From: Tardiphaga sp. 709
GTDB taxonomy: Bacteria > Pseudomonadota > Alphaproteobacteria > Rhizobiales > Xanthobacteraceae
Reading direction: 5' to 3'
NCBI RefSeq assembly: GCF_032401055.1
Contig: NZ_CP135529.1
Span: 3,098,501 to 3,162,500, forward strand
DNA: 64,000 nucleotides
Shown here: positions 1-64,000 of the stretch, one piece after another
How positions within the stretch are numbered: the first letter of the stretch is position 1
Layout: the number at the start of each line of letters is the position of its first letter
The notes under the pieces: generated by a model
What the model saw: the letters and a program-made list of their open reading frames with translations, nothing else
Told to the model about the DNA's origin: nothing
Database searches by the model: none
Made by a program: the position numbers and the translations under genes

Positions 1-162
1 GCCGCCGGCCGGCGGTGTCAGCACCGTGCGCGGCATCGGTTGCTTGGCGTCCCATTCCTCGACATTGACGATGATCCACACTGCCATGCGCTTGCCATTC
101 GGCAGCTTCAGCGGTGGACGAGCGTCAATCGGCGAGTAGCAAATGCGTTCGGTCGGCAACAT
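1..162 (-). CDS. Polysaccharide deacetylase / allantoinase-like protein, N-terminal part only (cut by window edge)
   Basis: Only the first 54 codons lie in the window; the gene runs off the left edge. The visible N-terminus (RICYSPIDARPPLKLP, then a hydrophobic VWIIVNVEEWD strand) matches the N-terminus of the complete deacetylase-like protein at 869-1753, so the two are paralogues flanking an FAA hydrolase gene. Proteins of this type (PuuE-like, NodB-fold) hydrolyse C-N bonds in small molecules such as allantoin. The ATG lies 2 bases after the stop of the FAA hydrolase gene, so it is the next gene of the same operon. The substrate cannot be told. Confidence 0.75.
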   Translation of the reverse strand, partial: MLPTERICYSPIDARPPLKLPNGKRMAVWIIVNVEEWDAKQPMPRTVLTPPAGG

Positions 163-164
163 GA

Positions 165-872
165 TCAGGCCTCCGGCTCAACGATGGTGATGCCGAGCGA
201 CGGCAGGCCTTCGATCCGCGCGTCGATGACATCGCCCGGAACGACGGGACCCACGCCGGCAGGCGTTCCCGTATAGATGAGATCACCCGGCTCGAGCTTC
301 ATCTGCTTCGACAGCTGCGCCACGATCTCCGGCACGCTCCAGATCATCTGGCCGATATCGCCGCGCTGCTTCTCGACGCCGTTCACCGACAGCGTGATCG
401 CGCAATTATTGAAATGCCGGGCGTCACGTGCCGGCGCAATTTCACCGCAAGGCGCAGACGCGTCGAAGCTTTTGCCCATTTCCCAAGGCAGTCGCATATC
501 GCGGGCATCGCGCTGGCGGTCGCGACGGGTGAGATCGATGCCAACGGCATAACCCCAGATATAATCGAGCGCATCCTCCACCGCGATATCGCGGCCGCCG
601 CGTCCGATCGCCAGCACCAGCTCAACCTCGAACTGGAAGTCTTCGGTGAACGCCGGATAAGGCACCCGCGCGCCGTCCGGCACCACGCTGTCGCGCGGCT
701 TCTGGAAGAAGAACGGCGGATCGCGCTCGTCGGCTTCCTTCATCTCACGGATGTGGTCGAGATAGTTGCGCCCCACGCAATAGACGCGGCGTACAGGGAA
801 AAAACCGCCACCCACGACCGGCACGCCGGTGACGGGAATTGCGGGCAGCATCTGCTGGGACGTCACGCTCAC
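165..872 (-). CDS. Fumarylacetoacetate (FAA) hydrolase family protein
   Basis: About 235 residues, the usual size for single-domain FAH-fold enzymes (fumarylpyruvate hydrolase, acylpyruvase). Visible signatures are YCVGRNYLDHI near the N-terminus, the metal-binding E-x-E pair in FQFEVELVLAIG, the downstream Asp in GIDLTRRD, and the C-terminal GDLIYTGTPAGVGPV. These enzymes cut C-C bonds of 2,4-dioxo acids near the end of aromatic or N-heterocycle degradation. I chose the GTG at 872 because it overlaps the stop of the upstream deacetylase-like gene by four bases (GTGA), a translational-coupling arrangement; an ATG at 920 would reach 52 bases into that gene. Other starts are GTG 866 and ATG 851. 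Exact substrate unknown. Confidence 0.85.
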   Translation of the reverse strand: MSVTSQQMLPAIPVTGVPVVGGGFFPVRRVYCVGRNYLDHIREMKEADERDPPFFFQKPRDSVVPDGARVPYPAFTEDFQFEVELVLAIGRGGRDIAVEDALDYIWGYAVGIDLTRRDRQRDARDMRLPWEMGKSFDASAPCGEIAPARDARHFNNCAITLSVNGVEKQRGDIGQMIWSVPEIVAQLSKQMKLEPGDLIYTGTPAGVGPVVPGDVIDARIEGLPSLGITIVEPEA

Positions 873-1753
873 TTCGCCACCTGGGTATTGTACCAATCGA
901 GGATCTCGGCGCCATTCCAATGCACCACGCCTTCGAACTGGTTCACATAGTCATAGATCGCTTCGAGATACTTGATGCGGAACGGCTGACCCGAAATATA
1001 CGGGTGGATCGCGATCGACATGATCTTCGGCCGCTCGGCGCTTTCCGCATAGAGACGATCAAACTGATCCTTGGCGCGGTTCAGGAGCTGCGTGCTCTCG
1101 TGATGTTGCACCATCATCATCGGGATGTCGTTCATCTCCACCGTGTAAGGCAGCGTTGTGAGCGGTCCCTTCTCGGTACGGATCACCGTCGGCTCGTCGT
1201 CATAGACCCAGTCGCCGATATATTTCACGCCGGCTTCGGCGAGGAACTCCGGAGTCTCCAGCGTCTGCGTAAGACCCGGCCCGAGCCAGCCCACGGGGCG
1301 CTTGCCGGTGAAATTCTCAATCACATCCATCGAGCGGTTGATCATCGCTTTCTGGGCGGCCTCCTTGTGGATGGGCCCCTGCTCATAAGCATGGCCCATG
1401 AACTCCCAGCCGGCGTCCTTCGCCTGCTGGGCCACGCGCGGATAATCCTCGCAGACACGCGCATTGATCGACAGCGTCGGCTTGATGCCGAGCTTCTTGT
1501 AGAGATCGAAGAAGCGCCAGACACCGACACGCATGCCGTATTCGTGCCAGCCCCAATTGGCGACGTCGGGCAGCAGCGGGATGCCGGTCGGCGCTGGCAG
1601 CACCTGACGCGCCATCGGCTTGGCAATGTCCCAGACCTCCAGATTGACGATGGTCCAGACGATCATGCGGGCATTGCCCGGCAGCTTCAGCTTGGGACGA
1701 TCGACGATGGCGGAATAGTCGCAACGCTCGCGCGGCTGCATGGGACCGGTCAT
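869..1753 (-). CDS. Polysaccharide deacetylase family protein (PuuE/allantoinase-like)
   Basis: Complete 294-residue cytosolic protein of the NodB-like deacetylase fold. Visible family pieces: the N-terminal RMIVWTIVNLEVWD, WHEYGMRVGVWRFFDL, the turn LSINARVCEDYP, the GHAYEQGP metal-site region, and IAIHPYISGQPFR near the C-terminus. Members that lack polysaccharide context often act on small amides or ureides, as PuuE allantoinase does. The ATG at 1753 follows the isochorismatase-like gene by 37 bases. An in-frame ATG at 1822 would overlap that gene and is less likely. The partial gene at the left edge is a paralogue. Function is inferred from family and operon; substrate unknown. Confidence 0.85.
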   Translation of the reverse strand: MTGPMQPRERCDYSAIVDRPKLKLPGNARMIVWTIVNLEVWDIAKPMARQVLPAPTGIPLLPDVANWGWHEYGMRVGVWRFFDLYKKLGIKPTLSINARVCEDYPRVAQQAKDAGWEFMGHAYEQGPIHKEAAQKAMINRSMDVIENFTGKRPVGWLGPGLTQTLETPEFLAEAGVKYIGDWVYDDEPTVIRTEKGPLTTLPYTVEMNDIPMMMVQHHESTQLLNRAKDQFDRLYAESAERPKIMSIAIHPYISGQPFRIKYLEAIYDYVNQFEGVVHWNGAEILDWYNTQVAK

Positions 1754-1790
1754 GACTGGATGCCCTTCTAAAGTGGGGGATTGTAGGAGA

Positions 1791-2444
1791 TCATGCGGCG
1801 TGTCCTGCGCCTTTGAGGCCATCGAGCTGCATCACCGCATCGGTATCCATCACGAAGCCGAAGGCGGTGCGGATGCAGGCGAGGCCGGCGGCATGCAACT
1901 CCGGCCCGTCCATGCTGTCGACGCAGTCCTCGACGACGATCACCGAGTAGTCGCGCACGTTGGCAGCCGCCGTCGTCGCCAGCACACAGGAATTGGTGTT
2001 TACGCCGGTGATGAGCAGCGTGTTGATGCCGTGCGAACGCAACACGAAATCGAGATCAGTGCCCAAGAAGCAATCGTAGCGCTTCTTGGTGTTAACGATG
2101 AAGTCACTGGGGTCCAGCAGCTCCGGCATCACGGTGCAGCCGGGGCCACCCACGATATTATGCCGCATCACATTCTTGCGCGTTGCTTTTGAATCCTCGG
2201 CGCGGGTCCGCCAGAACGGGTTGGCGCGGATTTCTTCTTCGTCGCGATAGGACGTGACCTGATGGATCACGGGGATGCCGACACTACGGCACCAGTCAAA
2301 CAACCGCTTGTTAGAGGCAATGACCTGTTTCGCGACATCCGGCGTCGTCGGCATGGTTGCCACCGACATGTCGAGATGACCGCGATGCAGGTCGATCGCA
2401 ACGACGGCCGCCTTGATTTGATTGACGCCGAGATTCATGATCAC
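1791..2444 (-). CDS. Isochorismatase-like cysteine hydrolase (amidohydrolase)
   Basis: 217 residues with the family Asp-Lys-Cys triad in place: D18 in VVAIDLHRGH, K120 in NTKKRYDCF and C153 in VNTNSCVLAT. Relatives include N-carbamoylsarcosine amidase, maleamate amidohydrolase and ureidoacrylate amidohydrolase (RutB), all of which release ammonia or carbamate from small amides. Its ATG overlaps the stop of the upstream alpha/beta hydrolase gene by four bases (ATGA), so the genes are translationally coupled. With the FAA hydrolase and deacetylase-like neighbours, a role in degrading a nitrogen heterocycle or ureide is plausible. No signal peptide is visible. Confidence 0.88.
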   Translation of the reverse strand: MIMNLGVNQIKAAVVAIDLHRGHLDMSVATMPTTPDVAKQVIASNKRLFDWCRSVGIPVIHQVTSYRDEEEIRANPFWRTRAEDSKATRKNVMRHNIVGGPGCTVMPELLDPSDFIVNTKKRYDCFLGTDLDFVLRSHGINTLLITGVNTNSCVLATTAAANVRDYSVIVVEDCVDSMDGPELHAAGLACIRTAFGFVMDTDAVMQLDGLKGAGHAA

Positions 2445-3682
2445 ACCAGCGGGTTGAATGAGGTCTTCAGCAGCGCGCGCTGATCAATCTTGAATTTGTC
2501 TGCGAGCCAGTCGGCCAGCACTTCCTGACCGATGGTCGGATTGTCATGCTGGCAATGTTCAGCGCCAGTCTCATCCGGCGCAAGCACGCGCAGTGTCGCA
2601 TCGACACCATTGGCAATGGCGTGGTCATAGGTCGAGCGCGCCGCGGTCACCGTGAGCACGTCGTGGCCGCCATGCAGCACCAGATAGGGACACTTCATGT
2701 GCTCGAGATGGCCCTTCAGGGTAAAGGGCTTCATCAGATCATGAGCTTCCTTCATGGTCTTGGCGCCAAATACCCAGCGGATATGCATCGCCAGACCGAA
2801 GTCGTCGCCCTTCTGACCCCACATGTCATGCACCGACCACACCGCGCCATGCGAGATCACCGCCGCAAGGCGGTGCTCGTAGCAGCCGGCACGCGCGGCA
2901 TAGTAGCCGCCCATGCTGGAGCCGCAGACTGCGATCCGCGAGCTATCGACATCGGCGCGCTTTTCCAGCCAGTCGATGCATTTGCCGACCGGCACTTCGG
3001 TATCGGCGCGGGTCGCAAGACCGTGGCGGCGCAAGGTACCGCCCTGCCCGGGCAGATCGACCATCAGCACCGAGATGCCGCGCTGCAAGCAGCCATGGGC
3101 CTGCATGAACCACATTTCGTCTTTGATTGAATCGAGGCCGCCCATGCAGATCAGCACCGGCAGCTCGCCGCCCGGAAATGGCGCACGGATGAAGTAGCCG
3201 CAAATCGGCTTGCCCGGCTCATAAGGGATTTCGACCACTTCGCCGGGCGGATTGAGATAGGAAATGAACTTGTGTGAGCAGGCCTCCATCTTCTCGAAGG
3301 TCGGCAGCCGCCGCGGGTCGGTCGGCTCGAGATGGAATTCTGCCTGGCGGTAGTAATCGGCGGCCCGCAGGAAGCAGTTCATCGCCGTGCGGATGTGGCC
3401 GAGCTTCTCTTCGGAAAGGCCGCGCTGCCAGTTGGCATCCGCGATCACCATCCACTCTTTATGCCAGCTTTCGAGATCGCCCGGGATCATCCGCGAACCG
3501 GCCAGCATCACCTCGGACACGCTGCCGCCGCCCTCCTGGGTCTCACCGAGACCGCGGCGGAATTGATAGGCAAGCCAGGGATGCTCCGGCCAGTGATGCC
3601 AGCCAAACGGCTCATAGTGCGGGGTGCGATCCGCCGTGATCTCCTCGATGGCGTTTTCGCCGATCGACTTCCCTGCCGCCAT
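2441..3682 (-). CDS. Alpha/beta hydrolase (FrsA / dihydroxypseudooxynicotine hydrolase-like)
   Basis: About 413 residues, first gene of the minus-strand operon. The helical N-terminal part (WLAYQFRRGLGE, ANWQRGLSEEKLGHIRTAM) is followed by a C-terminal alpha/beta hydrolase domain with oxyanion-side LICMGGLDS, nucleophile elbow GSSMGGY, acidic residue in VLHGGHDVLT and histidine in ETGAEHCQHD. This layout fits the family holding 2,6-dihydroxypseudooxynicotine hydrolase and FrsA-like esterases, which cleave C-C or ester bonds. I prefer the ATG at 3682, with a purine-rich stretch upstream; 3724 is possible. The promoter should lie in the 3683-3909 gap shared with the divergent GntR gene. Confidence 0.83.
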   Translation of the reverse strand: MAAGKSIGENAIEEITADRTPHYEPFGWHHWPEHPWLAYQFRRGLGETQEGGGSVSEVMLAGSRMIPGDLESWHKEWMVIADANWQRGLSEEKLGHIRTAMNCFLRAADYYRQAEFHLEPTDPRRLPTFEKMEACSHKFISYLNPPGEVVEIPYEPGKPICGYFIRAPFPGGELPVLICMGGLDSIKDEMWFMQAHGCLQRGISVLMVDLPGQGGTLRRHGLATRADTEVPVGKCIDWLEKRADVDSSRIAVCGSSMGGYYAARAGCYEHRLAAVISHGAVWSVHDMWGQKGDDFGLAMHIRWVFGAKTMKEAHDLMKPFTLKGHLEHMKCPYLVLHGGHDVLTVTAARSTYDHAIANGVDATLRVLAPDETGAEHCQHDNPTIGQEVLADWLADKFKIDQRALLKTSFNPLV

Positions 3683-3909
3683 GAGACGCGTACCGCCTGC
3701 TTCTTGTGAACGTGACCGCATCATTGCGGGTTCGGGTCACGAGTCAATCGGAATTACATACACTTTTTTCGATGCTCATCATTTCCGCGAACTGCCTCGC
3801 CTTTATGCGCGATATTTATGCAGCTAAACCGTGTTTTTTGGTATGCTGAGTAGCAAAGACCCGCCACACTCGGATTTAATTGTATTCACTTTGCTGCGGA
3901 GCACCACCG
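3683..3909. promoter_or_regulatory. Divergent promoter region of the catabolic operon and GntR regulator
   Basis: This 227-base gap separates two divergent transcription units and is AT-richer than its flanks. Two similar boxes occur, AATTACATACACT at 3752-3764 and AATTGTATTCACT at 3878-3890. They may be parts of operators for the adjacent FCD-type GntR regulator, whose relatives bind short GTAT/ATAC-containing palindromes. I cannot place -35/-10 boxes with confidence. Confidence 0.4.
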
Positions 3910-4659
3910 ATGCCCGACTCATCCCTCTCGCTGCTGCCTGAACCTACTGGCCCTGGCCGCGTCGCCAACCGGTCGCTGTCGGTGACGGATCAGATCCGCA
4001 ACGCCATTCTGGATGGCACGGTCAGCGCAGGCGAACGGATCAACGAGGTCCGCTTCAGCAAGACGTTGGAGGTCTCTCGGACCCCCGTCCGAGCCGCCCT
4101 GCAGGCACTGGCCGGTGAAGGACTGCTCGACTACGAGCCTAACCGCGGCTTCACCGTCCGTGAATTCCCACTCTCCGCTATCGTCGATGCTTATGAAATT
4201 CGCGCATCGCTGGAAGGCGTGGCCGCACGCTTTGCCGCCGAACGTGGACTGAGCGCCGAGGAGCGCGCCATCATCGAGGAAAGCCTTGTCGCCGGCGATA
4301 AATTGCTGGCGCGCGGGGAGTTCGCGGAAGGCGATCTCACCATCTATCGCGGCATCAATGGTGACTTCCACGACACCCTGCTGGGCGCCGCGCGTAACCG
4401 CATGCTGGCGGAGATGATCCGGATCTGCCACCACGTGCCGATGTCATCCAGCCGCAACATCGTCGCCTTCGAGCATCGCGACGTACGCCGGCGTCACGAT
4501 GATCACCACCGGATCTACGACGCCATTATGGCCCGCGAGCCCTGGCGCGCGGAGATACTGATGCGCGAACACGTCTCCGGCGTGAAATCCTCCCTGGTCA
4601 AATCGCTGATCGAGCGCGGCGAGCAGGCCGATGTCGTTAACGGTTCGGCGGCGGGATAG
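3910..4659 (+). CDS. GntR family transcriptional regulator (FadR/FCD type)
   Basis: About 249 residues. The N-terminal winged helix-turn-helix is clear: SVTDQIRNAILDGTVSAGE, then EVSRTPVRAALQAL and the wing EPNRGFTV. The C-terminal FCD ligand-binding domain shows AYEIRASLEGVAARFAAER, a central FHDTLLGAARN and the late HHRIYDAI histidines that typically bind a metal and carboxylate ligand. It is divergent from the five-gene hydrolase operon and is its probable local regulator, responding to a pathway acid. ATG 3910 is preferred; an in-frame ATG at 3880 would add ten residues unlike the family. Confidence 0.9.
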   Translation: MPDSSLSLLPEPTGPGRVANRSLSVTDQIRNAILDGTVSAGERINEVRFSKTLEVSRTPVRAALQALAGEGLLDYEPNRGFTVREFPLSAIVDAYEIRASLEGVAARFAAERGLSAEERAIIEESLVAGDKLLARGEFAEGDLTIYRGINGDFHDTLLGAARNRMLAEMIRICHHVPMSSSRNIVAFEHRDVRRRHDDHHRIYDAIMAREPWRAEILMREHVSGVKSSLVKSLIERGEQADVVNGSAAG

Positions 4660-4765
4660 GCCGCCGCCGTCGTATCAAAATCGTCGTAATGGCGCAGCGT
4701 CTTAACCTATCGTTCACCGAAGTTCGTAACGGCGTGTTGGCGGTCCCCCCGGTACAAAACTACGC

Positions 4766-7495
4766 ATGGGGCAAAACGACGCAAAGTCGGGGGAACGGTC
4801 TGATGGCGCTGGCGGCCTTGCTGGCTTCGCTCCGCTGCGCCGTTTCCGATTTCAAGGCGGGCCGATCCAAGGCCTCGTCCTGTGCGGCTGCCTGCTGATT
4901 ACCGCCATCGCCATCGGCACGGCCTACATCACCGTCCATTTCAGAGACCGCGCCATCGAGAGCAAGAAGCGCGAACTGGACAACACGGTTCTGCTGGTCG
5001 CACGACACTTCGACCAGCAGTTCGGAGACCTGCAGGGCATCCAGAACGACGTCATCACCTATATGAAGTCGGCCAACATCCAAAACAGCGCCGCCTACCA
5101 GCATCTGATGTCGGGGATCGACGTCCACCGCATGCTACGCACCAAGCTCAGCAGCCTGCCCTATGTCGGCGGCGTCAACCTGTTCGATTCCGAAGGCAAG
5201 CTGCTCAACTCGTCGGAAACCTGGCCGGTGCCTGCCATCGACATTGCCGACCGTCAGCATTTCCAGACGCTGCAGGCCGACAACGGACTCACGGTCGTAT
5301 TGGCCGAGCCCGTCATCAGCAGGGTGACGGGTGCATGGACCGCCGTGTTTTCGCGCAAGCTGATCGGACGCCATGGCGAATTCATGGGCATCATCAGCCG
5401 CGGCGTCGAGCCGGTTCACTTCGAGAGCTTCTTCGCATCCCTTGCGCTCGAAAAAGACGCCAAGATCTTGATGATCCACCGCAACGGCACCGTCCTTGCT
5501 CGCTATCCGCAGAACGAAACCGTTATCGGCCAGAACCTCAGTAACAGTTCAGTTTTCAAGGACCTCTGGTCGTCGGGCGGCACCTCGACGGGGCACTATA
5601 TCAGCCCCATCGACGGGGAAGACGAATTGGGCTCTGCAAGGCGCCTCGCGGCAGCTCCGGTGATGATCGTAGCGACCACCAGCATGCCCGCGGCACTGCA
5701 TGACTGGCGTGAGCAGACCAAATATCAAATCATCGGTGCGACGCTTGCCGCATTGGTGATCCTAGCGACACTGTTCCTGATCGTCCGGCAACTGAACCGC
5801 CAACACCGCTCGGCCGAGCGGATGCTGGCGCAAAAATCGACGCATCTCGATACTGCAATCAACAATATGACGCAGGGCCTGCTGTTGTTCGATGCCTATG
5901 GCCGGCTGGTCGTCTGCAATCAGCGCTTCATCGACATGTTCGGACTATCCGACAAGATCGTGAAGCCAGGCTGCTATTTCCGCGACCTCATCCAGCATCG
6001 CAAGGACAACGGAACCTTCATCGGCGATGTCGACGAATACTGCACGTCGTTCTTGCGAAGCGTCGCTGAAGGCCCCGTCCACGATACGCTGCTGACCACG
6101 CCGGATGGTCGCTCGATCCAGATCCTCGTTCAGAGATCGGGGGACGGCGGCTGGGCCTCGACGCTCGAGGACATCACCGATCGCAAACGTTCGGAAGAGC
6201 GCATTGCCCATCTTGCGCATTACGACGCTCTGACAGATCTCCCCAATCGGGTGATGTTCCGTGAGCGCCTCGAAGCGGAAATCGCAACGCTCCACGACAG
6301 CGCGCGATTTGCGATTCTCTATATCGATATCGATGAGTTCAAAAGCGTCAATGACACGCTCGGCCATGCGATCGGCGACGAACTGCTGAAAATCGTTGCC
6401 ACGCGGCTGCGCAGCTGTGTCGGTAATGCGGGCTTTGTCGCGCGCCTTGGCGGCGACGAATTCGCCATCGTGCATACAGGAATTGCTCGCCGCAGCGATG
6501 TCACCCACCTGATGGTGCCGCTCTATGACGCCATCCGGCAGCCCTATGAATGCTTAGGCCACCAGATCACGACCGATGCCAGCATCGGAATCGCCGTAGC
6601 CCCCGATGACGGCTCCGATCTCGACGAATTGCTGCGACACGCAGATCTCGCAATGTATAGCGCAAAGGCCGCCGGGCGGCGCACCTTTCGCTTCTTCGAA
6701 CCTGCCATGGATGAAGACGCAAGGGTGCGGCGCGCGCTGGAGCAGGATCTGCGGAAGGCGCTCGCGGAAGGCGGACTTGAGGTTCACTATCAACCCGTCA
6801 TCGATATCGCCAGCAACGAGATCACTGGCTGCGAAGCGTTGCTCCGCTGGCGGCATCCGGTTCGTGGCATGATTTCGCCGGCAGAGTTCATTCCGATCGC
6901 CGAAGAAACCGGCCTGATTACCGAGCTCGGCGAATGGGTGTTGCGAACGGCATGCACTGAGGCGGCCTCCTGGCCGGCGCCGATCAAGCTCGCTGTCAAT
7001 GTATCGCCGATTCAATTCACGACGCAGACCCTAGCCTTGAATGTCGCTCGAGCTCTCGTGGCAGCAAATTTGCCGGCTCACCGACTCGAACTTGAGATCA
7101 CCGAAACAGTGCTGATCCGCGATGACGAGATGGCGCTCGCGATCCTCCATCAGCTCCGCGGCATCGGTGTCGGGATCGCGCTGGACGATTTCGGGACCGG
7201 CTATTCATCGCTCAGCTATCTGCAGCGATTCCCGTTCGACAAGGTCAAGATCGACCGCAGTTTCATCCGGGACATCGTAGCGCCCGGCGGATCGTCATCA
7301 ATCGTACAGGCGGTTGTAACCATCGCTGCCGCCCGCAACATGATCACCACGGCGGAGGGCGTTGAGACAGCCGATCAACTCGACGCACTGCGTATGCTCG
7401 GTTGTATCCAGATGCAGGGTTTTCTTTTCAGTGCCGCGAAGCCGTCACGAGAGATTCGCGCCATGCTCCAGAAGCGCGAGATCGCCGTCGCCTGA
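4766..7495 (+). CDS. Membrane GGDEF-EAL protein with Cache-like sensor and PAS domain (c-di-GMP turnover)
   Basis: 909 residues. Order: TM helix about residues 35-53, a periplasmic Cache/PDC-like sensor to about 310, a second TM helix (LAALVILATLFLIV), a PAS segment (INNMTQGLLLFDA), GGDEF, EAL. The GGDEF motif is intact at 562-566 and EAL at 690-692, with DDFGTGYSS also present, so both cyclase and phosphodiesterase folds look whole. The RxxD inhibitory site expected at 553-556 reads GNAG, so product inhibition is probably lost. The close paralogue at 42522-45272 keeps RSSD there. No strong ribosome site precedes ATG 4766, so the start is uncertain. Alone between the GntR gene and tRNA-Arg. 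Confidence 0.93.
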   Translation: MGQNDAKSGERSDGAGGLAGFAPLRRFRFQGGPIQGLVLCGCLLITAIAIGTAYITVHFRDRAIESKKRELDNTVLLVARHFDQQFGDLQGIQNDVITYMKSANIQNSAAYQHLMSGIDVHRMLRTKLSSLPYVGGVNLFDSEGKLLNSSETWPVPAIDIADRQHFQTLQADNGLTVVLAEPVISRVTGAWTAVFSRKLIGRHGEFMGIISRGVEPVHFESFFASLALEKDAKILMIHRNGTVLARYPQNETVIGQNLSNSSVFKDLWSSGGTSTGHYISPIDGEDELGSARRLAAAPVMIVATTSMPAALHDWREQTKYQIIGATLAALVILATLFLIVRQLNRQHRSAERMLAQKSTHLDTAINNMTQGLLLFDAYGRLVVCNQRFIDMFGLSDKIVKPGCYFRDLIQHRKDNGTFIGDVDEYCTSFLRSVAEGPVHDTLLTTPDGRSIQILVQRSGDGGWASTLEDITDRKRSEERIAHLAHYDALTDLPNRVMFRERLEAEIATLHDSARFAILYIDIDEFKSVNDTLGHAIGDELLKIVATRLRSCVGNAGFVARLGGDEFAIVHTGIARRSDVTHLMVPLYDAIRQPYECLGHQITTDASIGIAVAPDDGSDLDELLRHADLAMYSAKAAGRRTFRFFEPAMDEDARVRRALEQDLRKALAEGGLEVHYQPVIDIASNEITGCEALLRWRHPVRGMISPAEFIPIAEETGLITELGEWVLRTACTEAASWPAPIKLAVNVSPIQFTTQTLALNVARALVAANLPAHRLELEITETVLIRDDEMALAILHQLRGIGVGIALDDFGTGYSSLSYLQRFPFDKVKIDRSFIRDIVAPGGSSSIVQAVVTIAAARNMITTAEGVETADQLDALRMLGCIQMQGFLFSAAKPSREIRAMLQKREIAVA

Positions 7496-7527
7496 CACCA
7501 GCAGGTCCGAAGTCGTCGCGAAAATGG

Positions 7528-7547
7528 CCTGTTTTGGATTAAACAGG
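7528..7547 (-). terminator. Hairpin downstream of tRNA-Arg
   Basis: A 7-bp stem (CCTGTTT / AAACAGG) with a 6-base loop lies 9 bases beyond the tRNA 3' end on the minus strand, followed on that strand by CCATTTT. It could end tRNA transcription and may also act on the plus-strand GGDEF-EAL gene. The U-tract is short. Confidence 0.4.
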
Positions 7548-7556
7548 AAGGAAGGC

Positions 7557-7633
7557 TGGCGATCCCGGCATGACTCGAACATGCGACCTACGGTTTAGGA
7601 AACCGTCGCTCTATCCGGCTGAGCTACGGGACC
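7557..7633 (-). tRNA. tRNA-Arg (anticodon CCT)
   Basis: A 77-base cloverleaf can be drawn on the minus strand. The acceptor stem GGTCCCG pairs with CGGGATC with one G-U pair; the D-arm has GTAGCTCAGCCGGATAGAGC; the anticodon stem ACGGT/ACCGT encloses loop TTCCTAA with anticodon CCT, which reads AGG; the T-arm contains GTTCGAGTC; and CCA is encoded. No integrase or att duplication is seen beside it. Confidence 0.96.
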
Positions 7634-7792
7634 GCGATCCCGGTCAGGTACACCGGGCATGGACAGTTCCATACCAGAGCCGTTCGATCATCGCTACCCG
7701 TTGTCAGTTCAAATAGGACGGGACCGGAACCGGCGTCACATGCCCTTAAAAGATCGGGACATCTATCGCGGAACGTCTCAGACCGCCCATCG

Positions 7793-8095
7793 ATGAATCG
7801 CCGGACACAGGCCACGCAGGAATACCGAGCCAGCACGGTCGATGGCGGCTATCGTGATTCGGGCTTCTGGCCGGGTGACGTTGCGGCAGGCGTGGTTGGC
7901 GGTGCGGTCGGTGTAGCGGGTGCGGCTGTGGGTACCGCCGGGGCCATCGCAACTGCGCCATTCCGGAACAGCTACAATTCCTATGATGGCTACAATGGCG
8001 TACCGCGCGATTCCTACGCACAGCGCATGGGCTTCGTTTGTCAACCGGGAACCTAGTTCCGCGGCGAGGATGGCCGACTCCACATCTGCCAGTAA
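7793..8095 (+). pseudogene. Broken small glycine-rich secreted-protein gene (in-frame TAG)
   Basis: The open frame from 7793 gives a Gly/Ala-rich hydrophobic stretch (GDVAAGVVGGAVGVAGAA), then SYAQRMGFVCQPGT, and stops at TAG 8054-8056. Reading through the TAG continues as FRGEDGRLHICQ to TAA at 8093-8095. From memory, small exported proteins of Bradyrhizobium relatives end in a GTWFRGEDGR..HICQ-like motif, so the TAG probably replaces a Trp codon (TGG to TAG). The expected signal peptide is also missing at the 5' end, so the gene looks decayed at both ends. A short functional product ending at 8056 remains possible. Confidence 0.6.
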
Positions 8096-8111
8096 TACAA
8101 CTGACTCTGAG

Positions 8112-8142
8112 AAAAAGGGCGACCCAAAGGACCGCCCTTTTT
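8112..8142 (+). terminator. Rho-independent terminator
   Basis: Perfect 10-bp stem AAAAAGGGCG / CGCCCTTTTT with an 11-base loop and a T-tract, 17 bases after the end of the broken small gene. Its presence suggests that gene was once an independent transcription unit. Confidence 0.85.
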
Positions 8143-8489
8143 CGTGTCTGTTATCGGATAGAGTCCCAGGCGCACGAAACGACGGCACCGCTCCATCGGA
8201 CGTGAGCCCATCGCTTAGCGAACTACGTGTGGTCCCGTGTAGGTGATTGCGCGTCGAGTAGCAGCGCGATCCGAAAACCACTGTCAAGAATGACTCAAAA
8301 CTCTGAAGTCATCAATTTCAGTGATATGAGAGCAACAACAAATCTCTGGCTGAAAACACTTCCACATCAGCGTTGTATCGCGAAATAACGTCGGTCTGCT
8401 GACCAGATGACCGCACTGATGCAGTCATGCTGCACTTGCTCCAAAAGCGGGGAGAAGTAACACATCCGAGGTTGAAAAATGGCCCACAA
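8143..8489. other. Intergenic stretch, no gene recognised
   Basis: About 347 bases of mixed, in part AT-richer sequence between the terminator and the secreted-protein gene. No RNA gene, repeat or credible ORF is seen. If the next gene used its most upstream ATG (8427) the gap would shrink to 284 bases. Confidence 0.5.
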
Positions 8490-9152
8490 ATGGCGAGAAT
8501 TGGGTTTGTTATCTATATCGGAACCCACGTGGCTCATTTGTCCGCATACAAGTCACTCATATTTGCGCTACTGACGACCGCATCACTTTCCGGTCTCGCG
8601 TTGATGTCTTCGCCTGCTCGTGCGCAATGGTGGACTGCCGCGCCTGCGGATTATGAAGATTGCGCCGAGCGCATCGAAAAATCGACGGCTTCGAAAGACG
8701 CCAAGGCTGTGGCGCTGTCGGATTGCGAAAGCAAGTTCGCGGGACGGCGCAAGCGCGGTGGCGGCTATACGTATCACGACTTCATGCAGAACCGCAGCTT
8801 TGATATCGCTGGCCCGAACCCAACCACGGCTGAACAGAAGGCGATCGACGAGCAGTACAAGATCTATCTGGACAATCAGCGTCGCAGCGTCATCGTCGCA
8901 GCCTTCGCTGAAAAGCAGCGCGAGGCGCAAACCCAGGCTGCGCTCGAAACGGAATTTCGGCAGACTGCGGAAAGCCCAAGCGACGTGAAACCTGTTGTGC
9001 TACCCAGGCCTCGGCCCAAAGTGCGCGCCAAGGAGCCAGATTGCACGACCGAGCCGCTTGCCTGCGGGTGGTCCAAATTGTCATCGGGGCTGAAAGACAT
9101 CAAGGACGCGCTGTTCGGCACGCCCGCGCCGGCCAAGACCAAGCGCACCTGA
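8490..9152 (+). CDS. Hypothetical secreted protein
   Basis: A protein of about 220 residues with a signal peptide (SLIFALLTTASLSGLALM, cleavage near SSPARAQ). The mature part has two early cysteines (YEDCAERIEK and ALSDCESKFAG), a basic GRRKRGGGYTYHDFMQ segment, a helical region rich in Gln/Arg, a Pro/Arg-rich linker and two late cysteines (PDCTTEPLACGW). I do not know its function; similar uncharacterised exported proteins occur in the Bradyrhizobium group. The start is uncertain: ATG 8427, ATG 8490 or a later GTG/TTG just before the signal peptide are possible, and no clear ribosome site decides it. Confidence 0.7.
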   Translation: MARIGFVIYIGTHVAHLSAYKSLIFALLTTASLSGLALMSSPARAQWWTAAPADYEDCAERIEKSTASKDAKAVALSDCESKFAGRRKRGGGYTYHDFMQNRSFDIAGPNPTTAEQKAIDEQYKIYLDNQRRSVIVAAFAEKQREAQTQAALETEFRQTAESPSDVKPVVLPRPRPKVRAKEPDCTTEPLACGWSKLSSGLKDIKDALFGTPAPAKTKRT

Positions 9153-9172
9153 GGCGTAACGCCCATCAAGTA

Positions 9173-9637
9173 TCAATCCGTGATCACCATCGCCCAGAAC
9201 ATCCGGTAGGGCGACTTGGGATTGGCGACGTAAGCGACGCCGACCTTGCGCGCGCCGGACATGAGCAGGTTCTCGCGATGGCCTGGGCTCTCTTCCCATT
9301 GCTTCAACGTTTCGGGAAATGTCAGGAAGCCCGCCGCGATGTTCTCTGCTGCTTTGGATTTGCGGAACTTCCCCACACGCGCGGAGAAAACACCGCCGAC
9401 CTCATGGCTGACCTTGCCGCTGGATGACATCGCCTGCGCCTGAGCAAGCGCGACCGCATTTAGTTTACTGTCCAGCGTGACAGAGGAGAGCTTGTGCGCC
9501 CGGCGGAAGGCACTGATCTGGCTCGCATAATCAGCCGCTCTGGCCTCGCCCATGGTTGCCGCGACCAACACGCCACACAGCACAAATAACCTTATGGGGC
9601 CGTAATTCATGAAAATCGCTTCACGGGTCAGCTTCAA
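9173..9637 (-). CDS. CAP-domain (SCP/PR1-like) secreted protein
   Basis: 154 residues with an N-terminal signal peptide (IRLFVLCGVLVAATMGEARA) and a compact CAP domain. Visible CAP features: a VALAQAQAMSSSGKVSH helix ending in His, an AENIAAG segment, WEESPGHRENLL and a C-terminal MFWAMVI strand. Bacterial CAP proteins are exported and mostly uncharacterised. The ATG at 9637 overlaps the stop of the upstream small gene by four bases (ATGA), which argues for this start; an ATG at 9610 would also give a good signal peptide. It forms a two-gene unit with the gene at 9634-9888. Confidence 0.85.
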   Translation of the reverse strand: MKLTREAIFMNYGPIRLFVLCGVLVAATMGEARAADYASQISAFRRAHKLSSVTLDSKLNAVALAQAQAMSSSGKVSHEVGGVFSARVGKFRKSKAAENIAAGFLTFPETLKQWEESPGHRENLLMSGARKVGVAYVANPKSPYRMFWAMVITD

Positions 9638-9888
9638 TGACTATAGCGACGACGTTGCGCAGGAGGTCGCGGCAACGGCTTGCGGACATGGGCAGGCGCC
9701 TGCACTTCAGCCGCACGCCGTTGTTCGGCAAGCCGGGCATCATAACCCGGCGAGGGAGTGACCGTCGGAGGAACCGCAAATGCGGGGGCGATGGCACCCA
9801 TGCTTAGTATCGCCGCAACCACAGCGATAGCGGCGAAGGATTTCCGCTTCAAGACCTTCAAAAATAAGGTTCGCATCGATCGCTCCAC
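9634..9888 (-). CDS. Small secreted Pro/Arg-rich hypothetical protein
   Basis: 84 residues. A signal peptide (FAAIAVVAAILSMGAIAPAFA) is followed by a short mature tail of about 45 residues, rich in Pro, Ala and Arg, ending RRRYSH. It overlaps the downstream CAP-domain gene by four bases, so the two are cotranslated. No known domain is recognised. Start may be 9888 or the ATG four codons later. Confidence 0.65.
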   Translation of the reverse strand: MERSMRTLFLKVLKRKSFAAIAVVAAILSMGAIAPAFAVPPTVTPSPGYDARLAEQRRAAEVQAPAHVRKPLPRPPAQRRRYSH

Positions 9889-9947
9889 CCAAGAAAACGG
9901 CCCGAAGCGCTAACGCACTTCAGGCCGGCTTCGTTCAGTACGGAAGC

Positions 9948-10205
9948 TTACTTCTTGGCCTTCTTGGCCTTTGCAGTCTTGGTCACCTTGGTAGCCTTCG
10001 TGGCAACCTTTTTCGCCTTACGGCGACGATGACCGAGCGGAATGCCAAGCTTGATGGCTTTCTGACGCAGCGAACCACCGGTACGCTTCATCTCCTTGGA
10101 AATCTTCTCAAGCGGAGTCTGAGCCTTCGAATGCGCCTTCAGGATCTGTACGTCTTCCTTGGTGTACTCGCGACGGACGAGTTTCTTTTTCGCTTTCTTG
10201 GCCAT
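9948..10205 (-). CDS. Small basic DNA-binding-like protein with Lys/Ala tail
   Basis: 85 residues. The N-terminal part (REYTKEDVQILKAHSKAQ, then EKISKEMKRTGGSLRQKA and LGIPLGHRR) looks like a three-helix SANT/HTH-like fold in which the last helix and RR could contact DNA. The C-terminal 25 residues are almost only Lys, Ala, Thr and Val, like a histone H1 tail. A nucleoid-associated or regulatory role is likely but unproven. The gene stands alone, with a 490-base non-coding stretch upstream. Confidence 0.8.
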   Translation of the reverse strand: MAKKAKKKLVRREYTKEDVQILKAHSKAQTPLEKISKEMKRTGGSLRQKAIKLGIPLGHRRRKAKKVATKATKVTKTAKAKKAKK

Positions 10206-10695
10206 TGTAGCTCCGATTGTTAGTTGAATAATTCGACCGGCACACGCTTTGCCGATGATTATGAAAGGATCAAACGCCCGGCCCGGCGCGCGAAGCGCGA
10301 ACCACCGTCAAATCACGCGGCCTTCTATACTAAAGATGTCGCGAATGACATAGCCCCTGATGTCACATCATGATGTTCAGTATTGAACCAGCCGTACTCC
10401 TGCGAGCCGTCTTTACGACGCGAACTGCTACTTACCCGCGAATGACGGGCTAAAAGACTCTTTACATCTCATTTACTGAGAATTCACCGACGCGCATCGG
10501 CAATTGATATTTAACGGAGAATCATCGGGTTGATGCGAATGCAACGGATAATGGTACCATCGCATTGACCGGCAGAGGCGATTTAAACATTCGGATAGTT
10601 GAGTCCGCCGATAGTAGCCGAAATGATTAGTAACATTCTCGTAATGATAGCGCCGAAGCCGGTCCGACGCTCCCTTCGGCTCTATCAATTTCACG
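10206..10695. other. Long AT-richer intergenic stretch upstream of the basic-protein gene
   Basis: 490 bases without a convincing gene; the one short minus-strand ORF (10473-10694) has no protein-like composition or ribosome site. The stretch is AT-richer than its flanks, as expected for a regulated promoter region of the downstream basic-protein gene. I see no clear terminator for the reductase gene, RNA gene or repeat. Confidence 0.5.
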
Positions 10696-11697
10696 CTAAC
10701 TGCGAATCTGATCTGGCGTAAGTGCGGGCGATCCCCTGCCTGACGTCTCTGCCTGCTTGATCAGTGTCATCACGCGCAGCGAAAGCGGAGCCGCGATCTG
10801 ATATTTTGCCGCCAGCTCAACGACAACACCCTGCAAATAATCAATCTCGGTGCGGCGGGCGCGCTGCAGATCCTCCCACATGGACGAGCGCGCATTTGCA
10901 TCGATCTTCATGGTCCGCCCGAGCAGCATATTGAACAGGCCGTCAGGCAGCCGCAGCAAATGCGGTGTCAGCCACGCGGGAATCGGTGTTGTCAAGATGG
11001 GTTTGATACCAGCCGCCTTCAGAACGGCTAGGCCTTCCGCCATTTGATCGGCGAATAACGAGCGCCACGCGCGCTGTGCCAGCTGCGACCGCAGCGGTAT
11101 ATCCGACAGCGCATTGAGCGCGTTGTTCAAATTGACCAGCAGCTTGCCCCACTGGACAGCGACGATGTCATCGCACGCAAGGACCGCAAGATCAGGCACG
11201 GATAGCGCCGAAGCGGTATCGACCCCATCGCGTTCGACGACGATGTTTCCTGACGTTGCGCGGTGAACATGACCATCGCCCTTTGCGATGACATTAAATG
11301 GCACCATTCCGCCGAGGATACAGCGTCCGGGTAGGGTTGCGCGCAGGACCCCGACATTGCCGACACCATTCTGTAGGCTGACGACGATCGCGTCTTTCGC
11401 AGCATGATTCGCGATCAGCCTCGCCATCTCCGCCGTATCGCCGCTCTTGACCGTGACCAGAATGATCTTCGCCTCACTCATGATAGCGGGGTCATCCGAC
11501 AGGCGCAGCTGGTCGGGGGCGAGACATTGATCTAGGCCTTCGAAGCTCGTCAGCCTCAGACCGTGCGCCTCGATGCCGTCCACGATGCGCCGCCGCGCCA
11601 GTATGGCGACGTCACGGCCGGCTGCCGCCAGGATGCCACCCACGAAACAGCCGATACTGCCGGCACCGGCGATACAAATGGGTCGCGTTTCGATCAC
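10696..11697 (-). CDS. 2-dehydropantoate 2-reductase family protein (PanE/ApbA-like)
   Basis: 333 residues of the ketopantoate reductase fold. The N-terminal Rossmann motif GAGSIG lies at 11-16; VSLQNGVGN and GGMVPFNV follow. The helical C-terminal half has the catalytic-lysine region VQWGKLLVNLNNALNAL and the substrate-binding signature ARSSMWEDLQRARRTEIDYL. The family reduces ketopantoate with NADPH in pantothenate synthesis, but many genomes carry several paralogues acting on other 2-oxo acids, so the pantothenate role is not certain. Monocistronic as far as visible. Confidence 0.88.
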   Translation of the reverse strand: MIETRPICIAGAGSIGCFVGGILAAAGRDVAILARRRIVDGIEAHGLRLTSFEGLDQCLAPDQLRLSDDPAIMSEAKIILVTVKSGDTAEMARLIANHAAKDAIVVSLQNGVGNVGVLRATLPGRCILGGMVPFNVIAKGDGHVHRATSGNIVVERDGVDTASALSVPDLAVLACDDIVAVQWGKLLVNLNNALNALSDIPLRSQLAQRAWRSLFADQMAEGLAVLKAAGIKPILTTPIPAWLTPHLLRLPDGLFNMLLGRTMKIDANARSSMWEDLQRARRTEIDYLQGVVVELAAKYQIAAPLSLRVMTLIKQAETSGRGSPALTPDQIRS

Positions 11698-11830
11698 GTC
11701 ATCTCCCGTTCATCCAGCATCCGTTACTAGCAAAATGCCGCAGCGCTGCCTATCGGCGGAACCGACGCGCCTTGTAGGCGTCATACCGCGCAGCTATGCT
11801 TTCGCCGGGCTGGCAGAACAGGAGATGATC

Positions 11831-12460
11831 ATGGGTTTGCTCGACATTCTGAATGGCATGGCCAACGGGCCGCGTGGCCCCAGCGATCCCGACGACAAGA
11901 GCGGCGGCATGTCGCCGATGACGATGGCGATCCTCGCGCTGCTCGCCTACAAAGGCTACAAGCACTTCACTGGTAGCCAACCGGCGGCACAGGGGCACTC
12001 GCAAGAAATCCCGCCGCCGAATACGACGCAGGCCAGCGCGCAAGATAGCGGCCTTGGTGGTATGCTTGGCGGCCTCCTCGGCGGAAATTCTGGCACTGCA
12101 GCAGGCGGCGGCGGCCTCGGCGACCTTCTGAAGGGCCCGCTCGGCGGTCTGTTGGCGGGCGGTGCCGCCGGCAGCGTGCTCAGCGGTGGCCTCGGCGACC
12201 TGCTCAAGCAGTTCCAGCAGAACGGCCATGGCGACGCCGCGGATTCCTGGGTCAGTTCCGGCCCGAACAAGCAGATTTCGCCTAACGATCTCGGCGCAGC
12301 ACTTGGCGCGGATCAGATCGCGCAACTGACATCGCGCACCGGCATGTCCCGCGAGCAGCTTCTCGCGGAGCTGAGCAACGAACTGCCCGATGCCGTTAAT
12401 CAGTTCACACCGCATGGCCGGCTACCCACGGAAGACGAAGTTAAGTCCAGCTGGGTTTAA
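11831..12460 (+). CDS. YidB-like (DUF937) protein
   Basis: 209 residues. The N-terminal half is Gly/Leu-rich with repeats such as GLGGMLGGLLGG and GGLGDLLK; the C-terminal half has the YidB signature ADSWVSSGPNKQISPNDL, LGADQIAQLTSRTGMS and LAELSNELPDAVNQFTPHGRLP. Function is unknown; relatives are small, probably peripheral membrane or oligomeric proteins. ATG 11831 has AGGAG six bases upstream, which decides the start over in-frame ATGs further 5'. The GlsB-like gene follows 27 bases later, suggesting a two-gene stress-related unit ending at the 12779 terminator. Confidence 0.88.
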   Translation: MGLLDILNGMANGPRGPSDPDDKSGGMSPMTMAILALLAYKGYKHFTGSQPAAQGHSQEIPPPNTTQASAQDSGLGGMLGGLLGGNSGTAAGGGGLGDLLKGPLGGLLAGGAAGSVLSGGLGDLLKQFQQNGHGDAADSWVSSGPNKQISPNDLGAALGADQIAQLTSRTGMSREQLLAELSNELPDAVNQFTPHGRLPTEDEVKSSWV

Positions 12461-12487
12461 TGCGCACTTGAAAGAGGGGATATTGCT

Positions 12488-12757
12488 ATGATCTGGATTC
12501 TCGTTGTGGGCTTTGTCGCTGGCATTGTCGCCCGCCTTCTGTCGCCAGGACCTAACAATCCCAGCGGCTTCATCCTGACCACTATCCTGGGTATTGCCGG
12601 CGCATTCCTGGCGACATTCATCGGTCAGCAGATCGGCCATTACGGCCCGAACCAGGGTGCCGGCTTCATCACTGCCACGATCGGCGCCCTGGTGGTGCTG
12701 TTCATCTGGAACAGGCTGGTCGCCCGCAACGTGATTTCGGATCCGGGCAATCGCTGA
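12488..12757 (+). CDS. GlsB/YeaQ/YmgE family small membrane protein
   Basis: 89 residues with three hydrophobic helices: MIWILVVGFVAGIVARLL, a central GFILTTILGIAGAFLATFIG and a C-terminal ITATIGALVVLFIW. The glycine-rich GIVAR...GGFILTTILGIAGA-type pattern is that of transglycosylase-associated GlsB-like proteins, often induced by stress. Integral in the inner membrane; precise activity unknown. Follows the YidB-like gene in the same direction. Confidence 0.9.
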   Translation: MIWILVVGFVAGIVARLLSPGPNNPSGFILTTILGIAGAFLATFIGQQIGHYGPNQGAGFITATIGALVVLFIWNRLVARNVISDPGNR

Positions 12758-12778
12758 TCTCCGAGTAATCGAGAATGA

Positions 12779-12809
12779 AAAAAGCCTCGGGCGTCACCCG
12801 AGGCTTTTT
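12779..12809. terminator. Bidirectional Rho-independent terminator
   Basis: Stem AAAAGCCTCGGG / CCCGAGGCTTTT with a 5-base loop and T-runs on both strands. It sits between the convergent GlsB-like and SDR genes and can serve both. Confidence 0.92.
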
Positions 12810-12831
12810 GCTGTTTGACGTAGGCTTCCGA

Positions 12832-13623
12832 TCAGGCCAGCAGATGCATGCCGGCATCCATCCGCACCAATTCGCCCGTCATATTGCTCGATGGCGACGT
12901 GGCGAGGAAGCAGATCAGGGCGGCGACGTCCTCCGCGGTCGAGGCCACCTTCAGCGGAACCCGCGCGATCACGGCATCGCGAACTTTAGCAGCACCGTCC
13001 GCACCGCGACCTTTGGTGAACCACGGCGTATCAATATAGCCAGGGCAGACCGTATTGACGCGGATCAGCGGAGCCAGTGCACGGCCAAGCGACAGCGTCA
13101 TCGAATTCAGTGCGCCCTTACTGGCGGCATAGGCGACCGACGAACCGCCGCCTGTGATACCGGCCATCGACGAGACATTGACGACGGCCGAGGCGCGACC
13201 CGACGCCTTGGCGCCGGCTTCGAGCAGGGTGCGCGCCGCGCGCACCATCTGATAGGGCCCGATCGTGTTGACCGCGTAGATGCGCTGGAAATCTTCCGCG
13301 GTCAGGCCATCGAGATCGTGATGCGGCACATGCTTGGTCATGCCGGCATTGTTGATCAGCGCATCGAGCCGCCCCCAGTGCTGGGCGGCCGCGACGATGT
13401 TCTTGCAATCGTCGTCCTTCGATACATCGCCTTGAACCACGATGACTTCGGTTGCACCCGCATCGCGGCACAGCTCGGCAGTGGCTTCAGCTTCCTTCTG
13501 ACTAGACGAATAGTTGATGACAATACGGGCGCCGTCCTTGGCGAGAATGGCCGCGGTTGCAGCACCAAGCCCCGATGCCGATCCTGTAATCACGACGCAC
13601 AAACCGTCACTTGCCATCTGCAT
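12832..13623 (-). CDS. SDR family NAD(P)-dependent oxidoreductase
   Basis: 263 residues, classical short-chain dehydrogenase. Cofactor motif TGSASGLG near the N-terminus, GDVSKDDD, NNAG, an Asn in AVNTIGPY, catalytic VNVSSMAG and YAASKGA, and CPGYIDTPWF. The tetrad is complete. Close to 3-oxoacyl-ACP reductase-like enzymes; substrate unknown. It is divergent from the acyl-CoA dehydrogenase genes and may take part in the same acyl-CoA degradation, for example as a 3-hydroxyacyl-CoA dehydrogenase. Start 13623 or the ATG two codons later. Confidence 0.88.
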   Translation of the reverse strand: MQMASDGLCVVITGSASGLGAATAAILAKDGARIVINYSSSQKEAEATAELCRDAGATEVIVVQGDVSKDDDCKNIVAAAQHWGRLDALINNAGMTKHVPHHDLDGLTAEDFQRIYAVNTIGPYQMVRAARTLLEAGAKASGRASAVVNVSSMAGITGGGSSVAYAASKGALNSMTLSLGRALAPLIRVNTVCPGYIDTPWFTKGRGADGAAKVRDAVIARVPLKVASTAEDVAALICFLATSPSSNMTGELVRMDAGMHLLA

Positions 13624-13873
13624 TTCCTCTGCTTGTTCTGACGCTGATGCGATCTACCATAATGCGGTCGCTCTGGTATACAACGCGACACAAGTTCGCT
13701 TTGCGGAATTAAATTGCGCTGCACTAACACATCATGCCGCCACCGCAGGCCCCTCTGCGGCCAGCCCGCTTGTCTTCCTTCCGCCTTTTCCGCATCATGA
13801 ATGCAAGAAAAGTGGCAGCGCCCATGCCCGGCATTTCCTGCCGAATGAGATGCGCTAGCACACGGGGAACGCC

Positions 13874-14938
13874 TTGACGGACGCAGACAATATCGTTGCG
13901 GAAACCGCGGAACGTATTTTCGCCGATCTCGCTGACGCACAGACCATCAATCACGACAAGAACGGCAGCTGGAAAGCGCCGCTCTGGCAGGCACTGACCG
14001 ATGCAGGACTGCCGCTCTCATGGGTGCCTGAAGAGTGCGACGGCTCCGGCACCAGCATGGCCGAAGGTTTCAGCGTCCTCAGCGTCGCCGGCCGCGCGGG
14101 CGTTGCTGTACCGCTCGCCGAGACCATGCTGGCGGGCTGGCTGCTCGCGCAGGTCCAGATCAAATCGCCGGAAGGCATGATGACCGTCGCGCCGGCAAAC
14201 CCGCGCGATCGCCTCACGCTCAACGCGGATGGTACAATCACAGGCCGCGCACGTAGCGTGCCGTTCGCGAAGGAGGCGAAATACATCGCCGTCGTCGCCT
14301 CCGGCATTGGCGGCGACTCTATTGCCCTGGTGGACGCCAGCGCCTGCCGGATTGAAGCTGGGCTCGGTCTGGCCGATGACCCGTCCGACACAGTGCATTT
14401 CGACGCTGTGAAGCCGGTGACCCTTCAATCTGCACCATCGGGCTTCGATCAGAACGCGCTGTTGCTGATGGGCGCACTCGTGCGCAGCCAGCAGATTGCC
14501 GGAGCACTGGAAACCATGCTCGGCATCGGCGTGAACTATTCCGGCGAGCGCGTGGCGTTCGAGAAGAAGATCTCGAAATTCCAGGCGGTGCAGCACAATC
14601 TGGCGAAGCTCGCGGGCGAGACCTCGGCAGCCCTCGCCGCTGCCAGCTCCGCGGCTGACGCCTTCTCCAGCGGCGCACCGCTCGATGACGCGCTCTTCCT
14701 CGAGGCCGCCGCTGCAAAGATCCGTTGCTCCGAGGCCGCCGAAAAGGGCGCCGCCATTGCGCATCAGGTTCTTGGTGCCATCGGCTTCACACAGGAACAC
14801 ATCTTGCATCGCTACACGCTGCGCGCATTGGCATGGCGCGATGATTTCGGCAGCGAGAGCTACTGGGCGGTCGAACTCGGCAAACTGGTCGCCGCGCGCG
14901 GTGCCGACGAGCTGTGGCCACTGGTCGCGTCGCGCTGA
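13874..14938 (+). CDS. Acyl-CoA dehydrogenase family protein (short type)
   Basis: 354 residues, shorter than canonical acyl-CoA dehydrogenases (about 380-400), with a reduced middle domain. The N-terminal helical part (LWQALTDAGLPLSWVPEE) and the C-terminal helical domain with HQVLGAIGFTQEHILHRYTLRAL are recognisable. The initiation codon is TTG at 13874, preceded by a GGGGA ribosome site. It lies 27 bases before a second, full-length acyl-CoA dehydrogenase. Such short/long pairs often form hetero-oligomers in steroid or branched acid degradation. Confidence 0.87.
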   Translation: MTDADNIVAETAERIFADLADAQTINHDKNGSWKAPLWQALTDAGLPLSWVPEECDGSGTSMAEGFSVLSVAGRAGVAVPLAETMLAGWLLAQVQIKSPEGMMTVAPANPRDRLTLNADGTITGRARSVPFAKEAKYIAVVASGIGGDSIALVDASACRIEAGLGLADDPSDTVHFDAVKPVTLQSAPSGFDQNALLLMGALVRSQQIAGALETMLGIGVNYSGERVAFEKKISKFQAVQHNLAKLAGETSAALAAASSAADAFSSGAPLDDALFLEAAAAKIRCSEAAEKGAAIAHQVLGAIGFTQEHILHRYTLRALAWRDDFGSESYWAVELGKLVAARGADELWPLVASR

Positions 14939-14965
14939 TCGAACACAAGAAACGAGATCTTTCAC

Positions 14966-16126
14966 ATGACTGCAGCCCTTCGTTTCGATCCGATCCGTTT
15001 GCCGCCCGAATGCGAGCAGTTGCGCAAGGAAGTGCGCGCTTTTCTCGCCGAAGAAATCGCCGCCGGCGCTTTCGATCCACACAAGCCCCAGCGCGAGGAC
15101 TCGGACAATCCCGAATTCAGCAAGCGCGTCGGCGAGCGCGGTTGGCTCGGCATGACCTGGCCCAAGAAATATGGCGGCCACGAGCGCTCATTCCTCGAAC
15201 GCTACGTCGTTACCGAAGAGATGCGCGTGGCCAACGCGCCGGTGCGCCGCTTTTTCGTCGCCGACCGCCAGAGCGGCCCGGTGCTGCTGAAATACGCGCC
15301 CGAGCATATCAAGATGGACATCCTGCCGCGCATCTGCCGCGGCGAGGTCTGTTTCTCCATTGGCATGAGCGAACCGAATTCCGGCTCCGACCTGTTTGCT
15401 GCCAAGACCAAGGCCACCAAGACCGACGGCGGCTGGCTCATCAACGGCAGCAAGATCTGGACGACCTCGGCCCATATGGCCGACTACATGATCGCGATCT
15501 TCCGCACTTCGGCCCCGACCAAGGAAAACCGCCGCCACGGGTTGACGCAGTTTCTGGTCAATATGAAGAAGCCCGGGATCACGGTGAACCCGATCGCGCA
15601 GATAACTGGCCAGTATGAGTTCAACGAAGTCGTGTTCACCGATCACTTCGTGCCCGACGACCACATGCTGGGCGAGATCGACAGCGCCTGGAAACAGGCC
15701 ACCTCAGAACTCGCTTACGAGCGATCCGGCCCCGAACGTTTCCTTGAGACCTATTACGTGCTGACCGAACTGGTCCGCGCTATCGGACCCAAACCCGACA
15801 CCCGCAGCGCCGAAGGCATCGGCCGCCTTGTCGCGCAGCTGCACACCATGCGGCGTATGTCCGTATCTGTGGCCGGCATGCTGCAGGCCGGCAAGGAGCC
15901 GGTGGTGGAAGCGTCCATCGTCAAGGATATCGGCACGATCTGGGAACAACAGTTGCCTCATCGCGTGCGTGAACTCGCGGCCTTCGTCGACGACAGCGCC
16001 TCCAACCACGCCACGCTGGACGAAATGCTCGGCTTCGCCATCAAGACGGCACCGAAACTCACCATTCAGGGCGGCACCACCGAAGTCCTGCGCGGCATCA
16101 TCGCGCGTGGGCTTGGTCTGCGCTGA
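14966..16126 (+). CDS. Acyl-CoA dehydrogenase
   Basis: 386 residues with the full three-domain layout: N-terminal helices to about 120, the middle FAD/substrate strand region (CFSIGMSEPNSGSDL, then INGSKIWTTSAHMADYM), and the C-terminal helical domain with AYERSGPERF, TIQGGTTEVLRG and a terminal RGLGL. Oxidises an acyl-CoA to the 2-enoyl-CoA with FAD, passing electrons to ETF. The Glu in AYERSG may be the catalytic base, as in isovaleryl-CoA-type enzymes. It sits between the short acyl-CoA dehydrogenase and an enoyl-CoA hydratase in one operon. Confidence 0.93.
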   Translation: MTAALRFDPIRLPPECEQLRKEVRAFLAEEIAAGAFDPHKPQREDSDNPEFSKRVGERGWLGMTWPKKYGGHERSFLERYVVTEEMRVANAPVRRFFVADRQSGPVLLKYAPEHIKMDILPRICRGEVCFSIGMSEPNSGSDLFAAKTKATKTDGGWLINGSKIWTTSAHMADYMIAIFRTSAPTKENRRHGLTQFLVNMKKPGITVNPIAQITGQYEFNEVVFTDHFVPDDHMLGEIDSAWKQATSELAYERSGPERFLETYYVLTELVRAIGPKPDTRSAEGIGRLVAQLHTMRRMSVSVAGMLQAGKEPVVEASIVKDIGTIWEQQLPHRVRELAAFVDDSASNHATLDEMLGFAIKTAPKLTIQGGTTEVLRGIIARGLGLR

Positions 16127-16151
16127 TCCATCCATTCAACAGAGAGCCATC

Positions 16152-16958
16152 ATGACCACCTACGAAGACATCGCCGTCGAGACCCGTGGCCACATTGCGA
16201 TCATCGAGATCCGCAAGCCGCCACTGAATTTCTTCGACATCATGCTGATCCAGCAGATCGCCAATGCGCTCGACGAGATCGACGCCAATCCCGAGATCCG
16301 CGCCACGGTTCTGTGCGCGCAGGGCAAGGCATTCTGCGCCGGCGCCGATTTCAGCGACCCTAACCGCAAGGAGACCGAGGCAGCCGCCAAGAGCGGCGAC
16401 CCCGCCGACAATCTCGGCTCCATCGGGCATCTTTATATGGAAGCCGTACGCATCTTCCGTGCCAAGAAGCCGATCGTCGCCGCCGTGCAGGGCGCGGCCA
16501 TTGGCGGTGGCCTCGGCCTCGCGGTGTCGGCCGATTTCCGCGTCGCCTGCCCGGAAACGCGCTTCGCTGCCAATTTCACCAAGCTCGGCTTCCATCCCGG
16601 CTTCGGCCTCACTGTGGCGTTGACCGAGCTGATCGGCAAGAACAACGCCGAGCTGATGTTCTATACATCGCGTCGCGTCGGCGGTGAGGAAGCCTTGAAG
16701 ATGGGCCTCGCCAATGTGCTGGTGCCGCAGGCCGAGGTCCGCGACGCCGCCATCAAGCTTGCGGAAGAAATCGCGGAATGCTCGCCGCTCGGCCTGCTTT
16801 CGACCCGCGCCACCATGCGGGGCGGCCTCGCCGATCGCGTGGCCAAGGCGACCGAGCACGAACTCGCCGAGCAAACGCGCCTGCGTAAGACAGAAGATTT
16901 CAAGGAAGGCGTTGCGGCGACTGCCGAACGCCGGGTGCCGAACTTCAAGGGGCGTTAA
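16152..16958 (+). CDS. Enoyl-CoA hydratase/isomerase family protein
   Basis: 268 residues, crotonase fold. Motifs: the oxyanion loop GKAFCAGADF, the second loop VQGAAIGGGLGLAVSADFR with ETRFAANFTKLGFHPGFG, and RRVGGEEALKMGLAN. It hydrates the enoyl-CoA made by the upstream dehydrogenases. The ATG at 16152 lies 25 bases after the dehydrogenase stop; a terminator follows at 16994, so this is the last gene of the three-gene operon. Confidence 0.92.
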   Translation: MTTYEDIAVETRGHIAIIEIRKPPLNFFDIMLIQQIANALDEIDANPEIRATVLCAQGKAFCAGADFSDPNRKETEAAAKSGDPADNLGSIGHLYMEAVRIFRAKKPIVAAVQGAAIGGGLGLAVSADFRVACPETRFAANFTKLGFHPGFGLTVALTELIGKNNAELMFYTSRRVGGEEALKMGLANVLVPQAEVRDAAIKLAEEIAECSPLGLLSTRATMRGGLADRVAKATEHELAEQTRLRKTEDFKEGVAATAERRVPNFKGR

Positions 16959-16993
16959 GTCCCCGTCGGGTTTGTTTTTCAAACCTCACTGTG

Positions 16994-17022
16994 AAATGGC
17001 CGGGATCGCCCCGGCCATTTTT
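16994..17022. terminator. Rho-independent terminator
   Basis: Stem AAATGGCCGGG / CCCGGCCATTT followed by a T-run on the plus strand, A-run on the other side. It separates the convergent enoyl-CoA hydratase gene and the acyl-CoA synthetase gene. Confidence 0.9.
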
Positions 17023-17036
17023 ATTTGACGGCCGCG

Positions 17037-19164
17037 CTACCCCTTCCTCACCACCAACGCATCGACGATGGTGACGCCCTCGCCCGCCGGATGCACGAGC
17101 AAGGGATTGAGTTCGATCTCCGCGATCTCGCCCTCGAACTGCGCCGCAAGCTGCGAGATCTGTGCAATCAGCTCCGCTGCTGCGGACACGTCAGCCTTCG
17201 CCGTCCCGCGAAATCCGTTCAGCAACGGCGCGGCCTTGAGTACGCCTAGCATGGAAGCAGCCTCATCGGCACTCACCGGCGCCGGACGATAGACCACGTC
17301 CTTGAACAATTCCGCCGTCACTCCACCAAGGCCGACCATCACCATCGGCCCAAAGGTCTCGTCCAGTAGTGTGCCCACGATGATCTCGACACCCTTCCTG
17401 GCCATCGGCGAAACGAGCACGCCCTGCAGCGCGGCCTGCGGTCGGTGCTGCCGGGCGCTGGCGGTCAACGCATCATAGGCAGCTGCGGCTTCATTCTTCG
17501 TGGTGATATTGACCCTGACGCCGCCAACCTCGCTCTTGTGCGGAATGTCGCGCGACTGGATTTTCATCACCAGCGGGAAGCCTATCTCGGCAATCGCCGC
17601 ATTCAGCGCCGATCTGTCGGTGACAAGAACCTCGCCTGGCAGCGCGACACCGGCAATCTGCAACAGCGTCTTGCTGTCATACTCGGAGAGCGCCGGCGCG
17701 GTCAGATGCTCAGCCAGATCATTCTGCGCGGGTGCCGCTGTAGCAACCGGCTCTGCAAGCTCGAATTTTGCGTGATCAACAAGTCGCCGCAACGCGACAC
17801 TGACATGGGTGAGGCCGGACAAAGCGACGACGCCGGACTCGGCGAGACCCATGCGCGCAAAATTGGACGGCAGCGTATAAGACCAGAACACAATCGGTTT
17901 GTTCTGCGCGGCAATGACGGGCTTCAGCTCCGGAGTATTGAACGGCATCCGCGTCTCGCTCGACAGCGAGATGACCACCAGGATTGCATCGACCTCATCA
18001 GACCTGTCGAGCAATTCAATGGTCTTTTGCAGCCCACCGCTATGCACCGCTTGGGCCGTGATATCGATCGGATTGCACGGCGACCCGTAGGACGGGATCA
18101 GTCCGCGAGATCGTCGCCTGAACGCCGTCCGACAATTCGGGCACCTGCAGCCCCTGCGCCGACACGGCATCAGCGCCCCAGATACCTGCGCCGCCCGAGA
18201 CGGTGACGACCGCGACGCGGTCGCCCTTCGGCAGCGGCGACGTGGTCAGCACGGCGGCGATGGTCACCGCTTCATCGAGATCGTTGGAGACGATGAAGCC
18301 ATGGCGCGCGAACACCGCATCATAAGCGGCCGTCCAGCCCGCCATGCTGGCGGTATGCGAGGCTGCTGCGCGCTCGCCGGCACCGGAGCGGCCGACCTTT
18401 ACAACGATGACGGGTTTGCCGAACTCCGCCGCCTTGCGAGCCGCGGCGAGAAATTTGTCGACGTCGCGAATGCCCTCGATGAACAGCAGGATCACGTCGG
18501 TTGCTGTATCCTGCACCATGTAGTCGAAGAATTCGCCGGCACCGAGATCGGATTCGTTGCCGGTCGAGATCACGGTGCTCAAAGCAATGCCGAGCGACTT
18601 GGCGCGGTTATAGATCGCAAAACCGATGCCGCCGGATTGGGCGACGATACCGATCCGCTTCGTGGTAGCGACCAGCGGTATTTGATCCGGCCTTACATCG
18701 ACGGTCGGGCTGAAGGTAGCAGCAATGCCGGCAATCTTGTTGTAATATCCCTCCGCATTCGGTCCGGAGATCCGCATCCCCGTGCGCTTGGCCAGTGCCG
18801 CAATGGCGTCCTGCATGGCGATGGAATCGCCGCCTTCTTCCGCAAAGCCGGAAGAGATGATGATCGCATGCCTGACGCCGAATTTCGCGCAGTCCTCAAG
18901 CGCGCCGAGCACGACGCGCGCAGGAATGATCACGATGGCGAGGTCGATCGGCTGCCCGATGGCTTCGATGGTCGGATAGCACGCGAGCCCATCGATATCC
19001 GGATAGTTCGGATTGACCGGATAGATCGCACCAGAGAACTTGTTTTTGCGCAGAAAGGAGAGAAGCAGGCCCGGGATCTTCGTGACATCGCGGGAGGCGC
19101 CAATAATGGCGATGCTGGATGGATTGAAGAACGAGTCCAGCGGATGCGGACGTGTCACAGTCAT
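17037..19164 (-). pseudogene. NDP-forming acyl-CoA synthetase (acetate-CoA ligase family), frameshifted
   Basis: The gene is split into two overlapping frames. The 5' part (start 19164) has the CoA-binding domain (SIAIIGASRDVTKIPG, ISGPNAEGYY) and the phospho-histidine ligase core (VAQSGGIGFAIYNRA, ASHTASMAG). The 3' part carries GLIPSYGSPCNPIDITAQ, then an ATP-grasp region (GFPLVMKIQSRDIPHKSEVGGV, EIELNPLLVHP). The frame changes near 18105-18111; dropping one base there restores ATIRGLIPSYGSP and one protein of 708 residues, the usual length. Either a real one-base insertion or a sequence error. If intact it would couple CoA-ester formation to ATP hydrolysis. Confidence 0.85.
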
Positions 19165-19213
19165 GGCGTTTCCGGTTTATCGTTGTTGCCTGATCGTGCG
19201 GCGATTGCCGCGC

Positions 19214-19981
19214 TCACGCAACGACGCGAAACGTGACCCCGGCCAGCAGAAATGCATCGCCGGCGCAGGGACATCCGCGTGCCCGTGCGCTGCCGAGCAC
19301 CTGTGCGACGTCGTTGACGCGAAAAGTGATCCCGGTCATCGCTTCGCTCTTGCCCTTGGCGAAGCGCAAACAGCCGTTCGTGAACGCGATCTGCGGATCG
19401 TCGTTGCGGGCCGAGGTCAGCGGCACGCCGATGATATTGCTCCAGTGCTGCGCCAGATCGTAATGGTCCGGACTCTGCAGCTCGACTTCGGTAAGCGCGC
19501 GCGTGATGTCGTGGCGGATCGCCTCCTGCCAGTCCGGACCAGCCGGCGGATACGGCCCGAAATCGTCGTCGCTGTCTTTGGTGTGATTGAACTCGATGAA
19601 GGCGGCCCGGCAATCGCGTGGATGCAATTGCACGCCGTGATAGGGCGGATGATCGATCACATTGGCGGTGCGCACGCCGATGCTGGCGGCGAAGCGCCCG
19701 CGCTCGTCCGGATCCTCGCAGGACAGGATCACCATATAGCCGCCGCGCCCGCCGGATTTCTCCATGAACCGCCCAGCCGCCGTGCCCGGCTGCGTCGGCG
19801 CGACCACTTCGAGCAACGTCGCCTCAACCGGCATCAGTGCATTTTCGAGACCGTATTTGCCGACATGGGGGTCGCGGTAGCAGATATCGAGGCCGAGAAT
19901 GGCCGCGATATCGCTCACCACCGGCTCCAGATGCGGAGCGACCAGACAAACTTGCCGCAACCGCATCTGGCTCATGGTCAT
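19214..19981 (-). CDS. VOC (glyoxalase-like) family protein
   Basis: 255 residues with two weak VOC half-domains: an N-terminal RLRQVCLVAPHLEPVVSDIAAI with LGLDICYRDPHVGKYGLENALM, and a second half with HYDLAQHWSNIIGVPL and ITFRVNDVAQVL. VOC proteins bind a metal and act as isomerases, lyases or dioxygenases. The ATG overlaps the stop of the upstream enoyl-CoA hydratase gene by four bases, so the two are coupled. In this cluster a methylmalonyl-CoA epimerase-like or ring-processing role is possible but unproven. Confidence 0.82.
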   Translation of the reverse strand: MTMSQMRLRQVCLVAPHLEPVVSDIAAILGLDICYRDPHVGKYGLENALMPVEATLLEVVAPTQPGTAAGRFMEKSGGRGGYMVILSCEDPDERGRFAASIGVRTANVIDHPPYHGVQLHPRDCRAAFIEFNHTKDSDDDFGPYPPAGPDWQEAIRHDITRALTEVELQSPDHYDLAQHWSNIIGVPLTSARNDDPQIAFTNGCLRFAKGKSEAMTGITFRVNDVAQVLGSARARGCPCAGDAFLLAGVTFRVVA

Positions 19982-20766
19982 TGCCCCTTGAAGACCGGCT
20001 TGCGCTTCTCGACAAAGGCCTTGGCGGCCTCCTTGTGATCGTCGGTATCGCTGCAGCGGGTGTGATGGATCGCCTCGCCGTCGAAACAGGCTTCGAGCGT
20101 CATCGTTTCGGCATTGTTGATGTTGGTCTTGATGTAGCCGTAGGTGATGCTCGGGCCCTGCGCGAGTGACATTGCCAGGTCACGCGCCGCCTTCTCCACC
20201 TCGGCGTCGTCGACAACCTTGGTCACCATGCCGAGCGCCAGCGCTTCCTGTGCGGAGAGCACCGGCGACATCAGATAGAGCTCGCGTGCCTTGGCGCTGC
20301 CGAGCATCTTGGTCAGAAAATAGGTGCCGCCATAATCGCCGGAGAAGCCGACCTTGGCGAAGGCCGTGGTGATCTTCACCGAGCTTGCGGCGACGCGCAG
20401 ATCGCAGGACAGCGCGATGGAGAGGCCAGCGCCCGCGGCAGCGCCGTCGAGCTGCGCCACCACCGGCTTCGCCATCTGGTGCAGGATGCGCGATACTTCC
20501 ATGCCGCGGCGCAGGTTGGCGCGCTTGGCCTCGAATGGCAGCGGTGCGCGGCCCGCGGCCATCGACTTGACGTCGCCGCCGACACAGAACGTACCGCCCG
20601 CGCCCTTGATGAGGACGGCGCGGACGTCGTGATCTTCCTGCGCGCGGCGGGCCGCCGCGACCAGGCCCTGTGTCATCTCCGGATTGAGCGCATTGCGCCG
20701 GTCCGGACGATTCATGGTGATGGTCAGAAGACCGTTATCGAGGTCCTGCAGGACGATGTCGCTCAT
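19978..20766 (-). CDS. Enoyl-CoA hydratase/isomerase family protein
   Basis: 262 residues, crotonase fold. Motifs: ITMNRPDRRNALN, oxyanion loop GTFCVGGDVKSM, QLDGAAAGAGLSIALSCDLR, AFAKVGFSGDYGGTYFL, and a C-terminal AFVEKRKPVFKG. The last motif is typical of enoyl-CoA hydratases. Precedes the VOC gene with a four-base overlap and follows the solute-binding protein gene by 51 bases, so these genes and the synthetase probably form one operon for uptake and degradation of an organic acid. Confidence 0.92.
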   Translation of the reverse strand: MSDIVLQDLDNGLLTITMNRPDRRNALNPEMTQGLVAAARRAQEDHDVRAVLIKGAGGTFCVGGDVKSMAAGRAPLPFEAKRANLRRGMEVSRILHQMAKPVVAQLDGAAAGAGLSIALSCDLRVAASSVKITTAFAKVGFSGDYGGTYFLTKMLGSAKARELYLMSPVLSAQEALALGMVTKVVDDAEVEKAARDLAMSLAQGPSITYGYIKTNINNAETMTLEACFDGEAIHHTRCSDTDDHKEAAKAFVEKRKPVFKGQ

Positions 20767-20817
20767 GATTGCGCTCCTTGTTGTTCTTGATCGTCCGGCA
20801 GCTTCAGACCCTGACGA

Positions 20818-22023
20818 TTACTTCTTCACCAGCGGGCAGCGCGAGGCCTCCAGCGGCTGGAATGCCTGCTCTGCGGGAACGGTCGCCAGTAGCTTGTAGT
20901 CGTCCCAGCGGCCCTTGGATTCCGACGGCTTCTTCACCTCGAACAGGTACATGTCATGCACCATGCGGCCGTCCTCGCGAATCCGGCCGTTCTTGGCAAA
21001 CATGTCGTTGATCGGCGTCTCCTTCATGAGTTTCATGACTGGCGCCGAGTCCGTGGTGCCGGCGGCCTTCACCGCTTTCAGATAATGCAGCACCGATGAA
21101 TAGACGCCGGCCTGGGCCGATGTCGGCACGCGCTTGGTGCGCTCCTGGAAGCGCTTGGTGAAAGCGCGCGTCTCGTCATTGAGATCCCAATAGAACGCTT
21201 CTGCCAGGATCAGACCCTGCGCAGTATCAAGACCGACACTGTCGATATCGGAGATGAAGGCCAGCAGCGGCGACAGTTTCTGGCCACCGCTGCGCGTCAG
21301 GCCGAATTCGGCGGCCTGCTTGATCGCGGTGATCGTATCACCGCCAGCATTGGCGAGGCCGACAACCTTGGCTTTGGAACTCTGGGCCTGCAGCAGGAAG
21401 GACGAGAAGTCGGACGTATTCAGCGGATGCTTGACCGAGCCCAGCACCTTGCCGCCGGCCTTGGTGACGACGGCCGTGGTGTCCTTTTCGAGATCCTGAC
21501 CGAATGCATAGTCGGCCGACAGGAAGAACCAGGTGTCGAGGCCGTTCTTCACGGTGGCGAGGCCGGTCACATTGGCTTGCGCATAGGTGTCGAACACGTA
21601 ATGCACCGTATAGGGACCGCAAGCCTCGTTGCTGAGACGGATAGAGCCCGGGCCGTTGAAGATGATGATCTTGTTGCGCGCGCGCGCGATTTCACTCGCT
21701 GCCAGCGCGGTCGCCGATGCCGCAACGTCGATGATCGCCTCGACACCCTGATTGTCGAGCATGTCGCGCGCAATGTTGGCGGACAGATCAGCCTTGTTGA
21801 GATGGTCGGCAGCAATGATCTCGATCTTGCGGCCCAGCACTTCACCGCCGAAATCTTCCGCAGCCATCTTCGCAGCGGTCTCGCTGCCGACGCCGGTGAT
21901 ATCGGCATACAGGCCCGACATATCGAGAATCGCGCCGAGCTTCAGCGGCTTGGTCTGCGCCATGGCACTTGTGGCCGCGAATGCCATTGCTGACGCCAGC
22001 AGACCTGAAATGATCTTCTTCAA
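20818..22023 (-). CDS. ABC transporter periplasmic substrate-binding protein (branched-chain amino acid/LivK type)
   Basis: 401 residues with a Sec signal peptide (MKKIISGLLASAMAFAATSA, cleavage after AMA). The mature part shows LKLGAILDMSGLYADI, VLGRKIEIIAADHLNK, and the periplasmic-binding-fold type 1 pattern ending VVGLANAGGDTITAIKQAAEFGL. Proteins of this class in the Bradyrhizobium group often bind aromatic acids rather than amino acids. No permease or ATPase genes are in the window, so the partner transporter is elsewhere. It heads the acyl-CoA catabolic operon, and its start has a good AGGGAGG site upstream. Confidence 0.92.
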   Translation of the reverse strand: MKKIISGLLASAMAFAATSAMAQTKPLKLGAILDMSGLYADITGVGSETAAKMAAEDFGGEVLGRKIEIIAADHLNKADLSANIARDMLDNQGVEAIIDVAASATALAASEIARARNKIIIFNGPGSIRLSNEACGPYTVHYVFDTYAQANVTGLATVKNGLDTWFFLSADYAFGQDLEKDTTAVVTKAGGKVLGSVKHPLNTSDFSSFLLQAQSSKAKVVGLANAGGDTITAIKQAAEFGLTRSGGQKLSPLLAFISDIDSVGLDTAQGLILAEAFYWDLNDETRAFTKRFQERTKRVPTSAQAGVYSSVLHYLKAVKAAGTTDSAPVMKLMKETPINDMFAKNGRIREDGRMVHDMYLFEVKKPSESKGRWDDYKLLATVPAEQAFQPLEASRCPLVKK

Positions 22024-22218
22024 AAGTCCCTCCCTCAGACGCGCCGTTGTTGTTCGTGCGCGGTGTTGTTGTTATCGCGATCATGCCGCAATGGAACAAC
22101 AGCGGCAAGCGGCGGCGCTGCCAAGAATAGCTGCAAAGACATCAAGGTTTTCCGCAAAGCGGAATGGATTGCTTGCTATGATCGACGAGAGGTTGACCGG
22201 AGCTCGCAAGGTGGCGTG

Positions 22219-23007
22219 ATGCGTGCCGCATCTGCAAAGTGTGACGTGTCGCATGCCGCAACGCTGTTGCTGGCAGTGATCGGCATTTCAACATCCGCGC
22301 AATCTGCGTCGGCCACCTGCATGTTTGCCGCGCAGGGCGAAGGTCGCGTCGCCGACGTGATCGATATCAGAACATTACGTTTGAGCGACGGCAACGTAAT
22401 CCGTCTGGCGGGGATCGAGCCGATCGCAAACTCATCAAGGCCGACGAATGATCTCTTCGCATTGATTGCCGGCCGTGATGTCACCTTGTACGGCGAAAGC
22501 GACATGCCGGATCGCTACGGCCGACAACCGGCTTTTGTCTTCGTCGATCCCGCTGCGCCGTCGCTCCAGGCGCAGCTTCTAACGCAGGGCGCCGCCCTCG
22601 CCTCCGGCACGGTTTCGGATAAAGCCTGTGCGGCGGAACTCGCCGCTGCGGAAGGCTCAGCCCGCCGGTCGAAGCGCGGAATCTGGGCTCAAACCAACGT
22701 CATAAAAAACGCGGAAAGTCCCGGCGATATCTTGGCCGATGTGGGGCGTTTCGGGGTGGTCGAGGGGCGGGTTCTGTCGGTTCGCCAGGCTGGGACGGTG
22801 ACCTACGTCAATTTCGGGCGTCGCTGGACTGAGGACTTTGCGGTGACTGTTTCAAGGCGCATGATGGCCGCCTTCGAGACGGCAGGAATTATGCTTAAGT
22901 CTCTGGAAAGACGGCATATTCGCGTTCGGGGATGGATCGAGAGGCGCGGCGGGCCGCGGATCGAGGCGCTCGGGGTGTGGCAGATCGAAGTGGTCGGGGA
23001 CAAGTAG
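22219..23007 (+). CDS. Secreted thermonuclease-like (SNase-fold) protein
   Basis: 262 residues. A signal peptide (AATLLLAVIGISTSAQSASA) precedes an SNase-like segment: GEGRVADVIDIRTLRLSDGNVIRLAGIEP, then VTLYGESDMPDRYGRQPAFVF and LLTQGAALASG. In staphylococcal nuclease the catalytic pattern includes R-D-x-x-x-R; here the equivalent DRYGRQ lacks part of it, so nuclease activity is doubtful. The C-terminal half is an extra domain of unknown function. AAGGTGG lies eight bases before ATG 22219 and decides the start. Divergent from the solute-binding protein gene. Confidence 0.8.
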   Translation: MRAASAKCDVSHAATLLLAVIGISTSAQSASATCMFAAQGEGRVADVIDIRTLRLSDGNVIRLAGIEPIANSSRPTNDLFALIAGRDVTLYGESDMPDRYGRQPAFVFVDPAAPSLQAQLLTQGAALASGTVSDKACAAELAAAEGSARRSKRGIWAQTNVIKNAESPGDILADVGRFGVVEGRVLSVRQAGTVTYVNFGRRWTEDFAVTVSRRMMAAFETAGIMLKSLERRHIRVRGWIERRGGPRIEALGVWQIEVVGDK

Positions 23008-23039
23008 GCCACTTGGGCAGCAAGATCGCTTGAGCGAAG

Positions 23040-24572
23040 ATGATTTGGGCGAATGGGCTGTTTGGGCAGAGAGTGGACGACGTGACGGGTGTGGGACGGC
23101 AAACCAGCTTGAGCCGCCGCCTTTGGGCTGCGCCGGCCCTGCTGTGCGCTGCGCTTGCTCTGTCGGCCTGCGGCGATGCCAGCCGGTTCGAGGCCGCCTC
23201 GTCGGTCAAGCCAACGGTAGCGGCCAAACCGCCGAAGCCGGCCGTCGTGCAGACCCCGGCCGCCGAGAAAGAACACGAGCGCATCCTCGCATCCTATGGC
23301 GGCGCCTATGACGACCCGCGGCTGGAATCACTGATCACCAAGACCGTCGATCGGCTGGTCGCTGCCTCTGAGCGACCAGACCTGGCCTACAAGGTTACGA
23401 TCCTCAATTCGGGCGCCGTCAACGCCTTCGCCCTGCCGACCGGACAACTCTATGTCACGCGCGGCCTGATCGCGCTGGCCAGCGATACATCCGAGATTTC
23501 ATCGGTGCTGTCGCACGAGATGGCGCATGTGCTCGCCAAACACGCGTCCATCCGCGAAGAGCAGGCACGGCAGGCATCGATCGTCACGCGCGTCGTCACC
23601 GATATGGGCAGCGATCCCGATCTCACTGCGCTCGCGCTCGCCAAATCCAAACTGACAATGGCGAGCTTCTCGCGCGCGCAGGAATTCGAAGCCGACGGCA
23701 TAGGCGTAGGCATCTCGGCCCGCGCAAAGTTCGATCCCTATGGCGCGTCGCGCTTTCTCGCTGCGATGGAGCGTAACGCGGCGCTGAAGGCCAGCCGCAC
23801 GCCGCTCGATCCCCGCGCGCAGGACTTCCTGTCGTCCCATCCGGCGACGCCCGAGCGCGTGCAGAATGCGCAAGCCAATGCGCGGCAATATTCCTCGCCC
23901 GACGGCGGCGAGCGCGATCGCGAGACCTATCTCTCGGCCATCGACGGCATCGTCTATGGCGAGGACCCGAGCGAGGGTTTCGTGCGCGGCCGCCGCTTCC
24001 TGCATCCCAAGCTCGGCTTCACCTTCCAGGCGCCGGAGGCCTTCACCCTCGACAATACGGCGCAGGCGGTGATCGGCGTGCGCGAAGGCGGCAGTCAGGC
24101 CATGCGCTTCGACGTGGTCCGCGTACCTTCCGAACAGACGCTGAGCGACTACCTCAATTCCGGATGGATGGAGAATGTCGACAAAGCCACCACGGAAGAG
24201 CTGACCATCAACGGCTTCCCGGCAGCGTCCGCCATCGCGCGCGGCGACCAGTGGCAATTCCGCGTTTACGCGCTGCGCTTCGGCAGCGACGTCTACCGCT
24301 TCATCTTCGCTGCCAAGCAGAAGAGCACCGAGAGCGAACGCAACGCCCGCGAGACGGTCAACTCGTTCCGCCGCCTGACGCTGGCCGAGATTCAGGCCGC
24401 CCGTCCGCTGCGCATCAAGGTGATCACCGTGCAGCCCGGAGACACCGTGGAGTCACTGTCGCATCGCATGAGCGGCGTCGATCGTCCACTGGAGCGCTTC
24501 CGCGTATTGAACGGGCTCGAGAACAATGCCAGCGTGAAAGCCCGCGACCGCGTCAAGGTCGTGGTGGATTGA
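23040..24572 (+). CDS. M48 family metalloprotease, probable lipoprotein (BepA/YfgC-like)
   Basis: 510 residues. A signal sequence ends in lipobox LSAC (Cys44), so the protein should be lipid-anchored in the periplasm. The zinc motif HEMAH is at 159-163 and the third-ligand region EFEAD at 215-219, both intact. The region 300-440 is family-specific. The C-terminal 60 residues (KVITVQPGDTVESLSHRMSG, RFRVLNGLENN) resemble a LysM-type cell-wall binding repeat. Likely role: quality control of outer-membrane proteins. Follows the nuclease-like gene by 32 bases and ends at a strong terminator. The start could be a later GTG. Confidence 0.9.
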   Translation: MIWANGLFGQRVDDVTGVGRQTSLSRRLWAAPALLCAALALSACGDASRFEAASSVKPTVAAKPPKPAVVQTPAAEKEHERILASYGGAYDDPRLESLITKTVDRLVAASERPDLAYKVTILNSGAVNAFALPTGQLYVTRGLIALASDTSEISSVLSHEMAHVLAKHASIREEQARQASIVTRVVTDMGSDPDLTALALAKSKLTMASFSRAQEFEADGIGVGISARAKFDPYGASRFLAAMERNAALKASRTPLDPRAQDFLSSHPATPERVQNAQANARQYSSPDGGERDRETYLSAIDGIVYGEDPSEGFVRGRRFLHPKLGFTFQAPEAFTLDNTAQAVIGVREGGSQAMRFDVVRVPSEQTLSDYLNSGWMENVDKATTEELTINGFPAASAIARGDQWQFRVYALRFGSDVYRFIFAAKQKSTESERNARETVNSFRRLTLAEIQAARPLRIKVITVQPGDTVESLSHRMSGVDRPLERFRVLNGLENNASVKARDRVKVVVD

Positions 24573-24602
24573 AATCCACCCAGCTACTTGCTCATCGACA
24601 AC

Positions 24603-24632
24603 AAAAAAGCCCGGCCTCTCGGCCGGGCTTTT
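24603..24632. terminator. Bidirectional Rho-independent terminator
   Basis: Stem AAAAGCCCGGCC / GGCCGGGCTTTT with a TCTC loop and A/T runs on both sides, between the convergent protease and carD genes. Confidence 0.93.
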
Positions 24633-24656
24633 CGTATTCAACTTGCGAGACGCTGC

Positions 24657-25799
24657 TTATGCAGCCTCGTCCGCGGCGGCGACATCATCGTCACCATCGC
24701 TGTCGGCCTCGTCAGCACCGGCTTCGGCGCCTGCCTCGGCCTTGGCGCCACGGCGCGGGCTCTTGGCGAGCTGGCCTTCAATCTCCTTGACCGCTTCGGT
24801 CTCGGTGACGTGCTGGACCACAGCGATTTCGCGCGACAGACGATCGAGAGCTGCTTCATACAGCTGACGTTCGCTGTAGGACTGCTCGGGCTGCGAGTCG
24901 GAGCGGAACAGATCTCGGACCACTTCGGCGATCGCAACGATATCGCCCGAGTTGATCTTCGCTTCGTATTCCTGTGCGCGGCGCGACCACATCGTTCGCT
25001 TGATGCGGGCACGGCCCTTCAGCGTCTCCAGCGCGCGCTTGACCAGCGCCGGCTCGGACAGCTTGCGCATGCCGACATTCGCGACCTTCGCGGTCGGAAC
25101 GCGCAGGGTCATCTTGTCCTTCATGAAATTGATCACGAAGAGTTCAAGCCTGGCGCCTGCAATTTCCTGCTCTTCGATGGCGAGGATCTGGCCAACACCA
25201 TGCGCCGGATAGACAACGAATTCGTTGGTCTTGAAGCCCTGACGCTGGGTCAGTGGCTTCTTCGGCTCTTCGGCGCGTGGAGCCGCAGCAGGCGCCGGCT
25301 TGGCGGCCACGGGCTTTGCAGCAACCTTGGCCGCTTCCTTCGGCGCAGCAGCCTTCACAGCAGGCGCAGCAACCGGAGCCTTGGCCACAGGAGCCTTCGC
25401 GGCCGGTTTCGGCGCAGCAGGCTTGGCGGCAGTGGTCTTCGAAGCAGCAGCCTTCGGGGCAGGTTTGGCAGTCTTGTTGGGCATTGCACTTCTTTTATTT
25501 TTGGAGGACTTTTCAGCCGCAGCCTTCGCGGCGGTCCGGGTGTCCTTGACAGGGGCCCGGGCACGGCCTTTGGTGACAGAATTCTTCGCAGCAGGACCCT
25601 TCACAACGCGGCTCGCCGCAGTTGTTTTCTTGGAAGCCTTCGGATCCAAAACCTTCGAAGCAGTAGCCTTCTTCGAAACAGCAGCCTTGGAAACACTCTT
25701 TTTACGCGTTTTCTGTGACACAGCCTGCGCGTGGAAACCGCCACGCCCCTGTTTGATGTTTAAACGGGAACCCGGCAGGGCCAAATCGAGCGGCACCAC
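24657..25799 (-). CDS. carD: CarD family transcriptional regulator with long Lys/Ala-rich N-terminal extension
   Basis: CarD binds RNA polymerase and stabilises open complexes. The conserved domain (FKTNEFVVYPAHGVGQI, ARLELFVINFMKDKMTLRVP, RTMWSRRAQEYEAKINSGD) begins near residue 190 of the longest reading. Everything before it is low-complexity Lys/Ala/Pro sequence like a histone H1 tail. Starts may be GTG 25799 (380 residues), GTG 25721 or ATG 25484 (275 residues). A good promoter at 25826-25853 puts the transcript start near 25819, only about 20 bases before GTG 25799, which allows the long form. The tail after the domain is acidic. Essential regulator in many alphaproteobacteria. Confidence 0.9.
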   Translation of the reverse strand: MVPLDLALPGSRLNIKQGRGGFHAQAVSQKTRKKSVSKAAVSKKATASKVLDPKASKKTTAASRVVKGPAAKNSVTKGRARAPVKDTRTAAKAAAEKSSKNKRSAMPNKTAKPAPKAAASKTTAAKPAAPKPAAKAPVAKAPVAAPAVKAAAPKEAAKVAAKPVAAKPAPAAAPRAEEPKKPLTQRQGFKTNEFVVYPAHGVGQILAIEEQEIAGARLELFVINFMKDKMTLRVPTAKVANVGMRKLSEPALVKRALETLKGRARIKRTMWSRRAQEYEAKINSGDIVAIAEVVRDLFRSDSQPEQSYSERQLYEAALDRLSREIAVVQHVTETEAVKEIEGQLAKSPRRGAKAEAGAEAGADEADSDGDDDVAAADEAA

Positions 25800-25825
25800 A
25801 TGGTCCAGCTTCTTGAATTGTGCCT

Positions 25826-25853
25826 ATTATAGCACATTTCCCGCAAAAATCAA
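25826..25853 (-). promoter_or_regulatory. Sigma-70-type promoter of carD
   Basis: On the minus strand TTGATT (-35, 25848-25853) and a perfect TATAAT (-10, 25826-25831) are 16 bases apart. The predicted start point is near 25819, upstream of the first possible carD codon. Confidence 0.75.
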
Positions 25854-25979
25854 TGATTTATGCCCTGTCGCGGCCGCTCGGCGGCCGCTTCCGGGGCATA
25901 ATCGGGGCTAGGGTAAATTTCGTGTGGCTGGGGGATCGGGGTCACCCAATCAATTGCTTGATCGCTGTGACCGGGGAAC

Positions 25980-26318
25980 TCAGTCGCCCTTGCCGGGCGC
26001 CGCCGAGAAATACTTCTCGTACTTGCCTTCCTGACCGTCGAATTCCTTGGCTTCGGGCAGTTCGTCGATCTTCTGGGTGATGTTCGGCCACGTCTTGGCG
26101 TGTTCCAAATTGATCTGCAGCCACTTCTCGATATTGCCTTCGGTATCCGGCTTAATCGCGTCAGCGGGACATTCCGGCTCGCAGACACCGCAATCAATGC
26201 ATTCGTCCGGATGGATGACCAGCATGTTTTCACCCTCGTAGAAGCAGTCCACGGGACAGACTTCGACGCAGTCGGTGTATTTACATTTGATGCAATTGTC
26301 GGTGACGACGTAAGTCAT
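25980..26318 (-). CDS. fdxA: Ferredoxin FdxA (7Fe type)
   Basis: 112 residues. Cysteines follow the 3Fe-4S/4Fe-4S pattern: [18 protein letters not shown] near the N-terminus and [16 protein letters not shown] later, then a C-terminal extension ([17 protein letters not shown]) typical of the FdxA subfamily. Soluble electron carrier. The start MTYVVTDNC at 26318 is the family start. Gene order carD-fdxA-S4 protein-helicase is the usual one in this bacterial group. Confidence 0.96.
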
Positions 26319-26469
26319 CCAGAACTCCGGAAACGATCGATATTCAGTGTTTGCGTAGCGCACCAACCCCGCTGCCGCAAGGGATGCGGCCGGCATAGGT
26401 CAGGGCATTTCGACCAAGGGAAAAGCCTGCCACAAAACCATCGTTGGACGCGGCGTCTGGCCTAGATAG

Positions 26470-26739
26470 TTACTCCGGAACGTGTTGCAAATCGGTATAG
26501 AGCACACGCGCCGCAGTGGCATCGCCGCGCCGTTCCGAGAAGCCCTCGACCTTCATCACCCGCACGGTGCGATCCAGCGCCACCGTGAGGACGTCGCCAA
26601 TCTTCACACCGTGGCCCGGCGATTTCTCGCGCTCGCCATTGATGCGAACCTTGCCGCCTTGCACCAGCGCAGCGGCACTGGTGCGGGCCTTGACCACCCG
26701 CGCGTGCCACAGCCATTTATCAAGACGCTGGCGCTCCAA
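26470..26739 (-). CDS. RNA-binding S4 domain protein (Hsp15-like)
   Basis: 89 residues, nearly all one S4 domain: QRLDKWLWHARVVKART, LVQGGKVRINGE, and GDVLTVALDR. Hsp15 (HslR) binds 50S subunits carrying stalled nascent chains and helps recycle them. Follows the restored helicase stop (26788) by 48 bases, so the two are probably cotranscribed. Confidence 0.9.
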   Translation of the reverse strand: MERQRLDKWLWHARVVKARTSAAALVQGGKVRINGEREKSPGHGVKIGDVLTVALDRTVRVMKVEGFSERRGDATAARVLYTDLQHVPE

Positions 26740-26787
26740 TCAGCACACCACCAAATGGCGGCACGGCGCCGCCTCACATGACCTGTA

Positions 26788-30260
<3,473 letters not shown>

Positions 30261-30266
30261 GTTTTT

Positions 30267-30294
30267 CAGATATTTCCGCGTCGCCGACTGTCAA
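30267..30294 (-). promoter_or_regulatory. Candidate promoter of the helicase gene
   Basis: Minus strand TTGACA (30289-30294), 16-base spacer, TATCTG (30267-30272). The -10 box ends only seven bases before the ATG at 30260, so transcription would start at or near the start codon, implying a leaderless or nearly leaderless mRNA. Confidence 0.5.
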
Positions 30295-30719
30295 GACGGA
30301 GACAGGTAACGACGCTTCAGAGCCGCGCTTTTTGATGGTTTGGAACGAGTCCGGAACGAAAGCGGCCCGAATCGGTGACTCGGCACCTCCATGGCCGCAT
30401 CACCCCAACATCTCGCGCTGACATTCTCCGAGATTGACTAGATCAAGTTTGTGACAGCGCAACAAGGGCCGACAAATCCCCGAAGTTATGAACAGCGCAC
30501 GGACTCCGAACCGGCTTTGAGTCAAGCGCCCGTCGCATGAAAGTCGCAAGCCGACTGCAAGAAAGTCGCAAAAAAACCGGCGATAACGGCCCTCAATTGG
30601 CATCCGGTCTTGCGGCCATGTTGCGGCACTCCGGCGGCGACACGCGCGCCGTTCCACGGCGATTCCGCAGCGCCCGTCGCGCCTCCGTCCGCTCAATCGT
30701 GTCTGGTTCTCAGTTCGAC
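30295..30719. other. Intergenic stretch between helicase and DUF3108 genes
   Basis: About 425 bases. Apart from the helicase promoter at its left end I see no gene, RNA or terminator. Short repeats of AAAGTCGCAA occur near 30541 and 30565. The DUF3108 gene ends at its right edge without an obvious terminator. Confidence 0.45.
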
Positions 30720-31715
30720 TCAGTTCGTCTTGGCCACGGCCTTGGCCGGCGCGGGGGTTGTGACGAATTCGGTGGCTTCCAGCATGGCGACGCCAAGCGG
30801 GGTCGGCACCACCATGCGATACGGCACCAGCACGCGGGTTCCGGCGATCGGCACCAGGGTCACTTCGATATTGCGCTGGGCGGCAAGATATTTGATGGCG
30901 GCGCGGTCGGGCACATAGCCGGCGATCGGCGTGAAATAGACGGCGCAGACGATGGCAGGCCCGCGATAGCCCTTCTCGGTCTTCACGCTTTCCATGCGCT
31001 TGTAGTCGAGCTTGAGATCGTAGCGCATGCGGCCATCGAAGATCGACGCGGCGGTGCGGCACGAATCCGGCGTCAGCAACTCGCCGGTGCCGCCGACGCG
31101 CATCAGCGAGCCGGTCATCGGATCGATCACGTTACGGCGATGCGCATCGGTGATCGGAATCTTCTCGGGATCGAGCGGCGGCTCCGGCTCGATGGAGAAC
31201 TCCTTCACATAGCCCGGCGTGATCAGCATCTTGATCGTCTCGGACTTCTTCGCGGAGGTGGTGACGGCCTGATAATTCGACGGCACCAGCGCGCCCGCGA
31301 CCACGCGGCCGGTGGACTGGCCGGAGCCCGAGCCGCCGGCAAATGCTTTCAACAGACCTGCGGTGCCGCCGCTGGCGGTCGCGGAATACTGGTCTTCATT
31401 GATGTCGATGGCCCACTGGCCCTTGCCCACCGCAATGCCGGCGAGGCTGGCTTCATATTTCGCTTCGAGCTTGCCGCCCGCCAACACCGCCTGGGCGGGG
31501 GCCTGAACCGGCACGGCGGCCGGGGCCTGGCCTTGCGTTTGGCTTTGGATCTGGCCTTGCGCCTGCGCCGAGGCCTCCACCGGCAAAACCGGCAGCATCA
31601 GGCCCGCGGCGACGGCGAAACGCGCGCCAAAACCCGCAAATCGCACTCTTGCAGGTGCGGCGGTCCGCGGGGTCGTCACCGGTCGGGTCACAAAGCGGGG
31701 CGTGCGAAGGCTCAC
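30720..31715 (-). CDS. DUF3108 domain-containing exported protein
   Basis: 331 residues. An Arg-rich start and hydrophobic FAVAAGLMLPVLPVEASA suggest export; a Gln/Ala/Pro linker (AQGQIQSQTQGQAPAA) follows. The DUF3108 region shows LEAKYEASLAGIAVGKG, VPSNYQAVTT, a central DSCRTAASIFDGRMRYDLKLDY and IVCAVYFTPIAGY. Two Cys may form a disulphide. Function unknown; DUF3108 proteins are periplasmic beta-barrel-like proteins. Start 31715 is uncertain. Confidence 0.85.
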   Translation of the reverse strand: MSLRTPRFVTRPVTTPRTAAPARVRFAGFGARFAVAAGLMLPVLPVEASAQAQGQIQSQTQGQAPAAVPVQAPAQAVLAGGKLEAKYEASLAGIAVGKGQWAIDINEDQYSATASGGTAGLLKAFAGGSGSGQSTGRVVAGALVPSNYQAVTTSAKKSETIKMLITPGYVKEFSIEPEPPLDPEKIPITDAHRRNVIDPMTGSLMRVGGTGELLTPDSCRTAASIFDGRMRYDLKLDYKRMESVKTEKGYRGPAIVCAVYFTPIAGYVPDRAAIKYLAAQRNIEVTLVPIAGTRVLVPYRMVVPTPLGVAMLEATEFVTTPAPAKAVAKTN

Positions 31716-31929
31716 TTGCTGATATCACCTGGTCGGCGATCCCCGGCTCAAGGCGCGGGGCCGCATCGCTAAATTCGGCTGGAGCGACCTGTTTCCGGCC
31801 CGAATACGTCGTTTATATGATGGGAACCGCGTCGGATTCCATGTGGTTTCCGCTCGTAGGACGGGCTATACACCCCCCGAATGCCGGGGCTTTTGCCGGT
31901 TTTGCCGCGACTTTAGCTGGCCGGATATC

Positions 31930-31958
31930 TTGACGATCGCGGCCAAGCCCCCTATACG
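31930..31958 (+). promoter_or_regulatory. Sigma-70-type promoter of rpmB
   Basis: TTGACG (31930-31935), a 17-base spacer and TATACG (31953-31958). The predicted leader is about 87 bases. The region 31716-31929 otherwise shows nothing recognisable. Confidence 0.6.
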
Positions 31959-32051
31959 TCCGCCACTCCTGAAATGGACGTGATTTTTGACCCCCTGCCC
32001 GGCTTTGGGCTCTTCGCCTTTTAGCTGCGGGGATGACAGAGGATTTTCGCC

Positions 32052-32354
32052 ATGTCTCGGCGCTGTGAACTGACACTGAAGGGCCCCCAGGTGGGCCACA
32101 AGGTGAGCCACTCGAACATCAAGACCAAGCGCCGGTTTCTGCCGAACCTGGTCAATGTAACCTTCCTGTCCGACGTGCTCGGCCGCGGCGTGCGCTTGCG
32201 CGTGTCGGCGAATGCCGTGAAGTCGGTCGACCACCGCGGTGGCTTCGATGCCTATCTGATCAAGGCCCGCGAGAGCGAGCTGTCGCAGAAGGCCGTGCTG
32301 CTCAAGCGCGCCATCGAAAAGAAGAAGGCAGAGACCGCAGCAGTCGCGGCCTGA
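32052..32354 (+). CDS. rpmB: 50S ribosomal protein L28
   Basis: 100 residues. Starts [20 protein letters not shown] and has [15 protein letters not shown] and [21 protein letters not shown], the alphaproteobacterial L28 signature. Structural protein of the large ribosomal subunit. Monocistronic between its promoter and a strong terminator. Confidence 0.98.
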
Positions 32355-32392
32355 GCCTGACCTGCCGCTCAACTTGAGCGGACTGAAATTTG

Positions 32393-32425
32393 AAAACGGC
32401 CGGATCGCAAGATCCGGCCGTTTTT
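32393..32425 (+). terminator. Rho-independent terminator of rpmB
   Basis: Perfect 14-bp stem (AAAACGGCCGGATC and its complement) with a GCAA loop and five T. It marks the left border of the AT-richer island that follows. Confidence 0.95.
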
Positions 32426-32526
32426 GTTTGCTGGCAACTGCGATGAGCGCCTGTCGCAGGACACAACTATTGGTGGCACCTCCGAGTTAAAAGCGCCAAA
32501 CTGCATTCGAATGGGGAAGGCCGTAT

Positions 32527-34533
32527 ATGACCGCGATGAAAGGTGACGTTATCAATCGAGTTCGTCGGCTTCCAAAACCGTCGAAAGTCGCAGAAGCGCT
32601 ACAGCCAATATTTGAGGCGGTTAGCAATGCCGCGCATGCAGTCGAAGATCGATACAAAGACGCCTCGATCGCACAGGGGCGCATCTCCGTTACAATTAAG
32701 AACCTTAAGAAGCATGCGAAGTTCGAAGCCATTATCGCTGACAACGGCGTCGGTCTAACCAACGAACGATTTACAGCCTTTTGCACCACCGACACGCCGT
32801 TTAAAATGGAACGCGGAGGGAAGGGTATCGGGCGGCTTCTTTGGCTTGATGCCTTCGACGACATCGAAATCAATAGCGTGTTCGAACAAGGCACCTCGCT
32901 TCTTCGACGACGCTTTCGCTTTCGCTTGGACGAGAATGACCAGATAGTCGACGAAGAACTTATTGAAGCCCCCCAGGGATCATCAACGGGGACGACAATT
33001 ACATTTAAAGGCATCCGGGGAACCTCTTACCAAAAGCGGTTTCCTTCTCAAGCCAACTCAGTCGTCAGACATTTTGGATCACATTTCTTCGCTGACTTCA
33101 TCCTAGAAAGGTCTCCGGAGATTGCCCTCTTTATAGATGGAACGTCTGCTACATTCCCTAGAGATATTCGAGACCTTCTTATTGAAGATCGCGGCACAAA
33201 AGAAATTCAGAGCGAAGAATTCGGCGAGCTCAGCATTTCAAGCTTCGTTTGCAAAAAGGAAGCAAGCGCTGATTTTGATGGTACCCATCAACTACATTTT
33301 GTCGCCAATGGCCGAACTGTCACGACACGAAAGGTCGACGGGCTTCTCGGAATAGGCCGGTTCGGAGATAACGATTCTCATGTCTACCACGGCTGTGTGA
33401 GTGGCGCTTTTCTCGACGAGCGGGTTAATCAAGAGCGCACGAATTTCAACTTTGACGAAAAGGTCTCTGACGAGATCGCGAAACTTTGCGCGGAAAGCGT
33501 TCGCAGCTTCGCTCTAGGACCAGAGATTCAAATATTTGAAGGCGGCCGCCTCAAAACTATGAACGATTTCGTTGAGGAATACCCGTCGTTTCAATTCGAA
33601 GCCCCCGAAACTCTCTTGAAGCGAACTCCAAAGAACGCAGTCAAACCCGAGCAATTTGCACAAGCACTTATTCCGCTGCGAATTCGACGCGATGTCGAGC
33701 GTAAGAAACAAGTGCAAGCGATCGTATCGACCCTGGAATCCTCAGACGCAATTCCTATTGATTTCGCCGAAGCGGTAAGGAAAGCCGCGAGCGAAGTGCA
33801 AGCTGAAGAACAACGGCAACTCACCGAATACGTATTGCGGCGTAAAATGGTGCTTGACGTTATGGACGTTCTTATTCGACGGGTGCGCGAGATTCCAAAA
33901 GGAGAGGATAACTTTCACCTAGAAAGCACGCTGCACGGATTTATATGCCCCATGAAAGTGCGCGGCGACGATTTAGAGCAAGTCGAACAGTCCGACCACG
34001 ACCTTTGGGTGATCGACGAACGACTGGCCTTCGCGCGATATTTTGCATCCGACGTTCCGTTCGCGCAGTTAATCCATGATTCTCAAAACACAGAAAGACC
34101 GGACTTACTGATATTTGACAGACTCCACGGGCTAGGTTTCAACGAAGAAGAATCCCTAAAGAATGTTCTACTTGTTGAATTCAAACGGCCTGGCCGACCT
34201 GACTATGACGAGCGCTATTCGCCAATGAACCAAGTTATGCGCTACCTGAGTGAACTCACCTCCGGTCGCATTGAGACATTTGACCGCGACAACGTCCGAG
34301 TGGCACCGGACTGCATTTTTCACTGCTATATCGTCGCGGACATTGTTGGAGCACTAGATGTTCAAACAAGCGGATGGAAAACGACATCTAACGGACGTGG
34401 CCGATGGATTGATCTTAGCGGAAAGTATCGCGGCTCCATTGAGGTCATAGAATGGCGAGACCTTATATTGGACGCGCGCGCACGAAACAAAGCCTTCATA
34501 AACGCCGCAGGCGTTTTGTCGCCGCACCGATGA
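32527..34533 (+). CDS. GHKL ATPase - S5-like - PD-(D/E)XK nuclease fusion protein (putative defence protein)
   Basis: 668 residues, no signal or TM segment. N-terminal Bergerat ATPase: N-box E30 and N34 (FEAVSNAAHA), DNGVG at 72-76, GGKGIGR at 97-103, STGT at 153-156. A segment with HFVANGRTV (257-265) recalls the FVNGR of MutL/MORC S5 domains. A charged helical region (about 380-460) leads to a nuclease-like C-terminus: E466, D526 (ERPDLLIF), E551 and K553 (LLVEFKRPG), and Q569-x3-Y573 as in RecB-type nucleases. GC is about 42-52% in two blocks I counted, below its neighbours, so it is probably acquired. GGGAAGG precedes ATG 32527. Role inferred: ATP-controlled DNA cleavage. Confidence 0.82.
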   Translation: MTAMKGDVINRVRRLPKPSKVAEALQPIFEAVSNAAHAVEDRYKDASIAQGRISVTIKNLKKHAKFEAIIADNGVGLTNERFTAFCTTDTPFKMERGGKGIGRLLWLDAFDDIEINSVFEQGTSLLRRRFRFRLDENDQIVDEELIEAPQGSSTGTTITFKGIRGTSYQKRFPSQANSVVRHFGSHFFADFILERSPEIALFIDGTSATFPRDIRDLLIEDRGTKEIQSEEFGELSISSFVCKKEASADFDGTHQLHFVANGRTVTTRKVDGLLGIGRFGDNDSHVYHGCVSGAFLDERVNQERTNFNFDEKVSDEIAKLCAESVRSFALGPEIQIFEGGRLKTMNDFVEEYPSFQFEAPETLLKRTPKNAVKPEQFAQALIPLRIRRDVERKKQVQAIVSTLESSDAIPIDFAEAVRKAASEVQAEEQRQLTEYVLRRKMVLDVMDVLIRRVREIPKGEDNFHLESTLHGFICPMKVRGDDLEQVEQSDHDLWVIDERLAFARYFASDVPFAQLIHDSQNTERPDLLIFDRLHGLGFNEEESLKNVLLVEFKRPGRPDYDERYSPMNQVMRYLSELTSGRIETFDRDNVRVAPDCIFHCYIVADIVGALDVQTSGWKTTSNGRGRWIDLSGKYRGSIEVIEWRDLILDARARNKAFINAAGVLSPHR

Positions 34534-34542
34534 TAGGAGAAT

Positions 34543-34683
34543 TCACAGTAAAACTACGCGGTGACGCATCGTGATCTTGTCGCGGACAACGTCCGTCAGA
34601 AGACCGCTGGCGTGCATGTCACGCGCCGTTTCCAGCAGCTCCAGGGTCAGGCGGGTGCGCGAACCTCTCGTCTGATAGAGATA
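34543..34683 (-). pseudogene. Remnant of a small regulator/antitoxin-like gene
   Basis: The minus-strand frame has no start codon near its 5' end but reads RTRLTLELLETARDMHASGL then TDVVRDKITMRH, which resembles the N-terminal helices of XRE-type antitoxin/regulator proteins. It is cut off directly where the GHKL-nuclease gene ends (9 bases apart). I take it as a gene fragment at the island border; identity is tentative. Confidence 0.35.
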
Positions 34684-34730
34684 TCACGGGATTGGTAACA
34701 TTGAGCAGATGGATCGCTCGTCTGTCATGA

Positions 34731-34790
34731 GCCCCCTCACCGCCGCGAAGACGCGGCGACCTCTCCCCGGCGGGGAGAGGTGCGGCACCG
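34731..34790. repeat. Short GC-rich inverted repeat element
   Basis: Contains CCGCG..CGCGG and CCTCTCCCC GGC GGGGAGAGG palindromes. The CCCTCTCC/GGAGAGGG core is shared with the elements at 37567, 38577 and 51837, so it is a member or fragment of the same intergenic repeat family. Confidence 0.55.
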
Positions 34791-34855
34791 CCCTGATGTG
34801 CACGCGAAGCCCTTTCGAAAATGAAAGACGCGGCGATATCGGTACGAGGTGCCGG

Positions 34856-35128
34856 TCAACGAAGTGCGCGAGCGGTTTCGGTCCGGGTTGGTGCCGTCGC
34901 GGTCGTCATTTCCGTCCGCGGTGCCAGAACTCTCAGCTGATGCAGAGACGCCGTGGAGGTTGGCGCTGCCGACTGTTCCTGGACGTTCGCAGCTCCCAGC
35001 ACGCGAACCTGCACCGCCGATATCGGCAAACCCGCCGATCCATAGGTCGGCAACTCCGCAGCGAAGCCGGCGCAGCCACCCGCAATCGAGATCACGGCCG
35101 CGACGGCGATCGATAAGGTCATCTTCAC
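34856..35128 (-). CDS. Small secreted hypothetical protein
   Basis: 90 residues. A signal peptide (MTLSIAVAAVISIAGGCAG) is followed by AAELPTYGSAGLPISAVQ and a Ser/Thr/Ala-rich tail ending TETARALR. Similar small exported proteins are familiar from Bradyrhizobium genomes; function unknown. GTG 35128 has GAGGAG seven bases upstream and is the preferred start; ATG 35122 is two codons later. A repeat-containing AT-richer region lies just upstream. Confidence 0.62.
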   Translation of the reverse strand: MKMTLSIAVAAVISIAGGCAGFAAELPTYGSAGLPISAVQVRVLGAANVQEQSAAPTSTASLHQLRVLAPRTEMTTATAPTRTETARALR

Positions 35129-35454
35129 TATTAATCTCCTCGTAGGATTGAACGAGGGAGCCTAGACTTCTTTTGCTGCATTGCAACAGTTCAATACCGC
35201 AATGCAACATTGCAGTTTCCGCACATCGCGCCAGCCAGCCCCGGCCTCCCGAGGCTGCCCCGGCGCGACCTGAGGTGCTTTACGAATATTCCGATCACAG
35301 ACTGCGACGAAACGCTCATCATCGATCTGGTGGTCTCGGCACTCCCCTACGCCAAACGGACCATCGGTTCCTCATGTCGTGGAGCACGCCGTTACCGAAC
35401 GCCTTCGGCAGTTCGACGCCATGGCATTTTGGGATCGGTTTCTGGCGCCGTTTC
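35129..35454. other. Intergenic stretch with TGCAACA direct repeats
   Basis: 326 bases, no gene seen. Near the left end GCATTGCAACA (35178-35188) and GCAATGCAACA (35201-35211) are 23 bases apart, 50-80 bases upstream of the small secreted-protein gene, and could be an operator for it. The rest shows nothing recognisable. Confidence 0.4.
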
Positions 35455-36108
35455 TCATAGCGGTATGTGCTTTCGCGCGAATGTCATGTGTGCGACCCCG
35501 CCGGGAGAGGATGTCGTCTCGATCTCGTAGTCCTTCTCGAGACCCTCCACGCCATCCCACAGGCGTACGCCGCGGCCGAGCAGGATCGGAACCACCACGA
35601 TGTGCATGTGATCGACGAGCCCGGCGGCAAGGAAGTCGCGGATCGTGGTGGGACCTCCGCCGATGCGCACGTCCTTGCCGGCCGCAGCCTCGCGGGCCGT
35701 CTCAAGGGCCTCGGCAGGCGAAGCGTCGATGAAGTGGAACACCGTGCCGCCCTCCATTTCGATCGACGCGCGCGGATGATGGGTGAGGACGAAGACCGGC
35801 GTATGGAACGGCGGGTTGGGACCCCACCAGCCTTTCCAGTCCGGATCCTCATGCCATGTGGGAGGACCGAACTTCCTGGCGCCCATGATCTCGGCGCCGA
35901 TCCCGGGCGCGAACAGCCGCAGGAACGCGTCGTCGATGCCCGCCGTGCCGCCGGGCTGGCCGAGCATCTGGCGACCCCATCGGGTCGCGAACATCCATTG
36001 GTGCAGCCGCTCGCCGGCGTGACCGAACGGCGCGTCAAGGCTCTGGCCTTCGCCGGTGGCAAAACCGTCGAGCGAGACGGAGACATGTTGGACACGGGCG
36101 AGTGCCAT
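35455..36108 (-). CDS. Dihydrofolate reductase family protein (RibD C-terminal-like)
   Basis: 217 residues. Start MALARVQHVSVSLDGFATG, then EIMGARKFGPP, PVFVLTHHPRASIEMEGG, the nucleotide-site IGGGPTTIRDFLAAGLVDHM and VPILLGRGVRLWDG. This is the YwjB/RibD-C type reductase, usually NADPH-dependent with unknown substrate. AAGGAG eight bases before ATG 36108 decides the start. Same strand as the SRPBCC gene 60 bases upstream, so the two may be cotranscribed. Confidence 0.88.
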   Translation of the reverse strand: MALARVQHVSVSLDGFATGEGQSLDAPFGHAGERLHQWMFATRWGRQMLGQPGGTAGIDDAFLRLFAPGIGAEIMGARKFGPPTWHEDPDWKGWWGPNPPFHTPVFVLTHHPRASIEMEGGTVFHFIDASPAEALETAREAAAGKDVRIGGGPTTIRDFLAAGLVDHMHIVVVPILLGRGVRLWDGVEGLEKDYEIETTSSPGGVAHMTFARKHIPL

Positions 36109-36168
36109 GGCTGGCGCTCCTTCCTGCTGTTGATTGAATTTCCCCAAGCCGTTCCGGAAGCGACGGCG

Positions 36169-36612
36169 CTACTGCTTGATCTCGGGCTCGACGAGTTTCG
36201 TGAGCTTGCGCAGGGATTCCTGCCAGCCGAGATAGCAGGCCTCGGCCGGGATCACGTCGGGCACGCCCTGCTGCTCGATGTTCACCTCCGTGCCGACAGA
36301 CACGGCCTTCAACGTCACCGTGACCTTCATCTCGCCCGGCAGGTTGGGATCATCGAAGCGGTCGGTGTAGACGAGACGCTCACCGGGAACGAGCTCCAGA
36401 TAGGTCCCGCCAAAGGAGTGACTGCCGCCCGTGGTGAAGTTCCGGAATGACATCCTGTGATGGCCACCGACCTTCGCATCCAGCTCATGGACGGTGCATG
36501 TGAACCCGAAGGGCGGAAGCCAGCTCGCAATCGCGTCAGGTTCGAGGAACGCGCGATAGAGCTTCTGCGGCCTGGCGGCAATGACGCGATGCAGACGGAT
36601 CGTGCTGGGCAT
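36169..36612 (-). CDS. SRPBCC family protein (AHSA1-like)
   Basis: 147 residues. Helix-grip fold features: IRLHRVIAARPQKLYRAFLEPDAIASWLPP at the N-terminus, GGTYLELVPGERLVYTDRF, MKVTVTLKAVSVGTEVNI and a long C-terminal helix GWQESLRKLTKLVEPE. Such START-like proteins bind hydrophobic ligands; function unknown. Commonly found next to regulators and small reductases in this group. Confidence 0.9.
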   Translation of the reverse strand: MPSTIRLHRVIAARPQKLYRAFLEPDAIASWLPPFGFTCTVHELDAKVGGHHRMSFRNFTTGGSHSFGGTYLELVPGERLVYTDRFDDPNLPGEMKVTVTLKAVSVGTEVNIEQQGVPDVIPAEACYLGWQESLRKLTKLVEPEIKQ

Positions 36613-36731
36613 GGGCTTCTTCCTGTGGCTCGGTTACTTCGGTTGTCGTCCGGCGGGCAGCTTCCGCCGCCCGATACATCCATGACGAACGGGCCCGCCA
36701 AGCCCCGACATCTCAGCGGAATAAAAATCCT

Positions 36732-36917
36732 GACAGTCTCTCTATCGCGCTGAAGGATGCGCCCGGCGCCGGGAGCCGGGAAATCGTCGCAGGGCTGGTG
36801 GTCGATCTCGACGCCAACTGCGATGTGGTGGGCTTCGCTATCGATCAGGCATCCGGCAAGCGCGACCTCACGCGAATCGAGACGTTCGCGCTGCCAGCGG
36901 TGAGCGCAGCAGAGTAA
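36732..36917 (+). pseudogene. DUF2283 family remnant, 5' end lost
   Basis: The plus frame reads DSLSIALKDAPGAG, REIVAGLVVDLDANCDVVGF, IDQASGKRDLTRIETFALP and stops at 36917. That is the pattern of DUF2283 proteins (D-x-LYI..L.D ... VDLDADGNVVG..I). The expected start (M..YDP.T) is missing: the only nearby ATG (36682) is in another frame. I infer a small gene damaged at its 5' end; function of the family is unknown. Confidence 0.5.
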
Positions 36918-37160
36918 GCGCAAGGCCCCTCACCCGCGGGTGTTGCGGTTTTCACCAACGCTTTGCCAGCTTTCTTTGTCATCACTGACCTCGATCAAAA
37001 ATCTCATTCGTGAGAGTGCTGATGTGCTGCTGCCAGTATAGCGCATCACCGCTTTTCCCGCACCAAATCGCCTCATTTCCTCCGGGAACGCAGTGCAGCG
37101 TGCACCGTTCTTAACCCGGTTGCGCCGCATGCGGCGTGTGGGACAGATGAGGAGATTTCG

Positions 37161-37496
37161 ATGCAACAGATTTTGAAGAAGGCCGTGTTTTCGAAGGCCT
37201 TGCTTCCGCTGGCACTGGCGGGCGCGATTGGCGTCGCGGCGCCCGCCTTCGCCGCCGATGTCTATATGCGCCAGCCCGCGCCGCGCGCGGCCATGGTGCC
37301 GGTGCCATCGGGCCCGCTGACGCTGCAGGATGCGCTGGCGATCGCCTCGGGGATCGGCGTGGTGACGGTGCAGAACACCCATTTCGACGACAACGAATGG
37401 GAGATCGAGGGCCGCGATCAATACGGCAAATGGATCCAGGTCGACATCGATGCGCGCACCGGCGAAGTGCGCCATGTGGACCGTTCGATTATCTGA
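37161..37496 (+). CDS. PepSY domain-containing exported protein
   Basis: 111 residues. A signal peptide (ALLPLALAGAIGVAAPAFAA) is followed by a PepSY-like domain: TLQDALAIASGIGVVTVQ, DDNEWEIEGRDQYGKWIQVDI, and DARTGEVRHVDRS. PepSY domains inhibit peptidases or sense metals/ligands in the periplasm. Ends with a terminator 20 bases later; standing alone. Confidence 0.88.
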   Translation: MQQILKKAVFSKALLPLALAGAIGVAAPAFAADVYMRQPAPRAAMVPVPSGPLTLQDALAIASGIGVVTVQNTHFDDNEWEIEGRDQYGKWIQVDIDARTGEVRHVDRSII

Positions 37497-37516
37497 TCGG
37501 GTGGGAAGTGAGCAAG

Positions 37517-37546
37517 CGGCGCGCGTTGAGCGCGCCGTTTGTTTTT
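37517..37546 (+). terminator. Rho-independent terminator
   Basis: Stem GGCGCGC / GCGCGCC, GTTGA loop, then GTTTGTTTTT, directly after the PepSY gene. Confidence 0.85.
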
Positions 37547-37566
37547 GTGGTGAGTGCTGACGCTAA

Positions 37567-37706
37567 TGGCTCCCCTCTCCCCTTGCGGGAGAGGGTGGCG
37601 CGTAGCGCCGGGAGAGGGGGCCGCGGGCGACGGAGCTTGTGGCGCCCCCTCTCCCTGACCCTCTCCCGCCTAGCGAAGCTTCGCTTCGCCTGGGGGAGAG
37701 GGGACA
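37567..37706. repeat. Palindromic intergenic repeat element (CTCTCCC family)
   Basis: Arrays of CCCCTCTCC / GGGAGAGG arms around two hairpins, including TAGCGAAGCTTCGCTTCGCC. A 45-base block (37658-37702) is identical to 38603-38647. It lies between convergent genes (PepSY and HAD), where such elements usually sit. Confidence 0.8.
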
Positions 37707-37746
37707 CTTCTGTCGGAGTGAGGTCGTCGAATACTGGTGACGTCGT

Positions 37747-38379
37747 TTAAGTCAGCTTCAATCCCGTCGCGGCTTCCAGTTCGGCCAGCGCCTGCGCGGC
37801 GGATGTCACCTTGATCGTGGTCATGCCGAGTTCGCGCGCGGGCTTGAGGTTGACGCCGAGGTCGTCGAGATAGACGCAATGTTTCGGATCGACCGACAGT
37901 TTGTCGGTCATCATCGTGTAGATGCGCGGATCGGGCTTGCGCAGGCCGATCTTCGCGGACTCGATGACGTGATCGAACAGCACCATCACCTCGGCCACAT
38001 AGAGCGCGCGGCCGTCGGTGGAGCCCATCGCATTGGCCGGCAGGTTGTTGGTGATGCAGCCGGTCTTGAATGTTTGCTTGATGCGGCGCAGCGCCTCGAC
38101 CATCTCCGGGCGGATCTCGCCTTTCAGCAGCTTGACCACATCGCGGCCCGGCACTTCGGCGCCGAGCGCTTTGGACTCGGCGGCGAACAGCGCATCGAAG
38201 GTTTCGAGATCGATTTCGGCGCGCTCGAATTTCGCCCAGGCGTTTTCAAAATGGTTGTCCGCATTGGTACGGCGGATGATGTCCTTCGGCAGGCCATGGC
38301 TCTGCTCGTAATGCGCAAAGGCCTCGAAGGGCGAGGAGGTAATCACCCCGCCGAAATCAAAGATCACCGCAGAGATCAT
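37747..38379 (-). CDS. HAD-superfamily hydrolase
   Basis: 210 residues. HAD motif I DFGGV near residues 8-12 (nucleophile D8; the usual second Asp is replaced by Gly, as in many dehalogenase-like family members), motif II TGCITNN, motif III Lys in IGLRKPDPRIY and motif IV YLDDLGVN. Probably a phosphatase or epoxide hydrolase-N-type HAD protein of unknown substrate. ATG 38379 starts the conserved ISAVIFDFGG; the open frame upstream is repeat sequence, not protein. Confidence 0.9.
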   Translation of the reverse strand: MISAVIFDFGGVITSSPFEAFAHYEQSHGLPKDIIRRTNADNHFENAWAKFERAEIDLETFDALFAAESKALGAEVPGRDVVKLLKGEIRPEMVEALRRIKQTFKTGCITNNLPANAMGSTDGRALYVAEVMVLFDHVIESAKIGLRKPDPRIYTMMTDKLSVDPKHCVYLDDLGVNLKPARELGMTTIKVTSAAQALAELEAATGLKLT

Positions 38380-38439
38380 GTTCTTCCCTTTTGTTACCCG
38401 GCCGCTTTTATGAATCGACCACGCCGCCTCACACTCCGA

Positions 38440-38528
38440 CGTCATACGCGGGCTTGACCCGCGTATCCATCTTTTGGATTTGCACTGTCGGCTGAAGATG
38501 GATGGCCGGGTCAGGCCCGGCCATGACG
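38440..38528. repeat. Inverted intergenic repeat (CGTCAT...ATGACG family)
   Basis: Ends CGTCATACGCGGG and CCCGGCCATGACG are inverted, with internal inner arms ATCCATC/GATGGAT. Similar in build to the elements at 53975-54006 and 60191-60299. Confidence 0.7.
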
Positions 38529-38576
38529 TCGGGAGAGTTGGGAGCGTCGTCGAGGCGAAGTTGGAGCTTGCGGAAA

Positions 38577-38650
38577 GTCCCCCTCTCCCGGCGCTGCGCG
38601 CCACCCTCTCCCGCCTAGCGAAGCTTCGCTTCGCCTGGGGGAGAGGGAAG
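38577..38650. repeat. Palindromic intergenic repeat element (CTCTCCC family), second copy
   Basis: Shares an identical 45-base block (38603-38647) with the copy at 37658-37702. It lies just downstream of the AraC regulator gene and may serve as its transcript end. Confidence 0.8.
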
Positions 38651-38660
38651 AAGAGCGGCC

Positions 38661-39587
38661 CTACCCCGCGACGCGGGCCTCGCCTCCGAGCACGGGGCCG
38701 CGCGCACTGCCGACGTCACGGATCGGGGGCTGGCCGTAGAGGCGGGCATATTCGCGGGAGAATTGCGACGGGCTCTGATAGCCGACCGCATAGCCGGCGC
38801 TGCCGACATCGAGACGCTCCACCAGCATCAGGCGGCGCGCCTCGTGCAGGCGGAGCTGCTTCTGATACTGCATCGGCGTCATCGCGGTAACGGTCTTGAA
38901 ATTGTGGTGCAGCGAACTCTCGCTCATGCCGACGCGGTCGGCGAGATCCTCGATGCGGAGCGGGCTGGCATAATTGCTGCGCAGCCAGGAGATCGCCTTG
39001 GCGACCTTGTTGCTCGGGCTCTCGGCCAGCGCGATCTGCCGCAGACGCGCGCCGTAAGGGCCGACCAGCAGGCGATACAGCACCTCCTGCTCCAAGAGCG
39101 GCGCCATCACCGGAATGTCCTGCGGCCGGTCAAGCAGGCGCAGCAGCCGCAGCGTGGCGTCGAGCAGATCGGCGGAGGCCTTGGCGACGACGACGCCGCG
39201 CTCGGGGAGCTGCGGATGGGCGGGCGCATCGGCATGACCGTTGCCGAACCGGCCGAGCACCTCCTTCAACAGTTGCGGATCGATGGCAAAGCCCATGCCG
39301 AGATGCGGCTGCGCTTCCGAGGCCTCGACGATGCAGGACGACATCGGCAGATCGAGCGACACCAGCACATAATCGCCGGCGGCATAGGTGTAGGTCTCGG
39401 TGCCCAGTTGCAGCCGCTTGGCGCCCTGCGCCACAAGGCCGAAACACGGCCACTGCGCGGTATGCACGAGCTGCGTCGGCTCGGTCTGCCGCTTCAGATA
39501 GAGGCTGGCGAGGCCGGTCGGATGGTCGCTGCCATTGGCGGCGTAACGGGCAATGATGTCGGCAATCTCACGAATCGTCTCGGTCAC
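38661..39587 (-). CDS. AraC family transcriptional regulator
   Basis: About 308 residues. The N-terminal AraC_N-type domain shows LYLKRQTEPTQLVHTAQWP and YTYAAGDYVLVSLDLP; the C-terminal double HTH has IEDLADRVGMSESSLHHNFKTV and VDV-like GSAGYAVGYQSPSQFSREYARLYGQPP. GTG 39587 has GAGGGG seven bases upstream, so I prefer it over TTG 39602. Direct repeats at 39661-39708 in the divergent gap are likely operators. It faces a divergent SDR gene, the usual target of such regulators. Confidence 0.92.
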   Translation of the reverse strand: MTETIREIADIIARYAANGSDHPTGLASLYLKRQTEPTQLVHTAQWPCFGLVAQGAKRLQLGTETYTYAAGDYVLVSLDLPMSSCIVEASEAQPHLGMGFAIDPQLLKEVLGRFGNGHADAPAHPQLPERGVVVAKASADLLDATLRLLRLLDRPQDIPVMAPLLEQEVLYRLLVGPYGARLRQIALAESPSNKVAKAISWLRSNYASPLRIEDLADRVGMSESSLHHNFKTVTAMTPMQYQKQLRLHEARRLMLVERLDVGSAGYAVGYQSPSQFSREYARLYGQPPIRDVGSARGPVLGGEARVAG

Positions 39588-39660
39588 ACGCAAACCCCTC
39601 AAGCGGCAGGCCTTTTATGCCGAGGTGTATCTAGGTGCAGTGCCGTGGCAGGGAAATGGC

Positions 39661-39708
39661 TGCGGGATCACTTTTGCAGGATCGTGCAAAACAGATGCAG
39701 GATCGCGC
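39661..39708. promoter_or_regulatory. Candidate AraC operator: direct repeats
   Basis: TGCAGGATCGTGC (39675-39687) and TGCAGGATCGCGC (39696-39708) are 21 bases apart, two helical turns, as expected for AraC-type dimers on tandem sites. A weaker third copy, TGCGGGATCAC, starts at 39661. They lie about 75-120 bases upstream of the regulator gene. The rest of the 39588-39936 gap shows nothing else. Confidence 0.55.
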
Positions 39709-39936
39709 TAACGCCGGCGGGCCTGCGTTTGCGATAACAGCACCAGCCACAGAGCAGATCGGCGAGCCGCCCGCGGGCCTCGGATCTGCCAGGCCATACG
39801 GGTATCGGGTCGAACTCCCCGCCTTGCGCGTCCAGACTGTTGTCGGGGCGCGATCACGCCCGGATCGATTCCGCCACACAATCTACGCACACGACTGACG
39901 ATCAAGACAGACATCATCCCAATTCAAGGACATGCC

Positions 39937-40686
39937 ATGACAAGACTGGCAGGAAAAGTTGCGCTCGTGACCGGCGCCGCGGACGGCATCGGCGCGGGCA
40001 TTGCGCGGCGCTTCGGCGCGGAAGGCGCGGCGGTGATCGTGCATCACGCGGACGATCCCCGCGGCGCGGCGCGCGTGGTCGCCGAAATCGTGTGGCGCGG
40101 CGGCCGCGCCATCGCCGTGCAGGGCGACATCGCCCGCTGGCCGGACGTGCGGCGGCTCTATGAGGAAATCGCGGCGACCTTCGGCCGGCTCGACATTCTC
40201 GTCAACAACGGAGCCTTCGCGCGCAGCGAGGTCGAGGACGTGGTGTCCGAGGACGAATTGCACCGGCAGCGCGAGCTGAAGGTGTTCGGCGCCATGCTGC
40301 TGTGCCAGGAGGCGGTGCGGATGTTCGGCGTCGCTGGCGGCAGCATCGTCAATCTCACCGCGCTCGATGGGATTCCGACAGCGCCCGCCTCAACGCCGGA
40401 CCCCGGCGCCGACGCCGCCATCGATGCCATGACGCGCGGGCTGTCGCGCGCCTATGGCACGCGCAATGTCCGCGTCAGCACCATCGCGCCGGGCATGCTC
40501 GGCCCGGAGGAACCCGCCGCCATCGACGTGCTCGACGGCAGCGTGCGGAACCGGCAGTTCATCGCTTTGCCCGCTGCGCGCAACCACACCACCGAAGGCA
40601 TCGCCGACATCGCCGTGGCGCTGACCTGCGACGACAACGTTGATCGTTCCGGCCGCGACATCATGGTGGCCAGCGCCATGCGGTGA
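39937..40686 (+). CDS. SDR family protein with degenerate catalytic site
   Basis: 249 residues. The Rossmann motif TGAADGIG is intact, so it should bind NAD(P)H. The catalytic tetrad is gone: the Asn position is K115, Ser is A142 (NLTA), Tyr is D155 and Lys is D159; NNAG reads NNGA. The fold is otherwise preserved (DAMTRGLSRAYG, VRVSTIAPGML). It could be a cofactor-binding sensor or scaffold rather than an oxidoreductase. Divergent from the AraC regulator and followed by a terminator. Confidence 0.88.
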   Translation: MTRLAGKVALVTGAADGIGAGIARRFGAEGAAVIVHHADDPRGAARVVAEIVWRGGRAIAVQGDIARWPDVRRLYEEIAATFGRLDILVNNGAFARSEVEDVVSEDELHRQRELKVFGAMLLCQEAVRMFGVAGGSIVNLTALDGIPTAPASTPDPGADAAIDAMTRGLSRAYGTRNVRVSTIAPGMLGPEEPAAIDVLDGSVRNRQFIALPAARNHTTEGIADIAVALTCDDNVDRSGRDIMVASAMR

Positions 40687-40721
40687 TGCGGGAACCCGCT
40701 GTCCAGGTTCCTCCCGACGTT

Positions 40722-40759
40722 TATGGGCGTGCCTGCGCGGCACGCCCATATTTCTTTTT
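40722..40759 (+). terminator. Rho-independent terminator
   Basis: Perfect 12-bp stem TATGGGCGTGCC / GGCACGCCCATA with a 5-base loop and a tail TTTCTTTTT, 36 bases after the SDR gene. Confidence 0.92.
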
Positions 40760-40926
40760 GCGCATTCGCCGACCAAAGCGTCTCGATTTCTTTCACATCC
40801 TATTAACCGCCCGTCACAAAACGGCGAAACGAAACTGTTGATCACCGCGTAGCTGTCAAAGAATTACCTGTTCTGATGCTATGCGTCGGTGATTGTAACG
40901 CAGTCCTTTTTGATCGACGAAAGCCA

Positions 40927-42417
40927 ATGCTGGCCCGTAATACATCCGAGACGACCCGCCGGATCTCCCCGCGCTGGCTGCTGGCCGCTGCGGCGATCGT
41001 CGTTATCGGGTTCTCGGTGATCTGCGGCAGCGTACTGCTCAGCATGCGGCGAGGCGACGAGAAGCTGGCGCACCAGACGCTCGGCAACCTCGCCTCCAGC
41101 ATCGATGCCGATGTCGCCCGCAATGTGGAACTTTACGATCTGTCGCTGCGCAACGTGGTCAGCAACATGACCTCGCCGGAACTGGTCGAGATTTCGCGGC
41201 CGATGCGGCAACTGATCCTGTTCGACCATGCCGCCACCGCGCGCCACTTCGGCGCCATCCAGGTCACGGACGTCGCCGGCAACGTGACGCTGGATTCGTC
41301 GACGCTGGATCCGAAGCCGCAGAATTTCGCCGATGAGGAATTCTTCAAGGTCCACAAGCGCGATCCGCTGTTCGGCCTCTATATCTCCAAGCCGATGCTG
41401 CATCAGGGCAGTTACGGCATCGTGCTGAGCCGCCGCATCGCCGCGCGCGACGGGACTTTTCTGGGCATCGTCGCCGGCTTCATCCGCTACAGCTATTTCC
41501 ACGAGATCTCCGATCGCCTGCAGCTCGAGCCGAACGACGTGATTTCCGTCATCCGGCAGGACGGCGTGTTGATCATGCGCGCACCGTTCGACATGGAGAT
41601 CATCGGCCGCGATCTCAGCCGGGTCCCGGGCGTACAGAAAGCGCTGGCCTATTTCTCCGGCTCCCATATCGGCAATTCCGCTACTGACGGCGTGCGGCGT
41701 CTTTTCGTCTGGCGTGAGGGCTCGCATCCGCTGATCGTGATGGTGGGGCGGTCCACCGACGTGATCTTCGGCCAGTGGCGCAAGGAAGCGCTGCAGATCG
41801 GCGGCGCCATGGCCGCGCTCGGCCTGATCGCCTGCGCGCTGATGCTGATCCTGGCGCGCGAGATGGGCAAGCGCGGCGAGATGGAAGACAGGATGGCGCG
41901 CCTCGCCATGACCGACGGCCTCACCGGTCTCGCCAACCGACGTCATTTCGACGTGGTCATGGACAAGGAATGGCAGCGCGCCCAGCGCGCCCGCGCACCG
42001 ATCTCGCTGCTGATGATCGACGCCGACCACTTCAAGGTGTTCAACGACAATTTCGGCCATCAGGCCGGCGACCTCGTTCTGTGCGGGATCGCCTGGAGCA
42101 TCGCCCGGCATGCCAAACGCGCCAGCGATTGCGCCGCGCGCTATGGCGGCGAGGAATTCGCGCTGATCCTGCCGGGCCTCTCTCTGGCCGACGCCATCGA
42201 ACTCGGCGAACGGATCCGCGTCGAAGTCGGCCATCTCGAGCGCGACGGCATGACCACGACGACGATCAGCGTCGGTGCTGCGTGTCTCGTGCCGTCATCG
42301 CTGACCACGTCGAACGACCTGATCAGCAATGCCGACAGTGCGCTCTATGCCGCAAAAGCGCACGGTCGCAACCAGACATGGCCGGTCGCACCGCAACAGA
42401 AAAGCCTTGCGGCGTAA
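40927..42417 (+). CDS. Membrane-bound diguanylate cyclase (Cache-like sensor + GGDEF)
   Basis: About 496 residues. TM helix (WLLAAAAIVVIGFSVI), periplasmic Cache/PDC-type sensor (SIDADVARNVELYDLSLRNV, LISK-like GLYISKPMLHQG), second TM helix (GGAMAALGLIACALMLI), then GGDEF with LTGLANRR, IDADHFKVFND and GGEEF. The I-site RASD lies exactly five residues before GGEEF, so feedback inhibition should work. Makes c-di-GMP in response to an external ligand. Start may be ATG 40927 or ATG 40876; I prefer 40927 because the extra residues look non-protein-like. The GGDEF-EAL gene follows after 104 bases. Confidence 0.92.
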   Translation: MLARNTSETTRRISPRWLLAAAAIVVIGFSVICGSVLLSMRRGDEKLAHQTLGNLASSIDADVARNVELYDLSLRNVVSNMTSPELVEISRPMRQLILFDHAATARHFGAIQVTDVAGNVTLDSSTLDPKPQNFADEEFFKVHKRDPLFGLYISKPMLHQGSYGIVLSRRIAARDGTFLGIVAGFIRYSYFHEISDRLQLEPNDVISVIRQDGVLIMRAPFDMEIIGRDLSRVPGVQKALAYFSGSHIGNSATDGVRRLFVWREGSHPLIVMVGRSTDVIFGQWRKEALQIGGAMAALGLIACALMLILAREMGKRGEMEDRMARLAMTDGLTGLANRRHFDVVMDKEWQRAQRARAPISLLMIDADHFKVFNDNFGHQAGDLVLCGIAWSIARHAKRASDCAARYGGEEFALILPGLSLADAIELGERIRVEVGHLERDGMTTTTISVGAACLVPSSLTTSNDLISNADSALYAAKAHGRNQTWPVAPQQKSLAA

Positions 42418-42521
42418 GCAGATACCATTTGTACGGTTGTAATTAACCCGCGGTTCACCTGACTTCCTAACGCGTCTTCCACCCTTGCCCGGGTATTCCT
42501 ATGCACGAGGGGTAGGAATTC

Positions 42522-45272
42522 ATGCGGCTGCTGGGGAGGCGAATGACGAACGACGTGCGCGTTTCAGCGCCGGGCTCCGCCGAGCATGGCGATGGGCGCT
42601 CGACGACGCGCCGCGCGCCGGTGCGGTGGCTCGTGCTCGTTGGCGCCGTGCTGATCATCACCATTGCCGCCGGCACGGCGATGACCGTGAACAATTTCCG
42701 TCAGCGCACGATCGACAATTCCAACCGCGAACTTGAAAACACCGTGCTGCTGCTCAGCCGGCATTTCGATCAGCAGTTCCAGGATCTGCAGCGCATCCAG
42801 AAGAGCCTCACGGCTCATCTTCTCGCCAATGGCGTGATGTCGGTCCACAGCTTTGCCAGCAGCATGTCGAGCTACGAGTCCCACATGATGCTGAAGTCGA
42901 AGGTGGATGATGAATTCGTCAACGACATCACCGTTCTCGATGCCGAAGGCCGTCTGGTCAACTGGACAGGAGCCTGGCCCGGGCCGGATCTGGTGCTGGC
43001 CGACCGCGAATATTTCCAGAAACTCAAATCGCAGACCTTCACCCAGGACGAAGAGATCGTGCAGCCCGTCCTGAGCCGCATCACCGGCCGGTGGAAGACG
43101 CTGTTCGCACGTCGCATTACAGGGCCTAAGGGCGAATTCTTCGGCATCGTGACGCGTAGCGTCGAACCGCAGCAATTCGAAAAATTCTTTGCCTCCGTCT
43201 CGCTCGGCGAGAACGGGACCATCGCAATGTTCCACCGCAATGGCACGTTGCTGGCGCGCTACCCGCAGACGCCCTCGTCGATCGGCAAGGTTTTCAATAG
43301 CGGCCCGCTGCTGCAGCATCTGCGCTTCAGCGACGCGCCCGCAACCATCCGCACCGTCAGCCCCATCGACAATATCGATCGCCTCGGCTCGATCCGCCTG
43401 CTGCAAAACTTTCCGGTCGCGCTGGTCGCAACCACGACGGTCGAGGGCACACTGGCCAACTGGCGCGACCAGACCAAATTTCTCGTGACCCTCGCGACAC
43501 TGTCGGCCCTGATCCTGGCAGGCCTGCTTTATCTGATGATCCGTCACATCCAGCGGCAGAACCGTGCCGCACAGTTGCAGATGACGCTGGAGAAGAACCG
43601 CCTCGACACCGCCATCAACAACATGACGCAAGGCCTGCTGCTGTTCGACGCGCAGGCGCGCGTGGTGGTGTGCAACCAGCGCTATCTCGACATGTACGGG
43701 CTGTCGCGCGACGTCATCACAGCCGGCCGTCCGTTCCGTGACGTGATCGCGCATCGCAAGGACACGGGCTCATTCGCTGGCAGCGTTGACGCCTATGTGG
43801 CCGAAGTGTTGCGCGACGTCGGGCGGTCGCACATCCAGATCATGCAGACCGCCGATGGCCGCACCATCCAGATCTCGTCGCGGCCGGTGGCCGATGGCGG
43901 CTGGGTAGCGACCCATGAAGACATCACCGAGCGGCGCAATGCCGAGGAGAAGATAGCGCATCTGGCGCATTACGATGCGCTGACCGACCTGCCGAACCGC
44001 ACGCTGTTCCGCAACGAGCTCGAACGCGAATTGAAGCGCGTCGCGCGCGGCGCGCAATGCGCGGTGCTCTATATCGACATCGACGAATTCAAGGGCATCA
44101 ACGACTCGCTCGGTCATCCCGTCGGCGACGAACTGCTCAAGGGCATTGCGCTGCGGCTGCGCGGCTGCGTGCGCAGCTCCGACGTGGTGGCGCGACTCGG
44201 CGGCGACGAATTCGCCATCGTGCAGACGGGCGTCGAGAGCCATTCCGACATCACAGATCTTGTCGGCCGCATCTATAATGCGATCCGCCAGCCATTCGAT
44301 TGTCTCGGCCACAGCCTGCTCACCGACGCGTCGATCGGCATCGCGCTGGCGCCGCGCGACGGCGCGGACCTCGATACGCTGCTGAAGAACGCCGACCTTG
44401 CGATGTATGGCGCCAAGGCCGACGGCCGCCGTACTTTCCGCTTCTTCGAGCCCGAAATGGATGCGCGGGTGCAGGCCCGTCGCTCGCTGGAGCTTGAACT
44501 GCGTCACGCGGCCGGCGATGGCGGCTTCGCCAAAGGCGGCTTCGAAGTCTATTATCAGCCGCTGCTGACGCTGCGCGACGACACCATCGTGGGCTGCGAG
44601 GCCCTGCTGCGCTGGCGTCATCCCGAACGCGGCATGATCTCGCCGGCCGAATTCATTCCGGTCGCCGAAGATATCGGCATCATCAATGAGCTCGGCGAAT
44701 GGGTGATGAACACCGCCTGCGCCGAGGCTGCCAGCTGGCCCGACGACGTCCGGGTGGCGGTCAATGTCTCGCCGGTCCAGTTCCGCTGCGCGTCGCTCGC
44801 CCTGAAGGTCACCTCCGCCCTCGCCGCGTCCGGCCTGCCGGCACGGCGGCTGGAGCTCGAAATCACCGAGGCCGTGCTGATCCGCGACGACGAGACCGCA
44901 CTGGAAATCCTGCACGGACTGCGCGAGATCGGCGTGCGCATTGCGCTGGACGATTTCGGCACCGGCTATTCCAGCCTGAGTTATCTGCAGCGCTTCCCGT
45001 TCGACAAGATCAAGATCGACCGCTGCTTCGTGACCGATATCGCCGATGCACAGGGGTCGTCCTCGATCGTGCAGGCCGTAGTCAACATCGCGAGTTCGCG
45101 CAACATGACGACGACGGCCGAAGGCGTCGAGACGCTCCGGCAGAAGGAGCTGCTGCGCGCGCTCGGCTGCACCGAGATGCAGGGCTATCTGTTCAGCGCC
45201 GCCAGACCCGCAAGCGAACTGCGCGACTTGCTGATCGCGCATCAGGCCAACAAGGCCGAGGTTGCGGCGTAA
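42522..45272 (+). CDS. Membrane GGDEF-EAL protein with Cache-like sensor and PAS domain
   Basis: 916 residues, close paralogue of the protein at 4766-7495 with the same order: TM helix (WLVLVGAVLIITIAAGTAM), Cache-like sensor, second TM helix (LATLSALILAGLLYLMI), PAS (INNMTQGLLLFDAQ), GGDEF (560-564), EAL (693-695). Both catalytic motifs are intact and, unlike the paralogue, the I-site RSSD is present at 551-554. Lies directly after a diguanylate cyclase gene, so the pair may share a promoter and tune c-di-GMP together. Start 42522 or ATG 42543, which has GGGGAGG nearby. Confidence 0.94.
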   Translation: MRLLGRRMTNDVRVSAPGSAEHGDGRSTTRRAPVRWLVLVGAVLIITIAAGTAMTVNNFRQRTIDNSNRELENTVLLLSRHFDQQFQDLQRIQKSLTAHLLANGVMSVHSFASSMSSYESHMMLKSKVDDEFVNDITVLDAEGRLVNWTGAWPGPDLVLADREYFQKLKSQTFTQDEEIVQPVLSRITGRWKTLFARRITGPKGEFFGIVTRSVEPQQFEKFFASVSLGENGTIAMFHRNGTLLARYPQTPSSIGKVFNSGPLLQHLRFSDAPATIRTVSPIDNIDRLGSIRLLQNFPVALVATTTVEGTLANWRDQTKFLVTLATLSALILAGLLYLMIRHIQRQNRAAQLQMTLEKNRLDTAINNMTQGLLLFDAQARVVVCNQRYLDMYGLSRDVITAGRPFRDVIAHRKDTGSFAGSVDAYVAEVLRDVGRSHIQIMQTADGRTIQISSRPVADGGWVATHEDITERRNAEEKIAHLAHYDALTDLPNRTLFRNELERELKRVARGAQCAVLYIDIDEFKGINDSLGHPVGDELLKGIALRLRGCVRSSDVVARLGGDEFAIVQTGVESHSDITDLVGRIYNAIRQPFDCLGHSLLTDASIGIALAPRDGADLDTLLKNADLAMYGAKADGRRTFRFFEPEMDARVQARRSLELELRHAAGDGGFAKGGFEVYYQPLLTLRDDTIVGCEALLRWRHPERGMISPAEFIPVAEDIGIINELGEWVMNTACAEAASWPDDVRVAVNVSPVQFRCASLALKVTSALAASGLPARRLELEITEAVLIRDDETALEILHGLREIGVRIALDDFGTGYSSLSYLQRFPFDKIKIDRCFVTDIADAQGSSSIVQAVVNIASSRNMTTTAEGVETLRQKELLRALGCTEMQGYLFSAARPASELRDLLIAHQANKAEVAA

Positions 45273-45276
45273 CCGC

Positions 45277-46329
45277 TTATTCGAGCAGCGTGAACTGCAT
45301 CAGCAGGGTTCGCTGCAGCATCGAGAAATTGTCGTCCGAGATCAGCGTCAGCACCGTGTCGCCCTCCGGCGTGACATGGACATCGAGCCCTTCGAAATTG
45401 TCGATCTCATAGCCGAGATCCGCATCGAAGATGGTGGGACCGTCGATGACGGCGTCCGGCACGATCGATGCGAGGGGAATGCGGCGGATGCGGACGCCGG
45501 TGTCGCCGAACAGCGAGAACTTGCGTTCCAGCAGCAGCAGATCGCCGGAGGGCAGCAGCGCCGCATCGCTGATGTCGTAATTTTTGGTGCGGCGAACCGA
45601 GAAAGTCGCCGGCGCCTTGCCGCCGATGATCCAGGCCGAGATGTTGCCGGCGCTGTCGAGCCCGCGCTCCGAAATCGCCAGCAGCATGCCGGCCAGCGGC
45701 GAGGTCTTGAACCGGTCCTTGCGCACCATCACCAGCGCTTCGAGACTGCCGTTGCTGGGCAGCTTGCGCATGCCCGGCGGCTGCGGGATCGGCTCGCCCC
45801 GGGCGCGCACGCCATCGCGGCCGAAGTCGAATTTCAGGATCTGATGCACGCGTTCGAGGCCGATATAGACCGTCGGGCCGTCCACCGCGATCGACTCGGT
45901 ATCGTACCAGCCGCGCGCGGTAATCGGCCTGCCGTCAGCGCCCAGCATCGGCGCCGCCTCGACATCGACAATGCCGACCATGGCCTCGCCGCTATAGGCG
46001 ATCTTGCCGGTGAACCAGTTGCCCTTGTCGCTGATGGCGATGAACCCCTCGCCCTTGTCATCCAGACGAAGACCGGAGATGCCGCCAAAATCCTTGTAGC
46101 GCGACGTCAGGACCAATCCGCTGCGATATTGCAGCGACCCGAACCTTGTATGCGCGCGATCACGCGTATCGAAAGCCGGAATCGGCCGCGCTTCCACCTC
46201 GATCGACACCGGCGCACGGGCCAATGGCGTTGCCGGCACCAGCACGGGCTGCGCACGGGCAAGCGACGGCAGCGCGGCTGCTGAAGCCGCGACTGCAAGA
46301 AAGTGACGACGGGTGAGATGAGCGGTCAA
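45277..46329 (-). CDS. Esterase-like activity of phytase family protein, Tat-exported
   Basis: 350 residues. An RRHFLAVAASAAALPSLARA N-terminus is a Tat-like signal. The rest is a beta-propeller-like phytase/esterase domain: GGISGLRLDDKGEGFIAISDKGNW, YDTESIAVDGPTVYIGLERV, SNGSLEALVMV, DISDAALLPSGDLLLLERKF and DNFEGLDVHV. Periplasmic; substrate unknown, perhaps phosphate esters. Lies downstream of cobT by about 50 bases on the same strand and converges with the GGDEF-EAL gene, only 4 bases apart. Confidence 0.88.
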   Translation of the reverse strand: MTAHLTRRHFLAVAASAAALPSLARAQPVLVPATPLARAPVSIEVEARPIPAFDTRDRAHTRFGSLQYRSGLVLTSRYKDFGGISGLRLDDKGEGFIAISDKGNWFTGKIAYSGEAMVGIVDVEAAPMLGADGRPITARGWYDTESIAVDGPTVYIGLERVHQILKFDFGRDGVRARGEPIPQPPGMRKLPSNGSLEALVMVRKDRFKTSPLAGMLLAISERGLDSAGNISAWIIGGKAPATFSVRRTKNYDISDAALLPSGDLLLLERKFSLFGDTGVRIRRIPLASIVPDAVIDGPTIFDADLGYEIDNFEGLDVHVTPEGDTVLTLISDDNFSMLQRTLLMQFTLLE

Positions 46330-46380
46330 GCGATGGCCCTAGAGGATGGGTAGAGCAAAGCAAAACCCATCCTGTAAAGC

Positions 46381-48282
46381 CTAATGCGTCTTGCGTCGCC
46401 GACCATGGGTCGGTGCCGGCCCTGCCGTTTCGCTGAACAATTCCGCCAGCTTTTCGGTGATGGCGCCGCCGAGTTCTTCGGCGTCGACGATGGTCACGGC
46501 GCGGCGATAGTAGCGCGTCACGTCGTGGCCGATGCCGATGGCGATCAGTTCGACCGGCGAGCGGGTCTCGATCTCCTCGATGATGTGGCGCAGATGCCGC
46601 TCCAGATAGTTGCCGGGATTGACCGACAACGTGCTGTCGTCCACCGGCGCGCCGTCGGAGATCATCATCAGTATCTTGCGCTGTTCGGGGCGGCCGAGCA
46701 GGCGCTTGTGCGCCCAGTCGAGCGCCTCGCCGTCGATGTTCTCCTTGAGCAGACCTTCGCGCATCATCAGACCCAAGTTTTTGCGCGCCCGACGCCACGG
46801 TGCATCCGCCGACTTGTAGATGATGTGGCGCAGATCGTTGAGGCGGCCGGGATTGGCCGGCTTGCCGGCGCCGAGCCACGCCTCACGCGACTGCCCACCC
46901 TTCCAGGCGCGCGTCGTGAAGCCGAGAATCTCGACCTTGACGCCGCAGCGCTCCAGCGTGCGCGCGAGAATGTCGGCGCAGGTCGCAGCGACCGTGATCG
47001 GGCGACCGCGCATGGAGCCGGAATTATCCAGCAGCAGCGTCACCACCGTATCGCGGAACGTCGCTTCCTTCTCATGCATGAAGGACAGCGGATGATGCGG
47101 GTCGGTTACCACGCGCGACAGGCGCGCGGGATCGAGGATGCCTTCTTCGAGGTCGAAGTCCCAGGCGCGGTTCTGCTGCGCCATGAGTTTACGTTGAAGC
47201 CGATTGGCCAGGCGCGCAACCACGCCCTGCAGATGTGCGAGCTGCTTGTCGAGATAGGAGCGCAGTCGTTCGAGCTCGTCGTGATCGCAGAGGTCTTCGG
47301 CCGCGATGACCTCGTCGAATTTCGGCGCGAAGGCGTGATATTCGGGACCGCGCGGCTCGTTCGCGCCGCGCGAATTCGGACGCGTGGCTTCGCCGGGCGT
47401 CTCGTCGTCGCCCATCTCGCCGTCTTCGTCGAACGTGTCCGATGCAGACGCCTGCGCGCTCTCCATTGAACTGTCAGACATTTCGTCGGACGACTGCTGC
47501 GCCTGATCGGCGCTCATTTCCTGCGAGGCGTCGCTCTCCGGCGAGCCTTCGGCGCCGGCCTGATCGTTCTCGCCCTGGCGCTCGTCGTCCTCGCTCTCTT
47601 CGTCATCCGGCTCGGCATTGCGGTCGTCGCCGAGCTCCAGCGCCGACAACAGGTCATGCACGGCATCGCCGAACTTGGCCTGGTTCTCCGCGAACCGATC
47701 GAGCTGGTCGAGGCGATCGCTGATCTTGTCTTCGAGGACCGGCCGCCAGAGGTCGACCATCTTCTTCGCGGCGGTCGGCGGCGCCATGCCGGTCAGGCGC
47801 TCGCGCACCAGCATCGCCAGGGCATCGGCCAGCGGCGCATCGGCGCGGTCGGTGATTTCGTCGAACTTGCCGCGATGGAAATGATCGTCGAGCATCGCCG
47901 TGAGGTTCTTCGCCACGCCGGCCATGCGGCGCGACCCGAGCGCCTCCACGCGGGCCTGTTCGACGGCTTCGAACACGCCGCGCGCCTGCGGATTGCCCGG
48001 CATCAGCTTGCGATGAACCTTGGGATCGTGACAGGCGAGTTTGAGCGCGATCGAATCCGCGTGACCGCGCACGATGGCGGCGTCGCGCTTGCTCATTTTT
48101 CGCGCGGGTTCAGGAAGACGGGCTTTGCCCGGTGAGAGACCCGGCCGTTCCGCCGCGAAGGTCACTTCAAGCTCCGGAGCTTTGGCGATCGCGCGCAAAC
48201 ACGACGTCACCGCGCGCTTGAACGGCTCGGTCGGCGCTTCCTTGGAGCCGGGGCGGAATTTGTTGGTCGTCGTCGTGCTCAT
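46381..48282 (-). CDS. cobT: Aerobic cobaltochelatase subunit CobT
   Basis: 633 residues. N-terminal CobT region ([34 protein letters not shown]), an acidic Asp/Glu/Gln/Ser-rich middle (about 225-320), and a C-terminal von Willebrand A domain with [13 protein letters not shown] plus the ISDGAP and [12 protein letters not shown] strands. CobT, CobS and CobN insert cobalt into hydrogenobyrinate diamide in aerobic cobalamin synthesis. A GNAT gene lies between cobS and cobT, 9 bases upstream; cobN is not in the window. Confidence 0.95.
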
Positions 48283-48291
48283 CGCCAGTCC

Positions 48292-48705
48292 CTACAGCGC
48301 CTTGGTAAACCAGTGACGCGTCACGCCGCCTGGATAACCATCAATGGTGCCTAAAGCTTCATAGTCACAGGCGCGGTAGAAGTCTGGCGCCTGAAAACTC
48401 ATCGTATCAACATAGGCACGCACCGCGCCGAAGTTTCGCGCTTGATCCTCGATCGCTTCGATCAGCGCCTTGCCATGACCCTTGCCGCGAAACTGCTGAT
48501 CGATCCAGAAGAGCTGGATGAACAGCACGGTCATCCAGACTTCGCCAACAATGCCGCCGACGACCTCTTTCTTGTCGCGCAAAGAGATGGCGAAGCTCTT
48601 GTGCTTCTGCTTCCCCATCTTCTCGACATTGTAGCGAAACAGGCCACCTTGAACCGCGCGCTTGGTTGCTCCAATCGTGCGCTCCACGGTGACCTGCGCC
48701 ATCAC
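48292..48705 (-). CDS. GNAT family N-acetyltransferase inserted in the cobS-cobT operon
   Basis: 137 residues, one GNAT domain. Acetyl-CoA-binding motif QFRGKGHGKALI, preceded by VWMTVLFIQLFWID and followed by AYVDTMSFQAPDFYRACDYEALG. Substrate unknown. Its ATG sits one base after the cobS stop and cobT starts nine bases after its stop, so it is cotranscribed with the cobaltochelatase genes. Start 48705 or the ATG one codon later. Confidence 0.9.
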   Translation of the reverse strand: MMAQVTVERTIGATKRAVQGGLFRYNVEKMGKQKHKSFAISLRDKKEVVGGIVGEVWMTVLFIQLFWIDQQFRGKGHGKALIEAIEDQARNFGAVRAYVDTMSFQAPDFYRACDYEALGTIDGYPGGVTRHWFTKAL

Positions 48706-48706
48706 A

Positions 48707-49714
48707 TCAGCTCAGCGCCACGTTGACCGAGCTTTCCGCCAGCTCTGCATTGAAGCAGCGCTGATAGAATTCGGCGACCAGCGGACGCTCGAGTTCGTCG
48801 CACTTGTTCAGGAAGGTCACGCGGAAGGCGAAGCCGATATCGTTGAAGATGTCGGCATTCTCGGCCCAGGTGATCACCGTACGCGGGCTCATCACCGTCG
48901 ACAGATCGCCATTGGCGAAGGCGTTACGCGTGAGATCCGCGAGGCGCACCATCTTGTTGACGATGTCGCGGCCCTCGGGGTTCTGATAGTGCTTGGCCTT
49001 CGCCAGCACGATCTCGACTTCCTCGTCATGCGCCAGATAGTTCAGTGTGGTGACGATCGACCAGCGATCCATCTGGCCCTGGTTGATCTGCTGCGTGCCG
49101 TGATAGAGACCCGACGTGTCACCGAGACCGATGGTGTTCGCGGTCGCGAACAGGCGAAACGCCGGATGCGGCTTGATCACCTTGTTCTGGTCGAGCAGCG
49201 TCAGGCGGCCGGAGACTTCCAGCACGCGCTGAATGACGAACATCACGTCCGGGCGGCCGGCGTCGTATTCGTCGAACACCAGCGCGACATTGTGCTGCAA
49301 CGCCCAGGGCAGAATCCCGTCACGGAATTCGGTGACCTGCTTGCCGTCCCGGACCACGATGGAGTCCTTGCCGACGAGGTCGATACGGCTGATGTGGCTG
49401 TCGAGGTTGACGCGCACGCAGGGCCAGTTGAGGCGCGCGGCGACCTGTTCGATATGGGTCGATTTGCCGGTGCCGTGGAAGCCCGTGACCATCACGCGGC
49501 GGTTGCGCGAGAAGCCGGCGAGAATGGCGAGCGTGGTGGCGCGATCGAACCGGTAATCGGGATCGGTGTCCGGCACATGCGGATCGGATTCGGAGAAGGC
49601 AGGCACTTCGAGGTCGGAATCGATGCCGAACAATTTGCGCACCGACACCATCTTGTCGGGAATGCCAATCAACGCGTCGGTCTTTTCTTGCAGTTTGGTC
49701 GAGGCGGCGGTCAT
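48707..49714 (-). CDS. cobS: Aerobic cobaltochelatase subunit CobS (AAA+ ATPase)
   Basis: 335 residues. Walker [10 protein letters not shown] at 78-86, Walker [12 protein letters not shown], sensor region [21 protein letters not shown] and [14 protein letters not shown]. CobS is the AAA+ motor working with CobT. The start ATG 49714 has GGAGG four bases upstream and begins [13 protein letters not shown], the usual family start. The frame stays open 67 codons further upstream (to 49915), probably by chance. First gene of the cobS-GNAT-cobT unit. Confidence 0.95.
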
Positions 49715-50013
49715 CAATCCTCCGTGGTCCCGGATATCCCGAAACCAGTCTAGTAATGGCTGCGGATGGGGTGCTTTGTGGAACGTATCAGAGAGCCGCG
49801 GCTGGACAAAGCCCAGCTCTTCATCAAAGTTCCCGAATGTTATCATCGAGATAGGTTCTAACGGCAATTTTTGGAAGTCTGCCCTGCGAATCAGCCGATG
49901 CTCCAGGTCGATCAATTTGCAGCGGTATTTGGGGATCGAACGGCGCGGCCGGCCATTTCAATCATATATGCTGTCACAGTTGGCTGAGGCATCCCACGCC
50001 GGATCGGAATTTC
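49715..50013. other. Divergent gap between cobS and dedA-like genes
   Basis: 299 bases, AT-richer than its flanks, holding the cobS and DedA-gene promoters by position. I looked for a cobalamin riboswitch: no B12-box core (GCCACTG) is seen, so none is called. No RNA or repeat recognised. Confidence 0.45.
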
Positions 50014-50664
50014 GTGACGTCCTTCATCGATTCCCTGACCCATTTTGTCGCCGCGCATGCCTGGCTGGGCTACCTCACTATTTTCCTCGCTGCCTTGCTG
50101 GAAGCCGTGCCGGTGCTCGGAACATTCATCCCAGGCACCACGGTCATTCTGGCGCTGAGCGCCCTGATTCCGGCAGGCGATCTCGATCTGGTGGCGGTGC
50201 TGGTGGCCGCCGTGGCGGGCGCCGTGCTTGGCGACGGTGGCGCATTCTGGATCGGGCATATCCGGCAGAGACAACTGCTTGATGCGTGGCCGCTATCGAA
50301 TTATCCGGGCGTCGTGGCGCAGAGCGAGGCCTTCTTCCACCGCTTCGGGACGCTGGCCGTCTTTCTCGGCCGCTTCGTGCCGCCGATCCGCGCTTTCGTA
50401 CCAGTCACGGCCGGCGCTCTGGGGACGGCGCCGGCGAAATTCTATGCCGTGAACATCCCCGCAGCATTGCTCTGGGCGCCGGCGCATGTGCTACCCGGCG
50501 TGCTCGCAGTGTCGGTCCTGGACCGCTATGGCGGCATCGCCGGCCTCGAAGGTCAGGCCAAACACTACTGGATTCAGGCGGTGATCGTGGCGGCCGTGCT
50601 GGCCAGCACCACCATCTGGTGGTGGCATCGCCGCAAGCGCAACACAGCAATGGAAACGTCATAA
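50014..50664 (+). CDS. DedA family membrane protein
   Basis: 216 residues with four to six hydrophobic segments. DedA signatures: ETLLE-like ALLEAVPVLGTFIPGTT, VAGAVLGDGGAFWIGH, FHRFGTLAVFLGRFVPPIRAFVPVTAG and a C-terminal IQAVIVAAVLASTTIWWW. The GRFVPPIRAFVP motif carries the conserved Arg of the family. DedA proteins are thought to flip or recycle lipid carriers and support membrane potential. Start codon is GTG at 50014. Stands between cobS (divergent) and accA. Confidence 0.9.
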   Translation: MTSFIDSLTHFVAAHAWLGYLTIFLAALLEAVPVLGTFIPGTTVILALSALIPAGDLDLVAVLVAAVAGAVLGDGGAFWIGHIRQRQLLDAWPLSNYPGVVAQSEAFFHRFGTLAVFLGRFVPPIRAFVPVTAGALGTAPAKFYAVNIPAALLWAPAHVLPGVLAVSVLDRYGGIAGLEGQAKHYWIQAVIVAAVLASTTIWWWHRRKRNTAMETS

Positions 50665-50803
50665 AAAGGCGCTTGAATGTTGAAATATCTCTTTGATTTT
50701 TCAAAGTAAATGACACCTTCGCGGCTTGACTTGCAGCCCCGATTGACTTGAAAAGCCTGCACCGGCAGTTTCGCCCGCCGTCCGTCCTTCCCATATCCAG
50801 TGA

Positions 50804-51766
50804 ATGTCCGAACCCATGCGCAGCTATCTCGACTTTGAAAAGCCCGTTGCCGAGCTGGATTCCAAGATCGATGAATTGCGCACGCTGGCCGCCAGCGGCA
50901 GCGACATCGGCGAAGAGATCGTGCGCATCGAGGACAAGGCCGTCGCCGCGCTGCACGAGCTCTATGCGAACCTGACGCCGTGGCAGAAGACTCAGGTCGC
51001 ACGGCATCCGCAGCGCCCGCATTGCATGAATTACGTGGAAGCGCTGATCACCGAATTCACGCCGCTCGCCGGCGACCGCAAGTTCGGCGAGGATGAAGCG
51101 CTGGTGGCCGGCTTCGGCCGTTTCCGCGGCGAGAGCGTCTGCGTGCTCGGCCAGGAAAAGGGAAACACCACCGAGAGCCGCCTCAAGCATAATTTCGGCA
51201 TGGCCCGCCCCGAAGGCTACCGCAAGGCAGTTCGCCTGATGGAGATGGCCGACCGTTTCAACATTCCCGTGCTGTCGCTGGTCGATACCGCCGGCGCCTA
51301 TCCCGGCATCGGCGCGGAAGAGCGCGGCCAGGCTGAAGCCATCGCACGCTCCACCGATGCCTGCCTCGGCCTTGGCGTTGCCAATGTCGCTGTGATCATC
51401 GGCGAAGGCGGCTCGGGCGGCGCCATCGCCATTGCCACCGCCAACAAGGTGCTGATGCTGGAACACGCCATCTACAGCGTGATCTCGCCGGAAGCGGCAT
51501 CGTCGATCCTGTGGCGCGACTCATCCAAGGCGCAGGAAGCCGCGACCAATATGAAGATCACCGCGCAGGATCTGCTGCGTTTCGGCGTGATCGATTCCAT
51601 CCTGAAAGAGCCGCCAGGCGGCGCACACCGCGACCCCGCCGCCATGATTGCCATCACCGGTGACGCCATCGCGCAGGCTTTCAACGACATGCGCGGCATG
51701 GACGCGGCGACTATTCGTCAGCAGCGCCGGCAGAAGTTTCTGGATATCGGCCGCAAGATCGGGTGA
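50804..51766 (+). CDS. accA: Acetyl-CoA carboxylase carboxyltransferase subunit alpha
   Basis: 320 residues. MRSYLDFEKPVAELDSKIDELR, RHPQRPHCMNYVEAL, LGQEKGNTTESRLKHNFGM, TAGAYPGIGAEERGQAEAIA, GEGGSGGAIAIATANKVLM and SVISPEAASSILWRD are the AccA carboxyltransferase signature. Transfers carboxyl from biotin to acetyl-CoA in the first step of fatty acid synthesis, together with AccD (not in the window). Start 50804 or the ATG four codons later. Followed by a terminator. Confidence 0.97.
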   Translation: MSEPMRSYLDFEKPVAELDSKIDELRTLAASGSDIGEEIVRIEDKAVAALHELYANLTPWQKTQVARHPQRPHCMNYVEALITEFTPLAGDRKFGEDEALVAGFGRFRGESVCVLGQEKGNTTESRLKHNFGMARPEGYRKAVRLMEMADRFNIPVLSLVDTAGAYPGIGAEERGQAEAIARSTDACLGLGVANVAVIIGEGGSGGAIAIATANKVLMLEHAIYSVISPEAASSILWRDSSKAQEAATNMKITAQDLLRFGVIDSILKEPPGGAHRDPAAMIAITGDAIAQAFNDMRGMDAATIRQQRRQKFLDIGRKIG

Positions 51767-51785
51767 AGCCCGTCAGCAGACAAAC

Positions 51786-51819
51786 AAAGCCCGTCTTCAT
51801 CAAGAAGTCGGGCTTTTTT
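51786..51819 (+). terminator. Rho-independent terminator of accA
   Basis: Stem AAAGCCCG / CGGGCTTT with a 15-base loop (CTTCATCAAGAAG can pair further) and a six-T tail. Confidence 0.88.
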
Positions 51820-51836
51820 GTTTGCGGCGGAGCTCT

Positions 51837-52032
51837 GACCCCCTCTCCCCCGCGCGGCGCAGCTGCGAAGGTGGGAGAGGGTGGATCGAACGCACGACAG
51901 TGCGTTCGAGACGGGAGAGGGGGTGGTGCGAACCGGAAGGACAGAGCTTTTGGAAAGGGCCCTCTCCCGCCTTCGCTACGCTCAGGCACCCTCTCCCGCG
52001 GCGCGCGGCTTTGCCGCGCTGGGGGAGAGGGG
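51837..52032. repeat. Composite palindromic intergenic repeat (CTCTCCC family)
   Basis: About 196 bases of inverted CCCTCTCC/GGGAGAGGG arms with several inner hairpins (AACGCACGACAGTGCGTT, GCGCGGCTTTGCCGCGC). Same arm sequences as the elements at 34731, 37567 and 38577, but longer, like two units head to head. Lies between convergent accA and the GlxA-type gene. Confidence 0.75.
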
Positions 52033-52051
52033 AAGCGAAGAGCTTCTCTGC

Positions 52052-52996
52052 TCACGCGTCCATCTGCGACCGTGCATTGCGACGAATGACCTGCGGCGGC
52101 TGGCCATAGGCACGCAGAAATGCGCGGCGCATGCGGTCACGATCGGCAAACCCCGTCTGCTGCGCGACGGTGTCGATGGGATGCCGGCTCTGCTCCATCA
52201 TCAGCCGCGCGGCCTCCAATCGCAGGTGCTCGATCGCCTTTGCGGGTGATTGACCGGTCTCCGCATGAAAGGCGCGGCTAAACTGGCGCGGGCTGAGACT
52301 GGCCGCATCGGCGAGATCATTCACAGTCAGCGGCTTCTGCAGGTTGTCCCGGGCAAAGGCGATTGCATTCTGGATGCGATCCGATTTTGGCGACAATTCC
52401 AGCAACGCCGAGAACTGCGACTGACCGCCCGCGCGACGGTGATACATCACCATTTTACGCGCGATGTTGCGCGCCACGTCAGCTCCGAGATCGGCTTCGA
52501 CCAGAGCGAGCGCAAGATCGATGCCCGCTGTCATGCCAGCAGATGTCCAGACGGTGTCGTCGCAGATGAAGATGCGATCCTCCTCGACCTTCACTTTCGG
52601 ATACTGTCTCTGCATGTCGCGGGCATAGGCCCAATGCGTTGTCGCGCGCCGGCCATCGAGCACACCCGCTTCGGCAAGCACGAAGGCCCCGACGCAAATC
52701 GCGGCAACCCGACGCGCCCGTTCCGGCGCCTCTCGCATGAAGTCGACCAATCCGGGAGGCGACGTCTCGACCGTGAGTCCGCCGCCGACGATCAGCGTAT
52801 CGTAAGCGCCGTCAGCGAACGCCTCAGTGGTCACGCACATGCCCAGCGACATGCCGACCGCACCGCCCGTCTCCGACAGAATGCGCAGGTCATAGGGCGG
52901 CGTATCAGCGAACACGTTGGCCAGCTCGAATACTGACAATGCAGCGAAGCTGATCGGCGAACAGCCGGGCGATACGACCAAACCGATGCGCTGCAT
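52052..52996 (-). CDS. GlxA family transcriptional regulator (DJ-1/PfpI-like + AraC HTH)
   Basis: 314 residues. N-terminal class I glutamine amidotransferase-like domain: GLVVSPGCSPISFAALSVFELAN, AYDTLIVGGGLTVET, and AAICVGAFVLAEAG with Cys at the nucleophile elbow; GMTAGIDLALALVEADLG closes it. The C-terminal AraC HTH shows NDLADAASLSPRQFSRAFHAETG and VDTVAQ-like HPIDTVAQQTGFADRDRMRRAF. It is divergent from an SDR gene, its probable target, with an inverted repeat in the gap. Confidence 0.93.
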   Translation of the reverse strand: MQRIGLVVSPGCSPISFAALSVFELANVFADTPPYDLRILSETGGAVGMSLGMCVTTEAFADGAYDTLIVGGGLTVETSPPGLVDFMREAPERARRVAAICVGAFVLAEAGVLDGRRATTHWAYARDMQRQYPKVKVEEDRIFICDDTVWTSAGMTAGIDLALALVEADLGADVARNIARKMVMYHRRAGGQSQFSALLELSPKSDRIQNAIAFARDNLQKPLTVNDLADAASLSPRQFSRAFHAETGQSPAKAIEHLRLEAARLMMEQSRHPIDTVAQQTGFADRDRMRRAFLRAYGQPPQVIRRNARSQMDA

Positions 52997-53020
52997 GTGC
53001 TGGCTCCCGGAGGCGAAAAC

Positions 53021-53053
53021 GTCCTAAAACGCCGTTTATATGACATTTAAGAC
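53021..53053. promoter_or_regulatory. Inverted repeat in the GlxA-type/SDR divergent promoter
   Basis: GTCCTAAA (53021-53028) and TTTAAGAC (53046-53053) form an imperfect inverted repeat with an AT-rich centre (CGTTTATATGACA) in the 122-base gap. It may be the operator for the GlxA-type regulator. Confidence 0.4.
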
Positions 53054-53118
53054 ATGGCCGCGCAAGACTAGGTTTCCTGACACGGCCCGAGCGGCCGAGA
53101 GCATTCAGGAGAACGACA

Positions 53119-53925
53119 ATGACTGTTTCACATCAGGGCACGGCACTGATTACCGGCGCTTCGACGGGCATTGGCGCCGTCTATGCGGACCGGCTGGCCA
53201 AGCGCGGCTACGACCTCATTCTGGTGGCGCGCAATCAGGACAAGCTCACGGCACTCGCCAAACGGCTGTCCGGTGAGACGGGACGATCGGTCCGCACGCT
53301 CGCCGCCGATCTCGGCCAAAAGGCCGATCTCGCCAAGGTCGAAGCTGTGCTGCGCGACGATGCGAGCATCACGATGTTGGTCAACAATGCCGGATTCGGC
53401 GCAGTGGCGCCGTTGCTCAATGCCGATGTCGACAAAATGGAAGACATGATCACGCTGAACGTCACCGCGCTGACGCGACTGACTTATGCCGCCGTGCCCG
53501 GCTTCGTTGCGCGCAACAAAGGCACGATCATCAACATCTCGTCGATCGTCGGCATTGCCGCGGAGATGCTCAATGGCGTCTACGGAGCGAGCAAGGCCTA
53601 TGTGCTCAGTTTCAGCCACTCGCTGGTGCATGAACTGGTCGATAAGGGAGTCCACGTACAGGCGGTGTTACCGGGTGCAACGGCGACGGAGTTCTGGGAT
53701 ATCGCGGGCTTCCCGCACCAGAATATGGACCAGGCCATCGTCATGCATGTGAACGACATGGTTGATGCGGCGCTGGCTGGCCTCGATCAGGGCGAACGCG
53801 TCACCATTCCGGGGCTGCAGAACGGCGACGATTGGACCAGTTTTGAGGCGGATCGCCGCACGCTATCGGCGAAGTTTGGTCATTCGAAGCCGGCGCCGCG
53901 CTATCGGGTGAAAGTGCCAGCATAA
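53119..53925 (+). CDS. SDR family oxidoreductase
   Basis: 268 residues. Complete SDR motifs: TGASTGIG, NNAGFG, the Asn in TLNVTALT, INISSIVG, YGASKAYV and PGATATEFW. It belongs to the DltE/YqjQ-like group of small SDRs; substrate unknown. A GGAGAA site precedes ATG 53119. Divergent from, and probably controlled by, the GlxA-type regulator. Confidence 0.92.
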   Translation: MTVSHQGTALITGASTGIGAVYADRLAKRGYDLILVARNQDKLTALAKRLSGETGRSVRTLAADLGQKADLAKVEAVLRDDASITMLVNNAGFGAVAPLLNADVDKMEDMITLNVTALTRLTYAAVPGFVARNKGTIINISSIVGIAAEMLNGVYGASKAYVLSFSHSLVHELVDKGVHVQAVLPGATATEFWDIAGFPHQNMDQAIVMHVNDMVDAALAGLDQGERVTIPGLQNGDDWTSFEADRRTLSAKFGHSKPAPRYRVKVPA

Positions 53926-53974
53926 GCGTTACGGCCCGGCCGGGGACTATCTGCCAAGCCCGGCAACTAAAACT

Positions 53975-54006
53975 CCGTCATGCCCGGGCTTGTCCCGGCA
54001 TGACGG
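53975..54006. repeat. Short palindromic repeat (CGTCATGCC family)
   Basis: CCGTCATGCC and GGCATGACGG are perfectly inverted around CGGGCTTGTCCC. Matches the end sequences of the longer elements at 38440 and 60191. Confidence 0.7.
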
Positions 54007-54025
54007 CGTATGTGTTACAGGCAGC

Positions 54026-54060
54026 AAAAAGCCCGCCCTCTCGACAGAGGGCGGGCTTTT
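54026..54060. terminator. Bidirectional Rho-independent terminator
   Basis: 14-bp stem AAAAGCCCGCCCTC / GAGGGCGGGCTTTT with a 6-base loop, between the convergent SDR and PPIase genes. Confidence 0.94.
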
Positions 54061-54071
54061 CGGGTCCAGAA

Positions 54072-55010
54072 TTACTTCTTGGCCGGGGCCATCTTGCTGT
54101 CGGCCGGCTTCGGCGCGTCCTTGGCGGCCGGGGCTGCCGGAGCAGCGTCCGTGGGCTTCGCAGCAGCCTGATCCAGCCGCTCAACCTTGGCACCTTCGCG
54201 CAGCTTGGTGACGTAGTCAGCCTGCGCCTTGCGCACCACATACTGCTCGATCTGCGGCTTCACCTGCTCGAATTCCGGCGCCTTGCGGTTGCGCTTTTCC
54301 TCGACCTTGATGATGTGCCAGCCGAACTGCGACTTCACGGGGTCCGAGATCTTGCCCGGCTCCAGCGCGAAGGCGACGGCGGAGAATTCCGGCACCATCT
54401 GGTCCTTGGTGAAGAAACCCAGATCGCCGCCATCAGCCGCGCCCGGATCCTTCGACTTCTTCTTGGCGAGTTCGGCGAAATCGGCGCCCTTCTTCAGCTC
54501 GTCGGCGACCGTCTTGGCCTCGGCCTCGCTCTCCACCAGGATGTGGCGGGCATGGACTTCGGCTTCGCCGGTGATCTGCTTGGCCGCGTCCTCATAGACC
54601 TTCTTCATGTTGTCGTCGGTCAGGGCTTCCTTGCCCTCGACGGCCAGGAGGTTGTCCATCAGCAGACGGTTACGGGCGAAGGCCAGCTTGGACTTGAAGT
54701 CCTCACGATCGGCGATCTTCTTGTCCTCGGCCGCCTTGGCGACGATCTTCATGTCGATCAGGAACGACAGCACATTGTCCTTCCGGGTCGCAGGATCCAT
54801 CTGGGCAAGGCTCGGACCGAGTTCTTCCTCGGCAATGGTGACGTCGCTCTGACGGATTTCCTGGCCGTTGACCTTGGCGAGGACCGGATTGGCGTCCTGC
54901 GCGTAAACCGGGAAACTGGTGAGGAAGGCCACCGCAACGGCGCCAGTCAGGGCAGCCAGGGTGCGGCCCGGGCGCAGGCCCGGCTTAAGAGCGGGCGATA
55001 CGAAGGTCAT
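54072..55010 (-). CDS. Parvulin-type peptidylprolyl isomerase, exported
   Basis: 312 residues. Signal peptide (LAALTGAVAVAFLTSFPVYA), a SurA/PrsA-like N-terminal helical domain (EIRQSDVTIAEEELG, NVLSFLIDMKIVAKAAED), one parvulin domain (about 149-250: EVHARHILVESEAEAK, GGDLGFFTKDQMVPEF, FGWHIIKVE) and an Ala/Pro/Lys tail. Acts in the periplasm on outer-membrane protein folding. Divergent from secA, a usual arrangement in this group. An inverted repeat covers the leader near its ribosome site. Confidence 0.93.
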   Translation of the reverse strand: MTFVSPALKPGLRPGRTLAALTGAVAVAFLTSFPVYAQDANPVLAKVNGQEIRQSDVTIAEEELGPSLAQMDPATRKDNVLSFLIDMKIVAKAAEDKKIADREDFKSKLAFARNRLLMDNLLAVEGKEALTDDNMKKVYEDAAKQITGEAEVHARHILVESEAEAKTVADELKKGADFAELAKKKSKDPGAADGGDLGFFTKDQMVPEFSAVAFALEPGKISDPVKSQFGWHIIKVEEKRNRKAPEFEQVKPQIEQYVVRKAQADYVTKLREGAKVERLDQAAAKPTDAAPAAPAAKDAPKPADSKMAPAKK

Positions 55011-55018
55011 GGAAAATC

Positions 55019-55033
55019 CTTATCTCGGATAAG
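55019..55033 (-). promoter_or_regulatory. Inverted repeat at the PPIase ribosome-binding site
   Basis: CTTATC and GATAAG are perfectly inverted with a 3-base gap. On the transcript the 3' arm runs into AAGGAT, the probable ribosome site 9 bases before the ATG, so a small hairpin could modulate translation. Confidence 0.35.
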
Positions 55034-55128
55034 AGCCTGTTGGGGACGGCGGACACTCTCCCAAACGTACCGTCTTGGCAACGCGAAAACTCTGTCAAAA
55101 TGATGAAATCCTTGAGAGGTTCGCGCCG

Positions 55129-55157
55129 TTGACAACCCCCCATACGGGCCATATCTC
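55129..55157 (+). promoter_or_regulatory. Candidate sigma-70-type promoter of secA
   Basis: TTGACA (55129-55134), a 17-base spacer, TATCTC (55152-55157). The leader would be about 215 bases. The rest of the 55011-55378 gap shows no further feature. Confidence 0.55.
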
Positions 55158-55378
55158 TCCCCGACCGGGCCGGTGGCGAAGGCGCGATTTCGGCCGCGCC
55201 GTGGTCATTGAACCCCTGATTGCCCTGCTCCCACTCATCTCCCGGGGTCTTGCTTTTTTGGCGCTCCGCACCGGGGTCCAGACAGCAATCCGCCACAGAC
55301 TTTGGATATGACGAGGCTGGGCGACCGCTGCACCATTCCACGGCCTTCGGGCCGCATTGCTAAAGACAGGATTTCGTG

Positions 55379-58225
55379 ATGATCGGCGCGCTCGCCCGCA
55401 AGTTCTTCGGCTCTGCCAACGACCGCCGCGTCAAGGGATATCAATCGCGTGTTGCCGCGATCAACGCGCTGGAACCTGAGGTCGCAGCGCTGTCGGACGA
55501 TGCGCTCAAAGCGCGTACCGCCGAGTTCAAGGCACAGTTAGAGGCCGGCAAGACTCTCGACGATCTCCTCGTTCCCGCTTTCGCCACCGTCCGCGAAGCC
55601 GCCAAGCGCACCCTCGGCCAGCGTCACTTCGACGTGCAGCTGATCGGCGGCATGGTGCTGCATGAGGGCGACATCGCCGAGATGAAGACCGGCGAAGGCA
55701 AGACGCTGGTCGCCACCCTCGCCGTCTATCTGAACGCGCTCGCCGGCCAGGGCGTGCATGTCGTGACCGTCAACGACTACCTCGCCAAGCGCGACAGCGG
55801 CTGGATGGGTCAGATCTACTCGTTCCTGGGCCTCACCACCGGCGTGATCGTTCACGGCCTCGACGATGCCGAGCGCCAGGCGGCATATGCCTGCGACATC
55901 ACCTACGGCACCAACAACGAATACGGCTTCGATTATCTGCGCGACAACATGAAGTACCGGCTGGAGGACATGGTCCAGCGCAAGCACTTCTATGCCATCG
56001 TCGACGAAGTCGATTCCATCCTGATCGACGAAGCGCGCACGCCATTGATCATTTCCGGCCCGCTCGACGATCGCTCGGAATTCTACAACACCATCGACAC
56101 CTTCCTGCCCAAGCTTGAAAAGGTCATCGACTTCGAGGTCGACGAGAAGCAGCGCACCGTGACGCTGACCGAAGCCGGCATGGAGAAGATCGAAACGCTG
56201 CTGCGCGATGCCGGCCAGCTCAAGGGCGAGACGCTGTATGACGTCGAGAACGTCTCCGTCGTGCATCACATCAATCAGGCGCTGCGCGCCCACTCGCTGT
56301 TCAACCGCGACAAGGACTACATCGTCCGCGACGACGAAGTGATCATCATCGACGAGTTCACCGGCCGCATGATGCAGGGCCGCCGTTATTCGGAGGGCCT
56401 GCACCAGGCACTGGAAGCCAAGGAACACGTCACCGTCCAGCCGGAAAACCAGACGCTGGCCTCGATCACGTTCCAGAACTACTTCCGCATGTACAAGAAG
56501 CTGGCCGGCATGACCGGCACGGCGCTGACCGAAGCGGACGAACTGTTCGACATCTACAAGCTCGAAGTCGTCGAAGTGCCCACCAATGTCGGCATCGGCC
56601 GCATGGACGAGGACGACGAGGTCTATCGCACCCAGGACGAGAAGCACGCCGCCATCCTCGCCGAGATCGAGCGCGCCAATGCGCGGATGCAGCCGGTGCT
56701 GGTCGGCACCGCGTCGATCGAAAAATCGGAAGTCCTTGGCGAGTATCTGCTCAAGAACGGCTACAAGCTGATCGACTTCACCAAGCCGAAGGCGATGGAC
56801 AAGCTCTACGCGGCCGCGCGTTCCGGCAAGCCGGCGAAACTGTTCGCGGTGCTGAATGCGCGCTTCCACGAGCAGGAGGCCTATATCGTCGCCGAAGCCG
56901 GCGTCCCCGGCGCCATCACCATCGCCACCAACATGGCCGGCCGCGGCACCGACATCAAACTCGGCGGCTCGGTCGAGATGCGCGCGCAGATCGAGACGGC
57001 CGAGATCGCCGACGAGGCCGAGAAGGCCGCCAAAATCGCCGAGATCAAGGCCGAGATCGAACGTTTCCGCGAGATCGTGCTGAGCGCCAAGGAAGTGGTC
57101 GAGATCGAGCCGGCCAAGGGCAGCAAGCCGGCCAAGACCGTCGAGAAGCCCGGCGGCCTCTACATCATGGGCTCCGAGCGCCATGAGTCACGCCGCATCG
57201 ACAACCAGCTCCGCGGCCGCTCCGGCCGTCAGGGTGACCCCGGCCGCTCAAAGTTCTTCCTGTCGCTGGAAGACGACCTGATGCGCATCTTCGGCTCGGA
57301 TCGTCTCGATACGATGCTGACGCGCCTCGGCCTGAAGGAAGGCGAAGCGATCATCCACCCGTGGATCAACAAGGCGCTCGAGAAGGCCCAGCAGAAGGTC
57401 GAAGCGCGCAACTTCGACATCCGCAAGAACCTGCTCAAATATGACGACGTGCAGAACGACCAGCGCAAGGTTATCTTCGAGCAGCGCGTCGATCTGATGC
57501 AGAACGACAGCGTCGCCGAGACCGTCAATGATATGCGCCGCGCCTTCGTCGAGGACCTCGTTACCAAACACGTGCCGGAGAACCAGTATGCCGAGCAGTG
57601 GGACGTGGCCGGCCTGAAGGAAGAGCTCAAACGCGTGCTCGACCTCGATCTTCCGGTGGACGAATGGGCCAAGGAAGAAGGCATTGCCGACGAGGAGCTG
57701 CTCAACCGTATCGAGCAGAAGGCCGACGAGCATATGGCCGCGAAGGTCGCCCAGTGGGGCCCCGACGTGATGCGCTACGTCGAGAAGACGATCCTGCTGC
57801 AGACGCTGGATCATCTGTGGCGCGAGCATCTGGTGATGCTAGATCACCTGCGTCAGGTCATCGGCCTGCGCGGCTATGGCCAGCGCGATCCGCTGCAGGA
57901 ATACAAGGCGGAAGCCTTCAACCTGTTCGAGGCCATGATCTCCAATCTGCGCGAGGCCGTCACCGCGCAATTGATGCGCGTCGAGATCGTGCCGCCGGAC
58001 GTGCAGCCCGAACTGCCTGTCATGGAAGCCCACAAGCTCGACTACAACACCGGCGAGGACGAAATGGCCTTCGCCAATGCGGCGTTGGCACCGATGGGCC
58101 AGCAGCAGCCCGCCGTCGCCCGCGATCCGAACAACCAGGACACCTGGGGCAAGGTCGGCCGCAACGAGGATTGCCCCTGCGGCTCCGGCAAGAAGTTCAA
58201 GCACTGTCACGGGCGGTATGCGTGA
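55379..58225 (+). CDS. secA: Preprotein translocase ATPase SecA
   Basis: 948 residues. Walker [60 protein letters not shown], and [25 protein letters not shown] are diagnostic. The C-terminus has the zinc/SecB-binding site [14 protein letters not shown]. The ATP-driven motor of Sec export. ATG 55379 is preceded directly by a GTG that could also start, and by AGGA. Ends at a terminator. Standard length for alphaproteobacterial SecA with a mid-protein insertion. Confidence 0.98.
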
Positions 58226-58257
58226 GGCGACCACCGGGTAAATCGCGAAGCCCTCTG

Positions 58258-58286
58258 AAATCCCTCCCCGTTCGGGAGGGATTTTT
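58258..58286 (+). terminator. Rho-independent terminator of secA
   Basis: Stem AAATCCCTCCC / GGGAGGGATTT, CGTTC loop and a T-run, 32 bases after secA. Confidence 0.9.
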
Positions 58287-58428
58287 CTTTGAGCTGTTGG
58301 TTCCACACAGCCAAGCACTGCGACTGCAGGAGCTCGATGGCGTGCGACTGGTGAGTATCGTCAAACGCGTCAGCGACCACGGCGCCAATCACACGTGACG
58401 ATATGTCTGCAGGGAGAGCGACGCGCGC

Positions 58429-59934
58429 CTAGCGCATCGCCGAGAAGCGGTCCGAAAAGGAATTCGCCGAGACCACCGGAGCTGCGCCAGACAGCACCGC
58501 GCCGGTGCCGCCGCCGGAAGCCGGAGCGGATGGTTCGGCCGACAGCGTCGGCTTAAGCGGCGGGCGCGCGGTGGCGACGAGCGGTGCGGGTGCAGCGGCC
58601 GGCTTCGCTGCAGCTACAGAAGCAGGCGTCGCAGGAGCAGGCGATGGACCAGCCTTGCTGGCGACGGCCTTCGGCTTCGCGGCCGGTGTCGGCACGGGAA
58701 CGGCTGGCGCCGTAGTTGCGGTCGCGGTCGTTTCCGAGCCGCCGATACCGACCTTCTTGGCGAGATTGCTGAAGAAGCCACCATCCGACGAGGCCGACGC
58801 AACACGCGTGGAGGGCACGGCGACGACGGGTTCTTCCGATGCTGCGAACAGCGACGCCGAATAGGAGGTTGTCGCTGCAGCGGTAGCCTTCGGCGGATTG
58901 ACGTGCGGCGGAATGGTGCCCGGCGCGCGCGAATAGGCAGCGGTCTGCACGCCCGGCGGCTCCGGATCCGACAGGCCGGTGGCGCCATCGGGCAGCTTAG
59001 AAGCAAAGACGCGATTCATGCCGCCGTCGATATCGGGACGGCGCTGTGCGACCGGCGTGCCCTTGGCAACCAGTTCGGCAATCTTCGCATCATCCTGTGC
59101 CTGCTTGGCACTGACGGCATCGGCGATCTCGGACGGGATCTGGTAGACCGGGCACTTGGCCGAGGCATTGAACACCAGCGGCTTGGTGGATCCTGCAGGC
59201 GCGGCCGGATCGAACACATACTTGTTCTCGCAGAACTCGACCTTCGGCTCCTGCCGCGTCACTTCGAAATGATCATAGCCCTGCTTGATCATCTTCCAGA
59301 ACGGCATGTTCGGGTTGTTGCGATGCTTAGCCATGTTGACCGGCGTCATCTTGAACGGAAACGCGGCGAACTGGAACGAACGCTGCCCGCCGAAGAAGGA
59401 TTCACGACCCAGCGAATAGATCTCGGCGATCTGTTCGTCGGTCATGGCAAAACAGCCGCGCGACGAGCAATCGCCATGCACCATCAACTGCGAACCGGTG
59501 CGTCCCAGCGACTTGTCGAAGGCGTTGGGGAAACCGGTATTGAACGAGAGATAGTAGGACGAGCGCGGATTCATCTGCGCCGGCGTGATCGAATAAAAAC
59601 CTTCCGGTGCCTGACGATCGCCTTCCTTGACCTTCGGACCGAGATCGCCGGACCAGCGGCAGATCGGATAGGTCTTCAGCAGCGCGAACTGGCCGGAGCG
59701 ATTCTGCTTCCAGACTTCGAGTTCGGCTTCCTGCTTGAACACACGGACCAGCATCGGCGACTGCAGGTCCATGTCCTTTTCAGTCATCTCGGCGACGAGC
59801 TTGGGCGGAACGGGCTGGTTGGCCTTCGCGTTGCTGGCGAGCGACATGTCTTCGCCGTTGCAGCCGGCCAGCACCACGCCTGTCGCAAGTACGACCGACG
59901 TCAGCAGCGCGCGAACAAGCGAGCGATGTTTCAA
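58429..59934 (-). CDS. L,D-transpeptidase family protein (YafK-like), lipoprotein
   Basis: About 501 residues. Signal peptide ends in lipobox VLAGC. The YkuD/YafK catalytic region has YYLSFNTGFPNAFDKSLGRTGSQL and MVHGDCSSRGCFAMTDEQIAEIY, with His and the catalytic Cys in S-x-G-C. The C-terminal 200 residues are Ala/Pro/Thr-rich and probably disordered. It cross-links peptidoglycan or anchors proteins to it. I chose TTG 59934 (KHRSLVRALL...) since GGAG lies seven bases upstream and the signal peptide then has normal size; the frame stays open to 60036. Confidence 0.88.
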   Translation of the reverse strand: MKHRSLVRALLTSVVLATGVVLAGCNGEDMSLASNAKANQPVPPKLVAEMTEKDMDLQSPMLVRVFKQEAELEVWKQNRSGQFALLKTYPICRWSGDLGPKVKEGDRQAPEGFYSITPAQMNPRSSYYLSFNTGFPNAFDKSLGRTGSQLMVHGDCSSRGCFAMTDEQIAEIYSLGRESFFGGQRSFQFAAFPFKMTPVNMAKHRNNPNMPFWKMIKQGYDHFEVTRQEPKVEFCENKYVFDPAAPAGSTKPLVFNASAKCPVYQIPSEIADAVSAKQAQDDAKIAELVAKGTPVAQRRPDIDGGMNRVFASKLPDGATGLSDPEPPGVQTAAYSRAPGTIPPHVNPPKATAAATTSYSASLFAASEEPVVAVPSTRVASASSDGGFFSNLAKKVGIGGSETTATATTAPAVPVPTPAAKPKAVASKAGPSPAPATPASVAAAKPAAAPAPLVATARPPLKPTLSAEPSAPASGGGTGAVLSGAAPVVSANSFSDRFSAMR

Positions 59935-60190
59935 AGCCAAGCTCCGCAGCCGACAGGACGTCGACACCCCAAGGAATAAAGACAAATGAGCCCTTATTCG
60001 TACGCAAATATTAGCCTTAAGGCCCCTTGCTCGCAAGGCAACTGGCCGTGAGCAACAGGTTCCGTTCCGGCGATGGTCAACAGAGATTGAAGATCTCAGG
60101 CCGGGCGGAATTGCGGCGGTATCTGGCGGGAAGGCGAATTAAGCAGGCGGTGGTGGGTTATGCTTAATAGTTTGGCAGCACTCTCGACTT

Positions 60191-60299
60191 TCATGGCCGG
60201 GCTTGTTCCGGCCACCCACGTCTTTGTTCACTCGCCGCCAAAGACGTGGATGCCCGACACATCCAGCGAAGCTTGCTCCGTGCTGGCCGGGCATGACGA
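60191..60299. repeat. Inverted intergenic repeat (CGTCAT/ATGACG family)
   Basis: TCATGGCCGGGC and GCCGGGCATGACG ends are inverted, with inner arms CCACGTCTTTG / AAAGACGTGG. The element fills most of the 59935-60333 gap between the L,D-transpeptidase and J-domain genes; the remainder (59935-60190) is promoter-like space without other features. Confidence 0.72.
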
Positions 60300-60333
60300 A
60301 CATTGGCAATCGCGTGGACGATCTCGGAGTGCC

Positions 60334-60987
60334 TTACGAGCCCCGGACCACGGTCTTCAAGTAGTTGTAAGCCTTGATGATTTCGATCAACCGGTCCTCG
60401 GTGGAGCGGTCGCCGCCATTGGCGTCGGGGTGATGCTGCTTCACTAGCGCCTTGTACTGCGCCTTGACGTCGTCGAGCGTGGCACTGGGGCCGAGACCCA
60501 TGACCTGCAGCGCCTTGCGCTCGGCATTGAAGATCTTGCGGGTCTCTTCCTTGATCGGCTGCTGCGGCTTGCGGGCCCGGCCGCGGCCCATGCCCATACC
60601 GTTCATCTCGTTGAACATGGCGAAGGGATCGATCGCGCCGTCGAGGTCGGGCTGCGCCTTAGCTTTGTCCGGAGAGCCGTTGGCACCCATCTTCCAGGTC
60701 GGACGATGGCCGGTCAGCGCGTCTTTCTGGTACTTGGCGACCGCGTCCGGGGCCATGCCCTGGAAGAAGTTGTAGCCCTGATTGTATTCGCGGACGTGGT
60801 TCAGGCAGAAGTGCCAGTATTCCTTGTCCTGCGCGCGGCCCTTGGGGGCGCGGTGCGGACCCTTGTTCTTGCACTCGGGCCATTCGCACATAATAGCTTC
60901 CTCGCGCGCAGCGGCCTGCTGCTTCGCGCTCAGCTTGTTCGGCTTGATACGGATGCTGTCGAAGAATTTGGATGAGTCGATGGGCAT
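60334..60987 (-). CDS. J-domain (DnaJ-like) protein
   Basis: 217 residues. The J domain is at the C-terminus (about 155-212): ALQVMGLGPSATLDDVKAQYKALVKQHHPDANGGDRS, with the HPD motif, then LIEIIKAYNYLK. The N-terminal part has CEWPECKNKGPHRAPKG and YWHFCLNHVREYN, a Cys/His set that may bind a metal, and GMGMGRGRA. Likely stimulates DnaK; client unknown. Divergent from bolA by 136 bases, a common arrangement in this group. Confidence 0.92.
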   Translation of the reverse strand: MPIDSSKFFDSIRIKPNKLSAKQQAAAREEAIMCEWPECKNKGPHRAPKGRAQDKEYWHFCLNHVREYNQGYNFFQGMAPDAVAKYQKDALTGHRPTWKMGANGSPDKAKAQPDLDGAIDPFAMFNEMNGMGMGRGRARKPQQPIKEETRKIFNAERKALQVMGLGPSATLDDVKAQYKALVKQHHPDANGGDRSTEDRLIEIIKAYNYLKTVVRGS

Positions 60988-61123
60988 GGCTGACTATGAC
61001 AACGCAATGCAAAAAGCTTCAAGTCTTGACATTCGGATTACCTCATTCGGCGCCTGCGCCGCACCAAGATGGTCGCCACATCGTGATTGACCATGAGCGG
61101 GGCGAACCGCTAAGCCGGCCATC

Positions 61124-61396
61124 ATGACCATGAAAGATAACATCACAAAGAAGCTGACAGAGGCTTTCGCGCCCCTCAGCCTCGACGTGACCGATGAATC
61201 GCATCTGCATGCCGGTCACATGGGCCACCGCCCGGAGGGTGAAACCCACTTCAGGGTGAATATTGTGTCGGAGGCCTTCGAAGGGAAGAGCCGGATCGAC
61301 CGCCATCGCATGATCAACGAACTGCTGACGGCGGAACTCGCGGGAACGGTACATGCGCTGGCGCTGAAACCGCAGACGCCGAAAGAAGCGGGCTAG
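61124..61396 (+). CDS. BolA family protein
   Basis: 90 residues. ITKKLTEAFAPLSLDVTDES, HMGHRPEGETHFRVNIVSEAFEGKSRIDRHRMINELL and VHALALKPQTP are the BolA signature, with the conserved H residues. Works with monothiol glutaredoxins in Fe-S cluster/iron handling and morphology. Divergent from the J-domain gene. Confidence 0.94.
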   Translation: MTMKDNITKKLTEAFAPLSLDVTDESHLHAGHMGHRPEGETHFRVNIVSEAFEGKSRIDRHRMINELLTAELAGTVHALALKPQTPKEAG

Positions 61397-61417
61397 GCTT
61401 TGCCATAGTCCTCAACG

Positions 61418-61555
61418 CCGTCATTCCGGGGCGCGAGCGCCACTCGGCTACCGCGAACCCGGAATCTCAGCACGGGGAGTCTCCAACAGCGCCAAGCCAT
61501 GTCCAGCTTCCGGGTTCGCGTGCGTGAAGACGCGCCCACGCCCCAGAATGACGCG
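61418..61555. repeat. Inverted intergenic repeat (CGTCATTCCGGGG type)
   Basis: Ends CCGTCATTCCGGGGCG and CGCCCCAGAATGACG are inverted, with inner GCGAACCCGGAA / TTCCGGGTTCGC arms. It is a different sequence family from the CTCTCCC elements. Lies between convergent bolA and fdsD. Confidence 0.72.
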
Positions 61556-61565
61556 TGGGTTGGTC

Positions 61566-61793
61566 CTACTTCTTCAGCGACGCGATCGCCTCGAGGACGT
61601 TCGGCTTCAGCCCGGCGCCGCCCGCATCCAGATGTTCGAAGATCTTCTTCCGCATGCGCGGATCCCAGAACTTCTTGATGTGCTCGGCAATGCCGGCCAC
61701 GGCGTGATCGTGGCCCTGGCTGTTGAAGAAGTCGCCGATCTGGTTGGCCATATAGATCAGCCGGTCAGGCGACGTCGATGTGTGGGTGTCCAT
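61566..61793 (-). CDS. fdsD: NAD-linked formate dehydrogenase delta subunit
   Basis: 75 residues. RLIYMANQIGDFFNSQGHDHAVAGIAEHIKKFWDPRMRKKIF and the terminal LKPNVLEAIASLKK match FdsD. Small subunit needed for assembly or activity of the soluble Mo formate dehydrogenase FdsABG. ATG 61793 overlaps the end of fdhD by 29 bases in another frame, so the genes are coupled. Last gene of the fds cluster in the window. Confidence 0.92.
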   Translation of the reverse strand: MDTHTSTSPDRLIYMANQIGDFFNSQGHDHAVAGIAEHIKKFWDPRMRKKIFEHLDAGGAGLKPNVLEAIASLKK

Positions 61794-62622
61794 GCTCTTG
61801 CCCTGATGCATCCGCGGTGACGCCGTGCTGACGCACGCGGTGCTGATGTGTGAAAACTTCGAACCCGTCGCTGCGCGCGATCGCGGCCAACGTAATGCCT
61901 GCGGCTTTCGCCATGCGGATGGCCAGCGCGGTGGGTGCCGAGACCGACACCATGAGCGGCGCGCCGATGGCGGCGGTCTTCTGCACCATCTCGACAGAGA
62001 CGCGGCTGGTGAGCAGCACCATGCCCTGCCCTGCATCAACCTTGGCCTGCGCCAGCGCGCCGGCCAGTTTGTCGAGCGCATTGTGACGGCCGACATCCTC
62101 ACGCAACGCGACGATGCCGTCGGCCGGCGTCCAGAACGCCGCGGCGTGCACGGCGCGGGTCTGGATGTTGACCTTCTGCAGCGGCGACAGCGTCTCCATC
62201 GCCGCCATGATCTGGTCGAAGGAGAACATGCCGCCGGGCGCGACGATGGCCGCCGGCTTAACGGCTTCCGAGATCGAGTCGATGCCACACAACCCGCAGC
62301 CCGTCGGCCCGGCGATCTGCCGGCGCCGTGCGCTGATGCTCTCGGCCTTCTCGCCTGCGAGCCACATCCGCAGCTCAACGCCATCGTCGAATTCAACGGC
62401 CTCGAAACTCTCGATCTCGTCGATCGAGGTGACCACGCCTTCGCTCAGGCTGAAGCCATAGGCGAAGTCGCGATAGTCCTGCGGCGTCCCCATCATGACG
62501 GCATAGGTGCCGCCATTATAGGTGATCGCCAGCGCGGTCTCTTCCGGCACCGCGCGCAGCCCCTCGCTGACGCCGGACTGGCGCCAGATCTTGCGGGGGG
62601 CTGAGCGAACCGGCTCGTGCAT
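61765..62622 (-). CDS. fdhD: Formate dehydrogenase accessory sulfurtransferase FdhD
   Basis: 285 residues. LAITYNGGTYAVMMGTPQDYRDFAYGFSLSEG, TGCGLCGIDSI with the Cys-x-x-Cys loop, AAFWTPADGIVALREDVGRHNALDKLAG and GMVLLTSRVSVEMVQKTA identify FdhD. It transfers sulfur from IscS to the molybdenum cofactor of formate dehydrogenase. Lies 15 bases downstream of fdsA. The C-terminal 20 residues after FTHQHRV extend into fdsD and are longer than usual. Confidence 0.95.
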   Translation of the reverse strand: MHEPVRSAPRKIWRQSGVSEGLRAVPEETALAITYNGGTYAVMMGTPQDYRDFAYGFSLSEGVVTSIDEIESFEAVEFDDGVELRMWLAGEKAESISARRRQIAGPTGCGLCGIDSISEAVKPAAIVAPGGMFSFDQIMAAMETLSPLQKVNIQTRAVHAAAFWTPADGIVALREDVGRHNALDKLAGALAQAKVDAGQGMVLLTSRVSVEMVQKTAAIGAPLMVSVSAPTALAIRMAKAAGITLAAIARSDGFEVFTHQHRVRQHGVTADASGQEHGHPHIDVA

Positions 62623-62637
62623 GTCTGGTCTACAGAC

Positions 62638-64000
62638 CTACTCCGCGGCTTCCACGACAGGCATGGCGATCCGGCGCGACTGGCGGGCCTGCTCGTCATA
62701 TTCCTTCTGCCACTCGGACGGACCGTTCGAGGGCGAGATCTGCACCGCCGTCACCTTGTATTCCGGGCAATTGGTGGCCCAGTCCGAGAACTCGGTGGTG
62801 ATGACGTTGGCCTGCGTGGTCGGGTGATGGAAGGTCGTATAGACCACGCCCGGCGCCACGCGCTCGGTGATCAGCGCCCGCAGCGTCGTCTCGCCGGCGC
62901 GGCTCTGCAGCTTCACCCAGTCGCCGTCGCGGATGCCACGCAGCTCGGCGTCATGCGGATGCAGCTCCAGACGATCCTCTTCATGCCAGACCACATTCTC
63001 GGTGCGCCGTGTCTGCGCGCCGACATTGTACTGACTGAGAATACGGCCGGTGGTGAGCAGCAGCGGGAAGCGCGGCCCGGTACGCTCGTCGGTGGCGATG
63101 TATTCGGTGAGCATGAACTTGCCCTTGCCGCGTACGAAGCCGTCCATATGCATGATGGGCGTGCCCAGAGGCTGCTTCTCGTTACACGGCCACTGCACCG
63201 AACCAACTTCCTCGAGCTTCGCATAGGAGACACCAGCGAAAGTCGGCGTCAGCGCTGCGATTTCATCCATGATCTCCGAAGGGTGGTTATATTTCATCTC
63301 ATAGCCGAGTGCCTTGGCGAATCCCAAGGTCACTTCCCAGTCCTCAAGACCATTTTTCGGCGACATCACCTTGCGGACGCGCTGAATGCGACGTTCGGCA
63401 TTGGTGAAAGTGCCGTTCTTCTCCAGGAAGGTGGAGCCCGGGAAGAATACGTGGGCGTAGTTCGCGGTCTCGTTCAGGAACAGGTCGTGGACAATGACAC
63501 ATTCCATCGCCGACAGCGCGGCAACCACATGCTTAGTGTTGGGGTCGGACTGCAGGATGTCTTCGCCCTGCACGTAGAGGCCCATGAACGTGCCTTCGGT
63601 GGCGGCATCGAACATGTTAGGAATGCGCAGGCCCGGCTCGCTGTTGAGCTTGACGTTCCACATCGCCTCGAACTGCTCACGCACCGCATCGCCCGAGATG
63701 TGGCGATAGCCAGGCAGCTCGTGCGGGAACGAGCCCATGTCGCAGGAACCCTGCACGTTGTTCTGGCCGCGCAGCGGATTCACGCCGACGCCCGGACGGC
63801 CGATATTGCCAGTCGCCATCGCGAGGTTGGCGATCGCGATCACGGTGGTCGAACCCTGGCTGTGCTCGGTGACGCCGAGACCGTAATAGATCGCACCGTT
63901 GCCACCGGTGGCGAACAAACGGGCCGCGGCGCGTAGCTCCTTCGGATCGACGCCGGTCATGATGGCGGTGGCTTCGGGGCTGTGGTTCGGCTGCGCGACA
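62638..64000 (-). CDS. fdsA: NAD-linked formate dehydrogenase alpha subunit (molybdopterin oxidoreductase), C-terminal part
   Basis: The C-terminal 453 codons; the gene continues beyond 64000. Visible: NHSPEATAIMTGVDPKELR (first residues in window), TGNIGRPGVGVNPLRGQNNVQGSCDMG, VVALSAME-like FLNETANYAHVFFPGSTFLEKNGTFTNAERRIQRVR, and the C-terminal dinucleotide-binding domain (LTTGRILSQYNVGAQTRRTENV, VVYTTFHHP). It oxidises formate at the Mo-bis-MGD site. Cluster order fdsA-fdhD-fdsD is the usual one; fdsB/G should lie to the right. Confidence 0.94.
   Translation of the reverse strand, partial: VAQPNHSPEATAIMTGVDPKELRAAARLFATGGNGAIYYGLGVTEHSQGSTTVIAIANLAMATGNIGRPGVGVNPLRGQNNVQGSCDMGSFPHELPGYRHISGDAVREQFEAMWNVKLNSEPGLRIPNMFDAATEGTFMGLYVQGEDILQSDPNTKHVVAALSAMECVIVHDLFLNETANYAHVFFPGSTFLEKNGTFTNAERRIQRVRKVMSPKNGLEDWEVTLGFAKALGYEMKYNHPSEIMDEIAALTPTFAGVSYAKLEEVGSVQWPCNEKQPLGTPIMHMDGFVRGKGKFMLTEYIATDERTGPRFPLLLTTGRILSQYNVGAQTRRTENVVWHEEDRLELHPHDAELRGIRDGDWVKLQSRAGETTLRALITERVAPGVVYTTFHHPTTQANVITTEFSDWATNCPEYKVTAVQISPSNGPSEWQKEYDEQARQSRRIAMPVVEAAE

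Follow-up and report, generated by a model that had tools for sequence, protein, structure and literature searches.

A predicted single-gene anti-phage nuclease of the paraMORC3 kind downstream of rpmB in Tardiphaga sp. 709

What does a gene that joins a GHKL ATPase to a nuclease do when it stands alone, in low-GC DNA, behind the terminator of a core gene? Such a gene lies in the window analyzed here, a 64,000-nucleotide stretch of the Tardiphaga sp. 709 genome (contig NZ_CP135529.1), and was proposed in the initial annotation as a candidate defence gene. In 2008 the stand-alone proteins of this design, termed paraMORC3, were hard to explain, since no partner gene in an operon had turned up for them (PMC2292703). 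The protein is very probably a defence nuclease, a predicted function. It is likely to belong to the paraMORC3 (GHKL-S5-nuclease) kind and to work against phages as a one-gene system. In design it is closest to VcSduA, a defence protein already tested, and its nuclease core is divergent and Shedu-like. This kind of protein was named in 2008 and one member was tested in 2025. Added here are its placement, a controlled neighbour contrast, the hotspot at rpmB, and the breadth of a clade missed by the searched libraries.

The gene, its borders, and its predicted architecture

The gene occupies 32527–34533 on the + strand and runs from ATG to stop with zero internal stops, encoding, as first annotated, one intact protein of 668 residues (P0001), which was characterized by ORF calling, translation, alignment, and an AlphaFold2 model. 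Its GC content is 0.499, compared with 0.618 for the whole window. In a sliding scan of the window, 3 of 1240 overlapping 2007-base intervals have lower GC than the gene, and the lowest overlaps it because that interval starts near 32550. The low GC first reported stands (0.499 against ~63% around), but the 42% block described with it is absent, since 500-base intervals inside the gene span 0.478–0.502.

The surrounding low-GC cargo segment (32425–34556, 2.1 kb, no strand assigned) has a GC of 0.499, with 0.631 in the left flank and 0.629 in the right, and coincides with a break of homology in the two closest relatives. No other gene is present in the segment, and the proposal of a single gene in foreign DNA is supported. 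No Rfam elements were found within 31500–36000, and two promoter-like sites in 32300–34800 are at the chance level.

On the left, the segment is bordered by an L28-like core gene of 100 codons (32052–32354, +), which we take to be rpmB. A terminator-like hairpin with a T run follows it (32393–32424, +); in the comparison with 12 other genomes, the variable interval is bounded on the left by this hairpin. The segment begins directly after it, which places the gene right behind the rpmB terminator as first described. On the right cargo edge is the gene remnant that had been proposed for the other side of the island (34561–34656, − strand). It is recognized by its similarity to the L128 ORF, a frame that is open over 139 codons: the 32-residue piece encoded from 34656 to 34561 is 68.8% identical to it (E 3.8e-9). 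In our reading, the remnant and the L128 ORF are an HTH-type (antitoxin-like) regulator gene, which in the window is cut at the right edge.

The protein is organized into four parts. The GHKL (Bergerat) ATPase domain spans approximately residues 1–210 (32527–33156, +), as placed by invariant motifs and Foldseek, with edges inferred from the model. It is followed by the S5-like/middle domain, approximately residues 211–310 (33157–33456, +), which contains FVANGR 258–263 and R304 and is placed by alignment, model, and Foldseek. A long helical arm at approximately residues 311–455 (33457–33891, +) is composed, in the AlphaFold2 model, of helices 311–328, 331–351, 374–404, and 413–454. The PD-(D/E)XK nuclease domain, approximately residues 456–660 (33892–34506, +), is placed by alignment, profiles, model, and Foldseek and is marked by E466, H470, LWVIDERL 493–500, SD 508–509, D526, E551-x-K553, Q569, and Y573. 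The edges of the S5-like and nuclease domains are likewise inferred.

Conservation was assessed in a 44-row alignment of the window protein and 43 others that are 20–73% identical to it; an earlier, smaller alignment holds 16 sequences. The 44 rows derive from 50 full-length sequences; L051, L052, L055, L056, L060, and L067 appeared to nearly duplicate others and were dropped. Three viral-contig matches that are partial (L032, L066, and L072) had been excluded beforehand. The motifs that the initial annotation had assigned are all in place: E30/N34, DNGVG 72–76, GGKGIGR 97–103, FVANGR 258–263, D526, E551-F-K553, and Q569/Y573. Invariant in all 44 rows are the ATPase residues E30, N34, D72, G74, G76, G97, G100, G102, and R103; R304 of the S5-like/middle domain; and, in the nuclease half, E466, H470, L493, W494, D497, S508, D526, E551, and K553. 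Conservation is 90% or higher at A260, R263, Q569, and Y573. The other positions of the FVANGR strand (F258, V259, N261, and G262) fall in neither of these groups. As judged from sequence, the named ATPase and nuclease motifs are far from chance. The same alignment yields a clade motif, H-x(19-27)-LW-x2-D-x-RL-x7-SD. The layout is constant, given that all 49 locus ORFs encode 650–709 amino acids.

The whole-protein AlphaFold2 model, built on the 44-row alignment, has a mean pLDDT of 88.1 and a pTM of 0.73. Its Foldseek matches are TRAP1/Hsp90, TopoVI-B, MutL LN40, and SMCHD1 at E 6e-13 to 7e-11, and are taken to fall on the N-terminal half of the model. That an S5 domain follows the GHKL domain is supported by the matches to the MutL LN40 and TRAP1 N+middle constructs and by the conservation of R263 and R304. 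The nuclease part alone (263 residues; pLDDT 87.6, pTM 0.84) is predicted, in our reading, to have the helix and strand order expected of PD-(D/E)XK. Against the PDB it gives zero Foldseek matches under E 0.001. The first five are four chains from McrBC entries (best E 0.007), taken to be McrC, and one of B. cereus Shedu (0.06); the Shedu chains 8ti8_D and 8ti9_A rank 4 and 10, weakly, with E > 0.001. The invariant residues and the two models (pLDDT 88.1 and 87.6) agree with the original assignment of a GHKL ATPase and a PD-(D/E)XK nuclease to one protein, and the predicted structure does hold a nuclease-like core, with weak PDB matches.

Library searches contribute little. Searches of Pfam, PADLOC, NCBIfam, and PDB sequences with the single protein gave no usable match; the best in NCBIfam were an anti-sigma-factor ATPase (E 0.0011) and Hsp90 (0.0094), both far under the cut-offs. 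The family profile matches only histidine kinases among PDB sequences. Pfam HATPase_c is found, at E up to 0.1, in 31 of the 44 aligned sequences, the window protein itself not being one of them. Weak PADLOC matches to TmtA (0.0027, 1 of 16 relatives) and PtuB (0.04, 2 of 16) were treated as noise.

Named relatives and the parentage of the nuclease

The initial annotation could not match the layout to a named defence system. It does match something named, both the paraMORC3 architecture (PMC2292703) and VcSduA (PMC12137116). paraMORC3 proteins, defined by Iyer, Abhiman and Aravind in 2008, combine GHKL and S5 domains with a C-terminal E-D-ExK domain of the RE fold and lack the MORC-specific S5 motif GhXhhpXXRhl; a subset is stand-alone, mainly in proteobacteria and bacteroidetes, and the distribution is sporadic (PMC2292703). 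The window protein has a GHKL domain with intact motifs, an S5 domain, and a C-terminal RE-fold E-D-ExK domain, in which E466, D526, and E551-x-K553 are present in 44 of 44 rows; the likeness is to the published description rather than by alignment to the published members. The LW-x2-D-x-RL ... SD motif comes from the present 44-row alignment and was not noticed in the accessible text of PMC2292703.

VcSduA of Vibrio cholerae, which belongs to the A1552VC_00274-76 cluster, was reported in 2025 to give E. coli protection from Drexlerviridae and V. cholerae protection from phage X29 (PMC12137116, PMC12409362). Its E27A or K557A substitution abolished protection in E. coli, and it is reported with DUF4263, whereas the window protein is not matched by Pfam DUF4263 (SduA_C) (PMC12137116). 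As described there, VcSduA resembles the window protein in having an N-terminal GHKL ATPase and a C-terminal PD-(D/E)XK domain encoded by one gene. The published E27–K557 spacing of 530 is inside the family range of 501–558 in the 44-row alignment, and the exact E27 and K557 occur also in relatives L046 and L048. Because the VcSduA sequence is not among the collections searched, the likeness is an agreement of layout and numbering, not an alignment. The relatives closest to it in numbering, L019 (Vibrio fluvialis), L046, and L048, are 24–25% identical to the window protein and form a separate clade within the same family in the tree.

MutL, MORC, TopoVI-B, and Hsp90 share the GHKL-S5 fold of the window protein, as found by Foldseek, but have different C-terminal domains. 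None of them is defence-specific. As for a family-level likeness to MORC or MutL beyond this fold, the single protein gives no match among Pfam families or PDB sequences and none above the NCBIfam cut-offs, though a missing match is weak evidence.

By profile comparison, the nuclease domain is Shedu-like. Its profile matches 12 Shedu SduA proteins at 94.7% (E 5.6e-8) in hhalign, and the whole family alignment matches the Shedu SduA profile at 94.1%. Control profiles score far lower, with HSDR_N_2 at 16.7%, Mrr_cat and LmuB at 0.1% each, and reversed profiles at ≤0.2%; the controls were built from few sequences (seven each for HSDR_N_2 and Mrr_cat). The Shedu profile consists of the L019 gene and 11 loci out of the 15 without GHKL that exceed the SduA_C cut-off; L137, L144, L145, and L146 were omitted. 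From the difference between 94.7% and the controls, we infer that the nuclease domain and the Shedu core are remotely related. HSDR_N_2 was rejected as the nuclease parent, its 16.7% being much weaker than the score of Shedu, as were HSDR_N and PDDEXK_9, which give weak Pfam matches only (3 and 1 of the 44 sequences, respectively). Shedu SduA is also a single-protein system, but the 12 aligned SduA proteins lack a GHKL motif by eye; the one scanned with Pfam, the L019 SduA protein, contains SduA_C alone. Pfam SduA_C does not match the window protein, and for this reason the protein is called Shedu-like and not filed as Shedu. In the set of 16 sequences, SduA_C reaches only E 0.15 in one, and a Pfam scan of the 44 rows at 0.1 does not list it.

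A second GHKL-nuclease group (L147–L152) resembles the family in combining both domains. The profile of its six members matches the family profile at 99.6%, and the nuclease-domain profile matches the group (L147–L151) at 96.9%. Of the two members scanned with SduA_C, L147 scores 27.5 bits, barely over the cut-off of 27, and L148 scores 22.3 bits, a near miss. The E-to-K spacing is 477–478 in L147–L150; L151 and L152 each have two candidate K, which give 499 or 521 and 575 or 605, respectively. In the tree, L147–L150 fall outside the window family on a branch of 3.3.

Proposed mode of action

GHKL ATPases of the MutL/Hsp90/MORC fold dimerize on ATP. A chain that carries a nuclease together with an S5 domain and long helical arms is most simply read as a DNA clamp gated by ATP, which switches on the nuclease it bears. 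ATP binding would cause dimerization through the GHKL domains, and the dimer would close on foreign DNA as a clamp like those of MutL, MORC, and Hsp90, built from the S5 domain and the helical arms. Closing of the clamp or ATP hydrolysis may then free the C-terminal PD-(D/E)XK domain, with a putative metal site of E466-D526-E551-K553, to cut phage DNA. The clamp target is probably free DNA ends or replication intermediates; DNA ends are the leading guess, as Shedu is described to sense them (PMC12904381). By analogy with VcSduA, the host would be spared rather than killed. The steps of end recognition, clamp closing, and host sparing are borrowed from other proteins.

Host sparing bears on a rather unlikely alternative, in which the same protein acts by abortive infection, its triggered and indiscriminate DNA cutting killing or arresting the host. 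The GHKL and nuclease parts by themselves cannot distinguish self from foreign DNA, and the toxicity of heterologously expressed Shedu systems argues for this outcome (PMC12904381). Against it, VcSduA was protective at all tested multiplicities, which its authors read as direct restriction that preserves the host (PMC12137116).

The rpmB site and the surroundings of the homologues

What lies downstream of rpmB varies among relatives, some of which have other defence genes at this site. Among 17 further genomes of the genus, 16 have some match to the left flank (17 of 18 when the window's own genome is counted), and the site was compared in 12 of them. In the two closest (flank pieces 92–98% identical), homology ends at 32424–32426 and resumes at 34557–34599, with other DNA between. 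To the right of the terminator, matches resume near 34560–34660 in four genomes and at 37046–37308 in eight; just inside this farther border is a small conserved gene (37161–37496, +). Nine of the 12 genomes carry a low-GC insert of 2.4–4.9 kb (0.499–0.536, compared with 0.603–0.643 upstream), and the other three have under 1 kb between the terminator and the resumed match. The cargo is Lamassu LmuA and LmuB in G013, an LmuB-like gene in G017, ABC-3C CTD12 with DUF2326/PDC-M68B in G011, AbiJ in G002, NACHT in G009, HD-CE plus HATPase in G012, and nucleotide kinases with an adenylosuccinate-synthetase-like protein in G010 (and, by eye only, G014); nothing was recognized in the cargo of G005. 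A limited literature search found no description of this hotspot, which may be described elsewhere.

Homologues occur on plasmids and viral contigs. Plasmid homologues number 58 records, many of them near-copies (such as the Agrobacterium rows at 38.6% identity), with 50 covering at least 80% of the query and 31 predicted conjugative. By record taxonomy the plasmid hosts belong to four phyla, and Subdoligranulum, a plasmid host by name, is presumably of a fifth; one homologue is on a Ti plasmid. The IMG/VR viral contigs contribute 51 loci, with an integrase in 21 of the 39 records tested, and in the one phage record the gene adjoins the phage's integrase gene. A scan of the genome contig collection with the single protein, which is not at family depth, gave 2 loci, and with the L048 gene as query no similar DNA was found in the E. 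coli genomes. This spread on plasmids and integrase-bearing viral contigs is what one would expect if the main targets were rival plasmids or prophages, in a competition of mobile elements, rather than lytic phages. That explanation is unlikely, as the window copy is chromosomal and the sole gene of its segment, and known anti-phage systems occupy the same site in relatives.

Defence genes lie near several of the homologues. In the 13 annotated plasmid loci read, L019 has type I R-M and a Shedu gene that overlaps the homologue by 4 bases; L016 has type I R-M; L018 has SIR2 beside an ATP-binding protein, XamI R-M, and SAVED; L020 has AbiE, L015 Abi, and L017 an N-6 methylase; and L011 has TIR and DUF3732 genes. 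In the remaining six (L008, L009, L010, L012, L013, and L014), annotation names give no plainly named defence gene besides toxin-antitoxin. On the viral contig L022, the genes beside the homologue match a type III methyltransferase and, less strongly, a type III restriction enzyme. PADLOC at E 1e-20 finds 155 models in 107 neighbours from 11 loci and 1 model in 103 control proteins; because the models are redundant and both sets were hand-picked, these numbers are a contrast and not a count of systems. The neighbours are 107 of 165 listed features of 11 of the 13 loci, after removal of the query genes and of others that were for the most part short or truncated; the Ti plasmid and a clinical Vibrio plasmid were omitted. 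The controls are 103 of 187 features from one distant, hand-placed 18-kb stretch on each of the same 11 plasmids, with two transposase genes dropped. HamB, PtuA, PtuB, GajA, Old, MkoA, SIR2, HerA, and type II R-M are among the 25 of the 155 models listed. The sole control model is mad3, in 5 proteins that are taken to be ABC-transporter ATPases. This contrast and the variable rpmB site support the proposed defence role indirectly.

Since L016, L018, L019, and L022 adjoin restriction genes, the protein might be one subunit of a restriction system whose partner genes are unlinked, an alternative raised in PMC2292703. It is very improbable, as annotation names give no constant partner across the 13 plasmid loci and the one phage, and the authors themselves did not detect solo partner systems for most species.

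The closest relative, L001 of Bradyrhizobium algeriense, is 73% identical to the window protein and the viral-contig L022 is 62% identical; in the tree, the window protein groups with these two and rhizobial plasmids. rpmB is absent from the DNA examined around both, and other homologues lie on plasmids and viral contigs, so the family is not tied to one core-genome locus. Matches occur in 5 of 101 relatives' genomes, the window's own included, and in 0 of 17 other same-genus genomes (six under 90% complete). A housekeeping, MutL-like DNA repair protein can be dismissed as extremely improbable: GHKL, S5, and nuclease together do resemble MutL, and homologue L009 lies near imuA and error-prone polymerase genes, but the lack of matches in the 17 genomes, the low GC, and the plasmid hosts of four phyla argue against it.

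The neighbour contrast and the hotspot point to a purpose for stand-alone paraMORC3 proteins, and the rpmB site is a simple place to seek further systems in the genus. The window protein is out of reach of every PADLOC 2.0.0 model, and in its relatives Pfam recognizes the ATPase part at best; surveys that rely on these libraries would therefore undercount the family. A bolder and tentative interpretation, which we hold to be possible but doubtful, is a large and almost uncatalogued clade of ATP-gated Shedu-like nucleases. Here a MutL/MORC-type ATP clamp would be the sensor, acting on linear or topologically open invading DNA and licensing its own nuclease, a one-protein sensor of DNA state unlike the SduA end clamp; the rpmB site would be an undescribed, genus-wide chromosomal defence hotspot. 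The 98 of 299 genomes returned by a phylum search with the alignment were rejected as a count of the family, as most of the matches listed are GHKL-only pieces of ~40–110 positions. Among the matches listed, those of >300 model positions are found in seven genomes, the window's own included.

Variable cargo behind the rpmB terminator

The variable interval behind the rpmB terminator carries differing low-GC cargo in genomes of the same genus. The cargo common to two of the rpmB-site stretches (L120:1069-5168 and L127, reverse complement 658-3631) consists of three genes, which encode a 241-aa protein, a nucleotide kinase that weakly matches VakA/dCTPase, and a protein in which a kinase is fused to an adenylosuccinate synthetase. 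These genes form a candidate nucleotide-based defence operon, to which genome G010 adds a gene for an M48-like peptidase. Genome G012 encodes at this site a 1019-aa protein (L124:595-3654) that combines HD-CE and HATPase (GHKL) domains and is a second GHKL protein of the site, different from that of the window. The low-GC DNA of genome G001 (L121:972-1748) spans 777 bp and contains no ORF of 90 codons; a stretch within it may resemble the N-terminus of anti-phage dCTP deaminases.

Within the window itself, an ORF of 1218 aa with a long, low-complexity C-terminal tail lies upstream of the GHKL-nuclease locus (26604-30260, minus strand), and we take its product to be helicase-like.

Homologues on plasmids and in a phage

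Agrobacterium accounts for 18 of the 58 plasmid records matching the window protein. The Ti plasmid homologue (38.6% identical; L011:8055-10085) is close to repB/repC and is followed by PIN, TIR, and DUF3732 genes. In Vibrio fluvialis, the GHKL-nuclease gene of a plasmid (L019:6613-10007) shares an overlap of 4 bases with a Shedu gene (Pfam SduA_C match, E 1.3e-25), and the pair sits behind a type I R-M cluster. The homologue in phage PJN03 (L021:2485-4509) adjoins an integrase gene; its annotation as an N-acetylmuramoyl-L-alanine amidase is apparently mistaken.

Genes of a second GHKL-nuclease group beside a helicase gene on two plasmids

Genes of a second GHKL-nuclease group, set apart from the family of the window protein, are arranged head-to-head with a DEAD/DEAH helicase gene on two plasmids (L149:3022-7752 and L150:3000-7752). 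This pairing is reminiscent of the helicase-linked systems described by Iyer et al. (PMC2292703).
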